From positions 312,432 through 376,431 of the forward strand of contig NZ_JARRIB010000002.1 of assembly GCF_041647995.1 (NCBI RefSeq): a DNA stretch of 64,000 nt. The letters run 5' to 3'. The notes beneath the pieces were generated by a model, which saw only the letters and a program-made list of their open reading frames with translations, was not told the DNA's origin and ran no database searches. The translations under genes and the position numbers were made by a program. Within the stretch, counting starts at the first letter, position 1. The number at the start of each line of letters is the position of its first letter. Positions 1 through 64,000 of this stretch are shown here, piece after piece. This stretch comes from Pyrococcus kukulkanii (GTDB lineage: Archaea; Methanobacteriota_B; Thermococci; Thermococcales; Thermococcaceae).

Positions 1-2
1 AA

Positions 3-254
3 AAACTAAAGAAAATGTTACAAGAAGAGACTAATGAAGTGTACTATCATTGCGGCACCCCAGGACATCCAAAGTTAACGTTTGATGAAGCTTTTGAGTA
101 CGGGTTTACGTGTCCAATATGCGGGGAGATACTTCATGAATACGATAATTCAGCAATAATAGAAGAACTCAAAAAGAGAATTGAAGAACTGGAAATCGAG
201 TTAGGCCTCAGAAAACCTCCAAAATCTAAAACTAAAAAAAGTAGGAAAAAGTGA
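3..254 (+). CDS. tfe: Transcription initiation factor TFE (alpha), C-terminal part
   Basis: The frame is open to the left edge, so only the C-terminus is visible. It holds the end of the TFE zinc ribbon (a CG..H stretch, then CPICG) followed by DN and a Lys/Glu-rich coiled helix with a basic tail, the arrangement at the end of archaeal TFE-alpha. TFE assists TBP/TFB and RNA polymerase in promoter opening. The ATG at position 15 is an internal Met, not the start. The DUF2110 gene begins 6 bases after the stop, a pairing I recall as common in Thermococcales. Confidence 0.85.
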
Positions 255-260
255 AGGGTC

Positions 261-1007
261 ATGGAAGTCATGATTCCCCAAAAGATATATGGGGACAGGA
301 GCGGGTTTAATAAGTTAAATAAAAGGTTAAAATCGTTAATTGGAGATTTAGATGTTAACTGGAAAATTTCCATAACTACAAGGCAGTGGGTTAAGATAAC
401 CCTTGAAGGGGAGGATGAGGAGATATCGATGAACCTTATTAGAGAGGAATGGGGTGAAATTCCTTATTCACTGTCGAATATAAATGAAGGGGATGTCTTT
501 TTTGGTCGGTTAATAGATCTTGGTAAAGTTGGATATGGCATTTATGTTGACATAGGAATATTAAAACCAAGACCCAAAGATGCTCTAGTCCCCTTATACT
601 GGCTCAAGCGGACATTTGGGGAAAAGCCTGTAAGACAAATGATAAGGGAGTTTGGATGGGTAGACTATCTCCCAGTAGAAATTAGAATAGAAAAAGTTGA
701 AAGACTAGCCCAGGAAATTGAAGCATACTTCACGGAGAGGTGGATCAAAAAGATAAAAGGATGGACAAGTGATAAGTACGATAAGTTATTCATCGTTGGA
801 ACGATTAGTGAGAAGGTTGAGAGGGCGCTAGTGGAAACCGGCCATAGCAGAGACGTTAGAAGGATAGAAGAACTTGGACTTATGGAAACTATGCTGATCT
901 TAAAAAAAGGAACCCACGCTCCAGGAATTATAAAGGAAATAGGACCATATATAAAGCCAGCCAAGATAGGAGCTATAAAGTTTCCTCGGGATGAGGGAGA
1001 GAGATGA
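261..1007 (+). CDS. DUF2110 family protein
   Basis: A 248-residue protein directly downstream of tfe, so probably co-transcribed with it. The middle part (around residues 75-115, with EGDVFFGRL and GYGIYVDIG) looks like an S1/OB-type RNA-binding segment, and the whole matches my recollection of the archaeal DUF2110 family, whose function is not established. The ATG is preceded by GAAGGG; a second ATG lies three codons in. The last 35 bases overlap the convergent membrane-protein gene. Family assignment is from sequence memory; a role in transcription or RNA handling is inferred from the tfe neighbour only. Confidence 0.7.
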   Translation: MEVMIPQKIYGDRSGFNKLNKRLKSLIGDLDVNWKISITTRQWVKITLEGEDEEISMNLIREEWGEIPYSLSNINEGDVFFGRLIDLGKVGYGIYVDIGILKPRPKDALVPLYWLKRTFGEKPVRQMIREFGWVDYLPVEIRIEKVERLAQEIEAYFTERWIKKIKGWTSDKYDKLFIVGTISEKVERALVETGHSRDVRRIEELGLMETMLILKKGTHAPGIIKEIGPYIKPAKIGAIKFPRDEGER

Positions 1008-1743
1008 CTAACCTAACACTGGTAGCCGCCAAAAGCAGAACAAACGCTTGCGTTGCATAGGGGATAAAGGGAGCCATAAATAGGGAGAATACCAATAATG
1101 TAAGTGTCTGTCTTTTTCTTAATATGTTCCCTTTCTCAACGTAAATTGAGTAAATAATTATAACTATGGGGACAGCAATTGCTGTTAAGATCTTGGGGCT
1201 TGGAAGCGTTGGATCTGGAAAAGAATAGAGTCCAAGTTCATGGAGTACCACGGACGTTAATACAGTTATAAAGGCATACGCATAACTCAGAGGAGTTAGC
1301 GGAAATACAATCATGTGCGCTATTGAGAGTAGAGGGAGTGGAGGAATGAATATTCCAAGGAGTCCAGATAGAATACCCAGAATTCCAGTATAAAGCGCTC
1401 TTGTAAATTTTCCAGAGGGAAGAGGTGATATCCTCAGGGCCAATACCAGGCTAAACGCTGAAAGGATTAAGATGTTAATTGGTGTGAGTCCTTCTCTTAC
1501 CTGAGGATCCATTAGGAATAGGCCAAGGATCAAAAACCCCATTTCTCTAGCAAATTTTGGTGCTAATGTAAATACCGCCGGTATTAAAATTATCATGGGA
1601 AAATACTTCTGTGGAAGAAGAAGCACATATAAAAGGGATGCTATAATCAGATACTGACTTTCTTTTGAATCCCAGATGATCGTAATTAGCAATACTGGAG
1701 CTAAAATTAAAATTAAGATCGTTAGTGATATCAAAAGCAACAC
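973..1743 (-). CDS. Multi-pass membrane protein of unknown function
   Basis: A very hydrophobic protein of about 256 residues with roughly eight predicted membrane segments and no motif I recognise. The open frame extends to a TTG at 1806, but those extra 21 codons are made of CGC, CGG, CGA and GGC triplets that Pyrococcus genes rarely use, and the DNA there is a GC-rich island (see the ncRNA entry). I therefore place the start near the GTG at 1743, immediately before the first membrane helix; the exact start is uncertain. The 3' end overlaps the convergent DUF2110 gene by 35 bases. Confidence 0.55.
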   Translation of the reverse strand: MLLLISLTILILILAPVLLITIIWDSKESQYLIIASLLYVLLLPQKYFPMIILIPAVFTLAPKFAREMGFLILGLFLMDPQVREGLTPINILILSAFSLVLALRISPLPSGKFTRALYTGILGILSGLLGIFIPPLPLLSIAHMIVFPLTPLSYAYAFITVLTSVVLHELGLYSFPDPTLPSPKILTAIAVPIVIIIYSIYVEKGNILRKRQTLTLLVFSLFMAPFIPYATQAFVLLLAATSVRLVISLPHPEETL

Positions 1744-1806
1744 CCCGATGTAGCCTGATCCAGCGCGGCCCCATCGCTTCGGCTTCAGCCGGCCTGAGCC
1801 GCGCAA
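1741..1806. ncRNA. GC-rich island, possible structured small RNA
   Basis: About 66 bases that are roughly two-thirds G+C in an otherwise AT-rich intergenic setting. They contain a strong 7-8 bp stem (GCGCGGC near 1767 with GCCGCGC ending near 1803) enclosing a smaller hairpin (CGGC-UUCA-GCCG on the + strand). In hyperthermophile genomes such islands are usually structured RNAs. On the + strand the outer stem is followed by AAA, compatible with an archaeal H/ACA ANA box; on the - strand ACA occurs 11 bases after it. I could not settle the strand, a K-turn or a guide pocket. It could instead be the N-terminal codons of the membrane-protein gene. Confidence 0.35.
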
Positions 1807-1836
1807 AGAATGATAAGAAGCAGGATATTAAAAACT

Positions 1837-2214
1837 TTAATATACTAACTTAACGTTAACCTGAACTATTTCAGGGCTTATTGTGTTACCTCTTACCGTC
1901 TTCTTCCTCCTCTCACCCTTCTCCCTTGGTCTAAATCCCGGTCCCTTTGAAAGGAGTATCCTAACTCTCCTTGGCCCATGTACGTCTGGTCTCATTGGGA
2001 AGCCGTCTTTGTCAGTTCCTCCCCTAATTTCCATTTTTACATCTTCTGGAAACTCCTTGCCAAATACTGCGTTTAGGTCTATTCCAAGCTCTTTAACTGG
2101 TATTTGGTCTCCTATCTTCTTTCCTATGAGCTTCTCTGCAGCATCTCCAGTGATTTCAATCTGCTTTGCTATCCCGCTCTTTGGGTCAGATATAACCAAC
2201 TTGAACGTCGCCAT
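1837..2214 (-). CDS. rps6e: 30S ribosomal protein S6e
   Basis: A 125-residue protein beginning [14 protein letters not shown] with the S6e signature around [15 protein letters not shown] and a basic C-terminus, matching archaeal S6e in length. It is a small-subunit ribosomal protein. The ATG has a good ribosome site (GGAGG followed by GGGAGG). The gene is single, divergent from the CWB2 sensor gene, and its leader carries a hairpin described separately. Confidence 0.95.
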
Positions 2215-2246
2215 TTCCTCCCACCTCCACTTTCATCAGCGGGATT

Positions 2247-2271
2247 CATCGGGTTCCCCCTTAGCCCGATG
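2247..2271 (-). promoter_or_regulatory. Hairpin in the S6e leader
   Basis: On the - strand CATCGGG and CCCGATG form a perfect 7-bp stem around an 11-base G-rich loop. A TATA-like TTTAAATTTT lies at about 2279-2288, so transcription should start near 2262 or slightly upstream, putting part or all of the hairpin at the 5' end of the mRNA, about 35 bases before the ribosome site. Autoregulation by S6e is possible but purely inferred. Confidence 0.4.
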
Positions 2272-2324
2272 CATGAAAATTTAAATAGTTTAAAAACCTT
2301 GGGGTTAGAGAGGAGGGAGTTTAA

Positions 2325-3323
2325 GTGAAGAGAGTTTTAGTTTCAGTAATTCTCATGTCCATCTTCCTGGGGTATGTATATGCATCTTACCCCCAATATG
2401 ATTTAATAATTGTAAGGAACGATGACATAATAGATTACTTGATAGCTCTTCCATATTCCCACTTAATAAATGTTCCAATTCTGCCAGTAAATCCTAAGAA
2501 GTTAGATAAGGTAACGAAAGCTCAGCTATACTCATATATCCAACTTGGCAGAAATAAAATCCTTATCGTTGGAAGTGCAAATGCAGTGAGCATAAATATT
2601 GAGAATGAGCTCAAGAATATGGGATTTGAAGTTGTAAGAATTGGCGGGGCAGATAGAGCGGAGACAGCAGAAAAACTGGCCTTACATTTCTACCCAAATG
2701 GGAGCAAAGTTGTTGTGCTTGCTAGTGCTTGGGACTATGGGTCTACACTAGCAGCTGCAAAATTCGCCATGGAGTATAAGTATCCTCTGTTGTTAACATG
2801 GGAGAATCAACTTTCTCCCGTAGCGTTGGCTGGAATAAAGAGTCTTCATCCGAATATGGTCATTCTGGTTGGTCTCGGTTTAAATGAAACAATTGAGAAG
2901 ACCTTGGAGGGGATGGGATATGAAACTTATTGGATTGGGAGAGATATAGAGCCACTTCCCATAGAAACTAACACTACCACAACTCCACCGCCATCTGGTA
3001 AGGGGGCTGGCTTATCTTTCATAATGGGGATGTTGGTTGCATTCCTCATCATGGGTCCATTTATAGTTTATTTAAATAAGAAGCGGGCTGAAAGAAAACA
3101 GGAGTTGTTTGAATCATTAAACGAAAAAGAAATCGTTGTTTTAAAGGCAATCGTTGAAAATGGGGGAGAGATAAAGCAGGAAGAATTGCCGGAGATAGTG
3201 GGTTACTCCAGACCGACCATTAGCAGGATTATTCAAAGCCTCGAGAAGAAAGGCATTGTAGTTAGGGAAAAGAGCGGGAAAACATTTATAGTTAGGGTAC
3301 TAAAGAAGGTAAAGTTTGATTAG
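2325..3323 (+). CDS. Membrane-anchored CWB2 sensor with cytoplasmic winged-helix domain
   Basis: GTG start after GGAGGG. Residues 1-20 form a signal peptide; residues about 25-205 resemble a cell-wall-binding-repeat-2 (CWB2) Rossmann-like ectodomain (VGSANAV, GGADRAETAEKLA); a Thr/Pro linker follows; a membrane helix lies near 229-248; residues about 262-332 are a winged helix with a recognition segment around GYSRPTISRIIQSLEKKG. The order implies an outside ligand-binding part tied to an inside DNA-binding part, i.e. a one-component membrane regulator. Targets are unknown. It is divergent from S6e and its 3' end overlaps the convergent transporter gene by 4 bases. Confidence 0.75.
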   Translation: MKRVLVSVILMSIFLGYVYASYPQYDLIIVRNDDIIDYLIALPYSHLINVPILPVNPKKLDKVTKAQLYSYIQLGRNKILIVGSANAVSINIENELKNMGFEVVRIGGADRAETAEKLALHFYPNGSKVVVLASAWDYGSTLAAAKFAMEYKYPLLLTWENQLSPVALAGIKSLHPNMVILVGLGLNETIEKTLEGMGYETYWIGRDIEPLPIETNTTTTPPPSGKGAGLSFIMGMLVAFLIMGPFIVYLNKKRAERKQELFESLNEKEIVVLKAIVENGGEIKQEELPEIVGYSRPTISRIIQSLEKKGIVVREKSGKTFIVRVLKKVKFD

Positions 3324-4186
3324 GCTGTCAACAGCCATATACCCGGAACTATCAATCCTAAACTTACCCATATTTTCCAGTTTGGAGGTTCTTTAAGGAG
3401 AAGAATTGCGAGTAGTGTTGATATTATTGGATTTATAGCGGTGATTGGGGTTGCTATTTGAGACCCTAGCATGGCCACAGAAGATACGAACGTGTACTGG
3501 GCAATGACAAGTCCAAGCATGCCTGCAGTTGATATTATTGCCATTTCCGTGGGGGTAACTTTTCTAATTTCGGGGAAAATTCTTATAGAGGTAGCAGTCA
3601 GGCCGAGAGTTGCGTATATTATCCTTAATCCAGCCAAGGTAAGAGAAGAAATCTTATTTGAGAGCCAGTCCATTAGGGCTATGGCAATACTCCAGGATAT
3701 CGGCGTTAGGAAGGCATACAAAATCCCTTTTGGATCGGCATGTTCCTCAACTTCGGTCTGCCTTACGATAATTATTCCGAAAACTATCATTAATGCACCA
3801 ATGATTATCCTTGGGGTTATCTCTCTTCCTAAGAATATGTACGCCCACACTAACGTCCAAAGGGGATAAGTGGATGTTATTGGAACCGTTCTTGATACTC
3901 CTAATGACTTAAGAGCAGAAAAGTAGAAATAATCTCCTATAACAAATCCAAATTGAGCCGAGATGAAAGCTATAATGTGATATCTCAGTGGCATCCTTCC
4001 TATTTCCTGGAAATTGCCCCCAATTGTGAAAATAATGAGGTAAATCAGAGAAGAGGACAGTAACCTTATTTGATTGGCAATTATTGGAGTTTTATCCCTT
4101 AAGCCAATTTTAATTAATACTGAAGCTGTTCCCCAGCAAAAGGCCGAAATCAGGGCAAACAATACTCCAAGTATCATGATGGGCAT
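3320..4186 (-). CDS. EamA/DMT family transporter
   Basis: A 288-residue protein with about ten hydrophobic segments and the two EamA repeats (FCWGTASVLIKIGLRDKTP near the start; a second WS-containing half from about residue 145). DMT carriers move metabolites or amino acids across the membrane; the substrate cannot be read from sequence. Two TTAACTTAA-like tracts at about 4195-4214 lie in the shared promoter region with the divergent MinD-like gene. Confidence 0.85.
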   Translation of the reverse strand: MPIMILGVLFALISAFCWGTASVLIKIGLRDKTPIIANQIRLLSSSLIYLIIFTIGGNFQEIGRMPLRYHIIAFISAQFGFVIGDYFYFSALKSLGVSRTVPITSTYPLWTLVWAYIFLGREITPRIIIGALMIVFGIIIVRQTEVEEHADPKGILYAFLTPISWSIAIALMDWLSNKISSLTLAGLRIIYATLGLTATSIRIFPEIRKVTPTEMAIISTAGMLGLVIAQYTFVSSVAMLGSQIATPITAINPIISTLLAILLLKEPPNWKIWVSLGLIVPGIWLLTA

Positions 4187-4285
4187 TATACCACTTAACT
4201 TAAAAACTTAACGTTTCGATGAAAAATTCAATGAGAGAAAAATTATAAATTTTTGAAAATGAAAGGTAATAGGAGGTTTTTAGAC

Positions 4286-5023
4286 ATGACAAGGATAGTC
4301 TCAATAGTTTCGGGCAAGGGAGGGACTGGGAAGACCACCGTAACTGCTAATCTATCTGTGGCTCTTGGAGAGAGAGGAAAAAAAGTGCTTGCGGTTGATG
4401 GCGACTTAACGATGGCAAACCTTAGTTTAGTTCTCGGGGTTGATGATGCTGACGTTACACTTCATGACGTATTGGCGGGAGAAGCGAAAATAGAAGATGC
4501 AATTTACATGACGCAATTTGAAAACGTCTACGTTCTTCCTGGGGCCGTTGACTGGGAGCATGTAATAAAAGCCGACCCAAGAAAGTTGCCCGATGTAATA
4601 AAATCCCTTAAGGGGCAGTATGACTTTATCCTAATAGACTGTCCCGCTGGACTGCAGCTAGATGCAATGAGCGCGATGCTGAGTGGTGAAGAGGCACTGC
4701 TCGTCACGAATCCCGAAATATCGTGCCTTACCGATACGATGAAAGTCGGGATAGTCCTAAAAAAGGCGGGGCTTGCAATCTTAGGGTTCGTTCTTAACAG
4801 GTATGGGAGAACCGAGAAGGACATACCTCCAGAGGCCGCGGAAGAGGTTATGGAAGTTCCCCTACTGGCTATCATACCAGAAGATCCCGCCATTAGGGAA
4901 GGAACCCTAGAAGGAATCCCTGCTGTAAAGTACAAGCCCGAAAGCGAGGGGGCAAAGGCCTTCGTTAAGCTCGCCGAGGAAGTTGACAAGCTCGCCGGAA
5001 TAAAGGCCAGGATAATGTACTAA
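4286..5023 (+). CDS. minD: MinD/ParA family P-loop ATPase
   Basis: A 245-residue ATPase with the deviant Walker A GKGGTGKTT (residues about 9-17), switch I DGDLTMANL, and Walker B-like FILIDCPAG. These are MinD/Mrp/ParA hallmarks. I take the ATG at 4286 because AGGAGG lies 9 bases upstream; an in-frame ATG at 4253 would add 11 residues without a ribosome site. Archaeal MinD homologues are membrane-associated positioning ATPases, but the role here is not proven. It is followed after 43 bases by the GPN GTPase and then the GINS/MCM genes. Confidence 0.85.
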   Translation: MTRIVSIVSGKGGTGKTTVTANLSVALGERGKKVLAVDGDLTMANLSLVLGVDDADVTLHDVLAGEAKIEDAIYMTQFENVYVLPGAVDWEHVIKADPRKLPDVIKSLKGQYDFILIDCPAGLQLDAMSAMLSGEEALLVTNPEISCLTDTMKVGIVLKKAGLAILGFVLNRYGRTEKDIPPEAAEEVMEVPLLAIIPEDPAIREGTLEGIPAVKYKPESEGAKAFVKLAEEVDKLAGIKARIMY

Positions 5024-5066
5024 AACTTTTTAGGCTCACCTAATTTTAGTCAACTTGGGAGGAGCC

Positions 5067-5813
5067 ATGATAATAGCGTTCATGGGAACGGCGGGAAGTG
5101 GAAAAACGGCGCTAACAGGAGCTTTTGGTAAGTACCTAGAGGAGAATCATAGAGTCGCGTACGTCAACTTGGACACTGGAGTAAAAACCCTTCCCTACAA
5201 ACCAGATCTTGATGTGAGGGAGTCAGTCACGGTTGAGGAGATAATGAAAGAGGGATATGGACCAAATGGCGCCATTGTGGAGAGCTATGATAGGCTAATG
5301 GAGAAGTTTGATAATTACCTGAATGCGATACTCGAACTTGAGGAGGAAAACGATTACGTTTTAATAGATACACCCGGTCAAATGGAGACCTTCCTATTCC
5401 ATGAGTTTGGAGTTAAGTTGATGGAAAACCTTCCCTACCCTCTGGTTGTTTACCTCTCCGACCCGGAGATTCTGAAGAAGCCTCATGATTACTGCTTCGT
5501 AAGATTCTTCGCTCTTTTGATAGATATGAGGCTTGGAGCGACCACAATTCCAGCACTAAACAAGGTAGATCTCCTTGATAGGGAAGAGCTGGAAAGGCAC
5601 AAGAGGATGTTTGAGGACATAGGATATCTAACCGCGAGCCTTAAGTTTGATCCTTCAACCCAGGGTTTGTTAGCCTATAAGATGTGCACAATGCTACCTG
5701 AGGTTTCACCTCCAGTTAGGGTAATATACCTCTCAGCGAAAACTGGGGAAGGCTTCGAAGAGCTTGAAACGCTCGCATATGAGCACTACTGCACATGTGG
5801 AGACCTAACGTAA
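5067..5813 (+). CDS. GPN-loop GTPase
   Basis: A 248-residue protein with P-loop GTAGSGKT, the diagnostic Gly-Pro-Asn loop in YGPNGAIVES, G3 DTPGQ and G4 NKVD. It closely resembles the P. abyssi GPN GTPase PAB0955 as I remember it, including the C-terminal HYCTCGDL. Eukaryotic relatives act in RNA polymerase II assembly; the archaeal role is unsettled. ATG 5067 is preferred because GGGAGG sits just upstream; the in-frame TTG at 5055 lies within that site. Confidence 0.93.
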   Translation: MIIAFMGTAGSGKTALTGAFGKYLEENHRVAYVNLDTGVKTLPYKPDLDVRESVTVEEIMKEGYGPNGAIVESYDRLMEKFDNYLNAILELEEENDYVLIDTPGQMETFLFHEFGVKLMENLPYPLVVYLSDPEILKKPHDYCFVRFFALLIDMRLGATTIPALNKVDLLDREELERHKRMFEDIGYLTASLKFDPSTQGLLAYKMCTMLPEVSPPVRVIYLSAKTGEGFEELETLAYEHYCTCGDLT

Positions 5814-5862
5814 GGGCTTTAAGACGAGAAGGAGAAGTTCGAGTACGCTGGGTGAAGAGTTA

Positions 5863-6351
5863 ATGCTAACGGGCAAGGCCTTGATACCCGTCAAGGTTCT
5901 TAAATCATTCGGAAACTGGAAAGAGGGAGATATGATCCTCCTAGAGGATTGGAAGGCCAGAGAGCTTTGGGAGATGGGGATAGTTGAGGTCATTGATGAA
6001 GCTGATAAAGTAATCGGCGAGATAGATAGGGTTTTATCGGAGGAAAGGAAAAATCCTCCCCTTTCTCCAATTCCTGAAGCTCTATACGAGAGGGCTGAGT
6101 TCTACATCTATTACCTCGAGAAATTCGTGCAGGTCAGCAGAGGGAATATAGACGTTATACAGACTAAGTTGACGAAGCTTCAAAATTTGAAAAAGAAGTA
6201 CAAGATGCTCAAGGAGATAAGGTTTAAGAAAATCCTTGAGGCCGTCAGGTTAAGGCCCAATAGCATGGAAATTCTTGCGAGGCTTTCTCCAGAAGAGAAG
6301 AGGATATACCTCCAGATTTCTAAGATAAGGAACGAGTGGATCGGTGAGTGA
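5863..6351 (+). CDS. gins23: GINS complex subunit Gins23
   Basis: A 162-residue protein with the N-terminal B-domain-like part (LIPVKVLKSFGNW) and the helical A domain (PIPEALYERAEFYIYYLE), the order expected of Gins23, and very like P. furiosus Gins23 as remembered. With Gins15 and Cdc45/GAN it activates the MCM helicase at the replication fork. Its stop lies 2 bases before the MCM ATG, so it is translationally coupled to its partner. Confidence 0.9.
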   Translation: MLTGKALIPVKVLKSFGNWKEGDMILLEDWKARELWEMGIVEVIDEADKVIGEIDRVLSEERKNPPLSPIPEALYERAEFYIYYLEKFVQVSRGNIDVIQTKLTKLQNLKKKYKMLKEIRFKKILEAVRLRPNSMEILARLSPEEKRIYLQISKIRNEWIGE

Positions 6352-6353
6352 GA

Positions 6354-9300
6354 ATGGAAAGGGAAGAGATGATAGAGAGGTTCGTTAAGTTCTTCAGGGA
6401 GTACACTGAAGAAGAGGAGCCCCTATATCTTGGTAAAATAAAAGACCTGCTCACCGTAACCCCCAAGAGGTCGGTTACAATAAACTGGATGCATCTAAAC
6501 TCCTACGATCCCGAATTAGCTAGCGAGATTCTCGAGCATCCAGAAGAAGGAATTGGGGCGGCGGAAGATGCTATTCAAATAATATTAAGGGAGGAATTCC
6601 TTAGAGAGGATTTACCCAGGATACACGCGAGATTCTACAACCTTCCGGAAACCCTGTTGGTAAAGGACATTGGGGCAGAGCACATAAATAAGCTGATTCA
6701 AGTGGAAGGAGTGATAACAAGGGTAACTGAGATAAAACCTTTCGTTTCAAAGGCCGTATTTGTGTGTAAGGATTGTGGCAATGAAATGGTTGTAACTCAG
6801 AGGCCTTACGAGGGCTTTACTGTCGTAAAGAAGTGTGAAGTTTGTGGAAGTAAGAACGTTTACCTAGATGTTGATAAGAGCTCGTTCGTTAACTTCCAGA
6901 TGTTTAGGATTCAGGATAGACCGGAGACCTTGAAGGGTGGGCAGATGCCCAGATTCATTGATGGGATACTGCTGGATGATATCGTGGATACGGCAATGCC
7001 CGGTGACAGGGTTCTTGTAACTGGAATACTTAGGGTCGTGCAGGAGAGAAGGGAGAAGACTCCAGTGTTCAGGAAGGTCCTCGAGGTCAACCATATAGAG
7101 CCCGTGAGCAAGGAAATAGAGGAACTTGAAATAACGCCGGAAGATGAGCAAAAGATCAGGGAGCTAGCGAAGAGGAAAGACATAGTGGAGGCCATAGTTG
7201 ATTCTATTGCTCCAGCAATTTACGGTTACAGGGAGGTAAAGAAGGGCATAGCCTTAGCTCTATTTGGCGGAGTCCCCAGGACTTTGCCCGATGGAACCAG
7301 GCTTAGAGGGGACATCCATGTTTTACTGGTGGGTGATCCTGGGGTTGCGAAAAGTCAGATTCTGAGGTACGTCTCTAACCTTGCCCCTAGGGCCATCTAT
7401 ACCTCCGGAAAGAGCAGTTCGGCCGCAGGATTAACGGCCGCTGCAGTAAGGGACGAGTTTACTGGTGGATGGGTTCTTGAGGCTGGAGCCTTAGTTTTGG
7501 CAGATGGAGGTTACGCGCTGATAGACGAGCTCGATAAGATGAGCGACAGGGATAGGAGTGTTATACATGAAGCTCTGGAGCAACAAAGTTACCACCATGA
7601 CTTTGAGATATTATTGGCAGATGGAAGAAAGGTTAAGATTGGAGAGCTTGTTGATTCGCTAATTGAGAAGAATAGGGATAGAGTAATTGTTGGTAAAGAT
7701 ACCGAAATTTTACCCGTTGATGATATCCATATCTTGGCATACGATCTTAAAAACAAGAGGATAGTGAAAGTAAAAGCAGATCGTGTAAGTAGGCATAAAG
7801 CTCCTGAGTACTTTATAAGGCTGAAGTTCTCCAACGGAAGGGAGATAGTGGTTACTCCTGAGCACCCAATCATGATATGGGAAAATGGGGAAATTAAGGA
7901 GAAGCCAGCTGAAGAGGTTAAAGAGGGTGAGATTGCTGTTGGAGTGCGCGCTTATGAAGGGTTAATTGAGAAAGACGGTGTTGATGAAGTAACAGCAAGA
8001 CTTCTTGGCTTTTTACTTTCTGAAGGCTTTGCCTATGTGAATCCTAAAAATGGATATTATGAAGTTGGATTCACAAATACCGACGAGGAACTAGTAGAGG
8101 AGTTTAAAGAGCTTCTGCATAAACTTGGAGTTAAGTTTAATATTCAGGTAAGAAAAAGAGAAGGAGAAAAGGCCCTTTATACTATCCGTATTATTTCGAA
8201 AGAATTCTATCTAGGACTAAAAAGAGAGTTCCCAGAAATGTTCCCAGAAAGTGGAAATGAAAGGCCTGCTCGGAGGAAGAGAATTCCTGCAAAAATTATT
8301 AGATCACCGTATTACATAAAGATTGCTTTCCTAAATACATTTTTCAAGGGAGATGGGTTTGTAGATAAATATAGGGTTGGATTTACAACATCCTCAAAAG
8401 CGATGGCAGAAGATCTTCAAGATATTTTATATAGCATTGGGATATACTCATACCTATTCGAGGAAGTTAGGGGGGATAAGAAGTATTATAAAGTAATTAT
8501 TAGTGGAACTAAAGATCTTGAGCGCTTTTCTCAAATTATTAAAGATGATAAGAGGATAGAAAAAGTAAAAAGGCTCATAGAAATATCGAAGAAGAAAAGA
8601 AATTATAGGGACATAATACCTTCCGACATCCTTATTAATATTAGAAGGATATTAAATGAAATTCACATAAATGATGGAGGTCTAACTAATAACATATCTC
8701 GCTCTTACAATGCAAATAGGGAGAGAGTTAAAGAATACCTTAATAAAATCGAAAAGGAGCTTTATAGGATTAAAAATGCATTAAAGGATGGGGATATCAA
8801 AATACTAAAAAGGTTTGTCACAATAAAAGAGTTAGCGAAGTCTTTTGGTTGGCCTTACTCTACAACATTCTATAGAGTCAACAGGAGAGAAGAAGAAACA
8901 ATAAAAGCCCTTTTTGAATTTGCAACTAAGAAAATTGAGAACATCGAAGAAGAACTTGAAAAAATTAAAGGAATAGTTGATGGCAATATTAGATTTCTCA
9001 AAATTGTAAAGGTAGAAAAGATACCCAACAAAGATTGGAAGTGGGTATATGATGTAACAGTCGAACCTTATCACCTCTTCGTATCCCATGGATTAGTACT
9101 TCATAACACGATTAGTATCTCAAAAGCGGGCATAACAGCCACTCTAAATGCTAGAACAACTGTTATAGCAGCCGCAAATCCAAAACACGGTAGGTTCAAT
9201 AGGATGAAGCCGCTCTTCGAGCAGATAGACCTTCCTCCTACACTACTAAGTAGGTTCGACTTAATCTTCGTTCTCGTTGACGAGCCTGACGAAAAGCTGG

Positions 9301-9917
9301 ACAGTGAGATAGCGAGGCACATCCTAAGGGTGAGGAGGGGAGAGAGCGAAGTGGTGACACCTAAGATCTCTCATGAACTGCTGAGGAAGTACATAGCTTA
9401 CGCCAAGAAGAACGTTCACCCCCTGATAAGCGAGGAGGCTATGGAGGAAATTGAGAAGTACTACGTGAGAATGAGGAGGAGTGCAAAGAGGGGAAGTGAG
9501 AACGAGGGGATAAGGCCAATTCCAATCACCGCGAGGCAACTTGAAGCTCTAATAAGGTTGAGCGAAGCCCACGCTAGGATGAGGCTGAGTCCGATAGTTA
9601 CTAGGGAAGATGCGAGGGAGGCGATTAAGCTGATGGAGTACACCCTTAGGCAGATAGCCACGGATGAGACCGGCCAAATAGACGTTACAATCCTTGAAGT
9701 CGGGCAGAGTGCAAGGAAGATCAGCAAGGTTGAGAGGATTCTCGACATAATTGAGAAGCTCCAGAAGACGAGCGAGAAGGGTGCCTACATTGACGAGATA
9801 CTTGAAGAGGCTAAGAAGTTCGGAATAGAGAAGCAGGAGGCAAGGGAGATAATAGAGAAGTTGCTTCAGCAGGGCCAGATATACATGCCCGAAACTGGCT
9901 ACTACAAGTTACTATGA
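6354..9917 (+). CDS. mcm: Replicative helicase MCM, with intein
   Basis: The precursor has about 1187 residues. The host protein (about 680) has an N-terminal zinc-binding site (CKDCG...CEVCG), Walker A GDPGVAKSQ, Walker B ALIDELDKM, sensor-1 AAANPKHGRFN, arginine finger LLSRFD and a C-terminal winged helix. It is the hexameric DNA helicase of the replication fork. An intein interrupts it at EALEQQ|TISISKAG, just after Walker B. ATG 6354 is taken; a GTG at 6348 overlapping the gins23 stop would add two residues. Without splicing the ATPase core would be broken, so splicing must be efficient. Confidence 0.97.
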   Translation: MEREEMIERFVKFFREYTEEEEPLYLGKIKDLLTVTPKRSVTINWMHLNSYDPELASEILEHPEEGIGAAEDAIQIILREEFLREDLPRIHARFYNLPETLLVKDIGAEHINKLIQVEGVITRVTEIKPFVSKAVFVCKDCGNEMVVTQRPYEGFTVVKKCEVCGSKNVYLDVDKSSFVNFQMFRIQDRPETLKGGQMPRFIDGILLDDIVDTAMPGDRVLVTGILRVVQERREKTPVFRKVLEVNHIEPVSKEIEELEITPEDEQKIRELAKRKDIVEAIVDSIAPAIYGYREVKKGIALALFGGVPRTLPDGTRLRGDIHVLLVGDPGVAKSQILRYVSNLAPRAIYTSGKSSSAAGLTAAAVRDEFTGGWVLEAGALVLADGGYALIDELDKMSDRDRSVIHEALEQQSYHHDFEILLADGRKVKIGELVDSLIEKNRDRVIVGKDTEILPVDDIHILAYDLKNKRIVKVKADRVSRHKAPEYFIRLKFSNGREIVVTPEHPIMIWENGEIKEKPAEEVKEGEIAVGVRAYEGLIEKDGVDEVTARLLGFLLSEGFAYVNPKNGYYEVGFTNTDEELVEEFKELLHKLGVKFNIQVRKREGEKALYTIRIISKEFYLGLKREFPEMFPESGNERPARRKRIPAKIIRSPYYIKIAFLNTFFKGDGFVDKYRVGFTTSSKAMAEDLQDILYSIGIYSYLFEEVRGDKKYYKVIISGTKDLERFSQIIKDDKRIEKVKRLIEISKKKRNYRDIIPSDILINIRRILNEIHINDGGLTNNISRSYNANRERVKEYLNKIEKELYRIKNALKDGDIKILKRFVTIKELAKSFGWPYSTTFYRVNRREEETIKALFEFATKKIENIEEELEKIKGIVDGNIRFLKIVKVEKIPNKDWKWVYDVTVEPYHLFVSHGLVLHNTISISKAGITATLNARTTVIAAANPKHGRFNRMKPLFEQIDLPPTLLSRFDLIFVLVDEPDEKLDSEIARHILRVRRGESEVVTPKISHELLRKYIAYAKKNVHPLISEEAMEEIEKYYVRMRRSAKRGSENEGIRPIPITARQLEALIRLSEAHARMRLSPIVTREDAREAIKLMEYTLRQIATDETGQIDVTILEVGQSARKISKVERILDIIEKLQKTSEKGAYIDEILEEAKKFGIEKQEAREIIEKLLQQGQIYMPETGYYKLL
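7587..9107 (+). other. Intein with LAGLIDADG-type homing endonuclease inside MCM
   Basis: 507 residues. It starts with Ser (SYHHDFEILLADGRKV, block A) and ends with HGLVLHN before the +1 Thr, giving Ser/Asn/Thr splice chemistry; TPEHPIM is block B. The insert contains two dodecapeptide-like motifs, LLGFLLSEGFA and FLNTFFKGDGFVD. The first has Glu where Asp is usual and the second keeps Asp, so an active endonuclease is possible. A Lys/Glu-rich segment follows. The intein is visibly more AT-rich than the flanking mcm sequence, in line with separate descent. Confidence 0.95.
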
Positions 9918-9927
9918 GACCGTCTGA

Positions 9928-9936
9928 TTTATATAC
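9928..9936 (+). promoter_or_regulatory. TATA box of the aIF2-beta gene
   Basis: TTTATATAC in the 54-base gap after mcm; the ATG is 36 bases downstream and a GGGGGGTGAG ribosome site lies between, so aIF2-beta probably has its own promoter besides read-through from mcm. Confidence 0.6.
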
Positions 9937-9971
9937 GAGGACAAATACTCAGGAATGGGGGGTGAGATATA

Positions 9972-10394
9972 ATGGAGATTGACTATTACGATTATGAAAA
10001 GTTGCTTGAGAAGGCGTATGAAGAGCTTCCAGAGAACGTTAAGCACCACAAGTCACGTTTCGAGGTTCCTGGAGCCCTCGTAACTATTGAAGGCAATAAG
10101 ACGATAATTGAAAACTTCAAGGATATAGCCGAGGCCCTCAACAGGGATCCACAGCACCTTCTTAAATTCCTGCTCAGGGAAATAGCTACCGCCGGAACGC
10201 TTGAGGGTAAAAGGGTCATCCTCCAGGGTAGGTTCACCCCCTACCTGATAGCCAACAAGCTGAAGAAGTACATTAAGGAGTACGTCATCTGTCCCGTCTG
10301 CGGTAGTCCCGATACGAAGATCATCAAGAGGGACAGGTTTTACTTCCTCAAGTGCGAGGCGTGTGGTGCCGAAACTCCCATTCAGCACCTGTAA
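9972..10394 (+). CDS. eif2b: Translation initiation factor aIF2 subunit beta
   Basis: A 140-residue protein with the aIF2-beta/eIF5 fold ([18 protein letters not shown]) and a C-terminal zinc ribbon CPVCG...CEACG. aIF2 carries initiator Met-tRNA to the small subunit. Full length for the archaeal family. The start has a strong GGGGGGTGAG ribosome site. A C/D box sRNA begins within a few bases of the stop and may be cut from the same transcript. Confidence 0.97.
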
Positions 10395-10395
10395 C

Positions 10396-10456
10396 CCAGG
10401 GATGATGACTTTGCCGAGTGCTGAGGCATGATGAATAAACAGTCGTCTGACCCAGC
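10396..10456 (+). ncRNA. C/D box sRNA, double-guide (2'-O-methylation)
   Basis: Canonical layout: GGG (10399-10401), box C ATGATGA (10402-10408), 12-base guide, box D' CTGA (10421-10424), 3 bases, box C' ATGATGA (10428-10434), 12-base guide, box D CTGA (10447-10450), CCC (10451-10453) closing the terminal stem. Guide lengths of 12 and a 3-base spacer are textbook for Pyrococcus. The guides are complementary to CACUCGGCAAAG and ACGACUGUUUAU, resembling two conserved 23S rRNA stretches as I remember them (around ACUCGGCAAA and GACUGUUUA). By the box D plus five rule the modified bases would be the C in ACUC and the C in GAC. The targets are inferred. Confidence 0.88.
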
Positions 10457-12047
10457 CCTTCTTTCATTCCTTTTCTTGTTTCCAATCGGTTTAGTTATAA
10501 TTTTAGTCCTAAAGTTTAAATCTATCCCAGGACCTCCGTACGGAGGAGATCTGTAGTTCCATACGGGTATTGCGCAGGCAATAATGTTTGGAAATCCCCC
10601 GTTTAGGGATCCAACAAACGTTGGAGAGTATGCATTCTACCTTTGGCTGTACCACCTTATAGTCGCCTTCCTGGGCAAGATCCTCGGGATATTTTTCGTA
10701 GTCACAAAGGTAGTTCCGATCCTTATTTTAGCACTCTCAATGCTCGTTCTCTATAAAATAGCGAGGGAGAATTTTAGTCGTGAAGTTGCAATGGTTGCTG
10801 TTTTAATATCACTGGCTCTTAAGTTTCCAGAAGCACATCCAAGAACAATGCTTTCGATGGTTATGATCCCCCTGTTCTACTTTTCTCTGTTTAGGTTCTC
10901 CAGAGACAGGAATATCAAAAGTGCTATATTCCTGGGGATATCCTGGGGCTTGGCAGGTTTGACGCATGTACTTGGAACTTTTGGTGCGGGATCTATTTTA
11001 TTCATGAAGACAGGCATTGATAAAATAGGGAGGGTGAAAATCTGGTACAACATCGTGGCAATGAGTATTGGAGTTACGATACTCCTCCTTTTTTGGGCCC
11101 TCTATTACTCGTGTATCATGCAAAAACACCTAACCCGTATCAGGAGCTGGTAATGAGGCACTTCACGCTCCACGAGTTTATACTCTCGTTCCTTAGCTTC
11201 CCCCTCTCCTTCCCAGGGTTAAAAATTCTCTTGGGGATGCTGACAATTCCTGGGGTTATACTCGGCTTAATTAGGGATGGTGATGTATTCTTGCCTTCAC
11301 TTTTGGGAATACTGGGAGCGGGAGTTCTGTTTATTGTGTTAGGTGACAACTTAGTAGCGTACAAGCTGTCCTCGTATTATTTCACATTAAATGCCCTCGC
11401 AATCCTTGAATCGCTGAACTGGCTCTCTGAGAACTTGAAGTGGAGTAAAATAATGTCTTTAGCAGTTATTCTCCTTATGGGGACTTCGGCCATGACTGTG
11501 GGTGATTATGCAAACTCTTCATGGACTGCCATTGGGTTTAAAGATCCGTGGTACAATGATCTCAGGCGCTGGATACTTACCAACTCCGACATAAATACTG
11601 TGTTCTTGAGTAACTATGAAAGTTCATTTTTTCTGTTTTCCATTTCTGGAAGGAAAACGGTACTGTTTAGGAGAACTCATGCATCTCCATTTGTAGATTA
11701 TGATAGGAGAAGCTTTGATATAGCCATTGCACTGGCAGGTAATGACACCAAAGAATCGCTAAAAATTCTCAGAAAGTACAACGTGACGTACATCTATATA
11801 GATGGCTTCACAAAGAGCGATCCAATATGGGTGCCTTATAAATACGCTAGCGTTCTTAGGAAGAAAGGGGTTGAATGTAGGGTTGGATACGTTAGGTATG
11901 ATCCGGCAGATCCACAGAGTATGTATAAAGATAAAGGCATGTCTAGTTGATTTCAAGATTAATCCTAAGCTAAAAAGGATGCTAAAGCTTGTATATTCCG
12001 ACGGAGAAACAAAGATATACAAGCTTATTAATGGACAGGATAATTAA
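10428..12047 (+). pseudogene. Broken multi-pass membrane protein, possibly a GT-C type glycosyltransferase
   Basis: Three lesions interrupt one reading frame of about 540 codons. A TAG at 10554 falls in a GGDL-stop-FHTGIAQAI context that suggests an original Asp-x-x-His loop. A lost T in the T run near 11091 shifts the frame; one extra base near 11934 restores it, after which the frame runs to 12047. The N-terminal part has several membrane helices and the C-terminal part (about 11560-12040) is a soluble domain. The first-loop Asp/His and topology recall GT-C glycosyltransferases, but I am not sure of the family. The ATGs at 10428/10431 lie inside box C' of the C/D sRNA. Confidence 0.7.
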
Positions 12048-12063
12048 GGTATGGGGAGAGTGA

Positions 12064-13221
12064 ATGTATCTGACCAAAGAGGAAGAGCTCGCACTTTCGG
12101 GAGAATACGGCCCAGCCGTTCAGAAAGCCATGGAAATTTTGGTGGTTCTCGGTGATATATACAACGCTGACAGATTAATTCCGATAAAAAGCGCCCAGAT
12201 AGCTGGAGTTAGCTATAAGAACCTTGGGGAGTATGGAATGCAGTTCTTAAAGGACTTCGTTGACATGGGAGCCAGGGTTTCCGTATATACAACCTTAAAT
12301 CCTGCAGGAATCGGGGATGAGAAGTTCACGGAAAAGCAGCAGGAAATTCTTGACCTATACAGGGCAATGGGCATTGAGGTAACTTCCACATGCACCCCTT
12401 ACTATGGCCCAAACCTCCCCAAGTTCGGCGATCATCTTGCTTGGAGTGAAAGCTCAGCTGTAAGTTTCGCTAACTCCGTGTTGGGTGCGAGGACAAACAG
12501 AGAGGGAGGCCCCTCAAGCTTAGCCGCCGCGATAGTTGGGAAGACACCAAACTATGGCCTTCACTTGGAGGAGAACAGAAAGGCCACCCACATAATAAAG
12601 GTTGAGACAAAAGTGAAAGGTAGAGTAGACTACTCAATCTTAGGTTATAGAGTGGGAGAGATAGTGAAGGATGGTATCCCATACATAAGAGGGGTAAAGC
12701 CTGATGTCGATGATCTAAAGGCCATGGGGGCGAGCATGGCTGCGAGCGGTAGCGTTGCCCTGTACCACGTCGAAGAGGAGACCCCTGAATGGAAGGTGGC
12801 CATAAATGATAACGTTGAAAAGATAACAATTGATGAGAGGGATCTTCAAGAAGTTAAGGAGAGGTTCTCGGCCGAGTGGAGGGAGGTTGACTTCATCTCA
12901 TTAGGATGCCCACATGCATCCCTCAGGGAGATCAAAGAGTTAGTGGAACTGCTGAGGATGAGGGATAAGCCCCTAAAGATTCCCCTTTTCGTAACTGTTA
13001 GCAGGTCTGTGAAAGCGTTGGCGGACTATCTAGGCTACACGGAGATAATTGAAAGGTACAACGGTAAATTATTAAGCGATGTCTGCCTTGTGGTGTCTCC
13101 AGTAGATGAGTGGTACTCTGGAGTAGCAACTAATAGCGGAAAGGCGGCGTTCTACTTTAAGTCGTTTGGTTTGAACGTTAGACTAGATAGCCTTGAAAAA
13201 ATAATTATGGAGGCGCCATAA
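12064..13221 (+). CDS. Phosphomevalonate dehydratase large subunit (aconitase X-like)
   Basis: A 385-residue protein of the DUF521/aconitase-X family. With the DUF126 small subunit it dehydrates mevalonate 5-phosphate to trans-anhydromevalonate phosphate in the archaeal mevalonate pathway for isoprenoid lipids. Conserved Cys in STCTPYYG, GCPHASL and DVCLVVS are candidate iron-sulfur ligands, and EGGPSSLAAAIVGKTPNYG is the typical substrate loop. The start follows GGGGAGAG. Stop and the next ATG share one base (TAATG), so the two subunits are translated together. Confidence 0.9.
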   Translation: MYLTKEEELALSGEYGPAVQKAMEILVVLGDIYNADRLIPIKSAQIAGVSYKNLGEYGMQFLKDFVDMGARVSVYTTLNPAGIGDEKFTEKQQEILDLYRAMGIEVTSTCTPYYGPNLPKFGDHLAWSESSAVSFANSVLGARTNREGGPSSLAAAIVGKTPNYGLHLEENRKATHIIKVETKVKGRVDYSILGYRVGEIVKDGIPYIRGVKPDVDDLKAMGASMAASGSVALYHVEEETPEWKVAINDNVEKITIDERDLQEVKERFSAEWREVDFISLGCPHASLREIKELVELLRMRDKPLKIPLFVTVSRSVKALADYLGYTEIIERYNGKLLSDVCLVVSPVDEWYSGVATNSGKAAFYFKSFGLNVRLDSLEKIIMEAP

Positions 13222-13625
13222 TGAAGTTAAAGGGGAAGGGCATAGGGAAAGGCATCGTCGAGGGAGAAGTCATAGTTTCGAAGAAGCCACTCTCATTTTT
13301 AGGTGGTGTGGATCCAGAAACTGGGATTATTACGGACGCTGAGAGCGATATAAAGGGTGAGAGCATAAAGGGGAAAATATTGGCCTTCCCTAGGGGAAAA
13401 GGGTCGACCGTCGGCTCTTATGTAATATATGCCCTAGCAAAGAGTGGTAATGGTCCTAAGGCATTAATCATCGAGGACGCAGAGACGATAGTGACAGTTG
13501 GCGCAATAATCTCTGGGATACCTCTCGTAACCGGGATAGATATTAAAAAGCTGAAAACCGGGATGAGGGTTAGGGTGAACGCCGAGACTGGGGAGGTGGA
13601 GATAATTGGCGAAGGGAATCTATGA
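13221..13625 (+). CDS. Phosphomevalonate dehydratase small subunit (DUF126)
   Basis: A 134-residue swivelling-domain protein (LKGKGIGKGIVEGEVIVS, then FPRGKGSTVGSYV with the conserved Ser). It completes the phosphomevalonate dehydratase active site with the upstream large subunit. Length and domain match the stand-alone archaeal small subunit. Its 3' end overlaps the M50 protease start by 20 bases. Confidence 0.9.
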   Translation: MKLKGKGIGKGIVEGEVIVSKKPLSFLGGVDPETGIITDAESDIKGESIKGKILAFPRGKGSTVGSYVIYALAKSGNGPKALIIEDAETIVTVGAIISGIPLVTGIDIKKLKTGMRVRVNAETGEVEIIGEGNL

Positions 13626-14826
13626 GTGCATACAGTGTGGCCACAGGGAGGTTAGGGATACAACTCGACCCCTTCTCCCCGGTGCGTGCCCCGTGTGTGG
13701 GGGGGATATGATACTCGTCGGCTACGAGGTTGAGATAGAGGGAGAGGAGAGTCCTAGAATAGAGGAGGAATTATTGAAGTACTATGAACTGGGACCCCTC
13801 CTTGAGAGGAGGGGAGAAGTCTTAGTTTATGAAGTCATTTCGATAAAGGAGGAAAATTTTGAGAAAGTTCTAAGGGAGGTTGAAAAGCTCGGTTATTGGA
13901 TAGCCTTGAAAAAAAGAAACGGAAAGGTAGTTCTCTATGTTTTTCCAGCCCAGAGAGTTGAAACTAAAGAAAACCCCATGATTGGTATTTTACTGTTCAT
14001 TTTAACCTTACTTAGCACGTTTTTTGCAGGCTACGTTCTCTCCTTGAACTACATAAAGACCCTTGAAGATCTTGGTATTCCTGGGGTTAAAAATGTCTAT
14101 CTGAACGCTTTAGCTTTTTCAGTAGGGATAATGGCGATCCTTGGCACTCATGAGATGGGGCACAAAATAGCGGCAACTCTTCATGGTGTTAAGTCAACGT
14201 TTCCCTACTTTATTCCATTTCCCTCCTTTATAGGAACCCTTGGGGCCGTGATAAGGGTAAAATCCCCAATTCCGACCAGAAACGCAGCTATAGATTTGGG
14301 AGTTAGCGGACCAATTGCAGGACTATTAGTGGCGATTCCCGTGACGATTGTGGGGCTTAAACTTTCTGCTATAGTTCCTATGGGATACCTCAAGCAGAAT
14401 GAAACGGTGTACTTCGGAACAAGTATTTTATTCTACGCGCTTACTAAGCTAGTCTTAGGGAACCTTGGAGATAATGTTGGAGTAATCCTCCATCCACTAG
14501 CGATTGCGGGGTGGGTGGGGATACTGGTGACATTCCTGAACCTCATGCCTGCAGCTCAGCTGGATGGAGGTCACGTTGCAAGGGCATTACTGCCAGAAAG
14601 GATTCACAGGGTCTTAACATATGCTCTAGGGTTCCTTGCAATAGGGTTGAGCTACTTCTGGCCAGGATGGCTCCTGTGGGGTCTGCTCATCCTGCTGATG
14701 GGGAGGGTGGGTAATCCTGGAGCACTGGATGAAGTTACACCGTTGACGTTGGGAAGGAAAATGCTTGCAATAGTCGCCGTTGTCATATTTATAGTGTCAG
14801 CAGTTCCAATACCATTCTCAAGCTGA
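13606..14826 (+). CDS. M50 (site-2 type) membrane metalloprotease with zinc ribbon
   Basis: TTG start with GGAGGTGGAG just upstream, overlapping the previous gene. Residues about 7-32 form a zinc ribbon (CIQCG...CPVCG). A soluble region follows, then six or so membrane helices carrying HEMGH (near residue 182) and the third ligand motif LMPAAQLDGGH (near 318). This is the intramembrane zinc protease core of S2P/RseP. Substrates are unknown. A T-rich tract after the stop may end the operon. Confidence 0.9.
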   Translation: MAKGIYECIQCGHREVRDTTRPLLPGACPVCGGDMILVGYEVEIEGEESPRIEEELLKYYELGPLLERRGEVLVYEVISIKEENFEKVLREVEKLGYWIALKKRNGKVVLYVFPAQRVETKENPMIGILLFILTLLSTFFAGYVLSLNYIKTLEDLGIPGVKNVYLNALAFSVGIMAILGTHEMGHKIAATLHGVKSTFPYFIPFPSFIGTLGAVIRVKSPIPTRNAAIDLGVSGPIAGLLVAIPVTIVGLKLSAIVPMGYLKQNETVYFGTSILFYALTKLVLGNLGDNVGVILHPLAIAGWVGILVTFLNLMPAAQLDGGHVARALLPERIHRVLTYALGFLAIGLSYFWPGWLLWGLLILLMGRVGNPGALDEVTPLTLGRKMLAIVAVVIFIVSAVPIPFSS

Positions 14827-14828
14827 CG

Positions 14829-14847
14829 AAGTCTTTTTATTTCTATT
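14829..14847 (+). terminator. T-rich putative terminator
   Basis: GTCTTTTTATTTCTATTT just after the protease stop. Archaeal RNA polymerase terminates at T-rich tracts, and an independent TATA/ribosome site follows for the Cas6-like gene. Confidence 0.35.
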
Positions 14848-14895
14848 TACCCTATTTCCAATAAAATAGCTCGGTGCAAATAAGGAGGGGTATAG

Positions 14896-15615
14896 ATGAG
14901 AATAGAGATAAAACTGCTTCCTCTTAAAGATAATGCCGTTCTACCTTTTAATTACAATTATGAGGTCTACACTCAAATATTAGAGAAAGTGAATTCTATA
15001 GAGCCAGGTTTGTCGAAGATGCTTTCTTCTCCGCACGGATATTGGACGTTTTCTCGGATTATCGTGAGAAAGAGAAGGGTACTACCTGAAAAGGGCATTG
15101 AAATACTGTCAGACGATGTATCCCTCTACGTTTCATCATCCAACGAGGAGATAATTAGGACAATTGCTGAGGCCGTTGAGAAAAGTCCCGAGTTTAGAAT
15201 AGGGGAGGTAACGTTTCTTGTTGGTGATATAAAGGCGATAAAAGTCAAGAGCGTAGGAAGGGAAAACATGTTCTCTACGCTGAGTCCAATAGTAGTAAGG
15301 ACGATAAAGTTTGAGAATGGAAAGCTTAGACATTGGGATCTCTATCCTCATGATGACCTATTCATGGATAGACTGAGAAAGGTAATGCTCCTTCGCTATA
15401 ACGAAATCATGGGGTATCTCCCAGAGGATAAGGAATTCAAGATAGAGGTGCTAAAGTTCAAGCCTACAAGGTTAATGGTTGGGGATTCCTATATTAGAGG
15501 ATCGCTCATGGTATTTAGATACCTCGGTTCAGAGGAAATAGCAAAGTTTGGTTATGAAAATGGTTTTGGCGAAAAAACAAGGTTTGGCTTTGGAATGGTC
15601 AAGCTGATAGATTAA
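14896..15615 (+). CDS. cas6: Cas6-family endoribonuclease paralogue (orphan)
   Basis: A 239-residue protein with the Cas6 architecture: N-terminal ferredoxin-like fold (MRIEIKLLPLKDNAVLPFNY), TLSPIVVR in the middle, and the C-terminal Gly-rich loop GFGEKTRFGFGMVKL. Cas6 cuts precursor CRISPR RNA. No repeat array or other cas gene is in this window. By-eye alignment with P. furiosus Cas6 (from memory) puts Leu at catalytic Tyr31 and Ser at His46, while a His occurs three residues later, so activity is doubtful; it may be a non-cleaving paralogue. Start has AAGGAGGGG. It overlaps the convergent transferase gene by 17 bases. Confidence 0.82.
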   Translation: MRIEIKLLPLKDNAVLPFNYNYEVYTQILEKVNSIEPGLSKMLSSPHGYWTFSRIIVRKRRVLPEKGIEILSDDVSLYVSSSNEEIIRTIAEAVEKSPEFRIGEVTFLVGDIKAIKVKSVGRENMFSTLSPIVVRTIKFENGKLRHWDLYPHDDLFMDRLRKVMLLRYNEIMGYLPEDKEFKIEVLKFKPTRLMVGDSYIRGSLMVFRYLGSEEIAKFGYENGFGEKTRFGFGMVKLID

Positions 15616-16474
15616 GTGCTATAAAGCCAAGCAAGACTTCAATTATCCACACGTAGAGTACAAGCTCCCACTCTCTGACCCTTTTCATCCTCATTATCAG
15701 GCCCAAAAAGGATAGATATGGTGGTGGGGATAAGGTGCCATCCTCCCTAAGTCTTGCTCCTCCCATCTTTTTCCCTTTAAACTTAACCCTCATCTTCAGC
15801 AGGAAATCTATAGCGTGGGGAAACAACATTATCGCCAATGGGAACTCAAGCCCATTGTCTATGGCTATCATGGCCATCAATGCGCCAAGGGAAAGTGTTC
15901 CTGTGTCACCAGGAAAGACCCTTGCAGGATACCTGTTCCATACTAAGAATCCGAGGGAAGCAAAGAAGGCAACTAAGGCTAGTTTATCTCCTGAAAGTAG
16001 ATAAAGGAAGAAAAATATTATTGCCGAGGTACCAACTTCTAAGCCATTAAAACCTGCAAGCATGTTCACCAAGTTTGCTGATCCTATCGTATACAGCCAG
16101 AATATTACTGGGACAATGAATGGGGCTTGGAGTTTTAGGGGGCCTATTATGATGTACTCCCTCCTAAAGCACATAAGGAGTGGCAGGGTTGCCAGGGCCG
16201 AAAGCAATACCTTATGGGATTGAGGGAGGTTAGTTAGATCGTCAATGACCCCAACTAGTCCCATGAGAAGAAAGATGAGCAAAATTTGCTGTGAGGATTC
16301 AACAACGGCTCCAAAAAGTGCTATTGAAAAAACTAACGAGATTCCACCCATCTCAGCAACATAAGCCTCATATGGCTTATGAACATCTTTGCCAACTATC
16401 CCAGCTTTTTTCATGATCTTTGCGATGTAATAGGTGAGGACAAGAGAGAATATGAAAGCCAAACCCTCTATCAT
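15599..16474 (-). CDS. Glycosyl-phosphoryl transferase, family 4 (MraY/WecA/GPT type)
   Basis: A 291-residue polytopic protein with conserved cytoplasmic motifs: VGVIDD (Mg-binding Asp pair), GSANLVNMLAGFNGLE, and RVFPGDTGTLSLGAL. The family transfers a sugar-phosphate from a UDP-sugar to a polyprenyl phosphate, the first membrane step of N-glycan or polysaccharide assembly. GlcNAc-1-phosphate is the likely donor moiety by analogy with GPT/AglH; that is inferred. Single gene with its own promoter region at 16480-16530. Confidence 0.88.
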   Translation of the reverse strand: MIEGLAFIFSLVLTYYIAKIMKKAGIVGKDVHKPYEAYVAEMGGISLVFSIALFGAVVESSQQILLIFLLMGLVGVIDDLTNLPQSHKVLLSALATLPLLMCFRREYIIIGPLKLQAPFIVPVIFWLYTIGSANLVNMLAGFNGLEVGTSAIIFFFLYLLSGDKLALVAFFASLGFLVWNRYPARVFPGDTGTLSLGALMAMIAIDNGLEFPLAIMLFPHAIDFLLKMRVKFKGKKMGGARLREDGTLSPPPYLSFLGLIMRMKRVREWELVLYVWIIEVLLGFIALNLSA

Positions 16475-16536
16475 GACTTAAGCCTCCTGATTTCGCTTAA
16501 AAGTCCTAACAACTTATTTAGTATAAAAGTTTTTAC

Positions 16537-16779
16537 TTAACTAACTATCTCTGAGCTGGAAGTTGAAGGCTCGTTACTACGCCTCAACCATGTCATATAC
16601 TGCCCTCTTGGGAGCCTTCTCCCTATCACTCCTTCTAAAATGCTCAGTAGCAGGAATATGATAAGGTAGCAGTGGTAAGAGTGATAAGCTATGCTTTCAG
16701 GCTTTGGCATACCCTTGAATAGCCATTTCATTCTGAGAGGAGTTTTCAGCCTCGCAACTGTCTTTATCCTTTTGAACAT
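16537..16779 (-). pseudogene. Remnant of an HD-domain phosphohydrolase
   Basis: The first 35 residues or so (RLKTPLRMKWLFKGMPKPES, then IAYHSYH) match the start of YfbR-like HD-domain hydrolases, whose consensus is W-x-x-x-G-x-P-x-PES-[IV]-A-[DE]-HS. The acidic residue before His is Tyr here, and the sequence then becomes unrelated; the catalytic HD pair and the rest of the domain are absent. A second frame nearby reads REKAPKRAVYDMVEA, perhaps a shifted later piece. This looks like a deleted, non-functional gene. Confidence 0.6.
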
Positions 16780-16783
16780 GTTC

Positions 16784-17098
16784 TCATTCCTCGGTTAGAT
16801 ATATCGCACCCTCAGTCTCAATGGCCCTTGCTATTATTCCATCTCCAACAAATACTCCATACACCTTTATCTTTTCCCCGGATTTAACATAAGGAGTTCC
16901 TGAAAACTCAATTTTTAAGCCTGCTAGCGTAAAGATTGTCCTATAACTTGGAAGCTCCATTGGCAGAAATTCAATTACAGGTTTGCTCTCAATTTCTCCC
17001 TCTACCACAACGTTTTTGCCCTTATACTTCCCATTTTTGAGTTCGTCTGGAGTTACTATATAATAATAGTGATGGCCAAGTTTCACCCTCCTCTTCAT
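16784..17098 (-). CDS. Small OB-fold-like protein of unknown function
   Basis: About 104 residues, all-beta in appearance (KNVVVEGEIESKPVIEF, then GEKIKVYGVFVGDGIIARAI), suggesting an OB-type barrel; I do not recognise the family. ATG 17098 is used; an in-frame TTG at 17107 is possible. It is divergent from the GTPase gene with only about 50 bases between, and it lies 4 bases upstream of the HD remnant. Confidence 0.6.
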   Translation of the reverse strand: MKRRVKLGHHYYYIVTPDELKNGKYKGKNVVVEGEIESKPVIEFLPMELPSYRTIFTLAGLKIEFSGTPYVKSGEKIKVYGVFVGDGIIARAIETEGAIYLTEE

Positions 17099-17150
17099 CC
17101 CCCTCAACCCCTTAAAGCCGTTGGGCTACCATAATATTGGTGATGAGAAG

Positions 17151-17711
17151 ATGATAAAGGTTGCGATCATAGGAGCTGAGAACGTTGGCAAATCAACTTT
17201 AATGAACGCACTACTTGGAGGAAGAGTTTCGGAGGTCTCTGAGGTTCCCGGAACTACCAAGGGAACCATAAGAAGATACTTTGGAAAAGTTAAGTTACCA
17301 AAGACTATGAAAAATCCTTTTGGAGGTGCCGATGAGCTAGTGCTTATAGATACGGCAGGTCTTTTTGATCCAGAGAAGGAAGTTAGAGGGAAAGTACTCA
17401 GCGAAGAGAAGTTTAAGGAAGTAATAAAAGAAATTGTGAATGCTGATGTTATAATCCACATGATAGATGCCACGAAGGGGCTTCATAGGGGGATGGAAAA
17501 GCTCCACTACATGCTCAAGTTTAGGTATGAAAAACCGATAATTGTTGTAATAAATAAGATAGACCTGGTTCCCAGGGAAAAAGTTGAAGAATTAGCAAAA
17601 ATAGTAGAGAAAAGACTTGAGCAGAGGCCGATTTTACTCTCTCTAGTAACCTATGAGGGATTCAATGAACTTTTGAATGCGTTGGCTTATTATGCCCAAT
17701 ACGCTATCTAA
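17151..17711 (+). CDS. Era-like GTPase
   Basis: A 186-residue stand-alone G domain with G1 GAENVGKS, G2 GTTKG, G3 DTAGL, G4 NKID and a degenerate G5. It belongs to the TRAFAC/Era-like group often linked to ribosome or tRNA work, but it lacks an added RNA-binding domain, so the role is open. ATG 17151 follows GGTGATGAG; an in-frame TTG at 17121 would add ten residues with no ribosome site. Confidence 0.82.
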   Translation: MIKVAIIGAENVGKSTLMNALLGGRVSEVSEVPGTTKGTIRRYFGKVKLPKTMKNPFGGADELVLIDTAGLFDPEKEVRGKVLSEEKFKEVIKEIVNADVIIHMIDATKGLHRGMEKLHYMLKFRYEKPIIVVINKIDLVPREKVEELAKIVEKRLEQRPILLSLVTYEGFNELLNALAYYAQYAI

Positions 17712-17717
17712 TGATTT

Positions 17718-18227
17718 TCACTCTCTCAAAACTTTCAAAAATTCACGAAAAGAGTTGCAGTTCTTCTTGAGTTTCTCAAAATCGAGTTTATGGACATAGT
17801 CTGGTAACCTATGCTTGGCGTATCCTTCTCGTAGTTTTAATTCTTCCGAAGGCTTAGTGCTCCAGTGATATCCCAGGCTCTTGCATATCAACTCCTCAAT
17901 TTCGTACTCAAAGAGGAGTATCCTAACTGGTGTCTTCAAGTCCCTGGGGATGTGTCTTTTGATCCTATTCCTCCGGGAGGCATAACTTGAGGGACCATCG
18001 CCGTCATAAACGAGAAGTATTAAATCAGGTAAAGCAAGTTCCGCAGCCTTGATAATTCTCTCGAGCTTGGGATTGCATAAGAAAGGAGCGTGAATAGGAT
18101 TTTTCCTCCCGCGGATTTTCTTTAGCCTAACGTCTACTATTGACTCGCTACTCAGCCTTTCCAGAAGCCGTCTAAAGAACTCCCCACCGTAGGCATCTTC
18201 CGTTATTATGACGATCTCCTTTGTCAT
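17718..18227 (-). CDS. TOPRIM-like protein paired with an AAA/ABC ATPase
   Basis: A 169-residue protein with an acidic N-terminal motif (VIITED, Glu10), a DxD-type motif VYDGDG (Asp75, Asp77) and a later acidic patch EYEIEEL. This spacing resembles the TOPRIM-type nuclease fold of DUF4276/DUF4435 proteins. It starts 12 bases after the ATPase gene, so the two form one unit. Such pairs occur in RloAB- and PARIS-like modules, where the ATPase senses a trigger and the TOPRIM protein cuts nucleic acid; that role is inferred here. Confidence 0.6.
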   Translation of the reverse strand: MTKEIVIITEDAYGGEFFRRLLERLSSESIVDVRLKKIRGRKNPIHAPFLCNPKLERIIKAAELALPDLILLVYDGDGPSSYASRRNRIKRHIPRDLKTPVRILLFEYEIEELICKSLGYHWSTKPSEELKLREGYAKHRLPDYVHKLDFEKLKKNCNSFREFLKVLRE

Positions 18228-18239
18228 GGCTCATCACTG

Positions 18240-19526
18240 CTAATCTCCTTCGAATAAAGAGCCGTAGAGCCATCCTTCGCTGAGGGTAATCCCCTTCTCG
18301 TTGAGGAACTTTTTGATTTTCTCGGGATCTTCTATCCTCTTGAATACTGTTTCGCCCTTTTCTTTATCAACGAGGATTAATTCGGAGGGTTCAACCATGT
18401 CAACAACCACTGGAGAGTGGGTAGTTATTATTACCTGACTTTCGCTCTCCTTAAGCGTGTCAATAATGAGCTCAAGGGTTTCGGGATGGAGGGAGTTCTC
18501 TATCTCATCTATTATCAGGAGAGGAGGTTTTAGGTAAACAGCGGTAAGTATCGCGAGAGCCTTATAGAATCCATCCGAGATGCTGGGAGGAGCAAGCTCA
18601 AGGTCGCCTTCAAAAACCTTCATCATGACCCTACCATCCTCGGTCAGCTGGAAGAAAACCCTTGTGTCTGGAAAGACTATGGAGAGAGGCTTGGCTATCT
18701 CTTCAGGAAGTCTTCCCTCCCGGAGCCATATGTTGTAGAGGAGGGGAACAAGGTTTGAGGCATCTTCTTTTAGTGTTGTTTCTTTGCGAGGATGCTGGGG
18801 ATTTTTAATTTTCCTTATATCAAGTTGCTTAAGTTGCTGGAAGGATAGTAATTGGAGAAATCCTTTAACAAAGCGATGAATAACGAGATCTTCTTTTATC
18901 TTTGGAGACACCACGAAAATATCTTTCTTATCATCGAGCCTCCTCACCCCAACAAGGGGTAGAATACCAAATAACCTTCCTAGAAATTCCGAGACAAGGG
19001 CATCCTCTGGTTTCTCAGGGGATATCAAGAAAATAAGAGAACTCTGTTCAGGGGCCTCTAACACGAGTTCAGTTTCTGGATGAACAAACAATGAATCAAA
19101 AAGTCCAAGGGTTTTCCTTATTGATCTATAAAAGTCTTCAGAATATCTAAGGAGAACATTTCGACCCTTTTTCTCGATAGTTAGGTACTCTCTAACCTCT
19201 ATGACCTCCTTCAAAATTCTAAAACTTCCACCTGTTCCCGTAAATGTCATCTCGAAGTAGACATCGTAGCCTTCAACATCGAAGAGCATTCCAATTGTTA
19301 TGGGAAGTTCTTCTCTGCCTGCCCAGACGACATTATTGTATCCCCACCACTCGAGAAAAGGATTGTAGTCTCTCTCCACATAGATTTTCCGAAGTAGCTT
19401 GAAGACCTCGACAAGATTGGACTTTCCAGAAGCGTTCGGCCCAACTAAAACGTTAAACTTGCCGAGCTCAATCTCACAGTTCCGAAGACTCTTGAAATTC
19501 TTAACGACGAGCTTCTTCAGCCTCAC
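18240..19526 (-). CDS. AAA_21/RloA-like ABC-type ATPase
   Basis: A 428-residue SMC/RecF-like ATPase: Walker A GPNASGKSN (residues 29-36), a long middle insertion in place of coiled arms, PSISDGFYKAL as signature region, Walker B LLIIDEIENSLHPE and His-switch TTHSPVVVDM. The C-terminus GWLYGSLFEGD is typical of COG1106-like ATPases that work with a small partner protein. First gene of a two-gene unit with the TOPRIM-like protein. A genome-maintenance or anti-virus role is inferred from family company; no phage or plasmid genes are nearby. Confidence 0.85.
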   Translation of the reverse strand: MRLKKLVVKNFKSLRNCEIELGKFNVLVGPNASGKSNLVEVFKLLRKIYVERDYNPFLEWWGYNNVVWAGREELPITIGMLFDVEGYDVYFEMTFTGTGGSFRILKEVIEVREYLTIEKKGRNVLLRYSEDFYRSIRKTLGLFDSLFVHPETELVLEAPEQSSLIFLISPEKPEDALVSEFLGRLFGILPLVGVRRLDDKKDIFVVSPKIKEDLVIHRFVKGFLQLLSFQQLKQLDIRKIKNPQHPRKETTLKEDASNLVPLLYNIWLREGRLPEEIAKPLSIVFPDTRVFFQLTEDGRVMMKVFEGDLELAPPSISDGFYKALAILTAVYLKPPLLIIDEIENSLHPETLELIIDTLKESESQVIITTHSPVVVDMVEPSELILVDKEKGETVFKRIEDPEKIKKFLNEKGITLSEGWLYGSLFEGD

Positions 19527-19575
19527 AGTCTCACCTACTTTGGAAGTTTAAGGGCATGATTAAAAGTATTTCTCA

Positions 19576-20082
19576 CTACCAAGGCACGCTCTTCCATCCC
19601 ATCTTGTAGGCAAATACGTTCGTGCCCCAGTGGATTATTGGCGTTACAACGAGCAGGAACAGGACTTCTCCCGTAGGAATAGTTTTTACTGGATAGGCGA
19701 AGCATAAAGCTGAAATCAGAAAACCCCACTGGTCAAGGCCAACTGCTGGGTATCCCCTGGGCAGATCTAGCCTTCTCTTTATGAAACTACCAATTAAATC
19801 ACCAACTAGGGTTCCCAAGGCTAGGAGAAAGGCCAGCTTAAGTGCCAACCCCAGAGAACCATAATAACTAGGCATTAAATAGTACTGGATGACGCCGATG
19901 AGCGTCCCCACTATTAGGCCGCCAAAAAATCCTCTCCAAGTTTTTCCGTCCCCTAGGATTCTTCTTCCATCTTTCCACTTCCTGCCGAAGTCCATTGGAG
20001 TTCCTCCACCCAAGATAACAGGGGAGGAATTTGCAAAGTAAGCGGGAAGGATGTACCAGAAAGCTTCAAATACTGGATTCAT
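19576..20082 (-). CDS. carS: CDP-archaeol synthase
   Basis: A 168-residue membrane protein beginning MNPVFEAFWYILPAYFANSS with GGTPMDFGRKWKDGRRILGDGKTWRGF following, the CarS (DUF46) signature. It converts digeranylgeranylglyceryl phosphate and CTP to the CDP-activated archaeal ether lipid. About five membrane helices. The ATG 20082 starts 1 base after the stop of the HAN gene; a GTG at 20091 is an alternative overlapping start. Confidence 0.93.
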   Translation of the reverse strand: MNPVFEAFWYILPAYFANSSPVILGGGTPMDFGRKWKDGRRILGDGKTWRGFFGGLIVGTLIGVIQYYLMPSYYGSLGLALKLAFLLALGTLVGDLIGSFIKRRLDLPRGYPAVGLDQWGFLISALCFAYPVKTIPTGEVLFLLVVTPIIHWGTNVFAYKMGWKSVPW

Positions 20083-20083
20083 T

Positions 20084-22306
20084 TCATGCACCAGCCTTCA
20101 GTTTGAGTATCTCCTTGGCAAAGGCCTCAAGGACTTCCTTCCTCTTACCCTCGAAGAACTTTATCGAGCCAGCGTAACTGTGGCCCCCTCCCTCTACTCC
20201 AGCATCCGGAAGCTTCTCCTCGAGAACCTTGACGATCTTGTTTAGGTCGAAGTTGTACTTGGCCATTCCGTCACTTGCCCTGACCACGGCAAAGTCTGGG
20301 CCGTAAGCTAGCGTCACAATTGGAGAATCCTCCCCGTACTTCTCCTTGAAGTGGTCGTGTATTATTCCTGAGAGTTTCCCTGGGCTTGGATATTCAAACT
20401 TTGGAGCGTACATCTCAACGTCTATCGTGTTGAACCTTATGCCGTTGGGCAAAACAACGCTCTTAACGTGCGGCAGGACGGCCTTAAGGACTTTCTCCTG
20501 CTTCGCCTTGACCTCTGGGTAGATTGACTCAATAAGCATTCTATGTCTCTGGAGGTTTCCCGTAACCAGTAGAATCTCCTCGATGATCCCCCTGCCGTCC
20601 ATGAACTTCCAGTAGAATGCTTCATGATCAATTACCTCTGCAATCTTCTTCAGGTCCTCCTCGGTTAGCCCTTTCTCCTTGGCGTACTCAAGGTATTGGT
20701 AGAACTCTGGGGCTTTACTTCTGTCACCAGTTCCAGCTATAGCTGGGAGGTGCTTTATCCTGTCCTCAACCTCCGGGTTTATGAATCTGGCAACTTCAGT
20801 AGCAAGCATTCCTGCAGTTAGCTCGTAATAACCCCTCTTGACATGGTGCGGATTGACGTGAACGTCAACGTACTCGTCAACCGCTGCTTTATCCTCGCTT
20901 ACCCAGTCCCTGGGGTCGTGGTGGTCAATGACCACTATCTTAACCCCATAGGCTTTAAGTCTCTTGTAGGCTGGGATGTCCTCGCTCGTTCCTCCGTTGT
21001 CGACTATAACTATAAGGGGTAGCTCATCCCCGAACCTCATGTGATCCTCCATCATGAAGATTATGTCCTTTAGGACGTCTTCAAGCTCGTAGAATGGGGC
21101 CCTTGAAGGCCTTCTCTTGAAGAGGTGCCACCTTGCATCTGGATCTGGAGCAACTTTTTCGATTAGCGGAACTATGGCAGTTTCGAGGGCAACTCCGGCT
21201 GTATAGCCATCAGTATCCGCGTGATGCCTCAGTATTATTGGCCTTCCCTCGAAGATAGCTCTCCTTATCATGAAGGCTGCCTGCATAATTTTAGGCTTAA
21301 GAGCCTCGAGAACTTCGCTCTTAACCAAGAAGCCAACATCTTCAGGCTTAGCTTTCCTGTCAAGCTCTTCCTCTATCCTCTTCTTGACTTCAGCGGCCTC
21401 TGGTCCCCATAATCTGTACATGTCAATGATTTCAACTTGGATTTTCCCCGCGTGGAATGAAACCTTTCCGATGACCTCAACTATATCTCCAACGTTTATG
21501 TTTGGATATGCTCTAACTCCTGGAGCTTCAAATGCTGCTGCCCAAGTGATTCCCGTTCCATCCGTTAAGGTGAAGACCGTTGGACCACCGGTAACTTGAA
21601 CCTGCGTAACCTTGCCCCTAATCTTCACCGTCTTGCCGGCCAGCTCCTCCCTAAGCTCACCAATTGGTGTCACTGGAAGCTCTTTCTTTACTTGAACTTC
21701 CCTGTACTTCGTTAGAGGTGCCTCAAGGAAGTCTATCTCCTTCCTATCTGGCCTGACGTCCAATACTTGGACTATTATTTCCCGCCCAGGGATGTACTGC
21801 TTCTTGCCCAGGAGATCCTTCTTCTTTATTAGTCCGAGAACGTGCTTGTTCAACCTCACGAAAACTCCAAATCTTTCAACCCTGTCAATCACTCCTTTGT
21901 AATAACTACCTATTTCAACATCCTCATAATCGCAGGCATTGTCCAGAACGTACACAACCTTAAACTTCCTCTCGCACTCAGGGCAGACCCAAGTTGTCTC
22001 CATCCCTAGTTCCCAGGGCCCCTTTACTCGCCCACAGATATCGCATACTAGAACTTTCCCAGTTCCACCACAGGTTGGGCACGTATCATAGACGGGAACT
22101 ACGCCTTTACCGTGGCACTCTGGACAGGGAATTTCATCTACTTCCTCGTCAACCCCAATGTTCTGAAGGTTCCTGTACCCCTTCAGGTGCTCGCTTAAGT
22201 TGAAATCAGCAGGAACGTACCCCCACCCACCACAGACGGGACATTCCTTCTCACCAACTTTTACTTTACCCGTGCCGTGACACTCGGGACAATCCCTGAC
22301 AGCCAT
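20084..22306 (-). CDS. RecJ-like DHH nuclease HAN (Hef-associated nuclease) homologue
   Basis: A 740-residue protein. Residues 1-130 hold DnaJ-type zinc repeats (CPECHGTGK, CPVCGGWG, CPECHGKG, CPTCGGTG) and a further Cys pair set; an S1-like domain follows (GSYYKGVIDRVERFGVFVRL), then an OB domain, then the DHH phosphoesterase core with HHADTDGYTAG (near 359) and IDHHDPRDW (near 459). It matches the second RecJ-like protein of P. furiosus, reported to bind the Hef helicase at stalled forks. Start ATG 22306 follows AAGGAGG at 8 bases; upstream ATG/GTG codons lie within that site. Confidence 0.88.
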   Translation of the reverse strand: MAVRDCPECHGTGKVKVGEKECPVCGGWGYVPADFNLSEHLKGYRNLQNIGVDEEVDEIPCPECHGKGVVPVYDTCPTCGGTGKVLVCDICGRVKGPWELGMETTWVCPECERKFKVVYVLDNACDYEDVEIGSYYKGVIDRVERFGVFVRLNKHVLGLIKKKDLLGKKQYIPGREIIVQVLDVRPDRKEIDFLEAPLTKYREVQVKKELPVTPIGELREELAGKTVKIRGKVTQVQVTGGPTVFTLTDGTGITWAAAFEAPGVRAYPNINVGDIVEVIGKVSFHAGKIQVEIIDMYRLWGPEAAEVKKRIEEELDRKAKPEDVGFLVKSEVLEALKPKIMQAAFMIRRAIFEGRPIILRHHADTDGYTAGVALETAIVPLIEKVAPDPDARWHLFKRRPSRAPFYELEDVLKDIIFMMEDHMRFGDELPLIVIVDNGGTSEDIPAYKRLKAYGVKIVVIDHHDPRDWVSEDKAAVDEYVDVHVNPHHVKRGYYELTAGMLATEVARFINPEVEDRIKHLPAIAGTGDRSKAPEFYQYLEYAKEKGLTEEDLKKIAEVIDHEAFYWKFMDGRGIIEEILLVTGNLQRHRMLIESIYPEVKAKQEKVLKAVLPHVKSVVLPNGIRFNTIDVEMYAPKFEYPSPGKLSGIIHDHFKEKYGEDSPIVTLAYGPDFAVVRASDGMAKYNFDLNKIVKVLEEKLPDAGVEGGGHSYAGSIKFFEGKRKEVLEAFAKEILKLKAGA

Positions 22307-22371
22307 GAGCATCACCTCCTTAGAACTCTCCCGCTACTCCTCATGGGGCCAAGTTCTTATTTTAAGTTTTC

Positions 22372-23358
22372 TTATACCTTCATCACGTAGAAGTACCTTG
22401 AGAGGGAAGAGTGAACCCTCTGATAGAATCGTTCGAGGACTTTAAATCCTATTGACTCTGCAACTTCAACGGCATTGAAATCAGCAGGAAATGCTATGCT
22501 TAAGTAGCCCTCAAGGACTTCATACATGCTTTCCAAAGCCCTTTTGTATAGCTCGTCTCTGTCCATTGGCAGTGTAGTTGATGTTCCATAAGGAGGATCT
22601 GTGGCTATGGCCTCGAAGGTCTTCCCTGGGAATGCTTCCCTTATTCTTGTTGCATCTCCAACTTTGACCACGTAGTCTTTGACTCCATAGTACTCAAGGT
22701 TTATCTTTGCTCCTTCAACCATGTCCTCCCTTATGTCTATTCCATACACCTTAAGACCCATTAAGCCGGCCTCTATCAACATTCCTCCTGTTCCCATGAA
22801 AGGATCAAGTACCTCTCTTGTGGCCCTTGTCAAGTTTACCATCGCCCTAGCTATCCTGGGAGGTAGAGCTATTGGCCTCGAGAATGGCCTCTTGTCGGCT
22901 TTCCTTCCCTCGAATTCCTTTCCCTTGAACTCCCTAACTCTCACTCCAAGCCAGAGTTTCTCTCCACAGTATATCCTTACTAGGGTATCTGGCTTAGATA
23001 AATTAACTTTAAATCCCTGAGAGTGTATTATTGCCCCAATTCTTTTGTCTATATTTTCTACCTCATATGAACAATTTAGCATTCTCTCCTTTCTTACTGC
23101 AAAGGTTCCTGAGATTAATTTTTTCCACTCTATACCTTTCGAGTACTCTATGAGATCATCTATTGACTCGAAAGATCCTATCAGAACTCCATACTCGTGA
23201 GCTAGGCCGAGCCTATTTAGAACGTTAATATCCTCGACTTTACCATATACTAATAGGTAATCTGACCCCAAAATCTTTCCATACCCAAGTTCAGCTAGAG
23301 CCTGAACCTCAGCTTTTGCCATTTCTGGAATCATTCCCAGGATTTCTACATAGAACAT
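22372..23358 (-). CDS. tRNA (guanine10-N2)-methyltransferase Trm-G10
   Basis: A 328-residue protein with an N-terminal THUMP-like region and a C-terminal Rossmann methyltransferase: motif I DPFMGTGGMLIEAG, motif II YGIDIRE, catalytic DPPYG near residue 256. It matches the archaeal enzyme that makes m2G/m22G at tRNA position 10 (P. abyssi PAB1283 as remembered). Single gene; own promoter upstream at about 23365-23385. Confidence 0.9.
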   Translation of the reverse strand: MFYVEILGMIPEMAKAEVQALAELGYGKILGSDYLLVYGKVEDINVLNRLGLAHEYGVLIGSFESIDDLIEYSKGIEWKKLISGTFAVRKERMLNCSYEVENIDKRIGAIIHSQGFKVNLSKPDTLVRIYCGEKLWLGVRVREFKGKEFEGRKADKRPFSRPIALPPRIARAMVNLTRATREVLDPFMGTGGMLIEAGLMGLKVYGIDIREDMVEGAKINLEYYGVKDYVVKVGDATRIREAFPGKTFEAIATDPPYGTSTTLPMDRDELYKRALESMYEVLEGYLSIAFPADFNAVEVAESIGFKVLERFYQRVHSSLSRYFYVMKV

Positions 23359-23388
23359 CAGGATAAGAAAAGGGAAGGAAGTTAAAAA

Positions 23389-23967
23389 TCATTGGGTAGC
23401 AATTATCTTCATCATAACCTCGGTACTGTCCGTCATGCATTCATTGCCTGCATCTTCGGCAAGTTTCATTGTTATTTTTACTTCAAGAGTCTCTTCGCTT
23501 TCTAGGTTTCCAGTGAACAGCTTTATTTCCTTGCCCACGAGGTCTGAAAGTTTTGTTGGAGAATTAAGGACATTTTTTGAGTTTACAGTTATTTTTTCTA
23601 CAATTATGCACGAGCTTAGTTCCCCCTTTTCAGGTGTCAGGTCATAGGGCTTTTCAGCTGGAGATACTTCATCTTCGATGTCTCTAACGAAGATAAGAAG
23701 AGATACATTTCCGATTGGTACGTCTCCATAATTCTTGATGAAAAACGATATATTCCTAGTGTCGCCGGGTTTTAGGTCTTCTATTTTGAATACTCGTAGC
23801 TCATCATAAAACCTTGAGTTGTCTTTACTTATTCTTATGTCAAATTCCCCCGTTGAAACTATGTTCCCTTCAGACCTAGAAACATCCCTAAATTCTCCCA
23901 TGGCTTTTCCTAGGGTCACTGCTGCTACTGCAATTGTTAGTAATATCAATAATGCTAGTTTCCTCAT
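23389..23967 (-). CDS. Secreted TasA/camelysin-like protein
   Basis: About 192 residues with a signal peptide (RKLALLILLTIAVAAVTLG) followed by a beta-rich domain. FRDVSRSEGNIVSTGEFDI and LKPGDTRNISFFIKNYGDVP are the typical TasA/CalY/SipW-substrate start. Two Cys (SSCIIV, GNECMT) could form a disulfide. Related archaeal proteins build extracellular bundling filaments. No SipW peptidase is adjacent, and a filament role is inferred. ATG 23967 follows AAAGGTGGTG; GTG codons just upstream are alternatives. Confidence 0.7.
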   Translation of the reverse strand: MRKLALLILLTIAVAAVTLGKAMGEFRDVSRSEGNIVSTGEFDIRISKDNSRFYDELRVFKIEDLKPGDTRNISFFIKNYGDVPIGNVSLLIFVRDIEDEVSPAEKPYDLTPEKGELSSCIIVEKITVNSKNVLNSPTKLSDLVGKEIKLFTGNLESEETLEVKITMKLAEDAGNECMTDSTEVMMKIIATQ

Positions 23968-24100
23968 CTTCACCACCTTTAACTTTTGTCCTTTATTTTT
24001 AGTTCATGTTAAATATAAAAGTTACCATCAAAAATCAAAAGGTATGATAACATCGACAAAGTTTTAAAGAAGGATTTTCGACAGAATTGAGGTGGTAACG

Positions 24101-25102
24101 TTGAAAGCCTTAATAATGGCAGGGGGATACGCCACAAGGTTGTGGCCAATAACAAAGAACAGACCAAAGCCCCTCCTTCCGATTGGTAACAAAACGATAA
24201 TTGAACACATTCTTGAAAAAGTTAGTGACCTCGGAATCCCCACATACATATCAACAAATAAATTTTTTGAGAAGCACTTCAAGAAACTCGCAGAGAAATA
24301 TGAGGTAGAGTTGATAGTGGAGGATACATACAGTGAAGAGGAAAAACTTGGGACTATTGGGGCAATAAAAAATGCAATAGATATCCTTGGGGAGGATGAT
24401 TATCTCATAATAGCCGGGGATAACGTCTTCTCGCTCTCATTAGTGGATTTCGTTAAGAGATTTAACGATATTAAAAAAACGTTAATAGCTGTATATGATG
24501 TTGGAGATCTTGAGCTAGCGAAGAGGTACGGGGTTGTGATACTTGAGGGTGATAGGGTAGTTTACTTTGAGGAGAAACCCCCCGAAGCAAAGACTAGTTT
24601 GATTAGCACGGGGATATATGCCCTACCAAAGGACATCATAAAGCTTGTTTCTGAGTACCTAAAGAATGGGAATAAAGATGCTCCAGGCTACTTCATTCAG
24701 TGGCTCCTTGAGAAAGGCATTGAGGTGTACGCATACAAGTTCAGTGAGTATTGGTACGATATAGGATCCGCCGATAGCTACCTAGAGGCCCTAAAGATGT
24801 TCTTGAAGGAAAGTGAAATAGAGGAAATACAAATAAGTCCCTACGCCAAGATAATTCCTCCCGTTATAATTAAGAAGGGAGCTAAGATACTTGGAAGGTC
24901 AATTATAGGGCCCTATGCTTATATCGACGAGGAATGTGTAATAGAAAATTCTGATGTGAGTGATTCAATAATCTTCAAGAAAACTGTAATAAGAAACTCA
25001 ACGATATGGCGTTCAATAATAGATGAAAAATGCGAGATAAGGAACTTAGAACTAAGAAAGAGCTTAGTAGGGGGTCATGCAAAAATACAGAGAGGTGACT
25101 AA
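24101..25102 (+). CDS. Sugar-1-phosphate nucleotidyltransferase with left-handed beta-helix tail
   Basis: A 333-residue protein. The N-terminal Rossmann domain has GGYATRLWPITKNRPKPLLP and a Mg-binding Asp in AGDN; residues from about 245 form hexapeptide repeats (IIPPVIIKKGAKILGRSII). This is the glucose-1-phosphate thymidylyltransferase/GlmU-like family that makes activated sugars for glycans; the exact sugar and nucleotide are not readable. TTG 24101 is used because GAGGTGG precedes it; a GTG at 24092 lies inside that site. Its end overlaps the convergent MscS gene by 4 bases. Confidence 0.85.
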   Translation: MKALIMAGGYATRLWPITKNRPKPLLPIGNKTIIEHILEKVSDLGIPTYISTNKFFEKHFKKLAEKYEVELIVEDTYSEEEKLGTIGAIKNAIDILGEDDYLIIAGDNVFSLSLVDFVKRFNDIKKTLIAVYDVGDLELAKRYGVVILEGDRVVYFEEKPPEAKTSLISTGIYALPKDIIKLVSEYLKNGNKDAPGYFIQWLLEKGIEVYAYKFSEYWYDIGSADSYLEALKMFLKESEIEEIQISPYAKIIPPVIIKKGAKILGRSIIGPYAYIDEECVIENSDVSDSIIFKKTVIRNSTIWRSIIDEKCEIRNLELRKSLVGGHAKIQRGD

Positions 25103-26136
25103 TGCTCAAGCTTTATCCTTAACTCCTCCGCGAACCAATTGACCCTCTGTGGGAATGGGATCTCGATACCCTCTCTATCCAATGCTTCTTTTATCCTTTG
25201 CAGGATCTGTGTTCTCACGTCAAACCATTTTTCACTTGGGGCCCAGGCCCTCACTGCTATATTAACGCTACTGTCTCCAAGTTCATTAATGAAGATTGAA
25301 GGTTCTGGTTCAGCGAGCACGTAGGGGATTTCCTCGAGAGTTTCCCTTATCACTTTTATTGCCCTCTCGACGTCCTCTTTATATGCTATACCCACTATAA
25401 CGTCAACTCTTCTGGCAGGATACTTTGCAAGGTTCTTTATCTCGCTATTAAAGAGCTTCTCATTTGGAATCCTAACGAGTAGACCGTCCCATGTCCTAAT
25501 TCTTGTTGAAAGGATCCTTATATCGTGGACTATTCCAGAGTACCCTCCAACTTCAACTGGATCTCCTATCTTTAGGGGCTTGTCAAAGTACATAAATATC
25601 CCCGAGATAAAGTTGGCAATTACCGTCTGAGCCGAAAAACCGAGAACTATACCCGTAATTCCAGCGGCGGCAATTATCGTTGTTAGCTTACCGCTGAAGC
25701 CCGCAATGTTTAATGCCAAGAAAAATCCTACTGTGACTAGAGCGTAGTAGAATACCTTTGCCTTTATCTGGGCTTCCGCACCTTCCTTTATAAGCCAGTA
25801 GTCTTGAACTTTCTTCCCTATCAGATAGGAAATGTAGAATAGGAGGAAACCCGCGATTACTCTACTTAACTTGCTTCCAAAGACCATTATATCGAACAGT
25901 CCCAATGTGTCAAAAGCCGAGAGCAGGGAGCCAATTATAATGAAGTTCCTCAAGAGTTTCGCCGTGTCTTCGTTTAATATCCAAACATATTTCGTGCTTT
26001 TTGAGAGGTTTAATATCCATCTGTAAAGTACCTCAGCTAAGATCAGACCTATAACGATACTTGCCATCGCGCTAAAGAGAGAATCCGTGGTAAGTGAGAC
26101 ACCTTTAATAAGTTCAAGTGTCGCATTTTTGATCAT
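25099..26136 (-). CDS. mscS: MscS-type mechanosensitive channel
   Basis: About 345 residues: four or five membrane helices, the pore helix region (KLTTIIAAAGITGIVLGFSA), then the MscS beta and alpha-beta domains (KPLKIGDPVEVGGYSGIVHD; RIPNEKLFNSEIKNL). It releases osmolytes under membrane tension. ATG 26136 follows GGTGAT; ATG 26148 overlapping the DUF432 stop is an alternative. DUF432 next to MscS suggests a working pair. Confidence 0.9.
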   Translation of the reverse strand: MIKNATLELIKGVSLTTDSLFSAMASIVIGLILAEVLYRWILNLSKSTKYVWILNEDTAKLLRNFIIIGSLLSAFDTLGLFDIMVFGSKLSRVIAGFLLFYISYLIGKKVQDYWLIKEGAEAQIKAKVFYYALVTVGFFLALNIAGFSGKLTTIIAAAGITGIVLGFSAQTVIANFISGIFMYFDKPLKIGDPVEVGGYSGIVHDIRILSTRIRTWDGLLVRIPNEKLFNSEIKNLAKYPARRVDVIVGIAYKEDVERAIKVIRETLEEIPYVLAEPEPSIFINELGDSSVNIAVRAWAPSEKWFDVRTQILQRIKEALDREGIEIPFPQRVNWFAEELRIKLEH

Positions 26137-26141
26137 CGTTA

Positions 26142-26762
26142 TCACCATCTCATCTTAAATGATAACTTCTTTAGCTCGCCGACCACGGAGAGTCCATCCA
26201 TTGGGGGTTCCCCAGTGTTTATGGCTTCAATGCCCCTATCAACTATTACCTCCACCAGGGGATAGAAGGCCCTGTCCTTGGTATAGTACATAACATCTAA
26301 CAGGGGAAACACTATTCTGTCAACTTTTCCCCAAGACGTTCCCTTATTGATTATCCTAACTTTAAGAACTCCAATTCCATTTGGCTTCTCTTGGAGGCTT
26401 CCTCTTGAATACCTCACGATAACTCCTCTCTCGAGGGTTCCATAAAGGGCATACTTTTCCCTACCTAGCGAAAATCTATCAACTTCGACTTCCCCTGCTC
26501 TTACCGAAACTTCAACGGGAACTGTGAGAAATCCCTCAACTCTACTTCCTGGGGCTATGACTATTTCCTCCTCCAGCCTAACCATCATAAGCTTCACTCC
26601 ATACCCCTTAGCCGGTGCTGGTAATATTTGAAGGATATCCCCGATTATTTTCTTTCTCACGTTTCCCCTGAGATACTCAAACCACTCCCCGGTTTTCTTT
26701 ATATTTATTATCTGATCCCCTATTGAAATACTCCCTTGAGCCAGTTTGATTTTTCCAAACAT
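26142..26762 (-). CDS. DUF432 family protein
   Basis: A 206-residue beta-rich protein without signal peptide or membrane helix, matching the archaeal DUF432 family as remembered. It begins MFGKIKLAQGSISIGDQII and ends right at the MscS start. GAGGG lies 8 bases before ATG 26762. Function unknown; the tight link to mscS suggests a cytosolic partner or modulator of that channel, which is inference. Confidence 0.75.
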   Translation of the reverse strand: MFGKIKLAQGSISIGDQIINIKKTGEWFEYLRGNVRKKIIGDILQILPAPAKGYGVKLMMVRLEEEIVIAPGSRVEGFLTVPVEVSVRAGEVEVDRFSLGREKYALYGTLERGVIVRYSRGSLQEKPNGIGVLKVRIINKGTSWGKVDRIVFPLLDVMYYTKDRAFYPLVEVIVDRGIEAINTGEPPMDGLSVVGELKKLSFKMRW

Positions 26763-26789
26763 CAAAATACCCTCTACAACCTCCGTTAA

Positions 26790-26798
26790 AAATATAAT
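26790..26798 (+). promoter_or_regulatory. TATA box implying a leaderless transcript
   Basis: AAATATAAT lies 22-30 bases before the GTG at 26820, the archaeal TATA-to-start distance, and no ribosome site precedes the GTG, so the mRNA probably begins at or next to its start codon. Confidence 0.5.
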
Positions 26799-26819
26799 GC
26801 AGTAAATAAATTAATAAGC

Positions 26820-27320
26820 GTGTGGGTCGATGTACTGACTTATCCCTCTACGTCGCCTCCAAAGTTTCCAAAATTTAGGAGAGCCACTTTTAGGTTAGAC
26901 GGGAAGAAGCTGATATTTAATCTAAGACCTATGGGAGAACTGGCGTTCAACTTGGACGACATCGAGGACGTCTGCGGAGTAGTGCTGACACTTTTTAAGC
27001 CACCGAGGAGAGGAATCAAATTAACGTTATCTTGGGGGCAGGAAGTTATAGTTTCAGTTGGTAGAAATCCCCTAATTTATGATAAAAGGGGTATATACAA
27101 ATTGCTCCGTTTAATTTTCTCTCCACTTATAGAAGGGACCGTAGTAGAGGTTAATGGGAAAGTTGGTATCTTAAAAATAATCGACAATCAGGTTGCTCTA
27201 GTTACCCAAGGGAACGTTATCCCAGTAAAACCGAATGAGATTAAAGGAGAAGTTGGAGAAAAAGTTAGGAAATTCTTAACCCTTCTTAAGTTTCTTTCCA
27301 AGGAGGAAAAGGAGAAGTAA
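26820..27320 (+). CDS. Conserved cytosolic protein of unknown function
   Basis: A 166-residue protein starting at GTG, with no signal peptide. It alternates beta strands (RATFRLDGKKLIFNLRP, ELAFNLDDIEDVCGVVLTLF) and looks like a small beta-sandwich or PH-like fold; the archaeal taxis protein CheF has a vaguely similar start, but I cannot support that assignment. The last 45 bases overlap the convergent propeller gene, so the two may interfere when expressed together. Confidence 0.6.
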   Translation: MWVDVLTYPSTSPPKFPKFRRATFRLDGKKLIFNLRPMGELAFNLDDIEDVCGVVLTLFKPPRRGIKLTLSWGQEVIVSVGRNPLIYDKRGIYKLLRLIFSPLIEGTVVEVNGKVGILKIIDNQVALVTQGNVIPVKPNEIKGEVGEKVRKFLTLLKFLSKEEKEK

Positions 27321-28463
27321 TAGTCCTGGTCCGCAGATAGACTTTGGTATTATTTCGTCTTCCTTAAAGACCATAAATATGTTACTTCCGGTTCCAACTA
27401 CCACAAATTTATCTCTCGATGAGATGCTTCTCACGTACCCTGTTGGTATCTCCTTCAGTATCTTTCCATCCTTTGGGTCAATAACGTACAGTGTCCCAAC
27501 GCTGTAGACAGTTCCATCCTTTGTTTTAAACTCCCCACTTCCAGCGAGCAACTTCCCCTTATAAAGGGCTAAAGCCTTTACCCTATACGGTAATTCTAAT
27601 TCCCATCGTACCTTACGCTTCCTTAAATCAATGGCGGCAACGCCTTTATATCCTCCAACGTAGGCAGTATCACCATTGACTAGGATGTCTTCGACGTAGA
27701 ACAGGGTTTCATTCCATAATATGTTCCCGTTATAGTCTACCAGGAGAACATGTCCAGTTCCATTATAACCCGTTCCAACTACCGCATCCCCCCTCCAGAC
27801 CTCTAGGTCTCTCACCCATTCTCCAAGTTCAACTTGCCATAAGATCTTCCCCTCTGGACTAACTCCATAAAGCCTTCCAAATTTAAGCTTGCCTGCAAAA
27901 CCCGAAGGGTAGCCACTTCCGACATAAATGACTTTTCCCACTCTTACTCTACCTAGGAGATCAGTAAAATTAAGTGACCATATTTGGGTTAAATTGTTAA
28001 GATATAATTTATATAGAACCCCCTTGCTCATATTTTTGGTAAACATGTCTCCACTGGCAATGTAGATGTAACTTCCATTTAATATGAAGTCGTAGAGCTT
28101 ATACTTGGTTATGAACCTTCCGGTGTAGTTGCCAGTCTTGTTTAGCCTTAGTAGACTTCCAAGGCTCCCGACAAGTACACCATCTTCAATGGGGATCAAC
28201 TTGACTACAAAGCCAGAATCAACTTCCCACAACTTCGTACCGTTTATGGAGTATGCACCAGTGGTTCCAAGGTAGTAAATCCCTATAAGGCCTGAGGAAT
28301 TAGCTATTGCCCTGTATGAACACGAGGCATATATCGTTGAATTATCCAGTGCAACGGCCTCTATACTCTTTTGATACTTAACGTTAGAACATAACTGCCC
28401 ATTCCATCCAACCACTGACGGAAGAAACAAGGACAGGAATATCAAGACTGCGACTCTCTTCAT
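27276..28463 (-). CDS. Secreted PQQ-type beta-propeller with CGP-CTERM anchor
   Basis: A 395-residue protein: signal peptide (residues 1-20), repeated blades with the PQQ-like pattern (GTKLWEVDSG, GKILWQVELG, GNILWNETL, RKVRWELELP), many N-glycosylation sequons, and a C-terminal ICGPG plus hydrophobic stretch plus KKLKKG, the Thermococcales CGP-CTERM sorting signal. It should be anchored outside the membrane. Last gene of the MoxR/DUF58 operon. ATG 28463 follows GGGGGGATC. Confidence 0.8.
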   Translation of the reverse strand: MKRVAVLIFLSLFLPSVVGWNGQLCSNVKYQKSIEAVALDNSTIYASCSYRAIANSSGLIGIYYLGTTGAYSINGTKLWEVDSGFVVKLIPIEDGVLVGSLGSLLRLNKTGNYTGRFITKYKLYDFILNGSYIYIASGDMFTKNMSKGVLYKLYLNNLTQIWSLNFTDLLGRVRVGKVIYVGSGYPSGFAGKLKFGRLYGVSPEGKILWQVELGEWVRDLEVWRGDAVVGTGYNGTGHVLLVDYNGNILWNETLFYVEDILVNGDTAYVGGYKGVAAIDLRKRKVRWELELPYRVKALALYKGKLLAGSGEFKTKDGTVYSVGTLYVIDPKDGKILKEIPTGYVRSISSRDKFVVVGTGSNIFMVFKEDEIIPKSICGPGLLLLLFLLGKKLKKG

Positions 28464-28474
28464 CACGATCCCCC

Positions 28475-29296
28475 CTATATTGGTTTTGTTTCTTCATTGG
28501 AGTACAGGATTAACCTCACACCATTATCATCAACGGATTCTAAGATCTTCTTGAGTTGTACTTCCCTGCCCTCTTCTAACATCACTACCTTATCAAACTG
28601 TCCTTCGAACTCTATTACCTTAGTTCCGATCGGTCCCCTCTTTGGAATTATTATTAACTTTTTATCTTCAACTTTAGCCTCTAAGATAGCGTTTGTTCTT
28701 ATTCTCACTACCGTGATCACGTGCTTCTCTCTTTCTTGAGATAAAAGATAAAAGCCGAGACCGAAGAGTGGGAGGAGAATTATTGGATTAATGGACGGTA
28801 ACCTTGGGGGCTTAATGAGCGAAGAGATCAAGAAGGCGACAAGGGTAATCACAGTAAATGTGACAATGCCAATAAGTCTCTCACGAATTGGCGTTTTTAT
28901 TTCTTCGTATTTCCCATATAGGTCGAAGAAGTACGAGATGACCAAGATGAGGGAGACAATTGCAATATTCTTAGCTGAAACATCTGGGAAGAATGCCTGG
29001 AATATGTTCGTGAAGGCGGGGGATATGGATGAGAGTACTGGAGAATTTTGCCCTATCCATGTCAAGAAATACAACATGAACGCTATCGATGCTATGGAGT
29101 AGGAGGGTTTTGGTGATAGGATTGCTGCTATGCCTATCATGCCAAGTATCAATCCTAAGAATGTCATGGCATTAAGCGGAATCCCTAAGATTGAAAGGCC
29201 TAATGACAGGGTCTCCATTAATGGGGTGACATTTGAGAGGAGATGATATATGTAATAAAGGGAGGGCATAAGAACGAGGGTCTTCAGGGCTTTCAT
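28475..29296 (-). CDS. Membrane protein of the MoxR/DUF58 operon
   Basis: A 273-residue protein with about six membrane helices and a cytoplasmic C-terminal 75 residues (VRIRTNAILEAKVEDKKL onward) of beta-rich character. No known family recognised. It overlaps the DUF58 gene by 4 bases (ATGA), so it belongs to that operon; DUF58/MoxR clusters commonly carry such extra membrane partners. Confidence 0.65.
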   Translation of the reverse strand: MKALKTLVLMPSLYYIYHLLSNVTPLMETLSLGLSILGIPLNAMTFLGLILGMIGIAAILSPKPSYSIASIAFMLYFLTWIGQNSPVLSSISPAFTNIFQAFFPDVSAKNIAIVSLILVISYFFDLYGKYEEIKTPIRERLIGIVTFTVITLVAFLISSLIKPPRLPSINPIILLPLFGLGFYLLSQEREKHVITVVRIRTNAILEAKVEDKKLIIIPKRGPIGTKVIEFEGQFDKVVMLEEGREVQLKKILESVDDNGVRLILYSNEETKPI

Positions 29297-30486
29297 TTGA
29301 CCACCCCTAAGAGCTTTAACAGCACCGTATGGGGGCTTTCCTTACCCACATCCCACTTGATAACCCTCTTTTGAGCGGCCCTTCTAAGAGCCTGCTTTTT
29401 CAGCTCAACAAGTGAGCCTTCCTCACTGATCTCTCCGTACATTGAGACATCAATTATCACAAGGTCTCTCCTTAATGAAGTGACTTCCGATGTTACATCA
29501 TCTGTTAAATTCGTTATGAGAATCACCATGGGAGAGAATCTTCTCAGGATTATTTCTAAGTTTTTAAAGGCATTTTCGAGGGTTTCCTCCTTGTCTAATC
29601 CAGCGGAGAGCAGGGCTTTGACTATGGTTTCACGTTGACTCATAGAGGAAGCAGGAGTTACAAGCTTTCCCTGCCCTAATATGTACAAGCCAACGTTATT
29701 TCCCAGGGATAGGTAAAAGTCTGCTAGAACCATCGAAAGTTTAATTCCATACTCAAGGGGATTTTCAAAGTACGAACCAAGCTTCTCCATCCTTGCATCT
29801 AGGATTATCATTACGGTTTTCCTTCCCTCTCGTTCAAACTCATTTACCAAAAGCTTCCCAACTCTTGCGGTAGCTTTCCAATTTATCGCTTTAAATGGAT
29901 CTCCTGGCCTGTATTCCCTTATCTCCTTGAAATCGGTTGTTGTAGGGCCGAATCTTGAGTACATTATAGCCTGAGCCATGCTTGCCCTTAGAATTCTATG
30001 GGGTGACACCTTCAAGTAACCATGAGAAGTGACGACTATTTCCACACTTTCACCTTTTAACATCCACCTTGTTGGATGAACCCTTAAAACATGGAATGAG
30101 TATACCTCCGTCTTTGGCAATTCGTATTTTCCCCTTTTTCGGGCAATTAAGGAATAGCCAAACTTAAATTTCCTCCTCCAAGGTAGCACGAAAAATGATG
30201 CATAAGGCCTTCCAATGACTTCGAACATCGGGGGAATGGTATCCCTAATAAAAACTAGACCTATCCCCTTCTTCACATGAACTTCCAGGTTCACGGTTAT
30301 GACTTCACCAATCCTAACATTCTTTTTGTCCAAAGTCCTTTGAACTTCTATCTCCCTTGGGGAAGGTATTAAAACGGCGAAGATGAGTAGGATTAGGGGA
30401 AAGATTCCTATCCTTGGAACGTCAAACACTATTGACATGAGGATGAACCATAGGAATAGTGATACTAGGAAGCTTGCCCCCTTCAT
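29293..30486 (-). CDS. DUF58 domain membrane protein
   Basis: A 397-residue protein with two N-terminal helices, a beta-sandwich region and the DUF58/vWA-like core (EYRPGDPFKAINWKATAR, then LVNEFERE and VMIILDARMEKLGS, which keeps a MIDAS-like DxR rather than DxSxS). DUF58 proteins work with MoxR ATPases, usually encoded next door as here, to assemble or activate other proteins. Its start shares a base with the MoxR stop. Confidence 0.88.
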   Translation of the reverse strand: MKGASFLVSLFLWFILMSIVFDVPRIGIFPLILLIFAVLIPSPREIEVQRTLDKKNVRIGEVITVNLEVHVKKGIGLVFIRDTIPPMFEVIGRPYASFFVLPWRRKFKFGYSLIARKRGKYELPKTEVYSFHVLRVHPTRWMLKGESVEIVVTSHGYLKVSPHRILRASMAQAIMYSRFGPTTTDFKEIREYRPGDPFKAINWKATARVGKLLVNEFEREGRKTVMIILDARMEKLGSYFENPLEYGIKLSMVLADFYLSLGNNVGLYILGQGKLVTPASSMSQRETIVKALLSAGLDKEETLENAFKNLEIILRRFSPMVILITNLTDDVTSEVTSLRRDLVIIDVSMYGEISEEGSLVELKKQALRRAAQKRVIKWDVGKESPHTVLLKLLGVVK

Positions 30487-31436
30487 CAGTACCTCAACCC
30501 CTTTGGCACGGGCACCGCTTCGAGGGCCTCCTTAACTATCTCAACTTCAACACCCCTCTCTAGGGAATATTCAGGCCTCAAAATTATTCTGTGGCTCAAC
30601 GCTTCTATTGCGAACATCTTAACGTCATCGGGAATAACGTAGTCTCTACCCTCTATGAACGCATTTGCCTTTGCAAGCTTCATCAACGCCAGTCCTCCCC
30701 TTGGACTTGGCCCAGCTTCAACTCTCTCATCCTCTCTTATTGTTCGGACTATCCTTGCTATGTACCGGAGGATATCATCATGGATCCTAATTTCAGACTC
30801 TACCTTTCTTTGCATTCTTAGGAATTTTTCCCTTCCTACGACTGGAGAGAGATCTACCGTTGGGTCATCCTTCTGCCACCTAAGCCTTGCCCTTAAAATC
30901 TCGACTTCTTCATCTTCACTCTTGGGATAGCCTATACTTAACTTAAGAAGGAACCTGTCTAATTGGGCCTCGGGTAGGGGGTACGTTCCTTCGAACTCAA
31001 GCGGATTTTGGGTTGCTATAACAAAGAAAGGTTCATCAAGCTTGAAGGTTTCCCCCTCTATTGTTACCTGCCTCTCTTCCATTGCTTCAAGAAGGGCTGA
31101 CTGTGTTTTTGGTGGAGCCCTGTTTATCTCATCCGCAAGAAGAACATTAGTGAATATGGGGCCCTTCATTACTTCGAAGGTCCCTTTTTCGGGTCTCCAG
31201 ACTTTTGTTCCCACTATATCTGAAGGCAATAAATCGGGAGTAAACTGAACTCTCCTGTAGTTTAGCCCTAGAACCTTGGCGAAGGCCTTTGCAAGTAACG
31301 TTTTACCTAGCCCAGGATTGTCTTCAAATAACACGTTTCCGTTTACCAGGGCTGACGCAAGAACTTTCCTAACGACATCTTCGTGCCCTATAAAGGCTTT
31401 TCCTATCTCCTCAAATATTTCCTTTATCTCACTCAT
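30486..31436 (-). CDS. MoxR family AAA+ ATPase
   Basis: A 316-residue ATPase: Walker A NPGLGKTLLAK, Walker B VLLADEINRAPP, sensor-1 ATQNPLEFEGTYPLPEAQLD and sensor-2 GPSPRGGLALMKLAKA, the diagnostic MoxR set. It acts as a chaperone-like remodeller for DUF58 and other surface-associated partners in the operon. Overlaps the upstream membrane-protein gene by 8 bases. Confidence 0.93.
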   Translation of the reverse strand: MSEIKEIFEEIGKAFIGHEDVVRKVLASALVNGNVLFEDNPGLGKTLLAKAFAKVLGLNYRRVQFTPDLLPSDIVGTKVWRPEKGTFEVMKGPIFTNVLLADEINRAPPKTQSALLEAMEERQVTIEGETFKLDEPFFVIATQNPLEFEGTYPLPEAQLDRFLLKLSIGYPKSEDEEVEILRARLRWQKDDPTVDLSPVVGREKFLRMQRKVESEIRIHDDILRYIARIVRTIREDERVEAGPSPRGGLALMKLAKANAFIEGRDYVIPDDVKMFAIEALSHRIILRPEYSLERGVEVEIVKEALEAVPVPKGLRY

Positions 31437-32388
31437 TTCTGATCCTCCTGCTAATTTCTTTTACTATATCTTCCCTCCTCTTCGCTTCTCTCTTCTCCAT
31501 TAACCTGATCCACCATTTAGGTGCTAGATTTGAGTATTTTTTCTTTTCGTAGTTGGCTAGAGGTTCAAGAAGGCTCATAAGCTTGTCCTTTGGAAGTCCT
31601 GCCCGGACTCCATAGAATGCGATGTAAGTCAGGAGAGGTAACTTGTCTCCTTTAACTACAAATTCTTTAACGGCATCTTCGGCCTCCTTTAACATTGGAT
31701 CCTTCCTAAAGTCCTCTTCGATCTTGATATCGAGCTCCCCAACTATTGCCTCCTCCTCACTTTTCTTAGATATTCCCGCGATAGTGATGTAAGAAAGGAG
31801 ATAAAGGCCAGTTATCATAGAAAATAATTTCAATAGAAATCCGATGAATCCGAGATATGATAAATTGATTGAGTACGTTCCTAAGAGTAATCCTGCAATT
31901 GGAAAGGCCTTTACGTTCTCCCTGATTACTTCCCCTTTAAGAATTCCAAAACCTTCAAGGGATGCCAAGGTGTAGCCTAAGAGCGTTAAGAGGAAAGCCA
32001 AGTGAAACATACTCTCTAATGGCTCAAAGACTTTTGAAAACGAGTAAAGCAAAACACTAAGCCCTATTCCCTGGAGGAGAAATGCGAAACCCTGAGGAAA
32101 CCTGGGAGCTACGTAGAACATGGAAAATCCTAAGATTATTGGCGATAGGATGTCATTGTACTTTATCGGCGAATAGTAGAGAGATATTCCAAGTCCCAGC
32201 CCCCCAAAGAGAACACGAATCCCTGGGAGGCCGGTAATGATTACTATAATTTCACCAACGAGCATGAAAAGGAGAAAGCCCATCAGTACATCTGAGTAAA
32301 TTTGAGGTAAACGGAGCAAGCTGACGAGTAGGATGGCAAATGAATATAGAACTATGTAAGGCAGGCTATTTTTCACTCGCTCCCTCAT
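31429..32388 (-). CDS. Membrane protein of the transglutaminase/MoxR operon
   Basis: A 319-residue protein with seven or more helices in the first two thirds and a charged cytoplasmic tail (KKSEEEAIVGELDIKIEEDF, later YEKKKYSNLAPKWWIRLMEK). Family not recognised; the tail could be the docking part for MoxR. It overlaps the transglutaminase gene by 23 bases and the MoxR gene by 8. Confidence 0.65.
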   Translation of the reverse strand: MRERVKNSLPYIVLYSFAILLVSLLRLPQIYSDVLMGFLLFMLVGEIIVIITGLPGIRVLFGGLGLGISLYYSPIKYNDILSPIILGFSMFYVAPRFPQGFAFLLQGIGLSVLLYSFSKVFEPLESMFHLAFLLTLLGYTLASLEGFGILKGEVIRENVKAFPIAGLLLGTYSINLSYLGFIGFLLKLFSMITGLYLLSYITIAGISKKSEEEAIVGELDIKIEEDFRKDPMLKEAEDAVKEFVVKGDKLPLLTYIAFYGVRAGLPKDKLMSLLEPLANYEKKKYSNLAPKWWIRLMEKREAKRREDIVKEISRRIRNE

Positions 32389-35137
32389 TTAAACACCTCC
32401 CCCTAATTCCCCTAAAGAACCTTAAAACTTCCCCTAGTGAGATCTTCCTAAGGCTATACCTTGCCTTTTCGAATATCAGGGATAAGTCATTTAGCCCTAA
32501 GATCTCCCTGGCGGTCTTGCTCGGTTCTCCATTAAGGCACTCCTCAAAAATGCACACTATCACATCATTGTAGTTGCCCAGAACCTTAACTTCGCGCTCA
32601 TTGGAGAAAAAGAAAAATCTTGCACATATTTTATGATTCCCAGGATTAAGCCTCAGCTTAAACTCTTTTCCCCTACCATGAAGTCTACCGTTTACGTAGA
32701 GGGATACTGGCAAGTTCGTTTTTATCTCAACGGTTTCATTGGTCATGTACACGGGTGGCTCCCTATTGAAGCTTAGTTTTACCCTTACTGTCTTAGCAGA
32801 GAGGGCAAGGAGTGAAAGTAATAAGAGGAACAGGCCTACGTAAACGTAAAGCGGATACCTGTACACCCTAAGGATTACTGGGATGATCTCAAATCCATCG
32901 TTCGTTATTACTATTAACTTGGCGGTGTACTTACCAGTGAACTCTGGAGTTATCCTAAAGGTTGCTATTCCCTTCTTGTTGGTTATATTACTTAATGTCT
33001 CGTTAAAAGCTACTAACATGACCTTTGAACCAATAAGGGGGCTCCCGTTGATGAAGGTGATTCTCACGGTGAGCTCATTGGATCTGTTGACAACCATTAA
33101 TGCGTTGGAAACATCTACAAGCAATTTCTGCTTAACGTAAACCTCTCTCTCGATTAATTTAAGGTCTCCATAGTAGATTATTACCTTCCTATATCCTTTG
33201 GCGTCCTGGGGAACGGGAATCCTTAGCTTGAAGGATCCATTCTCACTAAGCTTAGAGTAGTAATCTCCAAAATCTCCGCTAATACTTACTGTTCCATCGC
33301 TGGCCCCCACTATCTTCCCCCTTATCTCAAGTTCATCCCCCGCATAAACGAAAGAGGGGATGGTAACTGATGCGGAGATCGCCCTAAACACAATGGTTTT
33401 CTTATCTCCTTCAATTCCCTTACTACCCTCATAGACAAGGGTAACTTTATGAATACCAGGATTTCCAACCCCTACGAAGAATGAAAATCTACCTGAACTG
33501 TCGGTTTTCGCGACACCTACAAGTTTTCCATCCAAGAATACGTCAAGGTACTCCCCACCAAGAGAGGCTCCTCCTTCCGTTCCCAGGAACCCCTGTATCT
33601 TTACCGAACCAACCCTTGTGTAGTTGAATTCCTTCACGTAGATCTTAGCTTTATCCCGAATTACTATGGTGGGATCACTAGTTGATTCAAAATATGGTCC
33701 CCACCCCTCGTATACGGCTACTATATGATACTTTCCTGCAACTCCCGTAGCTGAGCATTTAACTACAAATCTGCCATTTCTAACTTCTCCTCTTCCTACA
33801 ATTTTTCCTGGCGATTCCTTCTCCTTTCTAAGCTCTATCCTCACGGGACCTGCGGGAACGAGGGTGCCCTCTGTTGTAATGACGATGCCTTCCACGGTGA
33901 AGTTAGAACCGGCCGTGATCTCCATTGGCCACTTAATTATCTTAGTTGTAGTGTTGTAGCCAACTAAGATGGAAAGGTTCAATTTTCCTAAGGTAACGTT
34001 AAACCACCCAACTTTCTCTCCGGTTATGTTCACTATCGTCTTCCCATCTTTAACCGTAATATTGATGGGAATTTCGGGGTTAGTTGTCAGGTTAACCTTG
34101 AATGGGAGCTCTATAACCGTACTATTTCCAAGGGATACTTTAACCTCTCTAACTCCGGGCTTTTGTTGCACCTCCTCTTTCTTCTCCTCAGGCCTACGGG
34201 ATCCAGTGGCGTCAAAAGTTATCCAGCCCACACCTTCAAAGTAAACCTCAGCCCAGGCGTGTGCCTGCCTTAACTTAACTTCCTGCATTCCAGGCTCGGC
34301 CTTGATCTTGAACCCCGTTACTAGCCTTGCCGGAAGGCCGTTAAGTCTTGCCAAGATAACAAAGGCCGTATTAAAATCGAGACAGACTCCTCGCTTTGAA
34401 TAGAAGAGGAACCACTCAATGGGATCTATTCCTGGGGGCGCTGGGGGAGCTTTTTCATCATAGAAGTAGTTCTCTTCGAGGTACCTCTCTATGGCCAGGG
34501 CCTTCTCGTAAGGGCTCTCTATTCCCTTAGTTATGTTCTTTGCCAACTTAAGTACCTTTTCGCTTACCTCTGGAACTTCTAAACTTACTTCGGGAACTTT
34601 AGCTCTTCTTAGAACATCATCCGGGAACTCATAAAGCGTTGCTTCAAAATCGTAGGATTCCACGGGGTACCTCTTTGGTCTAAGCAACTCAAGATCCCCC
34701 GAATACAGGGCGGGAATCGAGATCCAGGAGGTATAAAGGGTTGTATAGAGGTTTCCCGAAAGGAGGGGAGATTTTAATTCAACCCTTACCCTATCGATAA
34801 TTGTTTCGTGCGGTACCTTAGGTTCAAAAATTGGTATCTTTCCAAAAACCTTTATTCCATTGAATTTCTCCCCAATCCACTTGCCGTTCTTATAGGTATA
34901 GTAGACGTTTTGCCTTAGGTACGCGACCCTCCCCTTATCCTCGAACACAACCATGACGGTTGCATCGTTGAATATCGATAACCTGTAGAGGTTTTCCCTG
35001 AGATCTATGGAATGGGATTCTTTTTTTGGGAGCTCATTAGATATAGTTGGGACTAACGTTATCGGAGAAGAGGAAGAGAGGAGAAGCAACCCCAGTACTC
35101 CAATTATTACCGCTGAAAATATCTCCCTCATCATCAT
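32366..35137 (-). CDS. Large transglutaminase-like membrane protein
   Basis: A 923-residue protein: N-terminal anchor, beta domain, then a transglutaminase-like core with the triad Cys near 250 (RGVCLDFN), His near 291 (QAHAWAEVY) and Asp near 308 (GWITFDAT). After that come several Ig-like/CarboxypepD-like beta domains, a membrane helix (YPLYVYVGLFLLLLSLLALS) and a cytosolic C-terminal part. Transglutaminase-MoxR-DUF58 clusters are widespread; the enzyme may cross-link or cleave surface proteins. ATGATGATG at 35129-35137 offers three starts; the first overlaps the upstream stop. Confidence 0.85.
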   Translation of the reverse strand: MMMREIFSAVIIGVLGLLLLSSSSPITLVPTISNELPKKESHSIDLRENLYRLSIFNDATVMVVFEDKGRVAYLRQNVYYTYKNGKWIGEKFNGIKVFGKIPIFEPKVPHETIIDRVRVELKSPLLSGNLYTTLYTSWISIPALYSGDLELLRPKRYPVESYDFEATLYEFPDDVLRRAKVPEVSLEVPEVSEKVLKLAKNITKGIESPYEKALAIERYLEENYFYDEKAPPAPPGIDPIEWFLFYSKRGVCLDFNTAFVILARLNGLPARLVTGFKIKAEPGMQEVKLRQAHAWAEVYFEGVGWITFDATGSRRPEEKKEEVQQKPGVREVKVSLGNSTVIELPFKVNLTTNPEIPINITVKDGKTIVNITGEKVGWFNVTLGKLNLSILVGYNTTTKIIKWPMEITAGSNFTVEGIVITTEGTLVPAGPVRIELRKEKESPGKIVGRGEVRNGRFVVKCSATGVAGKYHIVAVYEGWGPYFESTSDPTIVIRDKAKIYVKEFNYTRVGSVKIQGFLGTEGGASLGGEYLDVFLDGKLVGVAKTDSSGRFSFFVGVGNPGIHKVTLVYEGSKGIEGDKKTIVFRAISASVTIPSFVYAGDELEIRGKIVGASDGTVSISGDFGDYYSKLSENGSFKLRIPVPQDAKGYRKVIIYYGDLKLIEREVYVKQKLLVDVSNALMVVNRSNELTVRITFINGSPLIGSKVMLVAFNETLSNITNKKGIATFRITPEFTGKYTAKLIVITNDGFEIIPVILRVYRYPLYVYVGLFLLLLSLLALSAKTVRVKLSFNREPPVYMTNETVEIKTNLPVSLYVNGRLHGRGKEFKLRLNPGNHKICARFFFFSNEREVKVLGNYNDVIVCIFEECLNGEPSKTAREILGLNDLSLIFEKARYSLRKISLGEVLRFFRGIRGRCLNEGASEK

Positions 35138-36228
35138 AGCCCCGAGACGTTAAATACTGATTCCATTAAATGTCCAAATAGGTAACTTAAAAACGCTGCT
35201 CCCAGGCCGGTGACTACCATCTCTGCAACCTTCTTCTTAATTGAGATCCCTGAGATCAAGGCAACTGAAGTTGCTACAACACTTAACGCCAAGCCAGCAA
35301 GCATTACCGAGATGGGGAGGGCCGTTAGTGATGAGCGCGCGAAGAAGTAGGGGGTCACTGGGAATGCAACGCCGACAAGGTAAGCGAGGCCGGTATATAG
35401 GGCGGCCCTTAACTCGTTCTGTTCTTCTTCATGGACAAGGAGCTTTATTAAAGCTTCCTCTTTTCCCTTTAGCTTTACGGACACTTCTTGGGCTATCTCT
35501 TCTGGGAGGCCTCCCTCGATAAGTTTTTCATATACCTCTTTAACGGCTCTTTCTGGTGAGACCTTGAACAGGACTTTAGTCCTCTCCCTTATTGCCTCGC
35601 TTACCTGCCTTTGAGATCTAACCGAGATTAAGGCTCCAATGGCCATTGATAGTGCACCGGCAACTCCCACGATAAGACCACTGATCCCGACTAGCCTTGG
35701 CGAGTACGGATAGACGGCAGAAAGACCGGTAACAGCTCCTAGTATTTCGACGAGACCATCGTTCATTCCTAAGACGAAGTCCCTCACGTTCTCTACGTGA
35801 AACCTTCTCTTGCTCTCATAGAAGAACTTCTCATGCTCTAGCTCTTCCAGGATTATCTCCTTTAGTTTCTCCATTTCATCGGGAGAGAATTCTTGAGAGT
35901 GTTCAGTAAGGAACTTGAAGTACTTTTGGATCGCGCTATTTTCGCCCATCTCCAAAAGGGAAGCAACGACCCCTGGGCCTAGAATTTTCCTCATTAGTTT
36001 TAGGATGTGAATTGTCCATCTTTTGACCTTGGGCTTGTTGGGGGTTATCCCTCTCCTCTCTAAAAAGGAGAGCCAAAACTTTGCGTGCTTGGCCTCTATT
36101 CTTGCTAATCTCAGGAATTCCTCTTTAATCTTTTCATCTTTTTCAACTTTAGCAAGTTCTGCATAGAGAAGAGAATCGGAGTATTCATCGTTGTAGAATT
36201 TGATGACAAGACTTAAAACATCTGACAT
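35134..36228 (-). CDS. Ferritin-like/VIT1 fusion, putative iron transporter
   Basis: A 364-residue fusion. Residues 1-140 are rubrerythrin-like four-helix (EAKHAKFW and ELEHEKFF carry E-x-x-H di-iron ligands); the rest is a VIT1/CCC1 transporter (GMNDGLVEILGAVTGLSAVY; LVHEEEQNELRAALYTG) with about five helices. The combination suggests iron or manganese sensing or oxidation coupled to export. ATG 36228 follows GGGGATTC; TTG 36240 is an alternative. TTTATAAAT at 36256-36264 gives it its own promoter. Its stop overlaps the transglutaminase start by 4 bases. Confidence 0.87.
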   Translation of the reverse strand: MSDVLSLVIKFYNDEYSDSLLYAELAKVEKDEKIKEEFLRLARIEAKHAKFWLSFLERRGITPNKPKVKRWTIHILKLMRKILGPGVVASLLEMGENSAIQKYFKFLTEHSQEFSPDEMEKLKEIILEELEHEKFFYESKRRFHVENVRDFVLGMNDGLVEILGAVTGLSAVYPYSPRLVGISGLIVGVAGALSMAIGALISVRSQRQVSEAIRERTKVLFKVSPERAVKEVYEKLIEGGLPEEIAQEVSVKLKGKEEALIKLLVHEEEQNELRAALYTGLAYLVGVAFPVTPYFFARSSLTALPISVMLAGLALSVVATSVALISGISIKKKVAEMVVTGLGAAFLSYLFGHLMESVFNVSGL

Positions 36229-36267
36229 TCGAATCCCCAAAATAAAATAAAGGGCATTTATAAACTG

Positions 36268-37410
36268 TTATGTCACAACCTTTTCAAGCTCATCAAGTGC
36301 AATAGCTCTCTTTATCTCCAATGCAATCCTCCTCCCCGTGCTCATAGGCTTCCTCCATAGCGAATTCCCATAAGGATGCCCCATGGCCATGTGGATGTTC
36401 GTTCCTCCTCCGGTTCTTGGTGCAACATCGTAGATGTAGAAGTTTAAGTCTTTGTCAACTGCAGTTTGCAGTGTAAATGGACCAATTATCCCTGGGGGAT
36501 AATACTTCTTCGTTGCTTCAACGTACTTCTCTGCCATCTTGAACACTTTCTCCAGCAGACTCTCCCTTAAGGTCGAGGATGCGTGGCCGCAAACGGTGTA
36601 TTCCGGTTCGAACTGCCATTCAGGTAAAGTTAGCTGCTGGGCTGCGGGCAACCTTACGTGGCCGTCCAAGCTCGTTTCGAACCTCCAGTCTATTCCTAGT
36701 AACTCTATCTCCTCATCTATGGGTGAGTAGAAGAAGTCGAAATTGAAGACCGGCCCAATTATGTACCTCTCTATCCTCGCCTTCTCTAGGTCTTCCTTTG
36801 TTATAATTCCAAGCCTTATCAACTTCTCGCTCTTCTCCTTGAACTCTTTGTAGCTTGCGGCCGTGAAGAATCCCCTCTCAAGCCTCTTTTTTGCGTGGGG
36901 CAGCTTGACTATAACAAGGCCAACCTCATCTATTTCCTCTGGCTTTACTTCCTCGGGGTAGGGAAGCCCGGCCTTTTCAAGCAACCAGTAGTAGCTTTTC
37001 TCCTCACTCCTTTCCTCCGTCCTGAGGAGTGACCTCGTCCCGAACATTGGCACTAAGAATTCGTTCTCCACTTTGTCTATTCCAGTATAGACCACGAAGG
37101 AACGGTTTGGGACGAATATGACGTTCCTCTTCCTTAGCTCTTCCTGAATGTCGATTATCTGGGCGAACTTGTCTAGAACTATCACTTCGTCAATGAACCC
37201 CTTAATTAAGCCATCCCTGCTCTTCCTCAGCTTGAAGTACTTCGCGTACGTGAGGTGCCTACCTTTCTGGGCAACAACTAAAGTAGGGAGACCCTCCTCC
37301 TTTGCTCCATCCGCTATATCCAAGGCCGAGTGACTTCCGATAACCCCAACGGTTATCTTATCCTTATCATACTTCTCCAAAACTTCGAGAATCTGCTCCC
37401 TGCTTATCAT
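36268..37410 (-). CDS. purP: FAICAR synthetase-type enzyme (PurP family)
   Basis: A 380-residue ATP-grasp protein: DNA start MISREQILEVLEKYDKDKI, GSHSALDIADGAK near residue 25, and ATP-grasp C-terminus with VAPRTGGGTNIHM. PurP uses formate and ATP to formylate AICAR in the archaeal purine pathway. Thermococcales carry two PurP paralogues, and I cannot tell which one this is, so formate specificity is not certain. It starts 9 bases after purD and shares its promoter. Confidence 0.85.
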   Translation of the reverse strand: MISREQILEVLEKYDKDKITVGVIGSHSALDIADGAKEEGLPTLVVAQKGRHLTYAKYFKLRKSRDGLIKGFIDEVIVLDKFAQIIDIQEELRKRNVIFVPNRSFVVYTGIDKVENEFLVPMFGTRSLLRTEERSEEKSYYWLLEKAGLPYPEEVKPEEIDEVGLVIVKLPHAKKRLERGFFTAASYKEFKEKSEKLIRLGIITKEDLEKARIERYIIGPVFNFDFFYSPIDEEIELLGIDWRFETSLDGHVRLPAAQQLTLPEWQFEPEYTVCGHASSTLRESLLEKVFKMAEKYVEATKKYYPPGIIGPFTLQTAVDKDLNFYIYDVAPRTGGGTNIHMAMGHPYGNSLWRKPMSTGRRIALEIKRAIALDELEKVVT

Positions 37411-37419
37411 AGTACCACC

Positions 37420-38736
37420 TCAACAGGAATTTGGCTCGAACTCTTTTCCCAATTCCTTCATAATTCTAATCCTCTTCTCTATGCTCTCCTTCGTCCCAAC
37501 ATCTCTCCTATAAAATATGGGCCCTTTTACATGCTTTACCGCATTCTCGGCAATTTTCTCTGCTTCTTCTACGCTATCCGCGATACCGACAACCGCCAAT
37601 GCTCTTGAGCCCAGAAGGGTGTAGCTCTCATCGATCGAGGCAAATATCAGCTTTGCCCCTTCCTTTTCTATGGTCTCTTCGTTGACATCAATTTTTACCC
37701 CCTTAACCGGATTTACGGGGTAACCCTGGGGTGCTAAGTACTTAACGACCGTGGCCTTGTTGGCGAACTTTACGCTCCTTAAGTTACCATCAACTATTCC
37801 TTGGGCTATCTCAACTAAGTTATCTTCTAGGATTGTGAGAACGTTTATTGCTTCGGGATCTCCAAACCTCACGTTGTACTCTATTATTACCGGCCCTTCT
37901 TTTGAGAGCATGAACTGGCCGTAGAGGATTCCCTTGTACGGATAACCCTCCTTTCTCATGGCATCTACAGTCTTTTGGAGGATTTCTAGGGCCTTCTCCC
38001 AGTCCTCCTTTGTAACGAACGGAAGCAGATGGTTAGGGCATGAGTATGAGCCCATGCCCCCAGTTATTGGTCCTTCATCATTCTCGTAAGCGTGGGGATA
38101 GTCCTGGGCTAAGGGCATTGGATAAACTCTCTTTCCATCGCTGAATACTTGAAAGGTGAACTCAACTCCGTCGGTTCTTTCCTCTATGAGAACTTTTCCG
38201 TCTTTCTTTATCAGCTGCTCAGCGTAAGCCTTTGCTTCTTCATTATCTTTAAGTTGGTATCCAACTACCTTGACGCCCTTTCCACCTGTCAGGCCGAGAG
38301 GCTTAACTACCACCGGCCTCCCGTACTCATCTATCCATGCCCTCATTTCATTGACGTCATCGAATACCCTGAACAGCTTCCTCCCTGGAATCTTGTTTTT
38401 TTCCATGAACTCTCTTGCCCATGCCTTGTTGGTTTCAAGCCTTGCAGCTTCCTTTGTTGGCCCTACAGTGGGGATCCCTTCTTTTTCAAGGGCATTGACT
38501 ACTCCGGCCTCGAGGGGGGCTTCGGGCCCTATGAATGCCAGCTCAATCCCCCACCTCTTTGCAAACCCTACAACCTTATTTACATCTGTTTCTTTGGCGA
38601 GCCCATAATCTTTGGCTATCCTAGCGAGCCCAGGATTCTTGTGCTTTGATACAACGTACAGCTCTGCTCCTCCTTTAACGAGGGCTTCACCTATTGCATG
38701 CTCTCTTCCCCCGCCACCAACTAATAAAATCCTCAT
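37420..38736 (-). CDS. purD: Phosphoribosylamine-glycine ligase
   Basis: A 438-residue ATP-grasp enzyme that joins glycine to phosphoribosylamine (GAR synthesis), with GGGGREHAIGEALVKGG at the start, LGLTGGKGVKVV in the ATP-grasp and EYNVRFGDPEA near the metal site. Full length. ATG 38736 has GGTGA upstream; ATG 38748 is an alternative. The purine operator sits 49-66 bases upstream. Confidence 0.95.
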   Translation of the reverse strand: MRILLVGGGGREHAIGEALVKGGAELYVVSKHKNPGLARIAKDYGLAKETDVNKVVGFAKRWGIELAFIGPEAPLEAGVVNALEKEGIPTVGPTKEAARLETNKAWAREFMEKNKIPGRKLFRVFDDVNEMRAWIDEYGRPVVVKPLGLTGGKGVKVVGYQLKDNEEAKAYAEQLIKKDGKVLIEERTDGVEFTFQVFSDGKRVYPMPLAQDYPHAYENDEGPITGGMGSYSCPNHLLPFVTKEDWEKALEILQKTVDAMRKEGYPYKGILYGQFMLSKEGPVIIEYNVRFGDPEAINVLTILEDNLVEIAQGIVDGNLRSVKFANKATVVKYLAPQGYPVNPVKGVKIDVNEETIEKEGAKLIFASIDESYTLLGSRALAVVGIADSVEEAEKIAENAVKHVKGPIFYRRDVGTKESIEKRIRIMKELGKEFEPNSC

Positions 38737-38784
38737 TAATTTCACCATTTTTACGTCAAAATATTTGCCTATTAATGGTTTTCG

Positions 38785-38802
38785 TTGACTTAATTATGTT
38801 AA
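38785..38802 (-). promoter_or_regulatory. Purine operator copy upstream of purD
   Basis: TTGACTTAATTATGTTAA (+ strand): inverted half-sites TTGAC/GTTAA around an AT core. The same pattern occurs twice upstream of purT. It is about 25-30 bases downstream of a TATA-like TTTATATG (38824-38831 on the - strand), i.e. at the expected start of transcription. A lone half-site CGTCAA lies at 38754-38759. Confidence 0.55.
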
Positions 38803-38907
38803 TGAAATGACTAATGAACGTGCATATAAATCACTTGATGAGTAAGTAGTTGCCTACACAAAATTTATTTATATTTCCCATTTGTAAAATTAATTAGGGT
38901 GATGGTC

Positions 38908-39573
38908 ATGCTTACAATAGGAGATATCCTCGACTTAATTCCAGAAAATGGGGTAATGACAGTAGTTCAGAGAGATTTGGAAGCCAATGGGGATAGATAT
39001 GTTCTCCTGATTCTTAAGTACCTCCTTAAAAAGGGTGAGCATGTTTTCCTTTTCCTTTACGAGCCTTATACCTTCCTAACAAGGAATCTCAGGAATATTG
39101 GACTTAACGTTGAGGAGTACCTTGACAGGAATCTCATAATATTTGACGTATTCGGAAGCATAAATAAAATCGAAAAGGATGTTAAGGGAGTTTACACGCT
39201 TTCAGGTTACATGGATGATGTTATATTCATAAGTAAGGTTAAAGAATGGGCCGAGGGAGTGTTAAAGAAGCGGGAGGTGAAGGGGAATAGGTTGTGGATA
39301 GTCACTTACCTAAGCTCGGGTGTCTGCAAGCTTTTCCATAACCCTCTCTACACCTACAAGATGATATTACTTACAAAGGAAGACATTCTGAAAGAGAAGT
39401 CACCAAGAACCATCATAACGTACTCTCCTGTTGAGTGCCCAATCTTGGAGGATATAGTATATTTTGTCTCAGACGTTGTAATAGAGACTAAGGTCATAAA
39501 GGGAAAGAGGGTTGGTATAATATCAAAGGGACCTGAAGAGAACGTGATGTTTGAACTGTTTGAGGAGAGGTGA
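38908..39573 (+). CDS. DUF257 family protein (degenerate RecA/KaiC-like)
   Basis: A 221-residue protein with the DUF257 layout: VQRDLEANGDRYVLLILKYLL near the start, then a Rossmann-like strand-helix pattern (NLIIFDVFGS). The Walker A Lys/Thr of KaiC-like ATPases is missing, so it probably does not hydrolyse ATP. Function unknown. ATG 38908 is used with GGTGAT upstream; GTG 38899 and ATG 38902 are alternatives. The next gene, another DUF257, starts 6 bases later. Confidence 0.7.
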   Translation: MLTIGDILDLIPENGVMTVVQRDLEANGDRYVLLILKYLLKKGEHVFLFLYEPYTFLTRNLRNIGLNVEEYLDRNLIIFDVFGSINKIEKDVKGVYTLSGYMDDVIFISKVKEWAEGVLKKREVKGNRLWIVTYLSSGVCKLFHNPLYTYKMILLTKEDILKEKSPRTIITYSPVECPILEDIVYFVSDVVIETKVIKGKRVGIISKGPEENVMFELFEER

Positions 39574-39579
39574 GAGATT

Positions 39580-40344
39580 ATGGTATCTTGGGAAATTAAA
39601 GCCTTGGACAGGGAGATTGGTGAGATTAAGAAGTACTCCCTTGTCCTAATCCACCAGGAGGATCCCCTTTCAAGGGGAATAGATATCCTCTACCATATAC
39701 TCACGGCAAAACTTAAGAAGGACAATCTGATAGGATACTTCAACATCTCTTATCCGCTCCCACTTGTGTTTAGGGCTCTGAGGAGATTTGGCATTGATCC
39801 CACTAAGGAGCTTGAAGAGCTTAGGTTGGCAATAATAGACACTTTTGGTAGCTTTCATGGTATAAGATCAACGATTAAAGGCGTATGGACTCTAGAAGGA
39901 ATGCTGTCCTCAGAAACGCTACCAATCAAGTATGCTCAAGTTATAGAGGCTCACAAATCCGTGTGGGCCGAGAATAACATGTTTGAGGGAAGAGATATTT
40001 ATGGGTTTGCAGTAGCGATTTCTTCCTACCTGGAGCTATTCGGGAGTCTTGAAGAGACCCTACGTTATCTTGAGCTGTCATCTGAAGTTAGGGCAGTTCA
40101 TCCTGCATATAAAAAATACCCTAGGGGGACGAACTTTTGGTTGTGGATGGGGAAAGATCATCCCGATGTATTTGCTTCAGTATATAGGAGGGCAGATTAT
40201 GTTCTCAGGACAAGGGGATACCTAACGGAGGATGGTATTAAGAGGGAGTTAACGGTGCTAAAGACTCCGGAGCTTGAAAAGGAAGTTATAAAGTTTGAGT
40301 ATGAGTTCAAGAGGGACGGGATAAAGCTTTCAAAAATTTACTAA
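39580..40344 (+). CDS. DUF257 family protein, second copy
   Basis: A 254-residue paralogue of the preceding protein (SLVLIHQEDPLSRGIDILYH, LAIIDTFGSFHGI). It also lacks a P-loop. The C-terminal half is longer and more charged. The pair form an operon; a third member lies at 51772. The region between its stop and the purK remnant is AT-rich (40345-40399) and probably holds the promoter of the purE unit. Confidence 0.7.
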   Translation: MVSWEIKALDREIGEIKKYSLVLIHQEDPLSRGIDILYHILTAKLKKDNLIGYFNISYPLPLVFRALRRFGIDPTKELEELRLAIIDTFGSFHGIRSTIKGVWTLEGMLSSETLPIKYAQVIEAHKSVWAENNMFEGRDIYGFAVAISSYLELFGSLEETLRYLELSSEVRAVHPAYKKYPRGTNFWLWMGKDHPDVFASVYRRADYVLRTRGYLTEDGIKRELTVLKTPELEKEVIKFEYEFKRDGIKLSKIY

Positions 40345-40399
40345 TTCTTGTAAATCATTGCCAATAAGTTTTTAATATTTTACATTTTTATGTTGATTG

Positions 40400-40689
40400 A
40401 TGAGAGTTAGAATAATCAGCGGTGAGCAACTAGCGAAAATGATAACCCTTGATCCTCAAGGAAATAGAGATCAGCGTGGAAACATTCTAGAGGATAAAGC
40501 AAGAAAAGCCCAGGAAATAGCAATAAAGGTCATCGAAGCTTTGGATGGGTTAGATATCTTGGGGTTTACATTCACATCTACGATAAACCGTTCGTTGGGC
40601 CGCTAAGGAAGATGGGGCATGTTACTGTTAAGGAGTTTAAACAGAGCCTTGGAGATAACTCACAGGGGGTGGTTGAAGATGGCTCCTAA
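40400..40689 (+). pseudogene. purK: Collapsed purK remnant
   Basis: Two pieces of PurK survive. The first (MRVRIISGEQLAKMI, then AIKVIEALDGLDILG) resembles the PurK N-terminus and a central helix. After a frame change near 40560 the text reads [20 protein letters not shown], the conserved C-terminal H-x-Y-x-K...RKMGH motif, and runs on to a stop at 40689. Normal PurK is about 370-400 residues; about 95 codons remain, so most of the ATP-grasp domain is deleted. The purE start lies inside its last codons. N5-CAIR synthesis by PurK is lost unless another copy exists. Confidence 0.75.
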
Positions 40690-41197
40690 AGTTGGAATTA
40701 TTATGGGTAGCGATTCCGACCTTCCCGTAATGAAGGAAGCGGCCAAGGTTCTCGAGGAGTTCGGTGTTGAGTATGAGATGACGATAGTTTCAGCCCATAG
40801 AACTCCCGAGAGGATGTATGAATATGCAAAGAAGGCAAGAGAAAGGGGAATTGAGGTTATAATTGCAGGCGCCGGCGGGGCAGCCCACCTTCCTGGGATA
40901 GCAGCCTCAATGACTATCCTTCCCGTGATAGGAGTTCCGGTGAAGAGTGGGGCTTTGAATGGTCTCGACTCCCTCTTGTCGATGGTTCAAATGCCTACCG
41001 GAGTTCCAGTGGCTACAGTAGCAATAAACAATGCAAAGAATGCAGCTCTCCTTGCTCTGAGAATACTCTCGATAAAATACCCAGAAATTGCAGAGAAACT
41101 TGAGAAGTACAGGGAAGACATGAGGAGAATTGTTGAGGAAAAAGCTAGGAAGCTTGAGGAAGTCGGATGGATGAAGTACCTTGGAGAGGATGATTAG
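40679..41197 (+). CDS. purE: N5-carboxyaminoimidazole ribonucleotide mutase
   Basis: A 172-residue class I-like PurE with [18 protein letters not shown] and [10 protein letters not shown]. It interconverts N5-CAIR and CAIR. ATG 40679 follows GGGGGTGG; the frame upstream (from 40619) belongs to the purK remnant in another frame and is not a plausible extension. Class I enzymes normally need PurK to supply N5-CAIR, which makes the broken neighbour notable. Confidence 0.93.
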
Positions 41198-41240
41198 CCT
41201 TTCTATCTTTCTCTTTCTCATCCTTCCGCTTTTTCTTACT
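41198..41240 (+). terminator. T-rich putative terminator after purE
   Basis: Pyrimidine-rich tract with CTTTCTATCTTTCTC and CTTTTTCTT just beyond the purE stop. The rest of the 184-base gap to the convergent purT gene is AT-rich with no further feature seen. Confidence 0.4.
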
Positions 41241-41381
41241 GGGATAGTAGTAGAATAGCCTAGCCCAATATGGCTTCATTCTTGACCCTCCACTATACTT
41301 TGGCAGAAATAAATTTATTGTTTTATTAATCTTTTTGATTTCTATAACAAAAAGAAAACAATATAAAACTAAAAATATAGA

Positions 41382-42671
41382 TTAAAGAAGGTGCTTTCTC
41401 TTTTCATAATTCTGTGAATGCCACTCAGAAGATCTAGTCCTTAGTTCAATCATGTGGGCAACCATCTCCGCCTTCTTCTTGGCCTCCTGAACATCTTTGT
41501 CCCAAGCAAGAACTACTCCAAGCCTCCTCCCAGGATACGCTTCGGGCTTACCGAAGAATCTTACTGTCGTGTTGGGAACGCTTAATGCCCTAGCCAATCC
41601 CCTGAACCTCGGGGAATAACCGCTAACCTTTGCCTTTATCACGTGAGTTGCGGCCGGAGTTAGGAGTGGGAATAGCCTATACCCGTCAACCCATTCCCCA
41701 GGAATTGGAAGGCCAAGGACAGCCCTTAAGTGAAGGGCGAACTCCGAGAACCCTGGGGGATGGGAAGCTAGGGTAACCATGCCGGTGTCATGAGGTCTAG
41801 GAGAGACTTCATTGGCCCAAACCTTATCCCCTTTAACGAACATCTCTACACCGAAGAGACCTAAACCGCCGAGAACATCTGTTATTCTCTTTGCAATTCT
41901 GTACACTTCCCTCTCGGCCTTCTCGCTAATCTCGGCTGGCTGCCAGCTTGCGTGGTAATCACCATCAATCTGGTAGTGACCCACTGGTCTTGGAAGGGTT
42001 GTAACTATCTCGCCGTTCTCATCGAAGTGTCTCACGGCTAGTTCCGTAATCTCTACGTCGAAATCTATATGCTCTTCCACGATTATTTTCTCGGCACTTC
42101 CTCTAGCTTTCGTTTTAGCTTCTTCCCATGCCTTTGGTATATCCTCGGGACCCTTAACGAAGTACGAACCCTTGCCGGAGGAGCTCATTATTGCCTTGGT
42201 GTGGCAGGGATAACCTATCTTCTCACAGGCCTCATAAAGCTCGTCTAAGGTTGTAGCGTACATGTACCTCGAAGTTGGAACCTTTGCCTCCTTGACTAGT
42301 GTTTCTCTAAGTCTCTCCCTGTGCATTGCGATCCAGGTTGCCTTTGCGTTGGGAACTACGAAGTAGCCTTCCTTTTCAAATTCAAATAGAGCGTCGAGGT
42401 TTATCGCTTCAATCTCCGGGATTATTGCATCTGGCTTCTCCCTCTCAACGACGCTCCAAAGGAAGTCCTTATCCTTCATGTTGCCAACGTAACTCCTATG
42501 GGCCACTTGCATGGCTGGAGCGTTAGCGTACCTATCGACCGCAACAACTTCAACACCTAAACGCTGTGCCTCAATGGCTATCTCCTTGCCAAGTTCACCA
42601 CTTCCTAATAAGAGTATTTTTTGAGCTGAATCAGTAGTTGCAGTTCCAAGCTCGTCTCTAAGCTTGATCAT
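41382..42671 (-). CDS. purT: Formate-dependent GAR transformylase
   Basis: A 429-residue ATP-grasp enzyme that formylates GAR with formate and ATP. Visible: LLLGSGELGKEIAIEAQRLG, the ATP-grasp loop SSSGKGSYFVKG and SPRPHDTGMVTLASH. Complete. GGAGGTGG precedes ATG 42671. The upstream region carries two copies of the purine operator and a TTAAATATA TATA element between them. Confidence 0.95.
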   Translation of the reverse strand: MIKLRDELGTATTDSAQKILLLGSGELGKEIAIEAQRLGVEVVAVDRYANAPAMQVAHRSYVGNMKDKDFLWSVVEREKPDAIIPEIEAINLDALFEFEKEGYFVVPNAKATWIAMHRERLRETLVKEAKVPTSRYMYATTLDELYEACEKIGYPCHTKAIMSSSGKGSYFVKGPEDIPKAWEEAKTKARGSAEKIIVEEHIDFDVEITELAVRHFDENGEIVTTLPRPVGHYQIDGDYHASWQPAEISEKAEREVYRIAKRITDVLGGLGLFGVEMFVKGDKVWANEVSPRPHDTGMVTLASHPPGFSEFALHLRAVLGLPIPGEWVDGYRLFPLLTPAATHVIKAKVSGYSPRFRGLARALSVPNTTVRFFGKPEAYPGRRLGVVLAWDKDVQEAKKKAEMVAHMIELRTRSSEWHSQNYEKRKHLL

Positions 42672-42684
42672 AGAACCACCTCCA

Positions 42685-42702
42685 TTGACGTATATATGTT
42701 AA
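42685..42702 (-). promoter_or_regulatory. Purine operator, promoter-proximal copy upstream of purT
   Basis: TTGACGTATATATGTTAA (+ strand). Same half-sites as the purD and distal sites. It lies between the TATA element (about 42705-42716) and the start codon, over the likely transcription start, the position expected of a repressor site. Confidence 0.5.
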
Positions 42703-42727
42703 AGAATTGAATATATTTAAGAATTGT

Positions 42728-42745
42728 TTGACAAAATTATGTCAA
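42728..42745 (-). promoter_or_regulatory. Purine operator, distal copy upstream of purT
   Basis: TTGACAAAATTATGTCAA is a near-perfect palindrome (6-bp arms TTGACA/TGTCAA). It sits just upstream of the TATA element, centre-to-centre 43 bases (about four helical turns) from the proximal copy, suitable for cooperative binding. Confidence 0.55.
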
Positions 42746-42776
42746 TAACAATTTAAGGTGAGAGAAGGGAAGAAAG

Positions 42777-45677
42777 TTACTCCACAAAAACAGCAGGTTT
42801 CAGAGGCATAGCTTGCTTCCTCTTCCCTCCCTTGTCTTCCTCAGGGTTTATAATGACTTCGATGCCCAGCTCCCTCTCAATGAAGTCCTTAGCTTCTCTT
42901 AGGGCCTTCTCCTCATTTATCTTCTTGACTTCAAAGACCCTATCCTTGATTAACCTCTGAACAATTTTTGCAACTTCTTTACCGTGCTTCCTTATCTCTT
43001 CATCCTTCATTAGCTCTGCCATTGCAGCCTTAAAGTCCTTCTTCTCAGCGACAACTTCGACAACACGCCACTTCCACTCTGGGGCCGTGTAGATGTACGC
43101 TCTCCTTGGGTTCTCTATCTTTGCAACCTCGATTATCTCCTTGATGTCTTCTATCAACGATTTGATGAACTCCTCTTCTGCCTCAACTTCCTCGTTCCAC
43201 CACTCTTCTACTGGCTCTGGCCACTTAGCCAAGCTTACGAAGCCCTCCCCACCAAGCTTCTCCCAGAGCTCTTCGCAGATGTGCGGTGTGAAGGGTGCCA
43301 TTAACCTGACCCAGACGTCTGCTAGAGTCCTTAGGACGAACCTCTTTGCATCATCGTCTCTACCTTCAGTCCTCCTCATGTACCATCTTAGGTCATTCAT
43401 TATGCTGTAGAACGCCCACTGTACTGCCGTTCTCGTTCTAAACTCTTCTAAAGCCCTTGTTGTCTCAACTATGGCCTTGTTCAGCCTGTGAAGTAGCCAC
43501 TTGTCAATTGCCTTCAGCTCGGTCGGCTTTGCTTCATACTCAGCGAACTGACTTATCAGCTCGTAGAACCTCTCAACCTGCCTCCTTAGCTTCCCTACCT
43601 CTTTTCTCCTCCAGTCGAAGTCGCTGTCGTGCTCCGCCAGACTCATTATGTAGAGCCTAACCACATCGGCCCCGTTCTCCTCTATCGCATCTATGAAGTT
43701 CAGCACGTTCCCCTTGCTCTTGCTCATCTTTTGTCCTTCTAAAGTTCCAAAGCCGTTAACCGCGATTCCCTTCGGCCAGTGTTTCTCCGGGAATATTGCC
43801 ACGTGGTTGAATATGAAGAACGTCAGGTGATTTGGTATGAGGTCTTTACCCGAGCATCTCCAGTCGAGTGGATACCAGTACTCAAACTCCTCCTTCATCT
43901 CGTGGATTACCTCTGCAGGAACTCCGGTCTTCTTTTCTAGCTCCTTCTCTTTCTCCTCGTTGAACTCCTCCAGGAATATGTAGTCGAAGAACTCTCTCGT
44001 GAGCTTCTCGGGATCGAGCTTGCCCTCCTCTCTTAGCTTGTTTATGTGCCTGCTTATCGTGTAGTAGGCCATATAAATCGTTGAGTCGCTCAGGCTCTCT
44101 ATTACCCAATCCGGATCCCATGGTAATGGAGTTCCTAGTCCAACTTTCCTCGCGCAGGCCTTCTTGTCCAACCAGTCAATTACTGCCTCGAACTGAGCCC
44201 TTCTCGTTTCAGGGTATATCTTCATCCTCTTCAGTGCTTCCCTAGCCTTCTCTTTCCACTCAGGGTTTCCGTAGTCTATAAACCACTGGTCATGGATTAT
44301 CTTTATTACGGCCCTGTTTCCGAACCTTGAAATCACGTTCTTGTCGGCAAACTCGTACATTATCTCTGCTATTCCCTTTTCCATCATGTCCTTCGCTACA
44401 AGCTCCTTTACTTCTTGGACGGGCTTGCCTTCGTATGGTGGAACCTTAAAGATCCCCTTATGATACTCTACCTTGTAGATTGTTTTTGTTGCCTGTTCGA
44501 GCTTTTCTTTGTCCTTCTGGCTCTTTATTCCCAGCTTTTGAACCTCTTCAACTGCAGGGAACTCACCGTAGCCTTCAAGCTTTATCAGTGAGATGTAGCT
44601 TATTTCCTCAACCACCCGGGGGTCTATGTCGTACTTGAGAAGTATCTCGCTTTCCTTCTTTAGATCCTCCAAAGCTACGTGGTCGAAGGGAGCATGAGCA
44701 GGAACGCTCATGACGACTCCGGTAGCGTTATCAGGATCGACGAACTCCGCGGGGAGGATAATAACCTCATCACCGGTTACAGGGTTCTTAACGTACTTTC
44801 CAACTAGCTTTTCACCTTTAAACTCCTCTATAACTTCTATCTCTCTATCCTGGAACGAGAGCTTGTACGCTGCCTCCCTGCTGACTATCCACGTCTCAAC
44901 TCTACCACCGCGCTTGACCTTCGCTTTAACGTACGTTGCCTCTGGGTTTATCCACATGTTCGTTACTCCGTAAACGGTTTCGGGCCTGAGGGTTGCTGCC
45001 GGTAGATATATCGTTTCTCCATTCTCCCTTAGCTCGAACTTGATTATCACGTAGTCGAGAATTGGGACATCTTCACCATCAACAAGGTCGTGATCTCCTA
45101 GGGGAGTTCCCACTACAGGATCCCACCTGACCCTGTGGGAGCCCTTAACTATATACCCCTTCTCTTTCAGCTTGTAGAACTGCCACTCTATGAACTTGCT
45201 GAACGGCGGGAAGAGCGAGGTGGTGTAGAACTCTCTGCTCCAGTCGACTGAAAAGCCTGCTCTTATGAACGTCTCCTTTGCGGCCTTCATGAAGTACTTG
45301 ACTATGTTAATTGGATCCTCGAACGTCCACAGTACATCTTCGGGAACCTTGTAAACGTCCCTGTATATCCAGATGGTGTGCGGGTCGCGGTTCTTAATCC
45401 TCTCGGCTATTCCGACTATTGGAGAGCCAGTAATGTGCCATCCCATAGGGAACAGGACGTTGTAGCCCTGCATCCTCTTGAACCTTGCAATTACATCTGG
45501 AATCGTGTAAGTTCGTGCGTGCCCAACGTGCAAGTGGCCCGACAGGTAAGGGAATGCGACGGTTATAAAGAACTTCTTTTCCTTAGGCTTGTCCCTTATG
45601 TTCGGCTCGAAGACTTTCTCTTCCAACCAGCGCTTCTGCCACTTCTCCTCAATAGCCTTAAAATCTAGCTCTGGCAT
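42777..45677 (-). CDS. leuS: Leucyl-tRNA synthetase
   Basis: A 966-residue archaeal/eukaryotic-type class I synthetase: HIGH-type motif HLHVGHART, a CP1 editing domain (TLRPETVYGVTN; MSVPAHAPFDHVAL) and KMSKSKGN near residue 650. It charges tRNA-Leu and edits mischarged products. Full length. GGGGGTG precedes ATG 45677. The leader of about 100 bases contains a stable hairpin. Confidence 0.97.
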   Translation of the reverse strand: MPELDFKAIEEKWQKRWLEEKVFEPNIRDKPKEKKFFITVAFPYLSGHLHVGHARTYTIPDVIARFKRMQGYNVLFPMGWHITGSPIVGIAERIKNRDPHTIWIYRDVYKVPEDVLWTFEDPINIVKYFMKAAKETFIRAGFSVDWSREFYTTSLFPPFSKFIEWQFYKLKEKGYIVKGSHRVRWDPVVGTPLGDHDLVDGEDVPILDYVIIKFELRENGETIYLPAATLRPETVYGVTNMWINPEATYVKAKVKRGGRVETWIVSREAAYKLSFQDREIEVIEEFKGEKLVGKYVKNPVTGDEVIILPAEFVDPDNATGVVMSVPAHAPFDHVALEDLKKESEILLKYDIDPRVVEEISYISLIKLEGYGEFPAVEEVQKLGIKSQKDKEKLEQATKTIYKVEYHKGIFKVPPYEGKPVQEVKELVAKDMMEKGIAEIMYEFADKNVISRFGNRAVIKIIHDQWFIDYGNPEWKEKAREALKRMKIYPETRRAQFEAVIDWLDKKACARKVGLGTPLPWDPDWVIESLSDSTIYMAYYTISRHINKLREEGKLDPEKLTREFFDYIFLEEFNEEKEKELEKKTGVPAEVIHEMKEEFEYWYPLDWRCSGKDLIPNHLTFFIFNHVAIFPEKHWPKGIAVNGFGTLEGQKMSKSKGNVLNFIDAIEENGADVVRLYIMSLAEHDSDFDWRRKEVGKLRRQVERFYELISQFAEYEAKPTELKAIDKWLLHRLNKAIVETTRALEEFRTRTAVQWAFYSIMNDLRWYMRRTEGRDDDAKRFVLRTLADVWVRLMAPFTPHICEELWEKLGGEGFVSLAKWPEPVEEWWNEEVEAEEEFIKSLIEDIKEIIEVAKIENPRRAYIYTAPEWKWRVVEVVAEKKDFKAAMAELMKDEEIRKHGKEVAKIVQRLIKDRVFEVKKINEEKALREAKDFIERELGIEVIINPEEDKGGKRKQAMPLKPAVFVE

Positions 45678-45733
45678 TTTAACACCCCCTTAGAAGAGCT
45701 ACACTCAAGAATAGCCGGGTTATTTTTGGATTT

Positions 45734-45777
45734 GATGCTTTCAGCGGAGGAGAACTCGATCCCTCCTCATTAGCATC
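45734..45777 (-). promoter_or_regulatory. Structured 5' leader hairpin of leuS
   Basis: On the - strand GATGCT pairs with AGCATC and, inside, GGAGG pairs with CCTCC; the two stems are joined by an internal loop with AATGA on one side and GCTGA on the other, suggesting tandem G-A pairs. A TATA-like CTTAAATACT lies near 45800, predicting an RNA 5' end almost exactly at the hairpin base. The leader then continues about 55 bases to the ATG. Confidence 0.45.
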
Positions 45778-45844
45778 GGGTTTGGTTTAGTTGAGTAGTA
45801 TTTAAGGTTTTTGGGTGCTATTCAATTGTTCCACCAGCCTTATA

Positions 45845-45882
45845 ACTTACCCTGGGGTAAGTAACTTATGGTGGGGTAAGTT
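45845..45882 (+). promoter_or_regulatory. Tandem inverted repeats upstream of the AAA ATPase gene
   Basis: Perfect palindrome ACTTACCC-TG-GGGTAAGT (45845-45862), then AACTTA...TAAGTT (45863-45882) sharing GGGGTAAGT. They overlap or follow a TTATAA element (45840-45845) and end at the presumed TTG start (45881). A DNA-binding protein, perhaps the ATPase itself, may regulate the gene; that is inferred. Confidence 0.5.
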
Positions 45883-46931
45883 GCTATTTGACATCAAACC
45901 AAGAGCAGGAAGGAGGATCTGTACGATAGGGAGAGGGAGCTCAAGGAGTTTAAGGATGCCTTAAAGTTAGGGGAGAACCTCATCTTAATCTTGGGAATAA
46001 GGAGGGTCGGCAAAAGCTCCCTTTTAAATGTGGCCTTGAATGAGTCAAAACTTCCTTATGCAAAGATCGATGTTCGCTCCCTGTATTTCACATTCGGAAC
46101 CATTCCCCAGGATGCCTTGATAAGGGAGACCCTTGAATCTTTCCTAAGATCTACGCGTGGATTTAAGAAGTTTAGAGTTAGCCTAAAGAGGCTTGTGGCC
46201 TCTATTAAAGGTGTCAAAATTTCGGGCTTAAAGGTTAGGATAGGGAGGAAGGTCCACTTAATTGATATCCTGGAAAAATAGATTCCTGGGGAGAGAGGGT
46301 GACAATAGCGTTTGATGAAGCCCAATGTTTGAGGTTTTCTGGCCTTCAGTACGATGGGCTGATTGCATACGCTATAGACAACCTTCCAAACGTGACCTTC
46401 GTGCTTACGGGCTCCGAGGTAGGAATGCTACACGATTTCCTTGGCCTTGATAATCCAAAAAAGCCCCTCTTCGGCAGATATGCTAGGGAAATAGTGCTGG
46501 AAAGGTTCAGTAGAGATAAAAGCATAGATTTTCTTATTAAGGGCTTTAGTGAGCTTTCAATTGACGTGTCCCAGGATGAAATTGAAGACGCTGTAGAGAA
46601 GCTCGACGGAATCGTTGGCTGGCTAACGATGTACGGCTACCTGAGGGGAGTCAGAAAGCTCTCTCATGAGGAAGCACTTTCGGAGCTTTTGAATATGGTG
46701 AGGTCTCTAGTTAGAAGCAAAAGATATGGAATAATATTGAAAGCTGTTTCATTAGGGAATGAAAGGTGGAGCGAGATAAAGGAATTCGTTGAGTCAAAAA
46801 CTGGAAGAATTAATGATGCGAAGTTTTCTATTCTTCTGAGGAACTTGGTAAAGTACGGGTATTTGGACAAGATAAGGAAGTATAGAATCCAGGATCCTAT
46901 AGTTAGGGAAATTATTAGGAGATATTGCTGA
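45881..46931 (+). pseudogene. Archaeal AAA (STAND/DUF234-like) ATPase, frameshifted twice
   Basis: The reading begins LLFDIKP at 45881, changes frame near 45905 (one A short) into KSRKEDLYDRERELKEF, continues through P-loop GIRRVGKSSLL, and changes again at GAAAAATAG near 46281 (again one A short) into KIDSWGERVTIAFDEAQCLR. After that the frame is intact to a stop at 46931 with a C-terminal winged helix (FSILLRNLVKYGYLDKI). The restored protein would be about 349 residues, the usual size of archaeal ATPases of this family. Both lesions are in A runs, so error rather than decay is possible. Confidence 0.75.
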
Positions 46932-46937
46932 AAGTTT

Positions 46938-46960
46938 ATCATTATTTTTTAGTATTGTTT
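46938..46960 (+). terminator. T-rich tract after the AAA ATPase
   Basis: TTATCATTATTTTTTAGTATTG, a T-run just beyond the stop; the rest of the 230-base gap to 47161 is AT-rich with repeated TTCATTATT units and should contain the promoter of the secreted-protein cluster (a TTTATAAGA-like element near 47105). Confidence 0.35.
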
Positions 46961-47161
46961 TTAGTTTGCTTCATTATTCATTATTATTCATTGAGGATAA
47001 CGTCAGACTTTTAATATAAAACTAATGAGCTCTTAAGAATTCAGAATGAAGCACTTTAAATAATATTTAATGGAACTGCTAATTGCTACTATTGTTCGAA
47101 AAATTTATAAGATTTCAAATTTTATAATAAATTGCACTTGAATGCTGAATGGGGGGGCAAA

Positions 47162-47533
47162 ATGAGTAGGAAGGCCATCTTGGCCCTTATTATAAGTCTA
47201 CTAACACTAGCGACAGTTTCCGTGGCAGCTGATGAAACTATAGCCAAAGAAATCATGCCTGATAAAAATTCGGAGAATTCCGAATCAACCCAAGTACCCC
47301 CATATTGCATTGTAACCCTATATGCATATGTCAACGCGCGCTTTAAGATGCCTCCCTGTTCACACATGCCAATTCTGATGCATAGTATTCACGATGGAGG
47401 AGATATTCCAGGAGCTATCGCTTCAGTGTTCTTTGGATATATACCCGGTCAAAGCATCGATGCCGCATGGACTGACTCTTACGGATCGGGATTTGGTAAA
47501 TTCTGGCATGCCCATGCAGAAGTCAAAGTTTAA
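47162..47533 (+). CDS. Small secreted protein, first gene of an ABC cluster
   Basis: A 123-residue protein. Residues 1-22 form a clear signal peptide (ILALIISLLTLATVSVAA); the mature part of about 100 residues has two Cys (PPYC, PPCSH), several His (SHMPILMHSIHDGG; FWHAHAEVKV) and a Gly/aromatic C-terminus. No family recognised. GGGGGGG precedes ATG 47162; an upstream in-frame TTG at 47132 has no ribosome site. It heads a run of genes ending in an ABC ATPase, which suggests an exported peptide with its transport or immunity genes. A cargo role is inferred. Confidence 0.65.
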   Translation: MSRKAILALIISLLTLATVSVAADETIAKEIMPDKNSENSESTQVPPYCIVTLYAYVNARFKMPPCSHMPILMHSIHDGGDIPGAIASVFFGYIPGQSIDAAWTDSYGSGFGKFWHAHAEVKV

Positions 47534-47545
47534 GGGTGAGCAATA

Positions 47546-48610
47546 ATGGCTTCTAAGCATATATTTGGTGTCTTTCTCTTCCTTCTAATTTTGTTTTCAG
47601 CAAAGACAGTATTAGCGTCTCCCTATTGGCTTAAGGAAGGGGTTTACATGACTTATATAGCTCGAGCTAGTGAGCCTATAACTCCCGAAGATCTCCTAAA
47701 TGCATCAAAAACTTCAAAGAATGGTGTATTATCAATAGTCTACAATTACTCGAATATCCCCTTTGTGATAAATATTTATGGGAATGGAAGTGTTAATTTC
47801 ACAATTGTTTCAATCGACAGGGGATTTGCAAGGGTTCGCCTAACGATATCGGGTAACTACGCAATTGTCAGATACTACTACCTTAAAAATCAGAAACCAG
47901 GTTTTGATCCTTTTTGGGATGAGGACGCAGTTATAGATGTGAGAGAGGGACCAGCTCTATTAAGTTCAAATTACTACATGACTGAAATAGTGCTTAAGAG
48001 CATAATACTTGAGGGGGAGTATCTGATAGAGCTTAACACGGGAGATGTTTATGATTTAAAGGGGAATTACTATGGTAAAACAATTCTATGGAATGATCCA
48101 ACTAATCCTTTGGAGAAAAATGAAACACTCTGCTTTGACTCCAAGGGAAGGCCTGTAAGGATTGCAGATGTCATGACTTCTAACACCTCAATTCTAACAT
48201 ACTACAAAACTTTCATGCCTCCAGCCGTACTCGTCAAGACAACGTTTGGTGTAGAAAAAGTTCCTCCAGATTTAGAAGCCGTTGGAAGAAACTTAATGAT
48301 TTACGACGGCTCTTCGGGAATTTTGTTGAGCATGTTGGCATTTCACATCCCAGACGCCAAAGCTGCAGGATTTCCAATGTTATTTGGGTTTGACGAGTAT
48401 ATGCATAAGCTCAGTTGGGAATCTAAAAAAGAAGGAACTATGGTATCTGGTGGTCTCGTCCTCTACGACACGAATGCCAACTTCATTCAGCCTAAGAAGA
48501 ATACTTACTCCCCGTCGACTTCTCCCCTTGCTTATGCCTACCTCGTAGGCATTATAGCTGTAGTCTTACTTGCACTTAGGTTCTTCGTAAGGAGGGGATA
48601 TCATGAGTAA
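47546..48610 (+). CDS. Extracytoplasmic membrane-anchored protein of the ABC cluster
   Basis: A 354-residue protein: N-terminal signal/anchor (FGVFLFLLILFSAKTVLA), a large outside domain of beta character with several sequons (NYS, NGS, NFT), and a C-terminal helix followed by RRGYHE. No known domain recognised. It starts 12 bases after the secreted-protein gene and overlaps the permease gene by 8 bases, so it is probably translated with both. Confidence 0.65.
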   Translation: MASKHIFGVFLFLLILFSAKTVLASPYWLKEGVYMTYIARASEPITPEDLLNASKTSKNGVLSIVYNYSNIPFVINIYGNGSVNFTIVSIDRGFARVRLTISGNYAIVRYYYLKNQKPGFDPFWDEDAVIDVREGPALLSSNYYMTEIVLKSIILEGEYLIELNTGDVYDLKGNYYGKTILWNDPTNPLEKNETLCFDSKGRPVRIADVMTSNTSILTYYKTFMPPAVLVKTTFGVEKVPPDLEAVGRNLMIYDGSSGILLSMLAFHIPDAKAAGFPMLFGFDEYMHKLSWESKKEGTMVSGGLVLYDTNANFIQPKKNTYSPSTSPLAYAYLVGIIAVVLLALRFFVRRGYHE

Positions 48611-49362
48611 GTTAAGGGTTCTGCTTAACTGGGAACTAAATGACCCGCTTAAGGTTATTATTTTGATTACTGGCATGTTACTAAATGCCTTGATAATTCA
48701 CAGGTCATATTTGAACGTTTCCTCTTCACTAACTCACTTTGTTGGGATTTCGACGTTGAGGATTAACCCCGAAAGTACTCACACAGCCATGATAATCGAG
48801 TCTCTCCTCCAGAATCTTAGCTTCTGGATGAACTCTCTCTCATTTCTGGTACTTCTTTGGTGTAATTACTTTCAGGCTTGATAGAGATTTTGGATATGCA
48901 AACTCCCTATACTCCCTTCCCTACTCAAAAACAAAGATACTTATAGCCAAGCTACTGGCGGTGTTAATGTTTTCCCTTCTTTTGATTCTTCTGCCATTCT
49001 TTTCTGTCACGATCCTGGCAAACTTTACAATAATTCGATATATACCAGCAATTCTATCTTCAAATCCCGTGACATTTCGCTTAATCATGGTTCTTTACGC
49101 GATTCTTTATTCGCTCGCTCTCATTCTTTTGATGTCTCTCCTCTCTCCTAATGTCTTTATAGCATTTATAACAAGCTTCTTACTCCTTTTTGCACCGATT
49201 TTTCTGCACCTTGGTGTTATCCCTCCAGCTCTCTTCATTTTTGCAAGCTATGAGGGTGGTCTTTCACCGATTGGACAAAAATTTCTAATTTCTGGAATCT
49301 TGATCCCCGCTATCCTACTCCTCTCCTCAGCACTTTTAATGAACAGGAGGGATATCAAATGA
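48603..49362 (+). pseudogene. ABC-2 type permease, one frameshift
   Basis: The first frame runs 92 codons (MSKLRVLLNWELNDPLKVII onward, two helices) to a stop at 48881. From about 48855 another frame continues without a break: FGVITFRLDRDFGYANSLY through several helices to 49362. Joined, they make a six-helix ABC-2 permease of about 253 residues with the conserved F-x-x-E/R-x-D-x-GY loop. The shift (one extra base or two missing) is at CTTCTTTGG. All neighbours are intact, so either the transporter is newly broken or the base call is wrong. Confidence 0.7.
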
Positions 49363-49814
49363 GACTCCTTACGGCCATTATTACTTTCTTTCTCCTACTC
49401 CCGGCAGCCATGGTAATTCAGTATTATGAGTATTCTAGGGAGATAAAGTCTGTAGGCCCCTATCCTTTACTTCCATCAGGGAAGGAAGGAGGACACTCAA
49501 TAACATTCTCGACGCCGACTCAGTCCTTAGCTGAAATAGAATGCACTGGGGGTTCTGGATCTCTTGAAATCGTTGATATTTTCAGTGGCGAGATAGTTTT
49601 CTCAGCTCTCATCCATGGGCAGATCTCAGAAGAACTTGTTATTCCCCATGAAGGATCATACTACGTAGCTTATTTTGGTAACGGCTCTCTTTCCTGTGTT
49701 ATAAGGTTCAAGGAGAACTATCCAACGGAGAGCGTCCAGAATGCAATCTACACTACTGGGACAGTATCCGCACTCGTTCTTGCGATCCTTCTCTGGAGGA
49801 GGTGGAGAAGGTGA
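49359..49814 (+). CDS. Small bitopic membrane protein of the ABC cluster
   Basis: A 151-residue protein with an N-terminal helix (LLTAIITFFLLLPAAMVI), an outside beta domain (SLAEIECTGGSGSLEIVDIF) with two Cys, and a C-terminal helix ending WRRWRR. Overlaps the permease gene by 4 bases and the ATPase gene by 4 bases. Likely a transporter accessory or immunity-type component; family not recognised. Confidence 0.65.
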   Translation: MRLLTAIITFFLLLPAAMVIQYYEYSREIKSVGPYPLLPSGKEGGHSITFSTPTQSLAEIECTGGSGSLEIVDIFSGEIVFSALIHGQISEELVIPHEGSYYVAYFGNGSLSCVIRFKENYPTESVQNAIYTTGTVSALVLAILLWRRWRR

Positions 49815-50500
49815 TAGTCGCTGAAAACCTAATAAAGCGTTTTGGGAGTATATATGCGCTGAGGGGGATAACCACAGAGATTCCGGAGGGAATGACGTTA
49901 ATTCTTGGTCCCAACGGCGGAGGAAAATCAACTTTCCTGAAGCTCGCTACAGGAATCTACCGACCAACTAGCGGAAAGATATATGTTTTCGGAGAAGATC
50001 CTTGGAAAAGCGAGAAGATAAAGGAGATGATCGGTGTTTCCTATGATCCACCTTCTTTCCCCAAATTCATCACAGGTAGAGAATGGCTGATGCTCTTTGC
50101 ATCGGCTAAGGGACATGGAGAAGAGGAAGTAGAAAGAGTTGCCAAGCTGTTCAATATCGACTTTCTCGACAAGAGAATAGGAGGATATTCCTCCGGAATG
50201 TTAAAGAAGCTAAGTGTGGCTCAGGCTTTTATAGGAGAACCAAAGCTCATATTCTTAGATGAACCTCTAGCCAACCTTGACTTCAAGAGTATTGCTAAGT
50301 TTGTTCGGCTTATGAAGAAGTTAAAAACAAGTGAAGAAGCAAGCTTTGTTGTTATCAGCCATATTTGGGAACCTCTACTCCCACTTGCTGACAAGGTTCT
50401 CGTTATCGCAGATGGAAAGCTCGTGCTTGAGGGGGATGTGGATGACGTGCAGGAGAAAGTTGAGATGCTTTTCAGGCCAAAGGTGGATATCGAAGAGTGA
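49811..50500 (+). CDS. ABC transporter ATPase
   Basis: A 229-residue ATP-binding protein: Walker A GPNGGGKSTF, signature YSSGMLKKLS (variant of LSGGQ), Walker B LIFLDEPLANLD and H-loop VISH. It belongs to the group that pairs with ABC-2 permeases for export of drugs, peptides or bacteriocins. GTG 49811 overlaps the previous stop (GTGA) and has GGAGGTGG upstream; GTG 49802 is an alternative three codons earlier. Confidence 0.9.
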   Translation: MIVAENLIKRFGSIYALRGITTEIPEGMTLILGPNGGGKSTFLKLATGIYRPTSGKIYVFGEDPWKSEKIKEMIGVSYDPPSFPKFITGREWLMLFASAKGHGEEEVERVAKLFNIDFLDKRIGGYSSGMLKKLSVAQAFIGEPKLIFLDEPLANLDFKSIAKFVRLMKKLKTSEEASFVVISHIWEPLLPLADKVLVIADGKLVLEGDVDDVQEKVEMLFRPKVDIEE

Positions 50501-51094
50501 TGCATAAATTGGAACCTTTGAGTTAATACGCTATGAGGAACATAATAACAAGTCTAGGTGTATTATATGATCTCAGATATTTTTTTATGGAACTTGATCA
50601 AGCTGTTGCAACTATATGCAAAAATTATGCATGTTGACAAACCGGGGGAGAATGGAGTTGGAGGTTTCGGAATTTTCCTCAAACTTATAGTCAGGAATCC
50701 TTACAAGATCTAAGCAATTGCGTCAATACAGTCTTGGGTTTTAGTAGTTCTTTCCCCAACGTACTACAAGTCCGACCCGCCAGTGTTCCTTTTGAATCCA
50801 GTAAACTTCCCTCCTTAACATCCTGGGAGCGGCCGTTGATGTGGGAGCCATTGATGCCTTATCCTTTGCAATACCACTAATCCTCACAGCTATCTTCCGG
50901 GGATACGTTCATAAGAACATGCAGGCCTCTTACATGCTTGAGAAGCCTTTCTAACCTCAATTTTTATTTCTGGGCAGTATGGAGACTTCATTGGAAGTTG
51001 TGACAATGGAAAAGCTGAAATCCGTCAAGCTTGTCAATTGGGAGCATTAGGTATTTATAGTGCACTAGCCGTAATACTACATTGGTGATATGTA
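50501..51094. other. Gene-free stretch with decayed coding remnants
   Basis: 594 bases with no intact gene. The + strand shows broken pieces that look protein-like, e.g. a hydrophobic run at about 50824-50955 (GAAVDVGAIDALSFAIPLIL, then FRGYVHKNMQ to a stop at 50955) and SDPPVFLLNPVNFPP near 50775. I do not recognise the parent gene; it looks like a membrane protein. The last 60 bases should hold the promoter of the toxin-antitoxin pair. Confidence 0.45.
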
Positions 51095-51325
51095 ATGGTA
51101 ACCGTAACAAAGAAATACCAAGTCACTATACCCAAGGAAGTGAGAGAGGCCCTTGGAATAAGGGCTGGAGACGAAGTTGTATTCGTGAAAACAAAGGAGG
51201 GGTATGTAATTAAACGTCTCGAAGACTTCGTTAAAGAGATGGCAGATCTTGCAAAAGACATCGATGAAACTATAGAAGAAACTAGAAAAGGTCTCAGTAA
51301 AATATTCGGGGAGGCTCATGAATGA
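51095..51325 (+). CDS. vapB: AbrB/SpoVT-type antitoxin
   Basis: A 76-residue protein with an N-terminal swapped-hairpin DNA-binding domain (TVTKKYQVTIPKEVREALGI, RAGDEVVF) and a C-terminal helix that should clasp the PIN toxin. The stop overlaps the toxin start by 4 bases (ATGA). Such antitoxins repress their own operon. Confidence 0.92.
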   Translation: MVTVTKKYQVTIPKEVREALGIRAGDEVVFVKTKEGYVIKRLEDFVKEMADLAKDIDETIEETRKGLSKIFGEAHE

Positions 51326-51717
51326 AAGTTGTTCTCGATACAAATGTTTTTCACAATTGGAAGTTCTTACTTTGGCTGAAAGATTCTCCGTATTCTCCTG
51401 TCACAAGTTCAATAGCATATGCCGAGTACCTCTACCATCAGTCTAAGAAACTAGGTAGCATTGAAGAAGGAAAGAGTGCTGTTGATACACTGTTTCAGAG
51501 TATTCGCATTGAAGTTATGAAATTTGACAAAGAATGTGCCGTAGAAACTGTGAAAGCCGTCTGGGGGAGATGGGACTTTAGAAAAAATGCGAGGGATTAT
51601 ATGATAGGAGCGCTAGCAGTAAAGCTGAATGCTCCCTTGATAACATATAACAAAAAGCACTTCGAGTGGTATGATAAAGTATATATCCCTGAGGAATTTA
51701 TGGAGCTTTTGAAATAA
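51322..51717 (+). CDS. vapC: PIN-domain ribonuclease toxin
   Basis: A 131-residue PIN protein with the first acidic residue in VVLDTNVF, an acidic YAEYL in the middle and ARDYMIGALA near the end. VapC toxins cut RNA (often tRNA or rRNA) and are held by the AbrB partner. Complete and coupled to its antitoxin. Confidence 0.92.
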   Translation: MKVVLDTNVFHNWKFLLWLKDSPYSPVTSSIAYAEYLYHQSKKLGSIEEGKSAVDTLFQSIRIEVMKFDKECAVETVKAVWGRWDFRKNARDYMIGALAVKLNAPLITYNKKHFEWYDKVYIPEEFMELLK

Positions 51718-51771
51718 TCCAGCGTTATCTTAATAATCTTAAAAGGAATAGAATACCGAGAGGCGGGAAGA

Positions 51772-52512
51772 ATGAAAGTGCTGAGTACTGGAATCAAAAA
51801 GTTGGACAATATTGTTGGCGGAGGAATCGTTGAGGACACAGTATTTACAATAATCTATGATACCTACTCTTACGGCTGGGCTCTTGGCATTAAGATCCTC
51901 CTAAACAGAATAAGGGAAGGAGACTTTGGGGTAATATTAAACACTGTGCTTCCAATATCGTCGTTAGACTTAGAAACTGAACTATTTGGACTAAAAATTA
52001 GAGAAGAGGGTGAAAAAGGGAATTTAGTCGTTATAGATCTATTTGCAACTGCAAATGGGATAAACTATCCACACGACTACGTTTACACAATTGGTAGCTT
52101 AGATCCATCAACTTATCTACCAAAGTTCCTTTCAGTCTACAGGAAAATCCTTGAGGAAAAAATAAAGGAGAAGAGACCCATAGGGATAGTTATAACCATG
52201 GATGGGTATAAGTTGCTCATGGGAGAGAATCATTCAATAAAGCTAGTTCAAAAATCTGTTGCAATTAAAGAGACCGCTAGAATCACGGAAAAAAGAAAGA
52301 GACCAATAAATATTTGGCTCCTAAACAAGGATAGAGTTTCTAAGGAGTACATCTCTTGGCTGGCTTTATACAGCCAGTACATAATTGAAGTCAGGTCGTC
52401 GGAGGAGACACCTGGTTACGAGGTGATGTTCGTTAGAAAATCTCCCTTACCGGACTTTGAGCCGGGAGTTTATAAGCTGTACATAAAGGGGGGTAACTTA
52501 AAAATTGGATGA
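51772..52512 (+). CDS. DUF257/KaiC-like protein without P-loop
   Basis: A 246-residue protein starting MKVLSTGIKKLDNIVGGGI, which is the KaiC-type entry, but the Walker A site is replaced by IIYDTYSYGWALG. VVIDLFATANGINY corresponds to the DUF257 FGSFHG region. Third member of this family in the window. Probably a non-hydrolysing RecA-fold protein; role unknown. GGCGGGAAG precedes the ATG. Confidence 0.7.
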   Translation: MKVLSTGIKKLDNIVGGGIVEDTVFTIIYDTYSYGWALGIKILLNRIREGDFGVILNTVLPISSLDLETELFGLKIREEGEKGNLVVIDLFATANGINYPHDYVYTIGSLDPSTYLPKFLSVYRKILEEKIKEKRPIGIVITMDGYKLLMGENHSIKLVQKSVAIKETARITEKRKRPINIWLLNKDRVSKEYISWLALYSQYIIEVRSSEETPGYEVMFVRKSPLPDFEPGVYKLYIKGGNLKIG

Positions 52513-52552
52513 TAAACTTTAAAAGACAGTTCTCAAAGCCAAACCCGAACGG

Positions 52553-52567
52553 CCGGGATGTTCCCGG
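52553..52567 (+). promoter_or_regulatory. Hairpin in the L15e leader
   Basis: CCGGGA-TGT-TCCCGG forms a perfect 6-bp stem-loop about 30 bases before the L15e ATG. ACTTTAAAAG (52516-52525) looks like the TATA box, so the hairpin should lie within the first 30 bases of the mRNA. The analogous S6e leader also has a GC hairpin. Confidence 0.45.
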
Positions 52568-52597
52568 AAGGGGAGAACCGGAGATGGAGGGAGAAAG

Positions 52598-53182
52598 ATG
52601 GGAATGTACAAGTACATTAGGGAAGCATGGAAGAACCCGAAGAAGAGCTATGTAGGTCAACTACTCAAGCAAAGGATGATAAAGTGGAGGAGAGAGCCTG
52701 TAGTCGTTAGAATCGAGAGGCCCACGAGGCTTGACAGGGCTAGGGCTTTAGGTTACCAGGCGAAGCAGGGCTACGTTATCGTTCGCGTTAGGGTCAGAAG
52801 AGGAGGAAGGAAGAGGCCCAGGTGGAAGGGCGGAAGGAAGCCAAGCAAGATGGGTCAGCTTAAGTACTCACCTAAGAAGAGCCTCCAGTGGATCGCAGAG
52901 GAGAAGGCTGCAAGGAAGTTCCCGAACCTTGAAGTTCTCAACAGCTACTGGGTCGGCGAGGATGGTATGTACAAGTGGTTCGAGGTAATCCTAGTTGATC
53001 CCCACCACCCAGTCATTAAGTCGGATCCTAAGATAGCTTGGATAGCACTCAAGCACCACAAGGGCAGGGTGTTCAGAGGCCTCACTTCGGCTGGTAAGAA
53101 GGGAAGAGGCCTCAGGAACAAGGGTAAGGGTGCAGAGAAAGTTAGACCAAGCATTAGGGCGAACGAAGGTAAGGGCAAGTGA
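52598..53182 (+). CDS. rpl15e: 50S ribosomal protein L15e
   Basis: A 194-residue basic protein starting [20 protein letters not shown], full length for archaeal L15e, with the conserved [20 protein letters not shown] stretch. Large-subunit component. GGAGGGAG precedes the ATG. The stop is one base from the end of the convergent DUF835 gene. Confidence 0.97.
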
Positions 53183-54202
53183 TTATTGGACTCTGAATAG
53201 CATTGCCCTCTCATTTTCTTCCCATGCTTCTGGCGTATATGCAACTATCACAGTTCCTTTTTCTTTCAGGGCATAGTCCCTTAATGTGTGGAGGAATTTT
53301 AGCAACGATTTTAGGTCATTATAAAGCCTTAAGTACTCTAAGCAGTCAATAGCAACAACTCCCCTTCCTCCAGCCTCCTTAACTTCCCTCATGAACCTTA
53401 CTGCTAGGTGGGTCATCTTCTCTAGCTCAGTTGGCCTGATCCCGTTTTCTACTTGAGAGTTTGTGACGTAGAATACGATCCAGCTCTTGGATTTCTTTGT
53501 CATGTCTCTTGTGAACAATAAGACCGGCTTGTCTTCAAGTGTTTCTAGGAGGACTTCAAAATAAGCATCGGGAACGATCTTCATTCCTGGTTTTATTTCG
53601 GGAATTTTTCCCTTACTGATGTCTTTCACGAGTCTTGAATATTTATGAACGCTGGTGAATGATAATAAGATAGCTCCGGCCAATATGAAGAGTACGTCAA
53701 TAATAGTGTCTCCGATGAATTTGTACAAAGTTAAGTCAATTCCTAGAACTATCATTCCGATGCTCGTTATAAGTCCTTCCTTTTCCAATCCTTTCCAAAG
53801 TATATATGCAGAAATCAGAAGCATAAAACCTGCGTCTCCAGCTATCCCTCCAACGAAGGCTTTTTTAAAGCCGAATGTTACCGTTATTAGCCTATATAAT
53901 ACATGACTGAGTGGAACAAGGAGATACCATCTAACGTGTCTAAGTGCTGTAGGGGATAGATCTTCCAATAAAAGAACGGTGTAAAGGGATATTCCTAGGG
54001 CATAAAAGTAAAGGAATATCTCGGCTATTTGTGTTGAAATGTTGACATATCGGAGGAAATAGTGGAGAGATAAGGCTATCCAGCCAAATCCTCCATAAAA
54101 GGCATCTTTTCTCCTTTCTTTGTATGATATCCTGAAGAAGTAGACCGCTGTTAGCATGCTTATCAGGGATATTATGACTCTCGAAATTGATTCTAGGCTC
54201 AT
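53183..54202 (-). CDS. DUF835 domain membrane protein
   Basis: A 339-residue protein: six or seven helices in the first 190 residues, then a cytosolic DUF835 domain (PDAYFEVLLETLEDKPVLLF; GGRGVVAIDCLEYLRLYND), a RecA-like fold lacking a P-loop common in Thermococcales. Membrane sensing with a cytoplasmic signalling domain is a reasonable guess. 4 bases after the methyltransferase gene, so in one operon with it. Confidence 0.75.
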   Translation of the reverse strand: MSLESISRVIISLISMLTAVYFFRISYKERRKDAFYGGFGWIALSLHYFLRYVNISTQIAEIFLYFYALGISLYTVLLLEDLSPTALRHVRWYLLVPLSHVLYRLITVTFGFKKAFVGGIAGDAGFMLLISAYILWKGLEKEGLITSIGMIVLGIDLTLYKFIGDTIIDVLFILAGAILLSFTSVHKYSRLVKDISKGKIPEIKPGMKIVPDAYFEVLLETLEDKPVLLFTRDMTKKSKSWIVFYVTNSQVENGIRPTELEKMTHLAVRFMREVKEAGGRGVVAIDCLEYLRLYNDLKSLLKFLHTLRDYALKEKGTVIVAYTPEAWEENERAMLFRVQ

Positions 54203-54206
54203 ATCT

Positions 54207-55040
54207 TCACCGTCCTGGCTTAGAGGCTACAATTCCAAGGGCTTCTTCACTCTTCTTAACTCCAACAAAGCCTACACGCCTTAACCTTTCCATAACACCT
54301 CTTTGAATGTCTTTTCGTCTGTACCTCTTTCCTGGGTTTCCCACGTAATGGAAAATCCTTCCCCCAGGCTTAAGAACCCTGTACATTTCCCTATAAAACT
54401 CTTCGCTATACAGCTCTCCCGCTAGGGAAAACCTGGGAGGGTCGTGAATTATAACGTCAAATTCTTCGTCATTGAATTCCTTTATTACTTCGTATGAATC
54501 TCCATGAATTACTTTTATCCTTGGATTCGAGAATAGTTCAGCACTCCAAGGGTTTATCTTTGCCAGCTCAATAACGTTTGGATCCTTCTCGATTGTTACC
54601 ACGGTGGCTCCCCTCTTAGCTGATTCGATTGCAGTATAGCCAAGACCCATGCACGTATCAAGTATCCTCTCCCCCTCCCTGGGATTAACGGTATTTACCT
54701 TGGCTACGGTATCTTTCATGGGGTCTGTGTCCTTAGTTCTATGCATTCTTATCCCGTTTATCTCTATGGTAGGAGGAATAGTTGGAACAAGCTTGTAGAA
54801 GTGCTCTCCAGCTATTGCTGCCTTGAAAACTTCTCCATCCCTTATGAAATAAACTGTTCCCTCATCTTCAGCTATCTTCTCTATTATTCTCCTCTCCACC
54901 TTACTCCCATCGGGAAATAAATAATAATTGTTCACCCTAATAACTCTAACCATGTTCTTAGTCTTGCCAAGGTCGACGTTTATCAGCTCTATACCCCTGA
55001 GTAAACCTCTTGCCTCCCTAAAGGTGAGGTAAATCATCAT
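54207..55040 (-). CDS. Class I SAM-dependent methyltransferase
   Basis: A 277-residue protein with an N-terminal beta domain and a Rossmann core: motif I ILDTCMGLGYTAIESAK, motif II VTIEKDP, motif IV VIIHDPPRFS and LKPGGRIFHYVG. The IHDPPR motif differs from amino-methylating NPPY/DPPY, so the substrate is uncertain (an RNA or small molecule). It begins 5 bases after the dipeptidase stop. Confidence 0.82.
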   Translation of the reverse strand: MMIYLTFREARGLLRGIELINVDLGKTKNMVRVIRVNNYYLFPDGSKVERRIIEKIAEDEGTVYFIRDGEVFKAAIAGEHFYKLVPTIPPTIEINGIRMHRTKDTDPMKDTVAKVNTVNPREGERILDTCMGLGYTAIESAKRGATVVTIEKDPNVIELAKINPWSAELFSNPRIKVIHGDSYEVIKEFNDEEFDVIIHDPPRFSLAGELYSEEFYREMYRVLKPGGRIFHYVGNPGKRYRRKDIQRGVMERLRRVGFVGVKKSEEALGIVASKPGR

Positions 55041-55045
55041 GACCC

Positions 55046-55975
55046 TCAGCCAATTACCCTTTCAAACACCCTCTTGAAGTTTTCGAATGTTATTCCCTCA
55101 ACCTCCTTTTTGCTGAACCTCTCATTTAGCAATTCTACTAACTTTGGAATCTTTGACTCGTTTTCAAAACCTTCAATGCTCTTTCCACTCCATCCTGGGA
55201 GATAATAGACAAAGTCAAATCCAAGCCCCACGTGCTTGTATCCCACAAGGTTCACCATGTACTCAATATGCTCGACGTACTTCTCTATCGTTGGCTTTTC
55301 CTTATCAACAAAGGCGGGAATTGCAACTGCCCCGATAACTCCATCTCTTTCAGCTATCGCCTTTATCTGTTCATCCGTCAAGTTTCTTGGGTTGTCGCAC
55401 AGTGTTTTTGCGTTTGAGTGGGATGCTATTACGGGAAAGCCAGTTACATCTAAGGTGTCCCAGAACCCTGCTTCATTTATATGGCTTAGATCAAGAATTA
55501 TCCCCAATTCTTCAGCCTTACCAACTACTTCAACACCGAAATTTGTGAGTCCCCCGTTGGTTCTCTCGAAAACACCATCCCCAATCTGGTTCCTCAGGCT
55601 CCACGTTAGAGTGAGAACCCTCAGTCCCAGGAAATAAAGTATTTCAAGAACATCTAAGCTCTCCACGGGTTCTCCTCCCTCGATTCCGAGCCAAAATGCT
55701 ACTTTCCCTGCCTTAATGGCCTCTTCCATCTCCTTTACGTTCCCAACTATCTCAAATTTACTGCTTTCTTCAACATCTTTAGAAAGCCTGTTTATGGCTT
55801 CAAGGGTGTATCGAAGGATTATTGGCCTCTTTTCCGGCCTGCTCCATACGCTCATAACCCTTGCGGATATTCCATTAAAAAATTCGTCGAATTTTTCCTC
55901 GAGTACCCTTGTCTTTCCCTTTTCTCTCTCTTCGTAGACGTAGGTAGGCAAGTCTGAGTGTGCGTCGAATATCAT
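55046..55975 (-). CDS. Membrane-dipeptidase family (M19) peptidase
   Basis: A 309-residue TIM-barrel metallohydrolase: DAHSDLP (zinc His/Asp), GIEGGEP (bridging Glu), LDLSHINEAGFWD and VIASHSNAK (zinc His pair). M19 enzymes hydrolyse dipeptides; no signal peptide, so it acts in the cytosol. ATG 55975 follows GGAGGTGG; an upstream in-frame codon at 56005 has no support. First gene of the operon dipeptidase-methyltransferase-DUF835. Confidence 0.92.
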   Translation of the reverse strand: MIFDAHSDLPTYVYEEREKGKTRVLEEKFDEFFNGISARVMSVWSRPEKRPIILRYTLEAINRLSKDVEESSKFEIVGNVKEMEEAIKAGKVAFWLGIEGGEPVESLDVLEILYFLGLRVLTLTWSLRNQIGDGVFERTNGGLTNFGVEVVGKAEELGIILDLSHINEAGFWDTLDVTGFPVIASHSNAKTLCDNPRNLTDEQIKAIAERDGVIGAVAIPAFVDKEKPTIEKYVEHIEYMVNLVGYKHVGLGFDFVYYLPGWSGKSIEGFENESKIPKLVELLNERFSKKEVEGITFENFKRVFERVIG

Positions 55976-56076
55976 CTGACCACCTCCTTGAGATATATGT
56001 TTCAAAGTTTAATTCTCTTTCGAACGGAAAAGAATAAGTATTCAGTGACGCTACTTATCTTAGGATGGTGATGATT

Positions 56077-56790
56077 ATGCAGTTATACTCTGAGAGAGTA
56101 TCAACTGGTGTTAAGGGGTTAGATGAACTAATAGAAGGTGGCTTAATCCCAGGGAGAGTTTATCTTGTAATTGGACCCCCGGGAAGTGGGAAAACTACCT
56201 TCGGGATGCAATTTCTTCTTGAAGGGGCAAAAAGAGGGGAGAAAACGGCATATATATCCTTAATTCATAAGCCAGAAGAGGTAGTTAAGGACATGGTTAG
56301 GTTTGACCCTTCAATATACGCTTATGTGAATACCTGGAAGCTCATGCTATTCGATTTAGGCCCTATACTTTGGAGGGAGTCTACAAGGGTTCCAACTTGG
56401 AGGAGTGTGCTTTCAAGGATAAAGGAAATTGTTGAAGACGAAAAAGTAACCCGCTTGGTAATAGACCCACTAACGGCAATAGATTTTCCACAACAGGATC
56501 CCGTGGAAAAGAGGGTCGAGCTGGCAAAGTTCATTAGAGGACTTGAGGATCTTGGTGTTACCGCTTACCTAATAGCGGAAATGATAGATTTAGATAAGTA
56601 CTCTGAAGAACACTATCTCGTTAGTGGAATAATAATGCTCCACTATTTCATGCATGAGGGGAGGATGATCCGAGCTATCCAGATATTTAAGATGAGGGGC
56701 ATAAAACACGATCCCAACTTGAAGCTCCTTAAATTCACCGATAGGGGACTTGTAGTTTATAATAAATCTCCCTTCGAGGTCGAGGAGTAA
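56077..56790 (+). CDS. KaiC-like RecA-superfamily ATPase
   Basis: A 237-residue single-domain KaiC homologue: entry VSTGVKGLDELIEGGLIPG, Walker A GPPGSGKTT and Walker B RLVIDPLTAI. Catalytic Glu positions after Walker B are not obvious. ATG 56077 has GGTGAT upstream; ATG 56065 and 56071 are alternatives. First of a three-gene operon with a small basic protein and a GH57 enzyme. Confidence 0.87.
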   Translation: MQLYSERVSTGVKGLDELIEGGLIPGRVYLVIGPPGSGKTTFGMQFLLEGAKRGEKTAYISLIHKPEEVVKDMVRFDPSIYAYVNTWKLMLFDLGPILWRESTRVPTWRSVLSRIKEIVEDEKVTRLVIDPLTAIDFPQQDPVEKRVELAKFIRGLEDLGVTAYLIAEMIDLDKYSEEHYLVSGIIMLHYFMHEGRMIRAIQIFKMRGIKHDPNLKLLKFTDRGLVVYNKSPFEVEE

Positions 56791-57197
56791 TGAAAGACGA
56801 GATTGAGGAGATATTAAGTGAAAAGAATATCATCAAAAGGGCCTATTTATTTGGTTTTTATGTAGGGCTTTATGGCCACGTCGACTGGGCAGGATGGGTA
56901 GCCGAGATACGCCGAGAACTATACGCTGAGGCAAGGAAACTTGGAGTATACGAGGAGGTCAAATACGCTTATAAGGAAGGCAAGGAAGCAGGCAAAAAAG
57001 AGAGAGCCAGAAGGATACACTCGGGATTAATGAAGGAAGATAGCGAAAAGATGAAAGTTAAGCCCAGGAAAGTTAAAATATTACCAAAAACTACAGATGA
57101 AGTTCACGGGTTTCCAAAAAAGGAAGAAATGCCTAAGATATTAAGGGGATTTAAAGGGCTGAGCTTGCCCCGAATATTGACTAGGAGGGTTAAGTGA
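56790..57197 (+). CDS. Small charged protein between KaiC-like and GH57 genes
   Basis: A 135-residue protein: helical N-terminal half (RAYLFGFYVGLYGHVDWAGW) and a strongly basic C-terminal half (KVKPRKVKILPKT; LPRILTRRVK). No family recognised. It overlaps the KaiC-like stop by 1 base and the GH57 start by 1 base, so the three are made together. An adaptor role is inferred from that. Confidence 0.65.
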   Translation: MKDEIEEILSEKNIIKRAYLFGFYVGLYGHVDWAGWVAEIRRELYAEARKLGVYEEVKYAYKEGKEAGKKERARRIHSGLMKEDSEKMKVKPRKVKILPKTTDEVHGFPKKEEMPKILRGFKGLSLPRILTRRVK

Positions 57198-58990
57198 TGT
57201 TCATGAAGTTCACGTACCATTTCCATGCTTATCAACCTAGCGATATAATATACGTTCACGACGGTTCTGGCTGGGATCCGATAAAGTACTCGGAAAGGCT
57301 TAGTCCAGTAGCGTTAGAGATAAGGGACGAGGAAGTCAAGGGGAGAAACTGGACTAGGGCAATGATTAAGGCATATGAGTACGTTGATGATACACTTAGA
57401 ATGCTGGATGAAGGATCGGTAAGTGTTGACTTCGAACCCTTCACACTTTACATGGTTCTCAAGTATAAACCAAAGATATACGGAGAGATAACGGAAACAC
57501 TGGAAACTCAGGTTGAACCTGTTGTAACAGTACCCTTTCATCCAATAATGCCTCACTTAGGCCATTTTGAGCAGGAGATCCTCGCAAGAGTTTCATTTGA
57601 CTTCTACAAGCCCTTCATAGCTAGAAAGCAAGTAGTAGCTTTCTGGCTTCCAGAAAATGTAATAACTAAGGAGACTGCTAAGATCGTTACCGAGGCGACC
57701 GATAAAGACGTGGTATTCCTCCTAGACGAGAGACAATTCATAGGGATAAATATCCCGCAGGCAAGATTTTCCTGTAACAAATACCTGTGCAATGGAAAGA
57801 GCGCGTTCGTCTTTGGCAGGGTACATTACATAAGTGATGCCTTTGCGTTCAACACCCTCGATATTGAGGGCTTAATACGGGCAGTAGCCGAAGGTTGCGT
57901 TGATGTATTCAAGGAGAAGGAGGGGATAGAGTACCTAGTCTTCCTGTCAAGTGACCTTGAGAGTTTAGTTGCTAATCCAGAACAATTAGACAAGTTCCTG
58001 GGCTGGATAGACGGGCTCAAGAAGAGGGGAATTGAAATAGTCAACGTTGCTGAATTCATAAGGAGGAAAACATCTGGAGAGTACAAATCCCTTCCAGGAG
58101 AGTGTAGTGAGAGCTTCAGGATAAACGTTAAGGACTACTCAAGCTGGAGTGACTATTTTGACCTAAGCGTGGACGGAAGAACGAGTGACATGAGATGGAC
58201 CGGTGTAAGGAGAGAAGACAACGTTGTAATCAACAGATTGTATAGAGATAGAAAAGTTTCCCAACTCTGGAAGTATGCTTTCATGAAGCTCTTTAGAGAA
58301 TTAAACAGAGCCATAAGGTTTGGGGTAATTGACATGCTGAGGGCTCGCGGAGTTGGGGATATGGAGGCGATAAAGGAGTTCCTGGTTAGGTATGCAAGGA
58401 TCTTCTTCAGGGAGCACTACGAGTACTTTGAGCTCGATACGAGCGTTGACTACGTTATGGAGCCAATAAAGGATGTTGATCCCTCCCTGGCTTTGAAGCT
58501 TGGGAGAATCTACTACTTGATGCTCTTAGCGAACCACTCCTGCCCAAGGTTCTGGGAGAATATAGATACTAGGGTTACCTTTGAAAACGTTGCTGTGATA
58601 AGTAAAGCTCTCATCGAGCTAATGGAGCTTTACCTCGAAGAGAATGAGGACAGGGCCAATTACATATTCCTGGAGTACATGAAACTATTGGCATTTCCCC
58701 AGCTGTACTATGACTATGACCTCTTCAGGATGAAAGGGTTAGAGGGCTGGGAGACTACTGAGAAAGCATGGTTCGAGTCGTTGAAGAGCGAAGTGCCAAA
58801 TAGTAAGTACAATGTTGTCACGAGGGCCGCCCTGTACGTTGGGAAAAGAGATCTTCCCCAAGACATGAGGAGCGTCATAGACACCCTATATGACTTAGAG
58901 GAGGCAGTTCCAGACACCGGCCACATCCCAGGGGAGATGCATGGAAAGTGGGAGAACAGGGAGTGGTGCGAGCACAGGGGGAAAGATTAA
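57197..58990 (+). CDS. Glycoside hydrolase family 57 protein
   Basis: A 597-residue GH57-like protein: motif 1 YHFHAYQPSDI, probable nucleophile Glu in FWLPEN (near 150), probable acid Asp in SSDLES (near 251), then an all-helical C-terminal region. GH57 enzymes act on alpha-glucans (amylase, branching, 4-alpha-glucanotransferase) or alpha-galactosides; this subgroup is not one I can name. No signal peptide, so cytosolic. ATG 57197 has GGAGGG upstream; GTG 57194 and ATG 57203 are alternatives. Confidence 0.85.
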   Translation: MFMKFTYHFHAYQPSDIIYVHDGSGWDPIKYSERLSPVALEIRDEEVKGRNWTRAMIKAYEYVDDTLRMLDEGSVSVDFEPFTLYMVLKYKPKIYGEITETLETQVEPVVTVPFHPIMPHLGHFEQEILARVSFDFYKPFIARKQVVAFWLPENVITKETAKIVTEATDKDVVFLLDERQFIGINIPQARFSCNKYLCNGKSAFVFGRVHYISDAFAFNTLDIEGLIRAVAEGCVDVFKEKEGIEYLVFLSSDLESLVANPEQLDKFLGWIDGLKKRGIEIVNVAEFIRRKTSGEYKSLPGECSESFRINVKDYSSWSDYFDLSVDGRTSDMRWTGVRREDNVVINRLYRDRKVSQLWKYAFMKLFRELNRAIRFGVIDMLRARGVGDMEAIKEFLVRYARIFFREHYEYFELDTSVDYVMEPIKDVDPSLALKLGRIYYLMLLANHSCPRFWENIDTRVTFENVAVISKALIELMELYLEENEDRANYIFLEYMKLLAFPQLYYDYDLFRMKGLEGWETTEKAWFESLKSEVPNSKYNVVTRAALYVGKRDLPQDMRSVIDTLYDLEEAVPDTGHIPGEMHGKWENREWCEHRGKD

Positions 58991-59068
58991 CTTTATTTAA
59001 ACAATATTGTTAAAATTGCCAACAGTAATTTTTATCTTGTTTTTATTGTTATCCTTCTGGTGGTATAT

Positions 59069-60102
59069 ATGAGAGAGGATATAATGTTCTGATACCGGTA
59101 ATAGTAATTGCAATAATGGCCATTATCTCATGGATAGTCTACTATAAAACTATCCTCCCAAGAACGGATAATGTCTTGAAAGCGACAAGAGGCTTAACGT
59201 TTGTCTTAGCAGCACTATCTCTTGCTGCAATTCTTGTCATAGCAATATTCTCGGGAGCTAGCCTTTGGTTACTGTTGATACTCTTGGTAATCTTTGCAAT
59301 CCAGTACTTAATATATCCAATTATTTTTGTCTTCGGATTGGAGAAAGTTTCCGTAGAAAGTATAGGGAGGGAAGACCTAGCTAAATTTGCAAACGATCTT
59401 GCTAGGTCTCGGAGGTTTAACAGGAGGATAGATGTTTACGTTGCTGACATTGGTGCCCCAAATGCGTTTGCCGTCTCAAATATACTAAAGAACGTGGTAG
59501 TAATTGACAAAAGGTTATTGAGTATACTCGATGAAAACGAGTTAAGAGCTGTTATTGCCCATGAAGTGGGACATATAGTGCATTTTGATAATGGATTTAC
59601 AATGGGATTAAGTTTGCTCCCATATCTCCTCCAAGTACTTGGATATAGCTTACTAATTGGAGCCATTCTTTACGCACAATCCCCAACACCTTCCCGCGAT
59701 GAAAAGGGTGCTCTTGCAAAAGTAGTAGGAGTAGTATGGATGTTCTTAGCCGCACTATTCCTACTAGTTCTTGGATCTCTTGTAATGATACCAGTCTTGG
59801 CATTTGGAAGAGTCAGAGAGCACCTTGCGGATCTCGTTGCTATCGATTCCCTAAAAGATAACTACATCACAAGCGTGTTACTTAAAATAGAGCAATATTA
59901 TGAAAACATGGCAAGAAAGAAATCCGTTCTTGGATTTGGGAGACCAAGCTTAAGAGCGATGCTTTACATTGTGCCTGGGTTCGCCGACGGATATATGTTA
60001 AATATAAATGTCTTGGATGTACTAAAAACTGTATTCTCGACGCATCCATCAACCCCAGCAAGGGCCTATGTATGCCTACGGAGGCTACAAGAAATTAGAT
60101 AG
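59069..60102 (+). pseudogene. htpX: M48 (HtpX-like) membrane metalloprotease with possible N-terminal frameshift
   Basis: The main open frame (from ATG 59116, 328 residues) has four or so helices, zinc motif HEVGH (near residue 150 of that frame) and the third ligand in REHLADL (near 235). Upstream, ATG 59069 has a good GGTGG site and reads MREDIMF before a stop; a single missing T near 59085 would join it to LIPVIVIAI and then the main frame. So the true start is probably 59069 with a one-base loss, or translation starts at 59116 with no ribosome site. The catalytic domain is intact. AACAATATTGTT at 59000-59011 is a short palindrome in the promoter region. Confidence 0.7.
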
Positions 60103-60133
60103 CTCCCATTCCCTCTACAAAAAATTTTGAAGT

Positions 60134-61450
60134 TCAGGGGACTAGCCTCCTCCTGTCCCTGGGGAACAGTATGACCTCCCTAATATTTCCAATGTCAAGC
60201 ATCCTCATTATCAGCCTCTCGGCTCCAAGTCCAAAACCTCCATGGGGTGGCATTCCGTACCTGAAAGCTTTTAGGTAGAACTCGAAGCTCTCTGGGTTTA
60301 ATCCTTTCTCCTTTATTTGCTCCACCAATATGTCGTGCCTGTGCTCCCTCTGCCCTCCGGAACTTATCTCAATGCCCCTGTACTCTAGATCGAAGGCCCT
60401 ACAGATCTCTGGCTTATCATCGTACTTCATTATGTAGAAAGGCTTGGCCTCGCTTGGGTACCTGTAGATGAAGTACAACTCTACTCCCTCGTTCTCCTTC
60501 ATGTACTTGCCTAACAACTTCTCCCCCTCGGTATCTATATCCTCACCCCAAGGGATCTCCTTGCCCAAATCAGCCAAAATCTCGAGGGCCTTATCGTACG
60601 TTATCCTGGGGAAGGGTTGCCTTGGCTCCTCAAGCTCGAACTCTAAAATTTTAAGCTCCTTCCCGTTGTTCTCTCTCACGTACTTGATCGTGTAAACGAC
60701 TAACCTCTCGAGGAGATCCATAACTTCTTCCTCGTTCTCTATGAAAGCCATCTCTGCATCTATGCTCCAGGCCTCATTTAAATGCCTCGTAGTGTTGTGC
60801 TCTTCAGCCCTAAAGATTGGGGCTATCTCAAAGACCTTATCAAGCCCGGTTGCCATCATCATCTGCTTGTAAAGTTGCGGTGATTGAGCGAGGAATGCAT
60901 CGTTCTCGAAGTACCTCATTGGGAACAGCTCAGTTCCTCCCTCGGTTGCCGTGGCAATTATCTTTGGCGTGTGGATCTCTATGAAGCCCTCGTTGTAGAA
61001 GAACTCCCTCACGGCCCTAAACACGTTCGATCTTATCTTGAATATCGCCATAACTTTCGGATTTCTCACGTCCATGAACCTGTTGTCTAGTCTAGTGTCA
61101 AGCTCAGCCTTGACCTTTCCCGTGGGATCGAGGGGGAGTGGGGTCTGGGCTCTGCTTATCACCTCGAACTTCTCTGGGATTACCTCAAAGCCAAGCTTTG
61201 CTTTGGGAGTGAAGTTAACTATGCCCTCAACGACCACTACATCTTCACTGTTGAGCTTGGGAATGAGCTTGAATATCTCCTGGGGAACCTTCTTCTTTGG
61301 AGCCGTTACCTGCACTATCCCTTCCCTGTCCCTTATCCAGACGAACTTTATCCCTCCCAGATCCTTAACCTCCTGAACCCAGCCGGCAACTTTAACCCTC
61401 TTCCCGTTGAGCTCCTTGGTTATCTCGCTAGAATAGTGCGTCCTTAACAT
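60134..61450 (-). CDS. aspS: Aspartyl-tRNA synthetase
   Basis: A 438-residue class IIb synthetase: N-terminal OB anticodon-binding domain ([20 protein letters not shown]), motif 2 [17 protein letters not shown], motif 3 [14 protein letters not shown]. Archaeal length and close to the well-studied Thermococcus enzyme. It charges tRNA-Asp; the archaeal form may be discriminating or not depending on the anticodon-binding residues, which I did not settle. Confidence 0.97.
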
Positions 61451-61507
61451 TTCAACCCCCGAGTGAAGAAAAATTAAGGGCTTTTAAATTTTTAGAAAAG
61501 AGGGAAA

Positions 61508-62749
61508 TCAGAAGAGCCACTGGTTCTCTATACACTCATCACACGGAGGCTTCTCTCCGGCGATTGCCTTGAACTTCTTGTAGATACACTCTGGCAAGCC
61601 GAGAGGACACCTGTCTGGGGTTAGTTCGGGTCTCACTTTTGTCGGATCAAGCTTGATCCTTATGTACGCCTCGTACTCTTCAACTTTCTTCCATGGGAGT
61701 ATTTTTGCTCCATAGATCACAAGGTTGTCATAGATCTTTGCGTAGTCTCCCACAACTGCGTTTTCCTTGACTATGACGTTCTTCCCAACGACGACTCCCT
61801 CTCCCAGGATTGCATCTTTTAGCTCGGCCCTCTCTTTCACTATGTCGTTGCCAAGTAGTATTGACCTCTTAATGTAGGCCTTCTCCTCAACTATCGTGTT
61901 CGGGCCTATGTACGTGTAGGCTTTTATCTTGACCCCATGTCCTATCTTTGCGTTGTTATCGATGTACACTGGACCTTGAACCTCAACATCCTCAGGAATC
62001 TCCACGTTCTCCCCCAAGATGAGGTAGCCATTCTCCTTGGCAAGCTCGTCAAGGGCTATCTGATGAGCATAGAACAGATCGTCCGGAGTTCCAAGGTCAA
62101 CCCAATAATATTCCTTTGGCATCTTGTATCCATAAACTAAGCCTTGGCTTACGAACTTTGGCAAAATCTCCCTCTCAAAGTAGATCTCTTTATTCTTTGG
62201 TATCTCCTTCAGAACATCCTTGTTGACCACGTAAATTCCTGCATCAACTAGGTTCGTCTTTGGTTTCCTGGGCTTCTCCTCGAACTCTATAATTTTGCCC
62301 TCTTCATCCGTGATAACAACACCGAACCTCTCTGGATCATACACTTTGGTTAGTGCAACTGTTATCAGCCCATCGTTCTTCTTGTGGGCCTCTATGAGTT
62401 CGGAGTAGTTGAAGTTCGTGAACACGTCACCATAGATAACCAAGAAGTCATCGCTCACGTAATCCTCAACGTTCTTCAAGGCTCCACCGGTTTCTAGAGG
62501 CATTGGGTCATTAACGAACTTAATGTCCTTAGGATAGTCTTGCATCTTTTCCTGAATGAACTCCCTAATCTCGCCCCTCATATAGTGTACTGAAAGTATA
62601 ACCTCGTCAATCTCGCTAACCTTCTCCAGGGCCTCAAGAATGTACTGAAGGTTAGGCTTCCCGAGGACGGGAACCATTGGCTTTGGTCTTGTTGATGAAA
62701 TAGGCCTCAATCTAGTTCCAAAACCTCCCGCAAGAATTACAGCTTTCAT
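61508..62749 (-). CDS. Sugar-phosphate nucleotidyltransferase with LbH domain and Cys cluster
   Basis: A 413-residue protein: GGFGTRLRPISSTRPKPMVP and VIYGDVF in the nucleotidyl-transfer domain, hexapeptide-repeat helix (residues about 250-345), and a C-terminal tail with four Cys (CPLGLPEC, then CDEC). It resembles GDP-mannose/glucose-1-phosphate pyrophosphorylase-like enzymes; the sugar is not readable. The Cys tail looks metal-binding and is unusual for the family as I know it. Confidence 0.82.
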   Translation of the reverse strand: MKAVILAGGFGTRLRPISSTRPKPMVPVLGKPNLQYILEALEKVSEIDEVILSVHYMRGEIREFIQEKMQDYPKDIKFVNDPMPLETGGALKNVEDYVSDDFLVIYGDVFTNFNYSELIEAHKKNDGLITVALTKVYDPERFGVVITDEEGKIIEFEEKPRKPKTNLVDAGIYVVNKDVLKEIPKNKEIYFEREILPKFVSQGLVYGYKMPKEYYWVDLGTPDDLFYAHQIALDELAKENGYLILGENVEIPEDVEVQGPVYIDNNAKIGHGVKIKAYTYIGPNTIVEEKAYIKRSILLGNDIVKERAELKDAILGEGVVVGKNVIVKENAVVGDYAKIYDNLVIYGAKILPWKKVEEYEAYIRIKLDPTKVRPELTPDRCPLGLPECIYKKFKAIAGEKPPCDECIENQWLF

Positions 62750-62971
62750 GTTATCACCGTCAAGATCTCAGATTTCACTTTTATAAAATTTTCACTTCAT
62801 AAAGGTCAAGATTTTTCTCAAAAACTCGTCATTTATAGTTAATCAGGGGGAAGTTTAGTGTCAACACTTTGAAGAATTTCCAAAATGTTAAACGTTATTA
62901 TTTTATATGCTTATCAGCAGAAATCCCAGGAATTAGAAAAGTAATTAAGGTTGTATTTTAATTATTGTATT

Positions 62972-63271
62972 ATGCTTGAGTACAAGAAATTCAAAGTCTC
63001 ATTGGGGGATGAGAAAGTTAAAGTTGCAAAGAAGATACTCAAAAAGCTCATTGAGATTGCCGATTCTGAGCCGTACTGGAGAGTTGTTGAAGAAGCCCTT
63101 GGATTAAAGGAGAGGGAAGCTAAGGAGGTTCTCTTGTTCTTAGAAAGCATTGGAGAACTTACGATAAGAAGGGCAAAGAATGGGAGAAGACTCTACGTAC
63201 TAACGCTTAGGGAGCGGAGGAGGAATCCCCAGACCTTGGATAAGTGGCTTGGGGTTAGCAAAACTGTTTAA
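62972..63271 (+). CDS. Small winged-helix DNA-binding protein
   Basis: About 99 residues: helix-rich with a winged-helix-like pattern (ILKKLIEIADSEPYWRVVEE; EVLLFLESIGELTIRRAKNG with a wing RRLYVL). ATG 62972 is used; a TTG at 62951 lies 7 codons upstream. A TATA-like TTTATATG at 62901-62908 lies too far for a leaderless start. The neighbouring AOR gene follows 79 bases later on the same strand, so it may be a regulator of that gene; this is only positional. Confidence 0.6.
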   Translation: MLEYKKFKVSLGDEKVKVAKKILKKLIEIADSEPYWRVVEEALGLKEREAKEVLLFLESIGELTIRRAKNGRRLYVLTLRERRRNPQTLDKWLGVSKTV

Positions 63272-63310
63272 CATGACAATTTTCCGGGACTTATTTTGTT
63301 TTCGCAAAAT

Positions 63311-63318
63311 TTTATATG
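63311..63318 (+). promoter_or_regulatory. TATA box of the AOR gene
   Basis: TTTATATG lies about 33 bases before the AOR ATG; predicted leader about 10 bases. The GGTGCT before the ATG is a weak ribosome site. Confidence 0.5.
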
Positions 63319-63350
63319 GATAAATGTAAAGATAGTTCTCGGTGCTCTCT

Positions 63351-64000
63351 ATGTATGGGTATTGGGGCAAGATTCTAAGAGTAAACCTTTCTGATGGGAC
63401 GATTAAGGAAGAGAAGTTCGACGAGAACTTTGCTAAGAAATGGCTTGGTACAAGGGGCTTTGGGATCTACTACCTTCTCAAGGAGATGGATCCAAAGGTT
63501 GACCCCTTCAGTCCAGAGAACAAGCTTATATTTGCAACGGGCCCGCTAACGGGAACTTCTGCTCCAACGGGCGGAAGGTACATGGTGATAACCAAGAGCC
63601 CCCTGACGGGATATATAGCGATGGCAAACTCGGGCGGCTATTTTGGTGCTGAGCTTAAGTTCGCAGGGTGGGATGCCATAATTGTTGAGGGGAAAGCAGA
63701 CCACCCCGTGTATATTTACATTAACGAAGAGAGCGTTGAAATTAGAGACGCCTCCCACCTCTGGGGCAAGCTCGTAAGCGAGACCGAGGAAAAGTTAAAG
63801 GAAGAAGTTGGGGACAAGAACGTTCAGATAGCCTCCATTGGACCGGCCGGAGAAAACAAAGTTAGGTTTGCAGCAGTGATGAACAATGGACACAGGGCCG
63901 CGGGAAGAGGTGGAGTTGGAGCGGTTATGGGAAGCAAGAATCTCAAGGCAATAGTAGTTAGGGGACACAAGAGGGTGGAGGTCGCTGACAAAGGGAAGTT
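63351..64000 (+). CDS. aor: Tungsten-containing aldehyde ferredoxin oxidoreductase, N-terminal part
   Basis: The frame from ATG 63351 is open to the window edge (216 codons). It begins [16 protein letters not shown], followed by [50 protein letters not shown] and [18 protein letters not shown]. These are the tungstopterin-binding signatures; the APTGGRY and ANSGGYF stretches fit AOR better than FOR or GAPOR as I remember them. AOR oxidises aldehydes from amino-acid and peptide fermentation to acids and reduces ferredoxin. The Cys ligands of the 4Fe-4S cluster would lie beyond the edge. Confidence 0.93.

Follow-up and report, generated by a model that had tools for sequence, protein, structure and literature searches.

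What could be the role of five tightly packed genes of Pyrococcus kukulkanii that begin with a small secreted protein and end with an ABC ATPase? We analysed a stretch of 64,000 nucleotides, referred to below as the window, in which the initial annotation had read five coupled genes at 47162-50500 as a possible cluster for the export of a secreted peptide. The five genes, A to E, are all present there on the plus strand (Table 1). They very likely form an operon, since the junctions B/C, C/D and D/E are overlaps of a few bases each. The genes on both flanks are read as leucyl-tRNA synthetase (leuS) and ribosomal protein L15e. The putative promoter was read by eye, a sigma-70 scan being without bearing on archaea.

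Table 1. Genes and putative promoter of the A-E operon (window coordinates)
Feature	Coordinates	Strand	Basis
Putative archaeal promoter of the operon, A+T-rich TATA/BRE-like element cgaaaaatttataa	47097..47110	+	by eye
A, small secreted protein, 123 aa from ATG	47162..47533	+	reading of ORFs
B, extracytoplasmic protein, 354 aa	47546..48610	+	reading of ORFs
C, ABC-2-type permease, frameshifted, two frames	48603..49362	+	ORFs 48603-48881 and 48961-49362
D, small membrane protein, 151 aa, extracytoplasmic middle part	49359..49814	+	
E, ABC ATPase, 232 aa	49802..50500	+	best NCBIfam models below cut-off

A of the window starts with a Sec-type signal peptide (MSRKAILALIISLLTLATVSVAA, residues ~1-23) and contains two cysteines. 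It has no lipobox cysteine and no likeness to a solute-binding subunit, which speaks against the alternative of a solute-binding lipoprotein. B combines an N-terminal signal peptide with one transmembrane segment at the C-terminus. As the initial annotation had proposed, A and B match no known family: neither of them, nor D, exceeds a family cut-off in Pfam or NCBIfam, and no PDB relatives were found for A or B. For A, Pfam returns no family at E<=1 and NCBIfam one insignificant match (E 0.13). The best NCBIfam models for E are DrrA and then a lantibiotic-protection ATPase, both far below cut-off, and the Pfam search finds no peptidase domain in this protein. With PADLOC, E alone of the five matches, to ATPase models of unrelated systems. 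AlphaFold models of A and B from two-row alignments have a pLDDT of 37-38 and are too poor to use.

The window genome (G000) was compared with G007, a close relative from a sister species of the same genus. In G007 A has 138 aa, and the window A differs from it by a clean 48-bp in-frame deletion, i.e. 16 residues fewer. The signal peptide and both cysteines of the initial annotation stand; its 123-aa length is, on this comparison of sequences, that of a shortened form. C is intact in G007 (252 aa, L008:9256-10014), and a one-base length difference near 48856 accounts for the frameshift already noticed in the window; this single base could be an assembly error. A neighbouring AAA/winged-helix ATPase gene (window 45817-46931) is also disrupted, being split at ~46275, while G007 has an intact copy of 384 aa (L008:6380-7534). 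Of the 54 G007 genes located in the window three are split there (two further rows correspond to a low-identity end and to the window edge). Conversely, G007 has split versions of three window genes, so that neither genome is unusually damaged.

With a shortened A and a frameshifted C, the window copy of A-E is probably inactive. For this copy alone, and compatibly with any of the readings weighed below, we consider rather probable a non-functional, decaying locus left after transfer. Besides the two lesions in A and C, the disruption of the adjoining ATPase gene, the degenerate A and B of G011 and broken copies of A elsewhere point to it. Against it stands the possible assembly error in C, and it is silent on the intact relatives, whose A and B evolve under purifying selection. 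Between the window and G007 each of the five genes has 98.5-99.7% identity, above the flanks (90.4% for leuS, 86-90% at 55.5-58.5 kb; a zone of ~95-98% extends to 55.5 kb). Recent exchange or conversion of the cluster between these lineages is therefore probable. Window 51095-51717 is read as an antitoxin-like and PIN-domain-like gene pair, the second gene of which is split in G007. G007 carries in addition a second unit, of the A3 type described below (L161, G007:C1:1716000-1728000); an A3 profile search of G000 gives no match.

Relatives of A fall into groups A1 to A7, defined by site and sequence. By eye and by hydrophobicity, every group has a signal peptide followed by ~75-115 residues. 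A cysteine pair is found in most groups and is missing in A2. All close homologues of the window A keep both cysteines and a W-H-A motif near the C-terminus, which are the sole features recurring throughout; the richness in histidine ascribed to A is not conserved. Profile comparison joins A5 with A6 (E 3e-5) and A1/A7 with A4 (E 2.6e-6, signal peptides included), suggests A1 with A7, and gives no sequence-level connection for the remaining groups. Five A proteins of groups A1-A4 match no Pfam family at E<=5. PDB searches with profiles of A1/A7, A4 and A2 give nothing significant, A1/A7 yielding five rows at E 0.09 or worse. The Pfam and NCBIfam searches found no toxic domain or bacteriocin family in A. 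No relatives occur among viral contigs, and a scan of genome contigs gives one Thermococcus MAG. Mature A and B have dN/dS values of 0.09-0.39, indicating maintained genes, and A gave no sign of positive selection.

When 94 genomes were searched group by group, our own count of the listed matches came to 95 A loci: 7 for A1/A7, 24 for A2, 16 for A3, 40 for A4 and 8 for A5/A6. B lies directly downstream in 92 of them, as read from coordinates or fetched regions, and so the clustering of A with B is not due to chance; the search of homologues and their neighbourhoods thus does not place A beside unrelated genes. In the three other loci, one A is cut off by a contig end and two are decayed A4 copies, one each in G000 and G007. 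These two pseudogenes (L159, G000:C4:102458-102786; L160, G007:C1:985320-985663) lie away from any B-C-D-E and are interrupted at nearly the same point. Nearly all other matches that looked like orphans precede divergent B-C-D-E genes.

A single-sequence search found B in 60 of 94 Thermococcaceae genomes. With a profile, 115 genomes from the phylum were searched and 61 had B, all of them Thermococcaceae. We mapped 93 groups with B in regions picked around B and A matches, a count that is not exhaustive; 72 of them are complete for B, C, D and E. Directly upstream of these complete units a recognisable small secreted A is present in 53 and absent in 19, three of the latter lying at contig ends. 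B is often in tandem, with up to five copies per locus. By our reading of the neighbour genes, the units recur at certain sites, beside leuS, fusA (EF-2), rubrerythrin, tldD and others, and at one and the same site, e.g. rubrerythrin, some species have A and others lack it. The permease of L087 passes Pfam PF12730 (36.5 bits, cut-off 27), and that of L008 remains below the cut-off. Some A4-type loci, among them L102, L095, L112 and L131, also contain secreted PEGA-domain proteins of 530-580 aa (F), after E or alternating with the B copies; L102 has four.

The loci beside fusA reveal how the genes of a unit vary with one another. At this site the signal peptide of A has a mean identity of ~86-88% and mature A one of 52-55%; the first B (B1) reaches 33-37%, and C, D and E 72-81%. 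The distances of A and B1 are correlated at 0.81 (Mantel P 0.0002), a value unchanged in the partial correlation on E, those of A and E at -0.01, and those of the last B and C at 0.70. Thus the genes vary in two blocks, A with B1 and the last B with C, D and E. The corresponding correlations in six multi-B loci are 0.87 (A-B1) and 0.91 (last B-C). Within the A4 group the partial A-B correlation given E is 0.75 (P 0.0002), and in the five loci of the rubrerythrin site all genes co-vary, A with C and E included. The several tests used overlapping locus sets that were selected as the analysis proceeded, and these P values carry no correction for this. Adjacency alone, together with homologous recombination between tandem B genes, could also give the co-variation of A and B.

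Internal or last copies of B share 55-93% identity with the B next to A in other loci, e.g. B2 of L059 with B1 of L060 (90%), or B3 of L128 with B1 of L058 (93%; the L058 locus is truncated ahead of its A). In those cases of shared B types for which both A are available, the A proteins are just 36-63% identical. Some loci (L122, L131) have two or three A-B pairs upstream of a single C-D-E. Moreover dS varies among the genes of one unit, which indicates mosaic exchange.

The reading that we prefer, at a probability of about one half, is that A would be a secreted antagonistic protein, B its cognate immunity protein and C-D-E a shared pump; we infer the toxicity of A, its binding by B and the role of the pump from sequence comparisons. 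An archaeocin-like A of ~75-115 mature residues would exit the cell by the Sec route and act on cells without the matching B. Anchored at the surface, B would protect by binding A outside the membrane, and C-D-E, a shared ABC-2 engine, would supply the energy to remove or disarm the bound A. New A+B pairs would be acquired and swapped upstream of this engine, and B copies whose A was lost would stay in the array and confer immunity to the A types of other strains. Extended to the whole family, the proposal becomes an arms race across Thermococcaceae, with diversified effectors A, tandem type-specific surface immunity B and one C-D-E engine serving several B types; this we advance tentatively, at slightly less than even odds. 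Several points count against the preferred reading: immunity proteins of bacteriocins tend to be smaller than B, A has no recognised toxic domain, bacteriocin family or usable fold model and no sign of positive selection, and at the rubrerythrin site A co-varies with C and E too. As for the undescribed archaeal antagonistic or signalling system first envisaged, it is supported in part: A proteins without known family are tied to a transporter, in a pattern that antagonism would be expected to leave.

Signalling itself would cast A as a secreted pheromone, B as a type-specific surface receptor and C-D-E as importing or clearing the signal, swaps of A+B creating specificity groups. Such groups would account equally well for the exchange of cassettes and for the coupling between A and the B beside it. 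Yet the mapped loci show no kinase, regulator or DNA-binding gene that constantly accompanies the unit, and several B types are kept without their A, which is easier to explain as immunity. We favour immunity over a pheromone-receptor pair because of these stacks of B and the lack of a constant regulator, and regard signalling as unlikely. A purely surface-related function, in which A and B would serve adhesion, S-layer interaction or nutrient capture beside a general ABC-2 transporter, their diversity coming from virus pressure or surface-antigen variation, appears to us about as improbable. Surface proteins do diversify quickly, and the PEGA-domain proteins of some loci would suit it; it nevertheless predicts neither the one-to-one coupling of A and B nor the stacks of B of other types.

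The initial annotation took the ABC transporter for the exporter of A, and we depart from it here. The order A-B-C-D-E does resemble that of exporter operons, ABC-2 permeases are often exporters, and B might then be an accessory exporter subunit, with A exported or matured by C-D-E. However, A has its own Sec-type signal peptide, and the transporter is therefore unlikely to export it. The lack of a peptidase domain in E, the 19 of 72 complete units without a recognisable A and the lack of coupling between A and either C or E beside fusA argue in the same direction. Self-protection fits C-D-E better than export, which we rate as quite improbable.

We know of very little documentation of antagonism among hyperthermophilic archaea. 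If immunity is the right reading, the units offer a common candidate, open to testing, in which effector and immunity genes are matched, as well as a natural record of the accumulation of immunity genes. G023 contains an A-E unit that looks intact (L061). The comparisons between genomes suggest that parts of a weapon-and-immunity set, if such it is, are swapped between Thermococcaceae species.

Among known systems those of lactococcin 972 (PF09683) are similar in that a small Sec-dependent secreted protein is encoded beside membrane proteins and an ABC ATPase. We know of no separate counterpart of B or D in them. Both have a small precursor that begins with a Sec signal peptide, which in all A groups was recognised by eye and by hydrophobicity; lactococcin 972 has a precursor of 91 aa with a signal peptide of 25 aa (PMC7248182). 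It is without cysteine (PMC8538875), unlike several A groups, which have a cysteine pair. The PF09683 profile matches neither the window A (E<=1) nor any of five A homologues (E<=5); a search of the window genome with it is empty, but its control was silent too. For a beta-sandwich fold of the lactococcin 972 type, the model of A (pLDDT 37.1) is too low to use.

The LanFEG and As-48EFGH immunity transporters resemble our units in that a secreted peptide comes with an ABC transporter dedicated to it, and that of AS-48 has been proposed to expel AS-48 from the membrane (PMC8538875). For LanFEG the likeness extends to the second-best NCBIfam model of E, the lantibiotic-protection ATPase, and to an ABC-2-type permease, recognised by PF12730 in L087 and not in L008. 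E of the window nevertheless remains below the TIGR03740 cut-off (116.8 against 309.75 bits; 98.0 and 112.6 for homologues), and C matches no lantibiotic-permease model. In contrast to LanFEG and As-48EFGH, specificity here appears to reside in the tandem B proteins.

Polymorphic toxin/immunity arrays are characterised by cognate effector-immunity pairs, by the exchange of pairs and by orphan immunity genes that are kept. Linked pairs (the 92 loci and the A-B1 correlation above, a coupling that adjacency alone could explain) and orphan B matching other types recall these arrays. They differ in their variable part, a toxin domain at the C-terminus of a large carrier, whereas here the whole small A varies, and no known toxin domain was found in A.

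Archaeal antimicrobial peptides were reportedly surveyed in a 2019 mBio paper. In Thermococcus, the accessible part of PMC4158269 describes paralogous secreted proteins (arCOG10027, arCOG10028 and arCOG10066) with a proposed role in conflict, and an ABC ATPase (arCOG00194) with a permease and a diverged putative binding protein. As far as that part goes, these clusters may include B and the ABC unit may include C and E; it contains no mention of A-B pairing, and its zincin metallopeptidase, in contrast, did not turn up in a scan of four F proteins. The hypervariable VARTIG Ig module of Thermococcales (PMC8416519) also consists of variable secreted proteins, and differs in that 'ABC transporter', 'permease' and 'ATPase' are absent from the main text of that paper. 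Earlier papers may have touched parts of the A-E system, A included. On the likenesses assembled here, the system would act in the manner of a bacteriocin with ABC immunity, but its proteins do not match the lactococcin 972 profile or reach the LanFEG cut-off.
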